In this document: one piece after another, positions 1 to 23,605 of the stretch | Numbering within the stretch: position 1 is the stretch's first letter | Layout of the letters: each line of letters opens with the position of its first letter | Virus record (IMG/VR): IMGVR_UViG_3300047299_000035 | Span: 1-23,605 of that record | Direction: 5' to 3' (one strand) | Source: a virus | Length of the DNA stretch: 23,605 nt | The notes under the pieces: model-generated | Databases searched by the model: none | Told to the model about the DNA's origin: nothing | Seen by the model: only the letters and a program-made list of their open reading frames with translations | Translations under genes and position numbers: made by a program

Positions 1-554
1 ATGCTCTTCATCACTATGACTACAAATCTAAAAACAAGTCTGGTATCTCAAATGGTCAAACAACTATTGTAGAGAATGGTCAATATAAGCGTGTTAACGC
101 TACAACTATTCTGCGTGATCATATTACACGTAAAGAATATGTCTTTACTGATACTGCTGCCCAGCAAACCGGTGTTCTTCTTCAACTTATGAAAGATCGT
201 TATAACGCACGAGTTACTGGGTTCTATATTCTTGGTAGTTCTCATAGAAACGTAGAACGTTTCATTCAGTATAATACTGAAGAAGAACTCATTAAAAAGA
301 ATGGTGGTCGTTATCATATGACAATCGAACTTCAGGCTAAACTTCGTAAAGATAAAGCTGCTGTTGTTAAGTATATTCCAGGCCGTGATGAAATGTACTT
401 GATCTTGAGTACAAATAAGATCATTGACGAAGACTTGGAAAATGTAAATTCTGATATGACTGCGACACAAATTTCTAAACAACTTACGAAGATGTTCACT
501 ACCCGTAAAACATCTAGGGTTGTGTTGAATAGTTTCATTGGAGTCGTTGCCTGA
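1..554 (+). CDS. C-terminal part of a probable VWA/CobT-like phage protein (5' partial)
   Basis: The frame is open from the window edge to TGA at 552-554, so only about the last 183 residues are present; the ATG at 189 is internal. The fragment has alternating strand/helix character, including the hydrophobic strand VTGFYILGSS and a basic C-terminus ending in LNSFIGVVA. It lies directly before a CobS/MoxR-like AAA+ ATPase. Such ATPases are typically encoded beside a von Willebrand factor A (CobT-like) partner, and a helix plus central strand of that fold would suit this fragment. The VWA metal site (DxSxS) would lie upstream of the window, so the assignment is contextual. The chaperone or metallochelatase-like role is inferred. 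It could equally be an unrelated conserved phage protein. Confidence 0.4.
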   Translation, partial: ALHHYDYKSKNKSGISNGQTTIVENGQYKRVNATTILRDHITRKEYVFTDTAAQQTGVLLQLMKDRYNARVTGFYILGSSHRNVERFIQYNTEEELIKKNGGRYHMTIELQAKLRKDKAAVVKYIPGRDEMYLILSTNKIIDEDLENVNSDMTATQISKQLTKMFTTRKTSRVVLNSFIGVVA

Positions 555-571
555 CAAAGGCTTGATGGCTA

Positions 572-600
572 TTTACAATAATTCGTCCATTTGATATAAT
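572..600 (+). promoter_or_regulatory. Sigma70-like promoter driving the CobS-like gene
   Basis: A TTTACA box (572-577) is separated by exactly 17 bp from TATAAT (595-600), with TGA just before the -10 giving an extended -10. Transcription would start about 7 bases after the -10, that is at or next to the ATG at 607. The architecture recurs at 1729, 2451, 7590 and 14934. Confidence 0.65.
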
Positions 601-606
601 TATATT

Positions 607-1722
607 ATGAAAACTGATCAAACATTCCTCGATACCCTCTTTCAAGAATTTCCTGACACTAAAACGTCTGGACATGTAAATCGTGCACAGATTGCACGTG
701 TCATGGAAGTACTTGATACCTCTAAATGGCCAACATGGCTTATGCAACACAAGGCAGGACGTGGTCTTTACGTACTTCCTGGAAGTAAAGCTGTACATAA
801 AGAAGAACCACAACCAGTGATTGTTAACATGGAAGATACATCTAGTCTTGTCCCTAAAGTAGATTCAAATTACGTCCCCTTTGGAAATCATAAAGACATT
901 GATACTATTATCAAGTCGCGCCAATTCTATCCTGCTTATATTAGTGGACCTACAGGCAATGGTAAGTCTACAACAGTTGAACAGGCCTGCGCTAAAAACA
1001 AGCGTCCTCTCATTCGTGTTAACTTGAACATGATGACTGATGAAGATCAACTTATTGGATCTAAAACTCTAGTCGATGGAAACGTGGAAGTTGTAGAAGG
1101 TCCAGTTATCATTGCTATGCGTAATGGTATTCCCCTTCTACTCGACGAAATTGATGCAGGTTCGGCAAACACATTGCTATGTTTGCAACCTATCCTTGAA
1201 GGAAAGCCATATTACTTCAAGCTTAAAAATGAATTGATCTATCCTGCTCCAGGCTTTACTGTATTTGCCACTGCAAATACTAAAGGTAAAGGCAGTGATG
1301 ATGGTCGATACATTGGTACTAACGTTCTTAACGAAGCATTCCTAGAACGTTTTGCAATCACGTTTAACCAAGACTACCCAAGTGCTTCTGTTGAACGTAA
1401 GATTGTCATGAATCTAATGAAGTCCTTGTCTTGTGAAGATGAAGAATTTGCAGATACCCTTACCAAATGGGCTGATGCAATTCGTAGGACTTTTGCAGAT
1501 GGTGGTGTGGATGAAACCATTACTACTCGTCGATTGGTACATATTGTACGTGCTTATTCTATCTTTAAAGATAAGAAGAAAGCAGTAGAACTTTGTATTA
1601 ATCGATTTGATGACATCACTCGAAATGCATTTGCAAATCTTTTTGAGAAGGTGTCTACTCCGGAAGTTCCACAAACTCCTGAAGTTCAAATTGAACAAAA
1701 GGATGTTGAAATCCCATTCTAA
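607..1722 (+). CDS. cobS: CobS/MoxR-like AAA+ ATPase
   Basis: A 371-residue AAA+ ATPase of the CobS/MoxR type, a family that uses ATP to remodel protein complexes or support metal insertion with a VWA partner. Visible motifs: Walker A GPTGNGKS (residues 114-121), Walker B LLLDEID (177-183), sensor-1 ATAN (221-224) and an ERF arginine-finger motif (247-249). Residues about 20-60 form a separate N-terminal module ending in GRGLYVLPG that recurs in the next gene. CobS-like genes are common in marine T4-like phages, where their role is unproven; a part in tail or head assembly or in cofactor metabolism has been suggested. No Shine-Dalgarno is visible before the ATG, which sits about where the upstream promoter should start, so a leaderless transcript is possible. 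The preceding partial gene is the likely partner. Confidence 0.85.
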   Translation: MKTDQTFLDTLFQEFPDTKTSGHVNRAQIARVMEVLDTSKWPTWLMQHKAGRGLYVLPGSKAVHKEEPQPVIVNMEDTSSLVPKVDSNYVPFGNHKDIDTIIKSRQFYPAYISGPTGNGKSTTVEQACAKNKRPLIRVNLNMMTDEDQLIGSKTLVDGNVEVVEGPVIIAMRNGIPLLLDEIDAGSANTLLCLQPILEGKPYYFKLKNELIYPAPGFTVFATANTKGKGSDDGRYIGTNVLNEAFLERFAITFNQDYPSASVERKIVMNLMKSLSCEDEEFADTLTKWADAIRRTFADGGVDETITTRRLVHIVRAYSIFKDKKKAVELCINRFDDITRNAFANLFEKVSTPEVPQTPEVQIEQKDVEIPF

Positions 1723-1728
1723 TTGGGG

Positions 1729-1757
1729 TGTACAATTATTCCGGGTTGTGATATAAT
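1729..1757 (+). promoter_or_regulatory. Sigma70-like promoter upstream of the 118-aa gene
   Basis: TGTACA (1729-1734), a 17-bp spacer and TATAAT (1752-1757), with TGTGA immediately before the -10 (extended -10). The spacer shares its ACAATTATT start and TTGTGA end with the promoter at 14934-14962. An AAGGA ribosome site at 1767-1771 and ATG at 1780 follow. Confidence 0.75.
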
Positions 1758-1779
1758 TTAACTATCAAGGACTTTTATT

Positions 1780-2136
1780 ATGAACTATTCTGATCTGACA
1801 AAAACTCAAAAGCGTTGTATTGATGCTTTCGTTAAACTTCGCCCTGAACTTGCTTCACAGGAAACGATTACTCGTACTGAAATTGAATATATGTTTAAAC
1901 AGTTGTATGACAACCGTACAACTGGTGGCGAAAAGATTGGTTACCCAATGTGGTTGGTTAAGGGTGAAAAGACTGGTCGTGGTGTTTACAAATTCCCTGC
2001 ACCAAGTCTTGCCAAAACTGAAGTTAAACCTTCTAAGTCTGTGAAATCTAATTCTATTCCTCAAATCAAAAGTGATGAAGAAGATAAAGAATTTTTTACA
2101 GATCTTAAAGAATATGGTATTATGGAAACAGCTTAA
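1780..2136 (+). CDS. Small protein sharing the N-terminal module of the CobS-like ATPase
   Basis: A 118-residue protein of unknown function. Residues about 28-75 resemble residues 21-60 of the preceding ATPase: both have a helix pair followed by a pattern P-x-W-L, a short basic stretch, then G-R-G-x-Y-x-x-P (here GYPMWLVKG and GRGVYKFP; there WPTWLMQ and GRGLYVLP). The fold may be a small winged-helix or adaptor domain. The remainder is a charged, probably disordered tail. It has its own promoter, an AAGGA ribosome site eight bases before the ATG, and a strong terminator after it, so it is a single-gene unit. A sensible inference is that it binds the same partner or nucleic acid as the ATPase N-terminus. 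No enzymatic motif is seen. Confidence 0.7.
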   Translation: MNYSDLTKTQKRCIDAFVKLRPELASQETITRTEIEYMFKQLYDNRTTGGEKIGYPMWLVKGEKTGRGVYKFPAPSLAKTEVKPSKSVKSNSIPQIKSDEEDKEFFTDLKEYGIMETA

Positions 2137-2156
2137 CAAACAAGCTATACACTTTT

Positions 2157-2183
2157 AGGCGTAAGCAATTGCGCCTCTTTTTT
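2157..2183 (+). terminator. Rho-independent terminator with GNRA loop
   Basis: The stem AGGCGTAA (2157-2164) pairs with TTGCGCCT (2169-2176) across a GCAA tetraloop, with one T-G wobble, followed by CTTTTTT. It closes the 118-aa gene unit. The next gene's ATG is only 16 bases after the T-run, so read-through or a promoter not recognised here must feed it. Confidence 0.85.
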
Positions 2184-2198
2184 AACTATGGAGTTATT

Positions 2199-2444
2199 AT
2201 GACTAAACTTTCTCGTCTTGAAGCTTATTTGAAATCCGGTTCTACCGCAACCCCACGCCAAATTACTGGTATGTTTGGTTTGCAGAATCCTACCGCAGCA
2301 ATCCATGCACTACGCAGCAAAGGCGTTTGTGTATATGCAAACGAAGCAACTCTTTCCACTGGTGAGCGTACAGTCAAGTATGCAGTTGGTACTCCAACTA
2401 AGAAGATGATTCAGATGGCACATGCGTTGGGTCTCTTTGCGTAA
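2199..2444 (+). CDS. Small helix-turn-helix protein
   Basis: An 81-residue protein. The longer frame could start at the TTG at 2169, but that codon lies inside the terminator hairpin; the ATG at 2199 has a GGAG ribosome site five bases upstream and is preferred. Residues about 1-60 look like a winged helix-turn-helix: a helix (LEAYLKSG), then a PRQITGMFGL helix, a recognition-helix-like NPTAAIHALRSKG, and a beta-wing (VYANEATLSTGERTVKYAVG). Such short HTH proteins are frequent in phages and may act as transcription or DNA-packaging regulators; the specific role here is unknown. It is followed by a composite terminator/promoter. Confidence 0.7.
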   Translation: MTKLSRLEAYLKSGSTATPRQITGMFGLQNPTAAIHALRSKGVCVYANEATLSTGERTVKYAVGTPTKKMIQMAHALGLFA

Positions 2445-2450
2445 TTAAAT

Positions 2451-2479
2451 TGTACTTTAAAGAGGGATCCTAGTATAAT
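2451..2479 (+). promoter_or_regulatory. Sigma70-like promoter whose -10 lies in a terminator hairpin
   Basis: TGTACT (2451-2456), a 17-bp spacer and TATAAT (2474-2479). The -10 is located in the apical part of the hairpin at 2463-2493. The predicted start (about 2486) falls at the beginning of the hairpin's 3' arm, so transcripts from this promoter could not form the terminator. Confidence 0.7.
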
Positions 2480-2497
2480 ATACTTGGGTCCCTTTTT
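2463..2497 (+). terminator. Terminator overlapping a promoter
   Basis: AGGGATCC (2463-2470) pairs with GGGTCCCT (2486-2493) with one wobble. The stem continues after a T/T mismatch with AGTAT/ATACT, leaving an AAT loop, and is followed by TTTTT. It terminates transcription from the HTH gene, while the promoter at 2451-2479 restarts it. Confidence 0.8.
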
Positions 2498-2508
2498 ATT
2501 TTAACATT

Positions 2509-2874
2509 ATGGCAAGAGAAACAATGGTTACTGCAAAAGATAAAAAGAAAGATGCTGTAGCAGCATCTCAAAATGCTACAACTGGAGGACGTAAGTTTGA
2601 TGGCAACAAACTTGAATATGGACTTATTCCACCTCTAGCAATGAAAGAAATGGTGAAGGTACTTACCTTCGGCGCACAAAAGTACGAGCGTGATAACTGG
2701 AAAAAAGTCCCAGATTCTAAGCGCAGATATTTTGATGCTTTAGAGCGCCATGTTTGGGCATGGAAGATGGGCGAACAACTCGATCCTGAGTCTGGTATTC
2801 ATCATCTTGCACACGCAATGTGTTGCTTAGCTTTCCTCTACGAACATGACATTGAATATTCTAAAGGCGAATAA
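2509..2874 (+). CDS. MazG-like dATP/dGTP diphosphohydrolase-family protein
   Basis: A 121-residue protein matching the dATP/dGTP diphosphohydrolase N-terminal family (formerly DUF5664), a branch of the all-alpha MazG-like pyrophosphohydrolases that cleave dNTPs to dNMPs. Signature stretches: RKFDGNKLEYGLIPPLAM (residues 28-45), FGAQKYERDNW (54-64), the helix FDALERHVWAWKMGE and HHLAHAMCCLAFLYE. The acidic and histidine residues would coordinate Mg2+ and phosphates. Members of this family associate with nucleotide-pool remodelling in phages with modified DNA (MazZ), although the exact substrate cannot be read here. Two starts are possible, ATG 2509 (no clear ribosome site) or ATG 2524 (weak AGAG before it); the first 25 residues are low-complexity. 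It is first in an operon leading into gp45, with a TAATG overlap to the next gene. Confidence 0.75.
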   Translation: MARETMVTAKDKKKDAVAASQNATTGGRKFDGNKLEYGLIPPLAMKEMVKVLTFGAQKYERDNWKKVPDSKRRYFDALERHVWAWKMGEQLDPESGIHHLAHAMCCLAFLYEHDIEYSKGE

Positions 2875-3230
2875 TGTTTAACTTTTTTAAAAAACCAGAA
2901 GTCGTTGTTGAAAAACAAAAATCTACAAGAGAAGAACTGTTAGAGAACGAGATTGATAATCTTAAGCACTACATTGCTTCACTAGAAGATAAAGCAAGAA
3001 AGTGTACATTCTCCTTTGATTTTAAAGCAGTGAATGCATTCTCTGTAGAGCGCAATTGGAATAATGGCAAGGTTTGCACTGTCATTGGATACACTGTAGA
3101 TGAACAAACAATTCATGATGGTGGTAAAATTCTAGATAAGCAAATCGTAAAGGAGTGGTATCTCTATTGCTCTGAAGAACAACATGAAAAGCTCGTAAAA
3201 GAATTTAACGAGCACAAGAAAGGAAACTGA
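2874..3230 (+). CDS. Hypothetical protein with N-terminal coiled coil
   Basis: A 118-residue unknown protein. It starts with MFNFFKK, then a charged helical segment (residues about 15-43, ELLENEIDNLKHYIASLEDK) likely to form a coiled coil. A predicted beta-rich part follows (FSFDFKAVNAFSVERNW, VCTVIGYTV), then a helical basic C-terminus. The ATG shares its A with the stop of the previous gene (TAATG), and an AAAGG ribosome site precedes it. The stop overlaps the start of gp45 (TGATG), so the protein is co-translated with replication genes. No enzyme motif is seen, and a function linked to the clamp would be a guess. Confidence 0.65.
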   Translation: MFNFFKKPEVVVEKQKSTREELLENEIDNLKHYIASLEDKARKCTFSFDFKAVNAFSVERNWNNGKVCTVIGYTVDEQTIHDGGKILDKQIVKEWYLYCSEEQHEKLVKEFNEHKKGN

Positions 3231-3889
3231 TGGAACTCTCTAAAGACACACTGTCTCTTATTAAAAACTTTGCAAGCATTAATGGTAGTCTAATGCTTAA
3301 AGCTGGAAACAAGCTTGCTACTATTTCTGAAGGCAAGAATGTGATGGCAGAAGTAAGTATCTCTGAAGACCTACCACTTGATTTTGGAATTTACGATCTT
3401 AATGAATTTCTAAATGTTGTATCTCTCTTCCAAACTACAAACCTCGAATTCTCGGAAAAGTACGTCATGGTTTCCGACGGCGGATCTAGCAAGATCAAAT
3501 ACTTCGCAGCAGGTGAAGGTGTTGTTAAAGCAGCACCAACAACAATCAAGTTCCCAGGTGCAGATGTTATCTTTACGCTCGAAGCCGCTCAACTGGCTAT
3601 GATTCAACGAACTTCTTCTGTGCTTAAAGCATCCGATGTTTCTATCGTAGGCGTTGATGGAGCACTAAAGGTTATTGTTTCTGATAAAAAGAATGATACT
3701 TCTAATGCGTATGAAGTTACTATCGGTGAAACCGACGAAACATTCAAAGCCAATATTAAAGTTGAAAACTTGAAGATGCTTCCTAACGACTATGAAGTTT
3801 CTATTTCCAAGAAAAAGATTTCTAAATTCAAACATACCGCATCCGACCTAACTTACTACGTTGCAATCGAAGCTGACTCGGAGTTCTGA
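3230..3889 (+). CDS. 45: Sliding clamp (DNA polymerase processivity factor gp45)
   Basis: A 219-residue homologue of T4 gp45 (228 residues), the trimeric ring loaded by gp44/gp62 that tethers gp43 to DNA and, in T4, activates late transcription. The N-terminus MELSKDTLSLIKNFASINGS parallels T4 MKLSKDTTALLKNFATINSG. The DFGIYDLNEFLNVVSLF block (residues about 51-67) matches T4 FDVAIYDLNGFLGILSL, and the C-terminus YYVAIEADSEF matches T4 YVVALEADS. A GAAAGGAAA ribosome site precedes an ATG overlapping the upstream stop. It is followed by a membrane microprotein and the clamp loader. Since late TATAAATA promoters occur in this window, a gp45-dependent late switch as in T4 is plausible. Confidence 0.95.
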   Translation: MELSKDTLSLIKNFASINGSLMLKAGNKLATISEGKNVMAEVSISEDLPLDFGIYDLNEFLNVVSLFQTTNLEFSEKYVMVSDGGSSKIKYFAAGEGVVKAAPTTIKFPGADVIFTLEAAQLAMIQRTSSVLKASDVSIVGVDGALKVIVSDKKNDTSNAYEVTIGETDETFKANIKVENLKMLPNDYEVSISKKKISKFKHTASDLTYYVAIEADSEF

Positions 3890-4032
3890 TGATAGGAGAT
3901 GTATTTAAAGGAGTAAGTGAAACTATCGCTTTTGGTTTCATTCTTCTTTGTATCTTCGTTCCACTAGGCTTATGGAAACTAGTGGACATCATCATTTGGT
4001 TATATAAACATGTGAGTATTACTATATTATGA
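3889..4032 (+). CDS. Small membrane protein between gp45 and gp44
   Basis: A 47-residue reading frame. The ATG overlaps the gp45 stop (TGATG) and the TGA overlaps the gp44 start (ATGA), which is strong positional evidence for translation. Residues about 13-37 are strongly hydrophobic (IAFGFILLCIFVPLGLWKLV), followed by a second hydrophobic, aromatic stretch (DIIIWLYKHV), indicating one or two membrane passes. It has no recognised homologue. gp44 has no clear ribosome site of its own, so one function of this frame may be to couple gp44 translation to gp45. A role in attaching replication to the membrane is speculative. Confidence 0.65.
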   Translation: MIGDVFKGVSETIAFGFILLCIFVPLGLWKLVDIIIWLYKHVSITIL

Positions 4033-4967
4033 GCAAACAATATCTGTGGGTAGAAAAGTATCGTCCTCAAACGATTGACGAATGTATTCTACCAGATTCA
4101 ATGAAAAAGACTTTCCGTGAGTTTATTAACTCCGGAGAATTGCCAAACTTCTTGTTTTGTGGAGGCGCTGGTGTAGGTAAGACTACAGTTGCTAAAGCTC
4201 TCTGCAATGAGATTGGTGCAGAATATCTTTTCATTAACGGTTCTGAGGAATCTGGTATTGATGTTCTTCGTAATAAGATTAAGAATTTTGCATCGTCAGT
4301 TTCGCTTACTGATGCAAAGAAAGTAGTTATTCTAGATGAAGCGGATTATCTTAACGCTAATAGTACTCAGCCTGCTCTTCGTGGTTTTATTGAAGAGTTC
4401 AGTAATAACTGTAGGTTCATCTTCACCTGTAACTTCAAAAACCGAATCATCGAACCTCTGCATTCTCGCTGTGCAGTGGTCGAATTCAAAATAGAAAATT
4501 CTGAAAAGCCAAAGATTGCTGCAGGTTTCTATAGACGTGTTCTTGATATTCTTTCACAAGAAAAGATTGAAGCTGATGGTAAAGTTATCGCCGAAATTAT
4601 CACTAAATATTTCCCTGATTATCGTCGTGTTCTCAATGAACTCCAACGATATTCTGTCAGTGGTACTATTGATGCTGGCATTCTTGTCAATCTTGGTGAT
4701 GAGTCTTACGTCGAACTCGTAAAGAATCTTAAAGTAAAGAACTTTACTGAAGTTCGTAAATGGGTTGGTAAGAACAGTGACATTGAATCAACAGAACTAT
4801 TTCGTAAACTATACGACAAAGCTGTTGACTATCTAGAACTTGGATCTATTCCACAATTGGTTTTGATTCTTGCAGATTATCAATATAAGGCTGCATTTGT
4901 TGCAGATCGTGAAATTAATACGATGGCAGCACTTACAGAAATCATGGGTCAACTAAAATTTAAATAA
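4029..4967 (+). CDS. 44: Clamp loader large subunit gp44 (AAA+ ATPase)
   Basis: A 312-residue homologue of T4 gp44 (319 residues), which forms a 4:1 complex with gp62 and uses ATP to open and load the gp45 clamp. It begins with LWVEKYRPQTIDECILP, the RFC/gp44 box, followed by Walker A GGAGVGKTT (residues 45-53), Walker B VVILDEAD (99-106), sensor-1 IFTCN (131-135) and the SRC arginine-finger motif (146-148) typical of clamp loaders. The C-terminal region is the helical collar. No Shine-Dalgarno is seen; the ATG lies in an ATGA overlap with the membrane microprotein, so translation is probably coupled. The small subunit gp62 follows after one intervening gene. Confidence 0.95.
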   Translation: MSKQYLWVEKYRPQTIDECILPDSMKKTFREFINSGELPNFLFCGGAGVGKTTVAKALCNEIGAEYLFINGSEESGIDVLRNKIKNFASSVSLTDAKKVVILDEADYLNANSTQPALRGFIEEFSNNCRFIFTCNFKNRIIEPLHSRCAVVEFKIENSEKPKIAAGFYRRVLDILSQEKIEADGKVIAEIITKYFPDYRRVLNELQRYSVSGTIDAGILVNLGDESYVELVKNLKVKNFTEVRKWVGKNSDIESTELFRKLYDKAVDYLELGSIPQLVLILADYQYKAAFVADREINTMAALTEIMGQLKFK

Positions 4968-4968
4968 A

Positions 4969-5292
4969 ATGGAAACTACATTATTGTATATCTTTGTTGG
5001 TGCTATCTGGTTTTTCATAGGCTGGAAAGCTCGTGAAATTCATGCTATGCGTATGATGAATAAAGTAATCGATCAAGTTACTGAAGATACTGTTGACGAA
5101 TTTAGAAAGAAAGTTATTGACGTTAAAGTTGAAAGTCATGATGGTCAACTTTTTGTTTATAAAAAAGATGATGGCAGTTATCTAGCACACGGTGATAATA
5201 AGACTACACTAGAAGATATTCTTAATGAAAAGTTTCCAGGTAAGTTGTTTAATGCTTCTCCTGAAGATTTAGAAAAGCTTAACGCCCAATGA
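4969..5292 (+). CDS. N-terminally membrane-anchored hypothetical protein
   Basis: A 107-residue protein with an N-terminal transmembrane helix (residues about 4-20, TLLYIFVGAIWFFIGWK) followed by a positive KAREIH boundary, suggesting that the remainder is cytoplasmic. The soluble part contains a helix (about 30-48) and a compact region DGQLFVYKKDDGSYLAHG resembling a small beta-hairpin, then DILNEKFPGK. It starts one base after the gp44 stop without an evident ribosome site and overlaps gp62 by ATGA, so it is translationally embedded in the clamp-loader operon. Insertion of membrane proteins among the clamp genes is unusual compared with T4. Function unknown. Confidence 0.65.
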   Translation: METTLLYIFVGAIWFFIGWKAREIHAMRMMNKVIDQVTEDTVDEFRKKVIDVKVESHDGQLFVYKKDDGSYLAHGDNKTTLEDILNEKFPGKLFNASPEDLEKLNAQ

Positions 5293-5669
5293 GTTTTTTT
5301 GATTTTTTAAATGCAATCAATGACACTAAGAAAGATCTTTTAAAAGAAGATCCTCTTAGTGAAAAAGATTATGTACCATTCATGGTAAATCGTGGATTGT
5401 CTTACTTTCCGGATACAATTTTGTATGCAAATGAAATGAATCAGCATGCAAGTATTCCGAAAGATTGGCAGTTTGACTTTTATCGAATTGGTGTGTCTAA
5501 ACGTAAACGTTTTTCAAAATGGCATAAACAAGAAAAGATTCAAGAAGATGTTAAGCTTCTGATGAATGAGTATGACTATTCACATCAGAAAGCACTTCAA
5601 ATTATAGATCTTATTTCTGAAAAGCAAATTCAAGAATTGCGTGATAAGTATAAAACAGGAGGTCGTTAA
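5289..5669 (+). CDS. 62: Clamp loader small subunit gp62
   Basis: A 126-residue homologue of T4 gp62, the single non-ATPase subunit of the clamp loader. Key similarity: KDYVPFMVNRGLSYFPDTIL with a following NEMN (T4 [20 protein letters not shown], then YAMN) and VSKRKRFSKWHK (T4 VPRGKRYGKWAK). It is about 60 residues shorter than the T4 protein (187), lacking most of the T4 N-terminal segment and the long C-terminal tail; short forms are usual in cyanophage-like T4 relatives. The ATG overlaps the previous stop (ATGA). The C-terminal region is helical and basic. RegA follows, preserving the T4 order 45-44-62-regA-43 with insertions. Confidence 0.9.
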   Translation: MSFFDFLNAINDTKKDLLKEDPLSEKDYVPFMVNRGLSYFPDTILYANEMNQHASIPKDWQFDFYRIGVSKRKRFSKWHKQEKIQEDVKLLMNEYDYSHQKALQIIDLISEKQIQELRDKYKTGGR

Positions 5670-5672
5670 ACG

Positions 5673-5680
5673 TATAAATA
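5673..5680 (+). promoter_or_regulatory. T4-type late promoter box before regA
   Basis: An exact TATAAATA, the T4 late-promoter -10 consensus, lies in the 60-bp gap after gp62, about 50 bases before the regA start. It is one of two exact copies found in intergenic DNA here. Confidence 0.5.
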
Positions 5681-5729
5681 CTATAGTCTAATGCTTAATT
5701 ATGACAATTATTAGAAGAAGGAATGTGAA

Positions 5730-6152
5730 ATGACTGTAGAATTAATTTATTACGATTGGTCACCCGACTCAATGCTTGAAGTGACGTTACCTGAACCAGA
5801 TAATTTTTTAAAGGTTCGTGAAACTCTCACTCGTATCGGAGTGGCATCAAAAAAAGATAAAACACTATATCAATCTTGCCATATTTTACATAAGCAAGGT
5901 AGATATTTTATTGTTCACTTCAAAGAATTGTTTGCGCTCGACGGTAAAGAGGCTAACATTACTTTAGGAGATATTGAACGCAGAAATACTATTGCCGGTC
6001 TATTAACAGACTGGGGATTGTTGAAGATCGTTACTCCGGCGAAAGCAGAGAAACGTGTTTCGTTGTCGCAGATTAAGGTGGTATCCTTCAAGGAGAAAGC
6101 CGACTGGACTTTAACCGCCAAATATAATATTGGCAAAAAACCAACTAAGTAA
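5730..6152 (+). CDS. regA: RegA translational repressor
   Basis: A 140-residue homologue of T4 RegA (122 residues), an RNA-binding protein that represses translation of many early mRNAs by covering their ribosome-binding sites. Near-identical blocks: DNFLKVRETLTRIG, then KDKTLYQSCHILHKQGRYFI, HFKELF, DIERRNTIAGLLTDWGL, and near the C-terminus VVSFKEKADWTLTAKYNIG. An extra N-terminal segment of roughly ten residues precedes the T4-like start, and a short basic tail follows. The ribosome site is AAGGAATGTGAA before the ATG; in T4 RegA represses its own synthesis, and the A/T-rich initiator region would allow that here. A late promoter box lies upstream, in addition to any read-through from gp62. 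Confidence 0.95.
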   Translation: MTVELIYYDWSPDSMLEVTLPEPDNFLKVRETLTRIGVASKKDKTLYQSCHILHKQGRYFIVHFKELFALDGKEANITLGDIERRNTIAGLLTDWGLLKIVTPAKAEKRVSLSQIKVVSFKEKADWTLTAKYNIGKKPTK

Positions 6153-6163
6153 ATGGAGAAACC

Positions 6164-6376
6164 ATGCTAAAATTTGAATTGACTCTTGACGAAGCTAACC
6201 TTATTCTTGCTGCACTGAGCAAGGCACCCTTTGAACAGGTTGCAGGTTTGATCGGCAAACTTCGTGAACAGGCTCAGCCTCAACTTCCAGCTCTTGAAGC
6301 AGCACAACGTGCAGCTCAAGAAGCAGCACAGAAGACTATGGAAGAAACGCCACTAGAGCGTAAACTTCCTAATTAA
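6164..6376 (+). CDS. Small conserved phage protein, helical, Ala/Gln-rich
   Basis: A 70-residue protein. The N-terminal half (FELTLDEANLILAALSKAPF then EQVAGLIGKLREQ) is an amphipathic helical pattern familiar from short conserved proteins of marine T4-like phages. The second half is an Ala/Gln/Glu-rich helix likely to be a coiled coil. It starts 11 bases after regA with a GGAG ribosome site. Function is unknown. Downstream lies the structured 200-bp gap before hsp20. Confidence 0.7.
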   Translation: MLKFELTLDEANLILAALSKAPFEQVAGLIGKLREQAQPQLPALEAAQRAAQEAAQKTMEETPLERKLPN

Positions 6377-6576
6377 TTCCCCTTCGGGATGGGAACAAGG
6401 TTGGAGGTAACCTTGTTAAACACCTTCAAGAATTCATCCCACTACCTTGGGAACCGTTTGACGTTCACGGTATAAGGCGTCAACCAGCTGCCTTGGCACT
6501 GGCTAAACAAACCAAGGAATATGATACGCCTTATGGGTATCACTTCAAAATTTAACTCGCTTAATAGGAGAAAAGT
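6377..6576 (+). ncRNA. Candidate structured RNA / 5' leader of hsp20
   Basis: The only long gap without an assignable gene. It holds several perfect inverted repeats that nest coherently. GGGATG (6386-6391) pairs with CATCCC (6435-6440) around a hairpin AACAAGGTT/AACCTTGTT (6394-6402 with 6409-6417), whose six-base loop is the Shine-Dalgarno-like GGAGGT. ATAAGGCGT (6472-6480) pairs with ACGCCTTAT (6526-6534) around an inner hairpin CCAG-C-TGC-CTTG-GCA-CTGG (6484-6502). Between them, ACCGT/ACGGT (6453-6457, 6467-6471) or the competing TTGACG/CGTCAA (6458-6463, 6478-6483) can form, suggesting alternative states. There is no T-run, so it is not a plain terminator. It ends about 40 bases before the hsp20 start, consistent with a cis-regulatory leader or a processed small RNA. 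An open frame without a start codon also crosses it (6373-6555). Confidence 0.45.
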
Positions 6577-7074
6577 ATGACACAACTTCCATCTATCTTT
6601 AGTCAGTTCAAAGATCTTGACAAATTTTTTGTTGGCTTTGACGATCAATTCAATCGCATGCAAAAATTGCATGAGGATTTGACTAAGAATATCCCTAACT
6701 ACCCACCATATAATATTCGCAAGACTGGTGATAACACCTATACAATTGAAATGGCAGTCGCTGGCTTTGGCCAAAGCGAAATCGACATTGAGATTGATGG
6801 TGGTAAACTAATTGTTCGTGGTAATGTTAATACCGAGAACGAAGCAAATGATTATATCTTTAAGGGTATTGCTGCTCGCGCGTTCACACGTTCTTTTGCT
6901 ATCGATGATCAAATCGAAGTTAAGGATGCTGAAATATTCAATGGTATGCTTAAGATTGCTTTAGAGCGTCTAGTGCCAGAAGAAAAGAAGCCAAAGAAAG
7001 TTGCAGTAAAGACTAAAGGACAAAAGTCCTTTTTAACAGAGGGAGAGAAAGATGAAATTGCTTCAAAGCTTTAA
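6577..7074 (+). CDS. hsp20: Hsp20 / small heat-shock protein (alpha-crystallin family)
   Basis: A 165-residue small heat-shock protein, an ATP-independent holdase that keeps unfolding proteins soluble. The alpha-crystallin domain spans residues about 43-135: PPYNIRKTGDNTYTIEMAVA, IDIEIDGGKLIVRG, ARAFTRSFAI and the closing GMLKIALE, equivalent to the usual G-x-L strand. The N-terminal arm is aromatic and the C-terminal tail is long, basic and lysine-rich. Phage Hsp20 genes are typical of marine and cyanophage T4 relatives and are thought to help virion or replisome assembly. The ribosome site is TAGGAG before the ATG. Directly upstream is a candidate structured leader. Confidence 0.9.
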   Translation: MTQLPSIFSQFKDLDKFFVGFDDQFNRMQKLHEDLTKNIPNYPPYNIRKTGDNTYTIEMAVAGFGQSEIDIEIDGGKLIVRGNVNTENEANDYIFKGIAARAFTRSFAIDDQIEVKDAEIFNGMLKIALERLVPEEKKPKKVAVKTKGQKSFLTEGEKDEIASKL

Positions 7075-7123
7075 ACGTTTCATTGAATCTTTTCGTAAAT
7101 ATAAGAAAGGAAAGGTAAAATGA
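7052..7123 (+). CDS. 23-residue basic microprotein
   Basis: A short frame overlapping the 3' end of hsp20 by 23 bases. It is supported by a strong GGGAGAG ribosome site seven to eight bases before the ATG and by an ATGA overlap with the next gene. The product is highly basic and amphipathic (KLLQSFKRFIESFRKYKKGK), reminiscent of membrane-active or nucleic-acid-binding peptides. It may also simply couple translation of the next frame. No homologue is recognised. Confidence 0.4.
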   Translation: MKLLQSFKRFIESFRKYKKGKVK

Positions 7124-7263
7124 AAGACTTCTGGCAGTGGGTTATGAAAGCTTTTCAACCTCAAATTCAAGACGAGATAGAAGATTATCTATCTCAAGCA
7201 GTTGATATCCGAGATCTTGAAGAACGCATGAAGCGTATCATGTATCGAGGAATGCCTATTTAA
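7120..7263 (+). CDS. 47-residue hypothetical protein
   Basis: A 47-residue acidic-helical protein beginning MKDFWQWVMKAFQPQIQDEI and continuing with an LEERMKRIMYRG helix. An AGGAAAGG ribosome site precedes the ATG, which overlaps the microprotein's stop. The next gene starts 11 bases after the stop with its own AGGAGA. The aromatic N-terminus and helical heptad pattern suggest a small oligomerising or membrane-associating protein. It is similar in style to short conserved proteins of T4-like marine phages. Function unknown. Confidence 0.55.
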   Translation: MKDFWQWVMKAFQPQIQDEIEDYLSQAVDIRDLEERMKRIMYRGMPI

Positions 7264-7274
7264 CAGGAGATATT

Positions 7275-7586
7275 ATGGGTGTAAAGGTATGCAGATTGAT
7301 TAGCGGTGAGGACATCATCGCAGACGTTGAAGTAGATCAACATGGTTATTTGTTTTCAAATCCAGCACAGATCGTAGTTCAACAATCACAGGATGGTAGA
7401 GTTGGCGCAGCTTTTGCACCATTTGCTCCATACGCAAAAGACGGAAAGGTTCGTATCTTCAAGGAATTTGTTGCTGGAGAAATGGACATTGACGTCAAAT
7501 TGATTAACGAATATAATCGTATTTTTGGATCTGGAATTATGATTGCTGCGGCAAACGATATTCCACCTTCTCCAATTATTGCTTAA
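7275..7586 (+). CDS. Sm-like (Hfq-fold-like) conserved phage protein
   Basis: A 103-residue protein of a family common in marine T4-like phages. The opening KVCRLISGEDIIADVEVDQHG is a typical LSm first-strand/loop pattern (a sequence-specific G-E-D-I-I turn), followed by FSNPAQIVVQQ, AFAPFAPYAKDGKV and a conserved tail LINEYNRIFGSGI. An Sm-like protein of putative cyanophage origin has been structurally described, and this protein seems to belong to the same kind of family; that link is from memory. If correct it would form a ring and may bind RNA. An AGGAG site lies before the ATG. It is the last gene before a terminator and stands between hsp20 and DNA polymerase. Confidence 0.65.
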   Translation: MGVKVCRLISGEDIIADVEVDQHGYLFSNPAQIVVQQSQDGRVGAAFAPFAPYAKDGKVRIFKEFVAGEMDIDVKLINEYNRIFGSGIMIAAANDIPPSPIIA

Positions 7587-7589
7587 GAT

Positions 7590-7618
7590 TGTACTTTTAA
7601 TCACCAACGGGATATAAT
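7590..7618 (+). promoter_or_regulatory. Sigma70-like promoter for DNA polymerase, inside a terminator
   Basis: TGTACT (7590-7595), a 17-bp spacer and TATAAT (7613-7618). The -10 is part of the 5' arm and loop edge of the hairpin at 7606-7632. Predicted start about 7625, leaving a roughly 20-base leader before gp43 with no Shine-Dalgarno. Confidence 0.75.
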
Positions 7619-7637
7619 AATTATATCCCGTTTTTAT
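7606..7637 (+). terminator. Perfect 12-bp terminator hairpin embedding a promoter -10
   Basis: AACGGGATATAA (7606-7617) pairs perfectly with TTATATCCCGTT (7621-7632) around a TAA loop; the 3' arm runs into TTTTTATTT. It ends the hsp20/Sm-like operon. The 5' arm contains the -10 of the polymerase promoter. Confidence 0.85.
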
Positions 7638-7644
7638 TTCTATT

Positions 7645-10167
7645 ATGCGCTTTTATACAAACATTAGCCGTTATGGCAACAACCTTCTTTACCGTGGTTA
7701 TGACGATGGCCGACGTGTGAAACGAAAGATTCCTTTCAAGCCTACGCTTTATGTGAAAGGTAAAGGTGGTTCTAAGTTTAATGCATTGGATGGCACTAAC
7801 GTAGATCCAATTAAACTTGACTCTATGCGTGAAGCAAAAGAGTTTATTGAAAAATATAAAGAAGTAGAAAACTTCAAGATCTATGGCAATACAAACTACA
7901 TTGCTCAGTTTATTGCTGAAGAATTTCCAGGCGAAATTAAATTTGATCGTTCAAAGATTCGTATTCATAACATCGATATTGAAGTTGCTTCTGATGCAGG
8001 ATTTCCTGAACCAGAAGAAGCTAAGCACCCAGTAATTTCAATTGCTATTAAAGATAGTATTCTTGATACGTACTTTGTCTGGGCGCTTGGTGACTACGAT
8101 GTAGACAAATCAATCATGAAAGAATTCCAAGTTAAGTATACTAAGTGTACTTCCGAGGAACATCTTCTCAAACTCTTTATTCAATTTTGGTTTGAAGAAC
8201 ATACTACGCCTGATGTAGTTACTGGTTGGAACATTCGTGGATTCGACATTCCATATTTGGTCAACCGAATCAATCGTATTCTTGGTGAAGACGAAGTTAA
8301 AAAGCTTTCACCTTGGGGCATGGTTGAAGAACGTATGGTAACTATGCGTAAAGGCATGGTTCAGTTGTATGATATTATTGGTATTGCACAACTTGACTAT
8401 ATGGATATTTTCCAGAAGTTTGGATACTCCTTTGGTCCTCAGGAATCGTATCGTCTTGACCACATTGCGCACGTAGTTCTTGGTGAACGTAAACTTGCAT
8501 ATGATGGCTCATTACATACGCTGTATCAGACTGATCATCAAAAGTTTATTGACTATAACATTAAGGACGTGGATCTTGTCGATCGTATGGAAGACAAGAT
8601 TGCTATGATTACGTTGACAATGACTATGGCGTATAAAGCTGGTGTCAACTATTCTGACACGATGGGAACTGTAGGTATTTGGGATTCGCTTATTCACAAA
8701 TACTTGTTGGAACAAAATATTATTGTGCCTCCAAACAAAGAAAGTTTCAAATCTGATTATGAAGGTGGATATGTTAAAGATCCACAATGTGGTGTACATG
8801 ATTGGGTTTGTTCTTTTGATGTGAACTCGCTGTATCCCAATATCATTGTTCAGTGGAACATGAGTCCAGAAACTATCGTTCGTAAAGTAGAACCTGGAAT
8901 CACCATTGAAAAGATCCTAGATGGTTATGTTGCAGAAACTGCAAAGACTAATAATATGTCTATGGCTGCAACTGGTCAATACTTCTCGAACGAGAAGCAA
9001 GGTTTCATGCCTAAAATCATCGAAGAAATGTATGATGAACGTGTTGTAATCAAGAAGAAGATGCTTGCATCTAAACAGGAACTTGAACAATGCGATAAAA
9101 CTAATAAAGCTGAAGTGTATCGTATCGAACGTGATATTGCACACTTTGAAAACCAACAAACTGCTATTAAGATTCTTCTTAACTCGCTTTATGGCGCTCT
9201 AGGCAATAAGTACTTTCGTTACTTTACGATGGAAATTGCTGAAGGTATTACTATAACTGGTCAAACGATCATTAAGTGGGGTGAGAAGCATATCAATAGT
9301 TATCTCAACAAAGCACTTAAAACTAATAATGACTATGTTATCGCAATCGATACTGACTCAATTTATGCAAACTTCTCGTCACTGGTTAACGCTGTCATGC
9401 CAGACGCTGACACTGGAAAGAAAGTTGACTTCCTCTCAAAAGCATGTAAAAGAATTGAAACCGATGTCTTTGATTCAGCCTTCAAAGAACTTGGTGAAAA
9501 CTTAAATGTTCATAAGCTTCGTATTGGTATGAAGCGTGAAGGTATCGCTGATCGTGGTATTTGGACTGCGAAGAAACGATATATTTTAAATGTGTGGGAT
9601 AATGAAGGTGTACGTTATGCAAAACCGAAACTTAAGATCATGGGCATCGAGGCGATCAAATCGTCTACTCCGGCGCCGTGTAGAGAGGCTATGGAACAAC
9701 TCTTCCAGATTCTCATTAATGGTACTGAGCTTGAAACTCAATCCTTTATACAAGACTTTAGGAATAGATTTGATGCTCTACCCGTCGAAGAAAAAGCATT
9801 CCCACGTGGTGTATCCTCCCTCAAGCAATATGCGGATTCTAAACTAATCTATAAAAAGTCTACTCCTATTAATTCACGTGCGGCATTGATGTATAATCAT
9901 TTGCTAAAACAACATGGATTGGAGAATAAATATGAAACCATTAAGGAAGGTGAAAAGATTAAGTACATTCACTTAAATCCAAAGAATCCTACACGTGAGG
10001 ATGTAATTGGATTTTCGCAAGTACTTCCACCTGAATTTGGTTTACATCGTTATATTGATAATCAAACACAGTTTGAAAAATCATTCCTCGATCCTGCTAA
10101 AATCATCTTAGATTCTATCGGATGGAAAGCAGAAGAGGAAGCTTCGTTAGAGGATTTCTTTGGATGA
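7645..10167 (+). CDS. 43: Family B DNA polymerase gp43 with 3'-5' exonuclease
   Basis: An 840-residue replicative polymerase, slightly shorter than T4 gp43 (898). Exonuclease motifs: Exo I DIE (residues 111-113), Exo II GWNIRGFDIPY (194-204) and Exo III YNIKD (304-308). Polymerase motifs: A FDVNSLYPN (391-399), B KILLNSLYGALGNKYF (509-524), C DTDS (569-572), then KKRYIL, the template-binding KKRY box. All catalytic acidic residues are present. The C-terminus ends in EDFFG, close to a clamp-binding tail as in T4. The ATG lies about 20 bases after the predicted transcription start and has no Shine-Dalgarno, so translation may be weak or regulated (T4 gp43 autoregulates its own mRNA). The stop overlaps the next gene by ATGA. 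Confidence 0.97.
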   Translation: MRFYTNISRYGNNLLYRGYDDGRRVKRKIPFKPTLYVKGKGGSKFNALDGTNVDPIKLDSMREAKEFIEKYKEVENFKIYGNTNYIAQFIAEEFPGEIKFDRSKIRIHNIDIEVASDAGFPEPEEAKHPVISIAIKDSILDTYFVWALGDYDVDKSIMKEFQVKYTKCTSEEHLLKLFIQFWFEEHTTPDVVTGWNIRGFDIPYLVNRINRILGEDEVKKLSPWGMVEERMVTMRKGMVQLYDIIGIAQLDYMDIFQKFGYSFGPQESYRLDHIAHVVLGERKLAYDGSLHTLYQTDHQKFIDYNIKDVDLVDRMEDKIAMITLTMTMAYKAGVNYSDTMGTVGIWDSLIHKYLLEQNIIVPPNKESFKSDYEGGYVKDPQCGVHDWVCSFDVNSLYPNIIVQWNMSPETIVRKVEPGITIEKILDGYVAETAKTNNMSMAATGQYFSNEKQGFMPKIIEEMYDERVVIKKKMLASKQELEQCDKTNKAEVYRIERDIAHFENQQTAIKILLNSLYGALGNKYFRYFTMEIAEGITITGQTIIKWGEKHINSYLNKALKTNNDYVIAIDTDSIYANFSSLVNAVMPDADTGKKVDFLSKACKRIETDVFDSAFKELGENLNVHKLRIGMKREGIADRGIWTAKKRYILNVWDNEGVRYAKPKLKIMGIEAIKSSTPAPCREAMEQLFQILINGTELETQSFIQDFRNRFDALPVEEKAFPRGVSSLKQYADSKLIYKKSTPINSRAALMYNHLLKQHGLENKYETIKEGEKIKYIHLNPKNPTREDVIGFSQVLPPEFGLHRYIDNQTQFEKSFLDPAKIILDSIGWKAEEEASLEDFFG

Positions 10168-10742
10168 ATAACCTATCACATTATGTGCGTGTTTACGATA
10201 ACGCGTTTTCTGAATCTTTTTGTAAATTTCTAGTTGAGCAATACGATTCAGAAAAACAAAAGTTTCAGACTGCGCGAATTTCAGAACACGAATGGGACTT
10301 TGATTATAGATGTTTTGAAGAAGTAAACATTTGTGCTGAAGACGTGTTTAAACCATATCTTCAGCAATATTATGATCGTATAAAGCATGTGTATACACAA
10401 TATACGAAAGACATTGGATCAAAATATCTTCCAAGCGACGTAAATTTAGAAAGCGCTCGTTTGAAGAAATATGAAAACAATGACAATGATCAATTTGGCT
10501 GGCACACCGATGTAGGAGATTCTACTTCATCAAGTAGATTTCTAGTTATGTTTACGTATCTAAATGACGTAGATGAAGGTGGAGAAACTGAATTTGAATC
10601 AGATGAAAACAATATGTTTACAGTTAAACCCAAATGTGGTAGAATAGTAGTATTCCCGCCAATGTGGACTTTTCCGCATCGTGGTAAGAAGCCTATCAGC
10701 AATCCAAAGTATATCTTATCGACATACTTACACTACAAATAG
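10164..10742 (+). CDS. 2OG-Fe(II) oxygenase, prolyl 4-hydroxylase-like
   Basis: A 192-residue oxygenase of the prolyl 4-hydroxylase alpha-subunit type, using Fe(II), O2 and 2-oxoglutarate. The metal triad is visible as HTD (H114, D116) and the distal H172 in FPHRGKKP; the 2OG-binding basic residue is probably K182 in NPKYILSTYLHY. The middle GGETEF turn is also typical. The longer frame starts at 10122, but the ATG at 10164 overlaps the gp43 stop and has AGAGGA upstream, so it is preferred. These enzymes are abundant in cyanophage-like T4 relatives, with unknown targets (protein or nucleotide). A role in hydroxylating DNA bases cannot be excluded but is not indicated by the sequence. Confidence 0.85.
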   Translation: MNNLSHYVRVYDNAFSESFCKFLVEQYDSEKQKFQTARISEHEWDFDYRCFEEVNICAEDVFKPYLQQYYDRIKHVYTQYTKDIGSKYLPSDVNLESARLKKYENNDNDQFGWHTDVGDSTSSSRFLVMFTYLNDVDEGGETEFESDENNMFTVKPKCGRIVVFPPMWTFPHRGKKPISNPKYILSTYLHYK

Positions 10743-10750
10743 GAAATACA

Positions 10751-11830
10751 ATGAGCATACTAGACAAAATCAAGAAAAATACTACGATTAAAGAATCCGC
10801 AATACTTTCACAATCAAAGTTCTTCACCAAGAAGGACATGATTCCAACATCTATCCCCGTTATCAACGTTGCACTAAGTGGACGTTTGGACGGCGGCCTA
10901 ACTCCAGGTCTCACTATGTGGGCTGGTCCTTCAAAACACTTTAAGACTGCTTTCAGTTTGTTGATGGCACGTTCTTATTTGGACAAATATCCAGATGCAG
11001 CACTTCTCTTTTACGACTCTGAGTTCGGTACTCCGCAATCTTATTTTGATAGCTTTGGTATCGACACTGAGCGGGTGCTCCATACTCCTATTACAGACCT
11101 TGAACAACTTAAGTTCGACGTCATGCAACAAATCAACAATCTCGACCGCGGCGATCGAGTAATGATTGTCATTGATTCTATTGGTAACCTTGCTTCTAAG
11201 AAAGAAGTGGAAGACGCACTTGAAGGCAAGTCTGTTGCTGATATGTCTCGCGCAAAGCAAATCAAATCTCTTTTCCGTATGGTAACTCCTCACCTTACGA
11301 TTAAAGATATTCCTATGGTTGTTGTAAACCATACGTATATGGAACAAGGCATGTTCCCGAAAGCAATCGTTTCGGGCGGAACAGGTCCTTATTACTCTGC
11401 TGATAACATCTTCATTCTTGGCCGTCAACAAGAAAAAGAAGGTACTGAAATCGTTGGTTATAACTTCATTATCAACGTGGAGAAATCTCGATATGTTAAA
11501 GAAAAGTCTAAAATACCTGTATCTGTTTCCTTTGATGGTGGCATTAGCAAGTGGTCTGGTCTACTTGATATTGCACTTGAATCCGGACATGTTGTTAAAC
11601 CTAGCAATGGTTGGTATTCGAAAGTAGACAAAGAAACTGGTGAGATTGAAGATAAGAAGTATCGATTGAAAGATACTGACACTAAAGATTTTTGGATGTC
11701 TATCGTTACATCAAAATCTTTTAATGAGTTTGTTAAGAGTCGATATGCTGTTGCGCATGGCGATATTATTCGTGATGATGAAATTATTGAGGATTTAGAA
11801 AACTATGAAGACGCAACTACGTCCGCATAA
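10751..11830 (+). CDS. uvsX: UvsX recombinase (RecA-like)
   Basis: A 359-residue homologue of T4 UvsX, the ATP-dependent strand-exchange protein that drives recombination-dependent replication and repair. Walker A appears in the UvsX-specific form GPSKHFKT (residues 59-66; T4 GPSKSFKS). Walker B is VMIVIDSIGNL, followed by DMSRAKQIKSLFRM and VVVNHTYMEQGMFPK. The loop SGGTGPYYSADNIFILGR corresponds to the DNA-binding region. An AGGA site precedes the ATG. Its last 26 bases overlap the next gene. The order uvsX - small gene - gp41 is common in T4 relatives. Confidence 0.95.
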   Translation: MSILDKIKKNTTIKESAILSQSKFFTKKDMIPTSIPVINVALSGRLDGGLTPGLTMWAGPSKHFKTAFSLLMARSYLDKYPDAALLFYDSEFGTPQSYFDSFGIDTERVLHTPITDLEQLKFDVMQQINNLDRGDRVMIVIDSIGNLASKKEVEDALEGKSVADMSRAKQIKSLFRMVTPHLTIKDIPMVVVNHTYMEQGMFPKAIVSGGTGPYYSADNIFILGRQQEKEGTEIVGYNFIINVEKSRYVKEKSKIPVSVSFDGGISKWSGLLDIALESGHVVKPSNGWYSKVDKETGEIEDKKYRLKDTDTKDFWMSIVTSKSFNEFVKSRYAVAHGDIIRDDEIIEDLENYEDATTSA

Positions 11831-12149
11831 AGTTTTAGGTAGATCTACACCAGAGGGCGAATTACATGCCCTCTGTTTTACTACTGGTCCATTTGCAGAA
11901 ATTGTGTTTTCTTATAACACTGTTGACTTTGTAGAAAATGATTCACAAGATCATTTGACTATTAAATTTGATTATGATGTGCATTATGTACCAGAAGATA
12001 AATTAGGATTTGACACAAAGTCTTTTGAAAACGAATTAGGAGACTTTGTGGTACAATTACTAATGTATGGCGTAGAAAAAGAAAACCTAGGATTTATCGA
12101 TGACAATGAAACTGGAAAAGACAATACTATCGAATCTGATTCACAATGA
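11805..12149 (+). CDS. Conserved hypothetical between uvsX and gp41
   Basis: A 114-residue acidic protein overlapping uvsX by 26 bases and the helicase by 50 bases, so it is wedged in by overlapping frames. The core has beta-strand character: ELHALCFTTGPFAEIVFSYN then HLTIKFDYDVHYV. A helix follows (FENELGDFVVQLLMYGV) and then an acidic, probably disordered tail. Small proteins with this pattern occupy the same slot in marine T4-like phages; none is functionally characterised as far as I recall. The position suggests a replication or recombination accessory role, but this is inference. The start is chosen as the first ATG with upstream AGGA-like GAGGATTTAG, at rather long spacing. Confidence 0.6.
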   Translation: MKTQLRPHKVLGRSTPEGELHALCFTTGPFAEIVFSYNTVDFVENDSQDHLTIKFDYDVHYVPEDKLGFDTKSFENELGDFVVQLLMYGVEKENLGFIDDNETGKDNTIESDSQ

Positions 12150-13488
12150 AGAGTATTGTCGTAGGGTTGTACCATTCCTAAAAACTGAATATTTTGCAGA
12201 CCCTTTTGAAAAGGTTGTTGCTCAAGAACTACTAACATTCTTTACTGAATATAATAAACCAGCATCTCTTGATATTCTTGCAATCCAACTTGGAAAACGT
12301 AAACTACACAAAGATCAAATCGAAGGTATTGAAAAGTACATCAACGAATTAACATTCAGAACTGATAATGAAGAATGGTTGCTAAAAAATACTGAAAGCT
12401 TTTGTAAAAAGCAAGCAGTATATAATGCAATCATTGATTCTTTTGAAATCATTGAAGGAAAGAATAGTGTATTGACAGAAGATGCTATTCCATCAATGTT
12501 ATCAGAAGCTCTTGCAGTATCTTTCGATAAGTCAGTTGGACACGATTATCTAGAAGACTTTGCAGATCGTTATGATTTCTATCATAGACTTGAAGAAAAA
12601 CTTTCATTCGATCTAGAACTATTCAACAAGATCACAAAGGGTGGTCTATCAAAGAAAACATTAAACGTAATTCTTGCTGGCACGGGTGTTGGTAAGTCTT
12701 TGTTTATGTGTCACGTTGCTGCTGCAGCACTCAATCAAGGTAAGAACGTACTGTATATCACCATGGAAATGGCTGAAGAACGTATTGCCGAACGTATTGA
12801 TGCAAACTTACTTAATATGACAATGGACGAATTAAGTAAAGTTGAAAAAGATATCTATGAAACACGAATTGGCAAGTTGATTAAGAAGTCTACAGGTAAG
12901 TTAATCATTAAAGAATATCCTACAGCTTCTGCTCATGCTGGTCACTTTAAGGCTTTGCTTGAAGAGTTGAAGATGAAGCGTAACTTCATGCCAGATCTTA
13001 TTGTGATTGACTATTTGAACATCTGTGCTTCTTCACGTATGAAGCATGGTGCTGGTGTAAATTCTTATACCTACATTAAGTCTATTGCTGAAGAACTTCG
13101 TGGTCTTGGTGTAGAATATAACGTTCCTGTTCTTTCAGCAACACAAACTACACGAGGTGGTTATGACAATACCGATGTGGATCTTACCGATACTTCCGAG
13201 TCTTTTGGCTTGCCTGCTACTGTGGATTTTATGTTCGCCCTTATTTCAACTGAAGAACTCGAAAATCTTAACCAGATCATGGTTAAACAACTTAAGAATC
13301 GCTACAACGATCCTTCTTACTATAAGCGTTTTGTTATTGGTGTTGATCGTGCTAGGATGAAACTTTATGATGTTGAGGATTCTGCACAGAAGAATATTGC
13401 AGATTCTGGACAAGACGATGGACCAGCATTTGATAAATCTTCTTTTGGACAAAGGATGAAATCTGCTGGTGATGGGTTTAACTTTTAA
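12100..13488 (+). CDS. 41: Replicative DNA helicase gp41 (DnaB-like)
   Basis: A 462-residue hexameric 5'-3' helicase homologous to T4 gp41. The N-terminal domain starts LEKTILSNLIHNEEY (T4 VEIILSHLIFDQAYF). The RecA-like C-terminal domain has Walker A GTGVGKS (residues 194-200), the YITMEMAEERIAERIDAN block, Walker B DLIVIDYLNIC (about 299-309) and a SATQTTRGGYD motif followed by DTSESFGLPATVDFM, all typical of the DnaB superfamily. The start may be ATG 12100 or ATG 12106; AGGA lies upstream of the first. It overlaps the preceding gene by 50 bases. In T4 gp41 partners with primase gp61; here the primase candidate two genes downstream is of another superfamily. Confidence 0.95.
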   Translation: MTMKLEKTILSNLIHNEEYCRRVVPFLKTEYFADPFEKVVAQELLTFFTEYNKPASLDILAIQLGKRKLHKDQIEGIEKYINELTFRTDNEEWLLKNTESFCKKQAVYNAIIDSFEIIEGKNSVLTEDAIPSMLSEALAVSFDKSVGHDYLEDFADRYDFYHRLEEKLSFDLELFNKITKGGLSKKTLNVILAGTGVGKSLFMCHVAAAALNQGKNVLYITMEMAEERIAERIDANLLNMTMDELSKVEKDIYETRIGKLIKKSTGKLIIKEYPTASAHAGHFKALLEELKMKRNFMPDLIVIDYLNICASSRMKHGAGVNSYTYIKSIAEELRGLGVEYNVPVLSATQTTRGGYDNTDVDLTDTSESFGLPATVDFMFALISTEELENLNQIMVKQLKNRYNDPSYYKRFVIGVDRARMKLYDVEDSAQKNIADSGQDDGPAFDKSSFGQRMKSAGDGFNF

Positions 13489-13506
13489 TAGTTAATGTGA
13501 TAAAAT
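13478..13506 (+). promoter_or_regulatory. Possible weak promoter before the MazG-like gene
   Basis: TTAACT (13478-13483), 17 bp and TAAAAT (13501-13506), with TGTGA preceding the -10 as in the promoters at 1729 and 14934. The -35 and -10 both deviate from the family pattern. AGGAG and ATG 13526 follow. Confidence 0.4.
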
Positions 13507-13525
13507 ATTATTTTAGGAGATTATT

Positions 13526-13963
13526 ATGTCTATGAATTGGGTTGCCGACATGGCATCAATGCACCAAAAGTTTGGTGTTAATCCTGTTGTACGAAACTTT
13601 GATAAAGAAAAAGCACGTGCATTTCTTGAATTTAGAATTCGATTCCTCCAAGAAGAACTTGATGAAATGCAAAAAGCGTTGAATCAGTTTGACGCTGGTG
13701 AGATTGATGGTACTAAAGCAGCCGATGATATTGTTGATGCAGCAATTGATCTATGTGTGGTTGCAATTGGTACACTAGATGCATATGATGTTAACTCATA
13801 TACTGCATGGAATCGTGTTTGGGAAAAGAACATGGAGAAAGAAGTAGGTATTAAAGCTTCTCGTCCTAATCCTCTTGGTCTACCAGATCTTATTAAACCA
13901 GAAGGTTGGACTGCACCTACTCACGCTGATAACACTGGAACTTTGAAAAAGGTATTCGAGTAA
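13526..13963 (+). CDS. MazG-like / PRA-PH nucleotide pyrophosphohydrolase
   Basis: A 145-residue all-alpha NTP pyrophosphatase of the MazG/phosphoribosyl-ATP pyrophosphohydrolase type. The metal-binding pattern is seen as an FLQEELDEMQKAL helix (residues about 39-51) followed by AADDIVDAAIDLCVVAIGT (about 65-83), the paired acidic helices that hold Mg2+. An N-terminal MHQKFG opens the domain. Substrates in this family range from dCTP and dUTP to (p)ppGpp. In an HMC phage a dCTP-removing enzyme (T4 gp56 role) is expected, and this is one of three candidates in the window. The ribosome site is AGGAG eight bases before the ATG. The TAATG overlap joins it to the AEP primase gene. Confidence 0.75.
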   Translation: MSMNWVADMASMHQKFGVNPVVRNFDKEKARAFLEFRIRFLQEELDEMQKALNQFDAGEIDGTKAADDIVDAAIDLCVVAIGTLDAYDVNSYTAWNRVWEKNMEKEVGIKASRPNPLGLPDLIKPEGWTAPTHADNTGTLKKVFE

Positions 13964-14925
13964 TGATTTCACTCACCGTCTTTAAATCGATCTTCGATAA
14001 TAAGACTGATACACGTGTTGACTTTGATTCTTTCGAAAAATTCGAAAAGTCTTTGTATCACCTATCAACGCTAAAGGGTTATAAGGCAAAGCGTGGTGAG
14101 TTTGCTAAAAACGCATCCCCACTTATTTCCCCTGCAATTTATAAACCAGATACAACCCGTGCAAACGCCAATGTTATCGAATGGGCTGGGTGGGCTGCGT
14201 TAGATGTTGATAATCATTCGTTCGATGGAGATCTTGAAAGTGAATTGGCTAGACTTTATCCTTCCACTTATTTCATTTGTTATTCTACTGCTAGCAGCAC
14301 TAGGGATACACCTAAGTTCCGTCTCGTATTCCCACTTACGCGTTCTGTTAAAGGAGACGAAATCCGTCATTTCTGGTTTGCCCTCAACAATGAATTTGGG
14401 ATGGTGGGAGATGGACAGACTAAGGATTTATCTAGAATGTATTACGTACCTGCGATATATCCTAATGCTCACAATTTTATTTTCACTCACGTCGGTGATT
14501 ACGTGGATGTCGATTCACTTCTTCTAAAACACAAATACGATGCTAACATTACTTCTACTAATTTTATTGATAGGTTGCCTCCTGAGATTCAAAAGGCTGT
14601 AGTAGAACATAGAAAAGAACAACTAGAAAAGTCAAAGCACGATATAACATGGAACTCGTATAAAGATTGTCCATTTGTAAATAAGCGTTTGATCAATGAT
14701 TATAAACAAATCGCTGGTGTTGATGGATCTGGTCGTTATTCTATGATCTATAAGATTATGACTTCAATTGCATGTAATGCAGTCAAACGTAAATATCCTA
14801 TCACTGAATATGAAATCGTCGATCTTGTTCGTGGATTGGATCGTGAGACATCAAACATATATGCTAAAAGACCTTTGAATGTAGAGGCATCTCGGGCTAT
14901 TGAATTTGCATATCGTAATACTTAA
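13963..14925 (+). CDS. Archaeo-eukaryotic-type primase (Prim-Pol / VirE_N-like)
   Basis: A 320-residue protein resembling AEP-superfamily Prim-Pol and VirE N-terminal domains rather than the T4 DnaG-type primase gp61. The metal motif I is WAALDVDNH (DVD at residues 81-83), followed by YFICYSTAS, then a conserved strand KFRLVFPLTR (118-127), and the DLSRMYYVPAIYPN box (155-168), typical of nucleotide-binding motif III in this group. The C-terminal part (about 200-320) is helical, like the PriCT or helicase-interacting domains of such primases. Position immediately after gp41 and a dNTP enzyme fits a priming role in the replisome. It would synthesise RNA or DNA primers; activity is inferred. 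The start overlaps the upstream stop (TAATG), with AAAGG nearby. Confidence 0.7.
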   Translation: MISLTVFKSIFDNKTDTRVDFDSFEKFEKSLYHLSTLKGYKAKRGEFAKNASPLISPAIYKPDTTRANANVIEWAGWAALDVDNHSFDGDLESELARLYPSTYFICYSTASSTRDTPKFRLVFPLTRSVKGDEIRHFWFALNNEFGMVGDGQTKDLSRMYYVPAIYPNAHNFIFTHVGDYVDVDSLLLKHKYDANITSTNFIDRLPPEIQKAVVEHRKEQLEKSKHDITWNSYKDCPFVNKRLINDYKQIAGVDGSGRYSMIYKIMTSIACNAVKRKYPITEYEIVDLVRGLDRETSNIYAKRPLNVEASRAIEFAYRNT

Positions 14926-14933
14926 GTATACAG

Positions 14934-14962
14934 TATACAATTATTCAAATTTGTGATATAAT
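14934..14962 (+). promoter_or_regulatory. Sigma70-like promoter for the base-modification region
   Basis: TATACA (14934-14939), 17 bp and TATAAT (14957-14962), with TTGTGA before the -10. Two GTATAC palindromes surround the -35. CTGGAGAT and ATG 14986 follow. The spacer is very like that of the 1729 promoter. Confidence 0.75.
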
Positions 14963-14985
14963 AGTACTATCTCTGGAGATATACA

Positions 14986-15594
14986 ATGAAAATATACGCA
15001 CCCGAAGTTATGGAACAGTTATCAGATATACGTATGACTGTCGATTTTAATAAAGAATATCAAGAAGATCTTTTTAAAATGACAGAGAATAACTGGAAAC
15101 AAGAAAAGAAACGTCGAGGAAAACGAGATTACGATACCGTAAAGATGCATACTGCTATGGGTCTTGGTTTTGAAAAAGTCTTATTGTCTCTTCCTTATTT
15201 TGGCGAAGTTAGTGAAATTGTAGAAGATGCGATGGAACTAAATTTTGTTGATCGTATGCGTGATTACAAATATTTGCTAGGTGAAGGATGTTTTGGACAA
15301 CAAAAAACTTTCAATCTAAAGTATCCTGGTTTACAATGGTATATTAGCTTTAGTCAACTAGAATCACTATTACGTAGTGCTCCATTTAATGAACATCTAA
15401 TGTTGGGTGGATACAAAGAAATTGGTCATTTGATTTATGAATATCGCCCGGCATTTTTAATGGATATGAAATCTGTTATTTCATACAATTCTAAGTATAT
15501 CACTAAAGCACCTAATAGCAAATACGATAGTTATATTTTTAATTGGCGCAAAGCCATAGAAGATGGCGTCTGCGTTAAACTTATTGAGGACTGA
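14986..15594 (+). CDS. Unknown protein heading the base-modification operon
   Basis: A 202-residue protein without a recognised family. The N-terminal region is charged and helical with a basic KQEKKRRGKRDYD patch (residues about 38-50). A glycine-rich helix HTAMGLGFEKVLLSL and a beta-rich middle (KTFNLKYPGLQWYISFSQL) follow. Near the end is FLMDMKSVISYNSKYI. The acidic residue in GFE, a later DRMRDYK and D-x-K in MDMK vaguely recall PD-(D/E)XK nucleases, but the spacing is not convincing. It has its own strong promoter and GGAG site. It leads directly into DUF1599-gp42, so a function in nucleotide or DNA modification, or in host takeover, is a reasonable guess only. Confidence 0.55.
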   Translation: MKIYAPEVMEQLSDIRMTVDFNKEYQEDLFKMTENNWKQEKKRRGKRDYDTVKMHTAMGLGFEKVLLSLPYFGEVSEIVEDAMELNFVDRMRDYKYLLGEGCFGQQKTFNLKYPGLQWYISFSQLESLLRSAPFNEHLMLGGYKEIGHLIYEYRPAFLMDMKSVISYNSKYITKAPNSKYDSYIFNWRKAIEDGVCVKLIED

Positions 15595-15595
15595 A

Positions 15596-16054
15596 ATGAA
15601 CCAAGCAAAACAATACACCCGCAAATCCGCAAACATTCTGCTTGAAGCAGCTGAACTTCAAGAACGTAAAGGCCAAGATTATCAAAATCCATTGAGCCGA
15701 GTACGCCAAGCAGATCATTATCCGCGTGGCGTATATACTATTCTAGACACGATTAATGGTAAGATGCTTCGTATGTATTCTGTATTGGAAACTATGGAGC
15801 AAGGTGGTAAAATTAATTTTGAATCGGTTGAAGATTCTGCTATTGACATGATTAACTATGCATCATTCCTTGTTGCATATATGCGTGGTCAAATCGATGG
15901 ACAGACACCCGATAAAGATATTTTTAATCGCCGCCTAAGTGCAGACACTATTCAAAGTGCATTGATTCCATCTGACTTTCAACCAGAGAAAAAAGCAACC
16001 CTTAATGCACGCCACTTTACAGATATTGTAGCCCAAGCAAGAAACGCAGAATGA
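15596..16054 (+). CDS. DUF1599-like (nucleotide modification associated) protein
   Basis: A 152-residue protein starting at ATG 15596, chosen because GAGGA lies about eight bases before it and it begins just after the previous stop; an upstream in-frame ATG at 15563 would overlap that gene. The pattern RKGQDYQNPLSRVRQAD, then a middle helix LDTINGKMLRMYSVLETM, and ESVEDSAIDMINYASFLVAYM (EDSxxDxxNY) matches the DUF1599 'nucleotide modification associated domain 1' type, related to MazG-like all-alpha folds. The EDSxxD motif would bind metal. The C-terminal 50 residues are extra. It overlaps gp42 by ATGA. A role in removing or preparing nucleotides for the modified-base pathway is likely but unproven. 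Confidence 0.6.
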   Translation: MNQAKQYTRKSANILLEAAELQERKGQDYQNPLSRVRQADHYPRGVYTILDTINGKMLRMYSVLETMEQGGKINFESVEDSAIDMINYASFLVAYMRGQIDGQTPDKDIFNRRLSADTIQSALIPSDFQPEKKATLNARHFTDIVAQARNAE

Positions 16055-16812
16055 TGTCAACATACGACTATAACAATATGAAAACTGTTCACGATATTCG
16101 TCAGGAATTTGCTCGTCTTTACAAAGAAAAGAAGTTTGTAACCGATAAATCAGGTGTAAAAACACTTGAAATCATGGGCGCAAGTTTCTGGGCTAATTCG
16201 CCTTTGATCTTTGGCGCAGTCAATGAAGACTATGTGCAGCGTGAACTCGATTGGTATAAATCACAATCGTTAAATGTCAACGATATTCCAGGTGGACCAC
16301 CACAGATCTGGAAACAAGTTGCTGATAAAGATGGTATGATTAACTCCAACTATGGTTGGTGTATTTTCTCTGAAGAAAATAATCATCAGTTTGCTCATGT
16401 AGTTACTGAACTTGAAGAACGCCCAGATTCACGTCGTGCAACCATGATTTACACACGTCCAACTATGTGGGGTGATCACAATAAGAATGGCCGTTCAGAT
16501 TTTATGTGCACAAATAGTGTTCAATATATGATTCGCAATGATCGTGTATATGCTATTGTACAAATGCGAAGTAATGATGCTTGGGCTGGTTATCGTAATG
16601 ACTATGCTTGGCAAAAGTATGTTCTTGAAGAAGTTCGTAATGAACTTCAATATCGTGGTAAGTACTACACTACTGGCGAAATCTTTTGGAATGTAGGTTC
16701 ACTTCATGTGTATGAACGTCAATTCTATTTGATTGATCATTACATTAAGACTCGTGAATTATCTATCACTAAGGAAAAATATGACCAGCTCTATGGACAA
16801 ACGACTGTCTAA
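16051..16812 (+). CDS. 42: dCMP hydroxymethylase (gp42)
   Basis: A 253-residue homologue of T4 gp42, which adds hydroxymethyl from methylene-tetrahydrofolate to dCMP. Blocks nearly identical to T4: VKTLEIMGASFWANSPLIFG, then YVQRELDWYKSQSL, DIPGGPPQIWKQVA, INSNYGWCIFSE, MIYTRPTMW, SDFMCTNSVQYMIR and WNVGSLHVYERQFYLIDH. The catalytic cysteine is C153. The residue that distinguishes dCMP enzymes from thymidylate synthase (Asn in ThyA, Asp in T4 gp42) is D184 in YRNDYAW, arguing against ThyA. The product implies that phage DNA contains 5-hydroxymethylcytosine. The start may be either ATG of the ATGATG at 16051/16054. It overlaps its neighbours on both sides. Confidence 0.93.
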   Translation: MMSTYDYNNMKTVHDIRQEFARLYKEKKFVTDKSGVKTLEIMGASFWANSPLIFGAVNEDYVQRELDWYKSQSLNVNDIPGGPPQIWKQVADKDGMINSNYGWCIFSEENNHQFAHVVTELEERPDSRRATMIYTRPTMWGDHNKNGRSDFMCTNSVQYMIRNDRVYAIVQMRSNDAWAGYRNDYAWQKYVLEEVRNELQYRGKYYTTGEIFWNVGSLHVYERQFYLIDHYIKTRELSITKEKYDQLYGQTTV

Positions 16813-17248
16813 ATGGGATAAGCGATACATTGAATTGGCAAAACAAATTTCTACTTGGAGTAAAGATCCAAGTAGAAAGATTGGTGCGGTTGCTGTAGGT
16901 TCTAAAGGTCAGATTCTATCGCAAGGATATAACGGTTTTCCACGTGGAATCCTTGACCTACAAGAACGATATGATAACCGTGAAGTAAAATATAAGCATG
17001 TTGTACATGCAGAAATGAATGTAATCTATAATGCAACGTTCAGCGGCGTTTCTCTTGATGGTGCTTCTCTTTTTGTATACGGTCTCCCAGTGTGCAACGA
17101 ATGCGCAAAGGGAATTATCCAGGTTGGTATAGAACGAGTTGTCATATATACAGATGAGCTTGTGCCAACGATTTGGACAGATGCTTTTAATTTGACTTGG
17201 GAAATGTTTAAAGAAGCCGGTGTAAAATGCAATTGGATTCAAACATGA
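16781..17248 (+). CDS. dCMP deaminase family zinc enzyme
   Basis: A 155-residue deoxycytidylate deaminase-type protein, converting dCMP to dUMP for dTMP synthesis. Zinc ligands are H76 in HAEMN, with catalytic E78, and C105/C108 in LPVCNECAKG. The substrate-side motif SRKIGAVAVGSKGQILSQGY then NGFPRG is typical. The ATG at 16781 is chosen because AAGGA lies six bases upstream; it overlaps gp42 by 32 bases, and a further in-frame ATG lies at 16793. At 155 residues it is shorter than T4 Cd (193). In an HMC phage it competes with gp42 for dCMP and balances the T and HMC pools. Confidence 0.85.
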   Translation: MTSSMDKRLSKWDKRYIELAKQISTWSKDPSRKIGAVAVGSKGQILSQGYNGFPRGILDLQERYDNREVKYKHVVHAEMNVIYNATFSGVSLDGASLFVYGLPVCNECAKGIIQVGIERVVIYTDELVPTIWTDAFNLTWEMFKEAGVKCNWIQT

Positions 17249-17427
17249 AATGTTATTGCTATACATGCAAGAGTAAAGAAGTAGACGAAAGAGGATTTTC
17301 TCCTGTGATGTATACCTTTATTGTATGTCCTGAATGTGGTAATAAACGTTGTCCAAAGTCTACAGATCATAATTTCAAATGCACAAATAGCAACGAACCT
17401 GGACAAGAAGGAAGTAGATATAAATGA
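17245..17427 (+). CDS. 60-residue zinc-ribbon protein
   Basis: A small Cys-rich protein with two C-x-C/C-x2-C knuckles (CYCYTCKSKEV and VCPECGNKRC), compatible with a zinc ribbon. The tail CPKSTDHNFKCTNSNEPGQE is of a kind I recall from other phage mini-proteins. The ATG overlaps the deaminase stop (ATGA) and the stop overlaps the glucosyltransferase start, so it belongs to the modification operon. It may bind DNA, RNA or a protein partner. The specific role is unknown. Confidence 0.6.
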   Translation: MKCYCYTCKSKEVDERGFSPVMYTFIVCPECGNKRCPKSTDHNFKCTNSNEPGQEGSRYK

Positions 17428-18629
17428 AAATAGCAATTATCATGGGCCGTGGCATCGAAGGATGTGGTGTTACTAAGTTTACTGTTGAACAAACAAAATG
17501 GATGGCAAAGAATAGTCATGATTTTATTGTATTTTCTTCTAAAGATAAATCGTGGACTCGTAAGAATGCCCATGACGTTTCAAATGTAGTGCAACTTAAG
17601 TTTGCAAAGCAAGAAGAAATGAATAAACTAATTGAAGGTTGTAATAAATCCGATGTAGTTATTATCAATAGTCTTCCTTCACTTAGTCATCCCGAAGAAG
17701 CAATCAATCAGTTCAAACGAGCTCTTGAAGAAATTCAAAAACCAATTGTTCTAGTTCAACACGATCATTCATCTTTATCGATTAAGCGTAATGCTGCTAT
17801 TGAAGAAGCTGTAAAACGTGCTAATATTCTATTTGGTCATAGTGATACAAACGACTTTGCAAAATACGTTGGCGAAGTTACCGGTGGAGGTGGACTTGCT
17901 GGATTCTTTGGTGACGATGAATCAAAGACTATATTGAACTTCCAGCCGGGCATTGACTTTGATTCTATTCGTGCTAAGTATTGGCTTGATATCGATCAGA
18001 CTCGTCCATTAGAACACAAATGGATTGGCCGTACCACAAGTTGGAAAGGCTATGTTCAGATGTTTAAATTCCATAATGAATTCTTACGTCCTGGTGGTTA
18101 TATCACTACATTTGAAGGGATTGAAAAGTCTCCAGCTTATCTAGATTTTAGAAAGCTTTCTGAATTTCATGGAATGATTGATAAAGATATCAATACCATT
18201 TCACTTGAAAAAGATCAACCAGCATATGTGTTTGGTCCTTATATCAATGAACAAATGCTGTATAGAATGGCTTCAACTGGATTTGGTTATCAATTGTCTA
18301 TTCTAGATGAACGATTTATTCAACGATCTATTGAATACACTCACTGTGAATTGGCTGCTGTTGGTGTAGTACCAGTCTTCCGTAAGTTATATGGTGAACG
18401 TTGTACACACCGCAAATATGGTGATAAACTAATCAATTGCAAGAATACTGGAACGATTTGGTTAGATGATACTAACATGCAACCAGCTTATGATTTGGTC
18501 AACAAACTAACCAAAGATAAAGTCATGCGAAACGAATATCGTGAAATGGCATTTGAGTTCTATAAAGAACATCAAGATTCACAATATACATTTGCTGAAA
18601 TGATGAAACTTATTCAAGATAATTTATGA
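17424..18629 (+). CDS. agt: DNA alpha-glucosyltransferase homologue (T4 AGT family)
   Basis: A 401-residue protein that matches T4 alpha-glucosyltransferase (400 residues) along its length. AGT transfers glucose from UDP-glucose to 5-hydroxymethylcytosine in DNA and protects against restriction. Corresponding blocks include GRGIEGCGVTKFTVEQ (T4 ARGLEGCGVTKFSLEQ), VQHDHSSLSIKRN (T4 YQHDHSVLSLRRN), WIGRTTSWKGYVQMFKFH, STGFGYQLSILDERFIQRS with the following EYTHCELAAVG, and EFYKEHQDS. The GT-B fold donor-site residues in the GFGYQLS and EYTH segments are kept. It follows the zinc ribbon and overlaps UDP-glucose dehydrogenase by ATGA, which may mean a different donor sugar. AAGGAAG lies before the ATG. 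Confidence 0.9.
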   Translation: MKIAIIMGRGIEGCGVTKFTVEQTKWMAKNSHDFIVFSSKDKSWTRKNAHDVSNVVQLKFAKQEEMNKLIEGCNKSDVVIINSLPSLSHPEEAINQFKRALEEIQKPIVLVQHDHSSLSIKRNAAIEEAVKRANILFGHSDTNDFAKYVGEVTGGGGLAGFFGDDESKTILNFQPGIDFDSIRAKYWLDIDQTRPLEHKWIGRTTSWKGYVQMFKFHNEFLRPGGYITTFEGIEKSPAYLDFRKLSEFHGMIDKDINTISLEKDQPAYVFGPYINEQMLYRMASTGFGYQLSILDERFIQRSIEYTHCELAAVGVVPVFRKLYGERCTHRKYGDKLINCKNTGTIWLDDTNMQPAYDLVNKLTKDKVMRNEYREMAFEFYKEHQDSQYTFAEMMKLIQDNL

Positions 18630-19420
18630 ACATTTGTATAGTTGGTCATGGCGTTGTTGGTAAAGCTGTACAACATGGTTTTACTAATAATTTGACACAT
18701 CTATATGTTGTAGATCCTCAATATGATACACACATAGATTCGTTGTATGATCTATTCAAACCTGATTTAGTTTTCGTATGTGTTCCAACGCCAACTACAG
18801 AAGATGGAATAGACTCTTCTACGATTGAAAGTGTGCTAAAGCAAATTAGTTTGCGTGAACATAAACCAATAGTCGTAGTTAAGTCTACTATCACTCCTGA
18901 TGTGTGTGATAGACTCTCAACAATATACCCACGTGTTGTATATAACCCTGAATTTCTGACTGAAGCAAATGCTATAAATGATTTTGTTAATCCGGATTTT
19001 ATTTTATTAGGTGGAGAAACGAAGGATGTATTAGAAGTTGCTGAAGCATACTCACAGTATTCTTTATGTAACCCATGTCCAGTTTATATGGTTGATGAAA
19101 AAACTGCATGTTTAGTTAAATACACTTTGAATAGTTTTCTTGCAACTAAGGTTGTATTTTTTAACCAGATGTATGACATATATAAAAAGTCTGGCGCAGA
19201 TATTACTTGGGAAAAATTTATAAAGATCATATCTATGGATGACCGAATTGGTGATACTCATATGGTTGTTCCAGGTAAAGATGGTATGCGTGGATTTGGA
19301 GGCATGTGCTTTCCAAAAGACACTAAAGCTATTATTCATTATGCTAAAACAGTGGGTGCACCATTTAGTATTCTTGAAGAAGTCGTTGACATAAATTATA
19401 AATTGCGAGATATGAAATGA
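18626..19420 (+). CDS. UDP-glucose/GDP-mannose dehydrogenase, short phage form
   Basis: A 264-residue NAD-dependent sugar-nucleotide dehydrogenase; the typical reaction is UDP-glucose to UDP-glucuronate. NAD-binding GHGVVG (residues 7-12), then VCVPTP, VVVKSTITP, the family signature YNPEFLTEANAINDF (106-120), VKYTLNSFLATKVVFFNQ (164-181) and the catalytic cysteine C228 in GGMCFPKD. The usual C-terminal UDP-binding domain (total 390-450 residues) is absent, so only the NAD and central dimerisation domains are present; short forms occur in other phages. It sits between the DNA glucosyltransferase and the C5-methyltransferase homologue, with ATGA overlaps on both sides, suggesting a role in DNA glycosylation. 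Exact sugar substrate uncertain. Confidence 0.85.
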   Translation: MNICIVGHGVVGKAVQHGFTNNLTHLYVVDPQYDTHIDSLYDLFKPDLVFVCVPTPTTEDGIDSSTIESVLKQISLREHKPIVVVKSTITPDVCDRLSTIYPRVVYNPEFLTEANAINDFVNPDFILLGGETKDVLEVAEAYSQYSLCNPCPVYMVDEKTACLVKYTLNSFLATKVVFFNQMYDIYKKSGADITWEKFIKIISMDDRIGDTHMVVPGKDGMRGFGGMCFPKDTKAIIHYAKTVGAPFSILEEVVDINYKLRDMK

Positions 19421-20601
19421 AACATGCATCTATTGTACCATTGATTGGTGGAGAAACTCTTGGACAAATTAACGCTTTTGGCACAAAGCCTGATTACTTA
19501 CTTTCGTACACCCCCTTTTCTAATAATGATTCGCACTTGGTTAATTACCTTAAAGACGTTCCTTACATCTTACTCGACCAAGGCGGAAAGCATCCTGGGT
19601 ACGTTGATATTGTTAATGCTGTGTGCCCTTGTGCTGGTCTCAGCTCTTTATCTCCGTCGGCAAGCTCAGATTCTGCTGTTAACGACTGGATGATGATCAC
19701 TGCAAAATATGTACTTGAGGAAATGAAACCTCAAGTATTTTGGGGAGAGAATGCTCCTCGATTTGCAGGTGAAATGGGTAAACCTATTGTCGCAAAATTA
19801 CATAAACTAGCACGTGAAAATGGATATACTATGTCCATTTATAGGACTAAGTCCCTATTACATGGACTAAGTCAAGTTAGAGAACGATCTTTCTATTTCT
19901 TTTGGAAAGGTGATAAAGTTCCCGTATTCAAGTACTTTGACGAGTATCGTATCAGTATTGAAGATCAGATTAACTTAGTCAAACCTGAATCTACGCAACA
20001 AGAAGTGACTAATAAGAAGATTCCAAGTAAAGACGATCCTTACTATCGCTATGTTCTTGAGGTTATGCATAAGGGGATTAGTCATTCCGAATTCCAGAAA
20101 ACTCTAACAAAGTCTGCCGATGCAATGCATTATATTGAAGAGAATGGCCATAACTATCGTATGTTGAAACCATTCTTTGAGAAAGAAGGTTATACAAAAC
20201 TAGCAGATAAAATGGAAGCAATTCAGGCAAAACTTGATGCTGGTGGAAACATCATGAGGCGTGCTTCTTATATTCCAAAGGACTATATTGGAGCTTTCGT
20301 TGGACATCTTCCTGTGTCCATGACCCATCATTCTGAAGATCGATACTTGACTTATCGTGAATGTATGACTATTATGGGTTTACCTCAGGACTTTGAGTTA
20401 TTGAATCCTGCAAAAAACTTAAATCATGTATGCCAAAACGTGCCAGTCCATACTGCAACTGATATGGCTATGGAGATTAAAGCCACATTAGAGGGTAGAC
20501 GTGATATGATGAATAGTACATTGATGTATCAGTTCAATCCACAGAAAACCTACGAACTACGAGATCCAGAAGAGTTAAGTAGTTTAGAATCGTTCATGTA
20601 A
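19417..20601 (+). CDS. C5-cytosine methyltransferase homologue with atypical motif I
   Basis: A 394-residue protein of the Dcm/C5-methyltransferase type. Catalytic motif IV is CPCAGLSSLS (C72), motif VI is ENAP (111-114) and motif VIII is QVRERSFYF (153-161). Late segments such as YLTYRECMTIMGLPQDFELL and CQNVPVHTA fit motifs IX and X. The AdoMet-binding motif I is poorly conserved: instead of F-x-G-x-G-G the N-terminus reads SIVPLIGGETLGQ. The roughly 100-residue insert (about 180-300) may be the target-recognition domain. It ends the modification operon at a strong terminator. In a phage with HMC, the C5 position of cytosine should already be blocked, so its substrate or activity may differ from plain methylation. 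Confidence 0.75.
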   Translation: MKHASIVPLIGGETLGQINAFGTKPDYLLSYTPFSNNDSHLVNYLKDVPYILLDQGGKHPGYVDIVNAVCPCAGLSSLSPSASSDSAVNDWMMITAKYVLEEMKPQVFWGENAPRFAGEMGKPIVAKLHKLARENGYTMSIYRTKSLLHGLSQVRERSFYFFWKGDKVPVFKYFDEYRISIEDQINLVKPESTQQEVTNKKIPSKDDPYYRYVLEVMHKGISHSEFQKTLTKSADAMHYIEENGHNYRMLKPFFEKEGYTKLADKMEAIQAKLDAGGNIMRRASYIPKDYIGAFVGHLPVSMTHHSEDRYLTYRECMTIMGLPQDFELLNPAKNLNHVCQNVPVHTATDMAMEIKATLEGRRDMMNSTLMYQFNPQKTYELRDPEELSSLESFM

Positions 20602-20603
20602 TC

Positions 20604-20626
20604 ATCGCCCTTCGGGGCGATTTCTA
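20604..20626 (+). terminator. Rho-independent terminator with UUCG loop
   Basis: ATCGCCC (20604-20610) pairs with GGGCGAT (20615-20621) across a TTCG tetraloop, followed by a T-rich stretch. It separates the modification operon from the late genes. Confidence 0.85.
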
Positions 20627-20628
20627 TT

Positions 20629-20636
20629 TATAAATA
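20629..20636 (+). promoter_or_regulatory. T4-type late promoter
   Basis: An exact TATAAATA (T4 late -10 consensus) directly after the terminator and 27 bases before the next start, whose ribosome site is TGGAG. Position and context strongly support late, virion-related expression of the three genes that follow. Confidence 0.75.
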
Positions 20637-20662
20637 TAAGTAGATTTATTAATGGAGATTCT

Positions 20663-21481
20663 ATGGCAGCGTCAGAAGGCGTAGATCTTGAGTGGTGTAT
20701 TGTTGAAAAGATAAAAATTAGAAACAATCTACTTAAGAAATACACAAAATCATATTCGAGCAATATTGACCGACAGGCCGAGCAGTGCGTTGAGCACATA
20801 TACAAATTTGCAAAGAATGCTAAAGTTCAGGCTTGGCATTCTGATGATGCTTCCAATCCATTTGGCATAGCAATATATGCTAAACCAGAACCAAAGACCG
20901 ATATTGTATTAAAGATAGGTAATAAAGTATATTCTACTTCAGTTAAAATGGCTGGTGGAGTACAATTGGCGTCGGGTCAAGGCGGATCTACTGCTGAACT
21001 ATTTGAAGCAGCAGCTACTAATATTCCTTCTTCACAAAAAAGCAAAGTTCTAAAGTCAATTGTTAATGAATTGAGAACTATGCCTACACGATTATTGTCT
21101 GAATCGAATAAAGCAAGAATTTTAGAAGAAGCAAAACCAAAGGTTATAGAAGAATTTATTAAGAATGGTAAAATCATTCAAGATAAAAACTATGAATATT
21201 GGCTACAGAATAACAAAGAAACATTAATGCAATCGTTGTTAGAATTCATTAATGAAGACAAAGAATTTTTAAAAGCTCTTTTAAAAGAAGCAGTTACCGG
21301 TGAACTATCGCTTGCTTCTTATAGAGGAGCCGTTGCTGATAGTATCATATCACCAAAGGGTTTTTATTTAGTGAATGATACATACATCAATAGTATTATG
21401 TCAAAGGTCAAGTTCGATATCCGCGGTAAGTCAAGAAGTGGTATCACAGGCGTTGCGTTTAGAATAGATTTAAAAGGTTAA
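20663..21481 (+). CDS. Late protein with PD-(D/E)XK-like signature
   Basis: A 272-residue unknown protein, first gene of the late operon. Residues about 66-100 read PFGIAIYAKPEPKTDIVLKI then NKVYSTSVKMAGG. An acidic residue in TDIVL (D80) followed 15 residues later by S-V-K (K95) resembles the strand-loop-strand core of PD-(D/E)XK nucleases, with S93 in the place of the middle acidic residue. The following QLASGQGGSTAE and long helices (about 115-215) could complete an alpha/beta fold. The next gene has a similar core. No capsid-targeting start is seen here. The ribosome site is GGAG before the ATG. A structural or nuclease function is open; the missing acidic residue could mean an inactive fold. 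Confidence 0.6.
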   Translation: MAASEGVDLEWCIVEKIKIRNNLLKKYTKSYSSNIDRQAEQCVEHIYKFAKNAKVQAWHSDDASNPFGIAIYAKPEPKTDIVLKIGNKVYSTSVKMAGGVQLASGQGGSTAELFEAAATNIPSSQKSKVLKSIVNELRTMPTRLLSESNKARILEEAKPKVIEEFIKNGKIIQDKNYEYWLQNNKETLMQSLLEFINEDKEFLKALLKEAVTGELSLASYRGAVADSIISPKGFYLVNDTYINSIMSKVKFDIRGKSRSGITGVAFRIDLKG

Positions 21482-21484
21482 TAC

Positions 21485-22414
21485 ATGTTTGCTACGTTTA
21501 TAGATTTCTTAACAGAAGAAGCTGCGTTATCTTCTAATGATAAAGGTGTTCTACACGAGTTATTAGTTGGTAAAGAATTGAATAAAGGCAAGCACATGTC
21601 GCCCGAGGCAGAACGTACTCACAATATCATTAAGTCTAAGACATCGAAAGATGAATACGACAATGCTGTAAAATTAGCAAAAGGTACTGCTGAACATTTA
21701 AGACAAAAGTTTGGTAAAGACATTGCGTCAGCACATTGGTCTTCTAAGCCAGGTGACATTGGTAGAATTACCGGTGTAGAAGAATCACAACAAGAAAACT
21801 CTGCAGATATTATTCTTCGTCATAAGAATGGTGCCCATGTTGGAATATCTCTTAAGGTAACCAAAAAGAAAAATGGTAAAGTTCCAGTTGGTAATCCTGG
21901 CGCAAAACAAACAGATCAACAATTGGGGACTAATGCAACTCAACATTATGAGAATGCTCGTGCTGCACTTGTTAAAAAACATAAAGTACTTCAGGGAAAG
22001 ACTAATAAAGAAATGAAAGAGATCATTAAGAGTGATCCAAAAATTGGTGCTGATGCTCAGAAAATGTCAAATGAAGCTATTGGCAAGATTCGCGATGAAT
22101 GGCATCATGCATTAACACAAATGCATCCTAAATCATTAAGCGATCATCTTAGAAATAATCTATTGCATGCCCACGCAACAAAGTTACCATTATATAAAAC
22201 CACAACTGGTGGAACTGGTGATGATCATAGTGTAGAAACAGAACATTCTCATACTTCACACGATGAGATCTTAAACGATCATAAGAATATTACAGTTCAT
22301 AAAGCAGGTAATAACTCTATTGAATTTAAACACAATGGTAAGACTTTCTTGCGTCATAGACTTAAACCTGAAAGTACTCCTATTGCTACGGCATTAAAAG
22401 GATCTGCAGAATGA
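21485..22414 (+). CDS. Late protein with predicted capsid-targeting start and nuclease-like core
   Basis: A 309-residue unknown protein. The N-terminus MFATFIDFLTEEA resembles T4 internal-protein capsid-targeting sequences (MKTYQEFIAEA), with L-T-E fitting the gp21 prohead protease site L/I-x-E. After that, GVLHELLVGKEL supplies a helix with a conserved-type glutamate (E25), and residues 105-125 (NSADIILRHKNGAHVGISLK) show D108 and S-L-K124, a PD-(D/E)XK-like pattern shared with the preceding protein. The central part is helical, and the C-terminal third is His-rich and polar. It overlaps the next gene by ATGA. Restriction-like nuclease or DNA-end-binding roles are possible; the packaging prediction is inference. 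Confidence 0.6.
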   Translation: MFATFIDFLTEEAALSSNDKGVLHELLVGKELNKGKHMSPEAERTHNIIKSKTSKDEYDNAVKLAKGTAEHLRQKFGKDIASAHWSSKPGDIGRITGVEESQQENSADIILRHKNGAHVGISLKVTKKKNGKVPVGNPGAKQTDQQLGTNATQHYENARAALVKKHKVLQGKTNKEMKEIIKSDPKIGADAQKMSNEAIGKIRDEWHHALTQMHPKSLSDHLRNNLLHAHATKLPLYKTTTGGTGDDHSVETEHSHTSHDEILNDHKNITVHKAGNNSIEFKHNGKTFLRHRLKPESTPIATALKGSAE

Positions 22415-23605
22415 AATCACTAAAGACGTTTATAACTGAAGAAAAGAATACTCACATGGAACACGTTGAAGATTTAGTCTTCAACGAAGGTGTTGAGGGC
22501 GCACGTAAAGCTATTAATTTTCTTCGTTCATTAAGAGACATGTTGGCCGGACACTCGAAGTCTGCTATTACATCGACTGTTAAATGGGATGGCGCACCTG
22601 CTATTTTTGCAGGTATTGATCCACGAGATGGAAAATTCTTTGTTGCTAAAAAAGGTGTATTTAATAAAGAACCTAAAGTTTATAAAACACCTACAGAAAT
22701 AGATACAGATACATCGGGCGATTTAGCAGATAAACTAAAGATTGCCCTAAAAGAATTCTCTAAACTTGGTATTAAATCTGGCGTTTACCAAGGTGATCTT
22801 ATGTTTACCGATGATAAGAAAGTAGAGATGATAGATGGCGAAAAGTATATAACATTTCATCCTAATACAATTGTTTACGCTATACCATATAATTCTGATC
22901 TTGGAAAGAAAATAAGATCTGCAAAAATTGGTGTAGTATGGCATACTACTTATGAAGGTAATTCGTTTGAAAGTATGAGAGCTTCATTTGGTAAGACTAT
23001 AGTTGATAAGTTTAACGCAGTGTCTTCTATTTGGATGGATGATGCAAACTATAAAGACTATTCAGGAACTGCAACATTTACAGCAGATGAAACAAAGCGA
23101 ATAACAGAAGTGTTATCACGCGCAGGAACGATTTTCAATTCAATCAGTGCTCAGACTTTAAATGGGATTAGCAACGATGAAGACCTCTTACTCGCAGTTA
23201 AAACTTTTAATAATTCGAAGATTAGAAAGATGGAACAGATTGACAATACTAGAAGTCATGTCAAAGAATTGTTCCACTATATACACGATAAATATCAAAA
23301 AGAAATCGAAAAGAAGAAAACTCCTGCAGGTAAGCAAAAACAAGAAGACGCCCGCAAAAGAATTTTAAGTTTCTTTGCTCATCATGATCAAAATCAAATT
23401 GTTGCTATTTTTGATTTGGTTAATGTATTAGTTGAAGCAAAGAAAATGATCATCAACAAGATGAATCAAGCAGGACACATAAACACTTTCCTAAAGACAG
23501 CAAATGGATTTAAAGTAACTGGCGTAGAAGGCTTTGTTGCGATAGATCATCTTAGTGGTGGTGCTGTTAAGATAGTAGATCGCATGGAATTTAGTTATGC
23601 GAATT
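22411..23605 (+). CDS. Ligase-like covalent nucleotidyltransferase with predicted capsid-targeting start (3' partial)
   Basis: The frame runs off the window after 398 codons. The N-terminus MKSLKTFITEE is close to the T4 capsid-targeting sequence MKTYQEFIAEA, with I-T-E as a possible prohead protease site. Nucleotidyltransferase (DNA/RNA ligase) motifs follow: motif I KWDG (K58, the expected AMP-accepting lysine), a FFVAKKGVF strand, motif III GVYQGDLMF (about 124-132), IIIa-like NTIVYAIPY, and motifs IV/V as EGFVAIDHL then AVKIVDRMEF near the window end. Similar proteins (DUF6267-type, as I recall) are conserved in cyanophage-like T4 relatives without known function. Between motifs III and IV lies a large helical insert. 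It is the third gene of the late operon. Ligation, capping or RNA repair are all possible. Confidence 0.7.
   Translation, partial: MKSLKTFITEEKNTHMEHVEDLVFNEGVEGARKAINFLRSLRDMLAGHSKSAITSTVKWDGAPAIFAGIDPRDGKFFVAKKGVFNKEPKVYKTPTEIDTDTSGDLADKLKIALKEFSKLGIKSGVYQGDLMFTDDKKVEMIDGEKYITFHPNTIVYAIPYNSDLGKKIRSAKIGVVWHTTYEGNSFESMRASFGKTIVDKFNAVSSIWMDDANYKDYSGTATFTADETKRITEVLSRAGTIFNSISAQTLNGISNDEDLLLAVKTFNNSKIRKMEQIDNTRSHVKELFHYIHDKYQKEIEKKKTPAGKQKQEDARKRILSFFAHHDQNQIVAIFDLVNVLVEAKKMIINKMNQAGHINTFLKTANGFKVTGVEGFVAIDHLSGGAVKIVDRMEFSYAN

Follow-up and report, generated by a model that had tools for sequence, protein, structure and literature searches.

The principle of capsid targeting is known from phage T4, where the capsid-targeting sequence is credited to Mullaney and Black 1996 (per PMC9026906). 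Tests of the T4 internal protein IPIII showed that positions 4 and 7 matter for targeting and positions 8 and 10 for processing, and in T4 an Asp at position 10 permits targeting without processing (PMC9026906). The locus described here resembles T4 IPII and IPIII in a ten-residue N-terminus (hydrophobic residue at position 4, aromatic at 7, Ile or Leu at 8, and Glu at 10), in the adjacency of the tagged genes, and in the presence of a gp21 protease in relatives of the phage. The cargo differs. The two T4 proteins are 100 and 193 aa and of another kind, whereas those here are 300–400 aa, enzyme-like, and also occur without the tag. What appears new is a tag that can move among the enzymes of Kyanoviridae-like phages.

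Three other described systems are relevant. Virion enzymes of T4-like cyanophages (cytidylyltransferase/NMNAT, and the SAM hydrolase and kinase of S-CREM2) likewise carry the tag, and purified virions were found to contain them. The gene for a DUF6267 protein, tagless unlike its counterpart here, directly precedes the cytidylyltransferase gene in S-SM1 and S-SZBM1. The tag is unmentioned in the relevant passages of the cyanophage virion papers, and earlier notice of it outside T4 is possible in the subscription literature. DUF6267 itself (PF19782, phrog_455) has no function assigned to it in the libraries used and is not named in the open-access literature searched; here it is tagged and RNA-ligase-like. 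Lastly, PD-(D/E)xK nucleases such as HinP1I and MspI share with the second protein of the locus a predicted fold and conserved E, D, and SxK residues, but S-x-K replaces E-x-K in that protein and structural matches have Z below 8.

The window, that is the whole stretch of DNA analyzed, is the entire record IMGVR_UViG_3300047299_000035. As the record has only 23,605 bases, we consider it a piece of a larger T4-like genome. Its genes include those for DNA polymerase, clamp, clamp loader, UvsX, and a DnaB-like helicase. DNA modification is apparently also encoded (alpha-glucosyltransferase, 17424–18629; thymidylate-synthase-like protein, 16051–16812; C5 methylase, 19417–20601). The right end of the window holds an operon of three genes (20663–21481, 21485–22414, and 22411–23604) with the following features.

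20629–20636, + strand: T4-type late promoter TATAAATA, exact match, preceding the three-gene operon
20663–21481, + strand: untagged PD-(D/E)xK-like protein, operon gene 1; 272 aa; phrog_22045, E 7e-32
21485–21517, + strand: capsid-targeting-like N-terminus MFATFIDFLTE, 11 codons; predicted cut after E11
21485–22414, + strand: tagged protein, likely PD-(D/E)xK nuclease-like (protein 2); open, 309 aa
22411–22440, + strand: capsid-targeting-like N-terminus MKSLKTFITE, 10 codons; predicted cut after E10
22411–23604, + strand: tagged DUF6267 protein, likely an RNA-ligase-like nucleotidyltransferase; open, 398 aa read, truncated by the contig end
22582–22593, + strand: KWDG of the DUF6267 protein (K58), invariant in aligned homologues

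Three bases separate operon gene 1 from the gene for protein 2, which in turn shares a 4-base overlap with the DUF6267 gene. The first-pass annotation had claimed an exact late promoter for the operon, and this held. The octamer sits upstream of gene 20663, however, and thus serves the two tagged genes only as part of the operon. Its count in the window (three vs. 2.44 expected) is not significant. Summed over ten phage genomes, its occurrences no more than 70 bases upstream of an ORF number 89 in sense and 16 in antisense orientation. The exact octamer is present in four of 11 operon upstream stretches (the window, G001, Melnitz, and S-CREM2). In G001, a long relative of the window, the upstream sequence is identical to that of the window, and protein 2 and the DUF6267 protein are 98% and 88% identical, respectively. 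The octamer suggests late transcription of the operon, an inference from sequence alone that is without expression data.

The starts of the two tagged genes were confirmed as MFATFIDFLTEEA (21485) and MKSLKTFITEE (22411). The second, MKSLKTFITE/E (a slash marks the cut site, predicted for this phage), is in exact register with MKTYQEFIAE/A of T4 IPII and IPIII at positions 4, 7, 8, and 10. The first, MFATFIDFLTE/E, is a near match to the T4 register and one residue longer. Thus, the earlier claim that both starts keep the T4 length is exact for the 22411 gene only; the claimed F-I/L and x-E site in two adjacent starts held. We define the strict tag as an N-terminal peptide of about ten residues with a hydrophobic residue at position 4, an aromatic at 7, I or L at 8, and Glu at 10. 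A scan of 33 + strand window genes picked from the ORF list, a check that the first-pass annotation had proposed, found one strict match (22411), one near match (21485), and no others. A homologue of protein 2 (locus L035) carries the strict tag in exact register (MKTFISFLTE/A). The tag region is poorly modeled, with residues 1–15 of protein 2 and 1–17 of a DUF6267 relative (L010) below pLDDT 50. At fixed residues the codons of the tag differ, for example GAA or GAG at E10 of DUF6267. Because codons vary while residues stay, a conserved DNA or translation-start signal is not favored.

The tag recurs far more often than shuffled sequences predict. Our test set comprised 167 loci (160 viral contigs and seven isolate stretches), whose 2137 ORFs were clustered at 80% identity into 1448 representatives. 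At the first start codon, 67 of these 1448 carry the strict motif, and 104 carry it at any allowed start; with residues 2–16 shuffled, the mean was 0.775 and the maximum 3 (200 shuffles), which refutes chance for the whole set. Motif-bearing clusters make up 95 of 669 near DUF6267 (−3 to +4 genes) versus 7 of 620 farther away (Fisher p 5e-21). Clusters within one family are not independent, and the p value is therefore merely a guide. Matches are spread over 17 single-linkage families, including DUF6267 and three groups related to protein 2; about two of the 17 (families 2 and 113) possibly reflect chance. Another tagged family has the sequence FDIDDTLF, which looks HAD-like by eye but has no Pfam match. 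Small tagged proteins occur in tandem at one locus (L047; e.g., MKTFNEFIVE/A and MKTFNEYITE/S), and in G001 a third tagged gene, with a DUF6321 domain, directly follows that of DUF6267 (MIKFSEFIDE/G).

Controls indicate that the strict pattern is not a sensitive one. In T4 it matches IPII and IPIII and nothing else in the genome. It misses T4 IPI and Alt, though both have propeptides, and therefore fails to score true cases. There are no strict matches in HTVC008M. Across ten genomes, 9 matches were found in 8147 internal ATG positions, a rate that predicts ∼4 among the 3658 start candidates, where 18 were seen.

The tag occurs on unrelated neighboring proteins and is separable from them. We sorted the N-termini of 165 DUF6267 ORFs relative to a conserved H anchor. 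A tag with Glu 10 is present in 94, including two, L080 and L081, whose position 7 is Ile. Isolates with a tagged DUF6267 include Methylophilales phage Melnitz and Stenotrophomonas phage DLP6. Another 28 have aromatic residues at positions 4 and 7 without Glu 10 (e.g., MFSFKGFITK), so that cleavage is at least not expected in those. In 33 tagless proteins the start codon is within eight residues of the anchor (typically MAKNTHLEH), and these therefore begin about where a tag would be cut. The remainder are two with another N-terminus, one nine-residue variant, six classed as other (four being short L-x-E types such as MELLNE/D), and one without the anchor. The two with another N-terminus are cyanophage proteins (L138 and L139) that have 21–22 residues ahead of the anchor and were therefore excluded from the tagless class, and L283, which starts MKFTEYLTE/A, was excluded from the 28 without Glu 10. 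Immediately after the predicted cut, most DUF6267 proteins have E, D, or Q, where T4 has A.

Pairs of homologues illustrate this. Tagged MKSLKTFITE/EKNTHMEH contrasts with tagless MKNTHLEH in DUF6267. In the protein 2 group, MKTFKEYITE/MATANTVLS (L083 and L084) and MKTFREFILE/MATANTVLS (L056) contrast with tagless MATANTILS or MTANTILS, and each of the ten tagless homologues of protein 2 that were checked has a stop codon in frame no more than 75 bases upstream. By eye, MAKKGLWYY of HTVC008M corresponds to MIKFSEFIDE/GKRGLWDN of G001. Operon gene 1 is untagged in the window and tagged in Melnitz (MQGFKTFLSE/A), and in S-SM1, Syn9, and DSL-LC02 the DUF6267 protein is untagged and the cytidylyltransferase tagged. 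The first-pass annotation held that homologues lacking the first 12 residues would refute its proposal, and the 33 of 165 tagless DUF6267 proteins partly meet this. In several phages with an untagged DUF6267, another gene of the operon is tagged; we therefore regard these cases as showing a movable tag rather than as counter-evidence. That the tag belongs integrally to the fold of DUF6267 is not favored, since the same 33 lack it and its confidence in the model is low.

Published mass spectrometry of other phages, the type of evidence that had been called for, supports packaging of tagged proteins; there are no virion data for the window phage. For S-CREM2, 52 virion proteins were reported with coordinates (PMC10665884). 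Among its 219 annotated genes, the strict tag marks 4 of the 52 detected proteins and 1 of the 167 that were not detected (p 0.012); enrichment of a looser motif is not significant (4/52 vs. 7/167, p 0.25; one of the seven is the strict match). The four detected are the SAM hydrolase (MKDFDSFLEE), ORF13 (MKDLHSFLTE), an APH-like kinase (MKRFDAFLTE), and a cytidylyltransferase (MKNFSSFLTE, three peptides), and the tagged proteins of this phage occupy two separate gene clusters. Two further S-CREM2 N-termini are of note as side observations: ORF12, labeled a Cas9 nuclease in PMC10665884, has an embedded LRFASFMAE/A before residue 26, and ORF136 begins MQTFSMFFSE/D.

A tagged cytidylyltransferase or NMNAT was detected in virions of four phages. 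Besides that of S-CREM2, these are T4-GC190, a cytidylyltransferase of S-SM1 (PMC3037559) whose gene product begins MKKFSAFLNE/A; the NMNAT QFG06348.1 of S-SCSM1 (PMC9602691; gene 88819–90048), which begins MKSFLQFLKE/A; and the cytidylyltransferase S-SZBM1_140 (PMC9146016), which has a nine-residue variant of the tag, MRFRQFIIE/A. In S-CRM01, a kinase (MISFDQFLSE/K) and a small protein (MKKLDQFLTE/K) are encoded behind a tagless DUF6267, and the kinase is present in virions according to the introduction of PMC10665884.

These data have limits. The strict tag is absent from 48 of the 52 detected S-CREM2 proteins, and both neighbors of the S-SCSM1 NMNAT are virion proteins by annotation, yet untagged. 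The tagged 105-aa S-SZBM1_191 is absent from the 30 detected virion proteins of that phage, as is S-SZBM1_141, the tagless DUF6267 neighbor. Untagged virion proteins and undetected tagged ones together imply that the tag is neither the sole mark nor, as judged by detection, sufficient. No tagged DUF6267 protein was seen in published virion data, and we found no virion mass spectrometry for Melnitz in the sections of PMC9004378 bearing on it. The S-CREM2 authors considered their enzymes either encapsidated or not separated from virions during purification (PMC10665884), and carry-over instead of packaging was also raised by the S-SCSM1 authors (PMC9602691).

A gp21-type (S77) prohead protease, which the first-pass annotation had suggested looking for together with its specificity, is found in relatives. 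Since the window is itself fragmentary, this evidence does not come from the window. The protease is encoded in 13 of 14 related-phage records, G001 included; the 14th is a 71 kb fragment. T4 gp23 is cut at an L/I-x-E site. By eye, gp23 has L/I-x-E where the T4 site lies in all ten phages compared (T4, S-SM1, Syn9, DSL-LC02, Melnitz, HTVC008M, DLP6, G001, G002, and G003), with FLTE/A, ILTE/T, FLSE/A, and FLGE/I as examples. The L/I-x-E specificity of the relatives' protease is inferred from these gp23 sites, without cleavage data.

Conserved motifs and moderate structural matches support the earlier descriptions of the two proteins as nuclease-like and ligase-like; in both cases activity is inferred. 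All Z scores are under 8, and the folds are therefore likely rather than proved. The ligase-type reading of DUF6267 is, by its conserved motifs, the better supported of the two. The 22411 gene product is a clear DUF6267 member (PF19782, E 1.2e-107, 360.9 bits vs. a gathering cut-off of 27; phrog_455). Across 30 aligned homologues, K58, W59, D60, G61, E374, G375, V377, and K388 are invariant, as is E-G-x-V, and the K, D, and G of KWDG are also invariant in a separate alignment of nine. We take KWDG (KxDG) to be nucleotidyltransferase motif I, with other conserved motifs of the ligase superfamily. Structural comparison of a model of the relative L010 (pLDDT 80.6) places RNA or tRNA ligases in all of the top nine rows (Z 7.7–6.3), led by a Naegleria RNA ligase (7.7) and by REL1 and T4 Rnl2 (7.2), then tRNA and DNA ligases, with Hsp70 in row 10 (6.3). 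The best Foldseek hit, a DNA ligase, reached E 0.099. We consider DUF6267 likely to be an RNA-ligase-like nucleotidyltransferase.

Protein 2 is likely PD-(D/E)xK nuclease-like. All 16 aligned proteins share E25, D108, S122, and K124, the last two forming S122-x-K124. In comparisons of its AlphaFold2 model (pLDDT 79.4) by VIA-align, HinP1I (Z 7.5), Dna2 (6.0), MspI (5.9), Cas4-like proteins, and AddAB lead, all of which we take to be PD-(D/E)xK nucleases, and unrelated helical proteins follow lower down from Z 4.5. Foldseek gave nothing at E 0.001; its best hit was HinP1I (E 0.0077), with pyrrolysyl-tRNA synthetases next, from 0.056. Neither protein 2 nor DUF6267 had a significant match in a sequence search of solved structures, and a search of 50,697 phage records with protein 2 returned nothing at E 0.01. 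Relatives of protein 2 were taken from viral contigs. The TANT-type group was joined to protein 2 by iterated profile, with which single-pass E values of 5e-25 to 7e-15 agree. Single-pass searches from the window protein do not support inclusion of the L030 group (0.09) or the group of a 405-aa L074 protein (0.82); these link to protein 2 via L035 or L084. In operon gene 1, E10, P77, T79, D80, S93, and K95 are invariant in nine aligned homologues, and E10, D80, S93, and K95 are analogous to the conserved residues of protein 2.

We suggest that the two window proteins are packaged via a functional T4-type capsid-targeting sequence, a reading that we consider likely (probability of about 0.77) and that is inferred for this phage. 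It is supported by register, recurrence, tagless homologues, gp21, gp23 sites, and mass spectrometry of other phages. Because similar tags occur on unrelated neighbors in related phages, some of which proteins are found in virions, packaging and injection here are probable. Late in infection, the N-terminal 10–11 residues would dock the precursors to the scaffold core as the prohead grows. Cutting by gp21 after L/I-x-Glu would then free the nuclease-like and RNA-ligase-like proteins within the head. As DNA fills the head the enzymes would be enclosed, exit with it into the next host, and work on nucleic acid there ahead of any phage gene expression.

The steps of this mechanism are not equally secure. 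Scaffold docking and biochemical activity are inferred for this phage, as are cleavage of the tag, toward which the evidence leans modestly, and injection, which we favor by a similarly narrow margin. The first-pass annotation had further proposed delivery into the host of a set of DNA- or RNA-acting proteins; like cleavage and presence in the virion, this remains inferred. Counter-defense or repair of genome ends or RNA is the most plausible role, and we hold it only tentatively, as it falls short of an even chance. A nuclease-like and ligase-like pair in a DNA-modifying phage may serve early attack on unmodified DNA, or DNA or RNA repair. Counter-defense is favored because the virion SAM hydrolase of S-CREM2, for which its authors suggested such a role (PMC10665884), carries the same tag.

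The strongest alternative is that the motif directs proteins into the prohead and is neither removed nor followed by injection, the proteins having a role in the head or its assembly such as that of a core or packaging factor. In its favor, 28 DUF6267 proteins keep the aromatics without Glu 10, and Asp at that position in T4 uncouples targeting from processing. However, 94 of 165 DUF6267 loci retain Glu 10, with varying codons, and the cargo resembles nucleic-acid or metabolic enzymes, not core proteins. We consider this alternative unlikely. Less probable still is that the motif forms a short amphipathic helix serving some other purpose, such as a complex of operon products or folding, and is only convergently like the T4 sequence. 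The concentration of the tag around one operon is what might be expected of a docking helix. Against this, tagged S-CREM2 proteins in two separate clusters are present in virions, tagless homologues begin near the predicted cut, and the tag is below pLDDT 50 in both models, making this explanation very unlikely. That the N-termini look alike by chance, these phages being rich in Lys, Phe, and Glu, has in its favor only that some strict matches look accidental (e.g., two of three in S-SZBM1) and that internal ATG positions also give matches (9/8147), but is all but excluded by 67 observed matches against the shuffles.

Beyond capsid targeting at this locus, a bolder reading, on which we find the evidence evenly poised, is that the injected enzymes of Kyanoviridae-like and other T4-like phages form a set, marked out by an exchangeable cargo tag of ten residues. 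Jointly with that claim, and with no more assurance, operon members would gain and lose the tag and the cargo would be a pre-delivered kit for counter-defense and nucleic-acid repair. The cargo in this reading would comprise a restriction-like nuclease, an RNA-ligase-like protein, the FDIDDTLF protein, an NMNAT-like transferase, a SAM hydrolase, a kinase, and a large protein labeled Cas9-like.

Cyanophage virion proteomics repeatedly finds enzymes that are either cargo or carry-over, and a short, testable tag could discriminate between the two. DUF6267 gains a concrete hypothesis, that of a ligase-like enzyme delivered with the genome. The tag could allow sequence-based prediction of injected enzymes in marine and freshwater phages and, if the bolder reading is true, N-termini would predict the injected proteome of uncultured phages.

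Proteins bearing the T4-like capsid-targeting N-terminus (the tag) also occur in three cyanophages, and the G001 contig, a long relative of the window phage, has a tagged gene (L105) behind DUF6267, the RNA-ligase-like family.

Tagged or tag-like proteins outside the window
DSL-LC02 (OR032571), 74943-76016: 357-aa protein, N-terminus MKTYREFVAEA
DSL-LC02, 155023-155358: small tagged protein, ~105 aa
S-SZBM1, 122311-122640: small tagged protein, ~105 aa
S-SCSM1, 44203-44535: small tagged protein, ~105 aa
G001:C1:61838-62641: tagged gene L105, DUF6321 domain
S-CREM2 (OR473000), 7704-10313: virion protein L284, annotated Cas9/Csn1 nuclease

The N-terminus of the 357-aa protein is almost identical to the T4 tag. 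The ~105-aa proteins share a GDFNG-type sequence behind the tag and could represent additional head-packaged cargo. The L105 product has a basic GLWDNIHAKRKRI stretch resembling, by eye, an HTVC008M protein lacking the tag. The S-CREM2 protein has a tag-like stretch embedded ahead of residue 26; its Cas9/Csn1 label is doubtful because no Pfam match was found at E 0.01.

A run of window genes at 16051-20601 has the appearance of a DNA hypermodification set.

Genes in the 16051-20601 run
thymidylate-synthase-like gene
alpha-glucosyltransferase gene
UDP-glucose-dehydrogenase-like gene
C5 cytosine methylase gene

In several DUF6267 homologues (among related loci L006-L085), GGTATAATA or TATAATA lies ≤20 bases upstream of the start codon, conceivably as a start-proximal promoter. 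One DUF6267 group (n = 28, drawn from loci L222-L273) begins MF[SNT]FKG[FY], keeping the aromatic residues at positions 4 and 7 without Glu at position 10. The proteins of this group may be targeted yet remain uncut.
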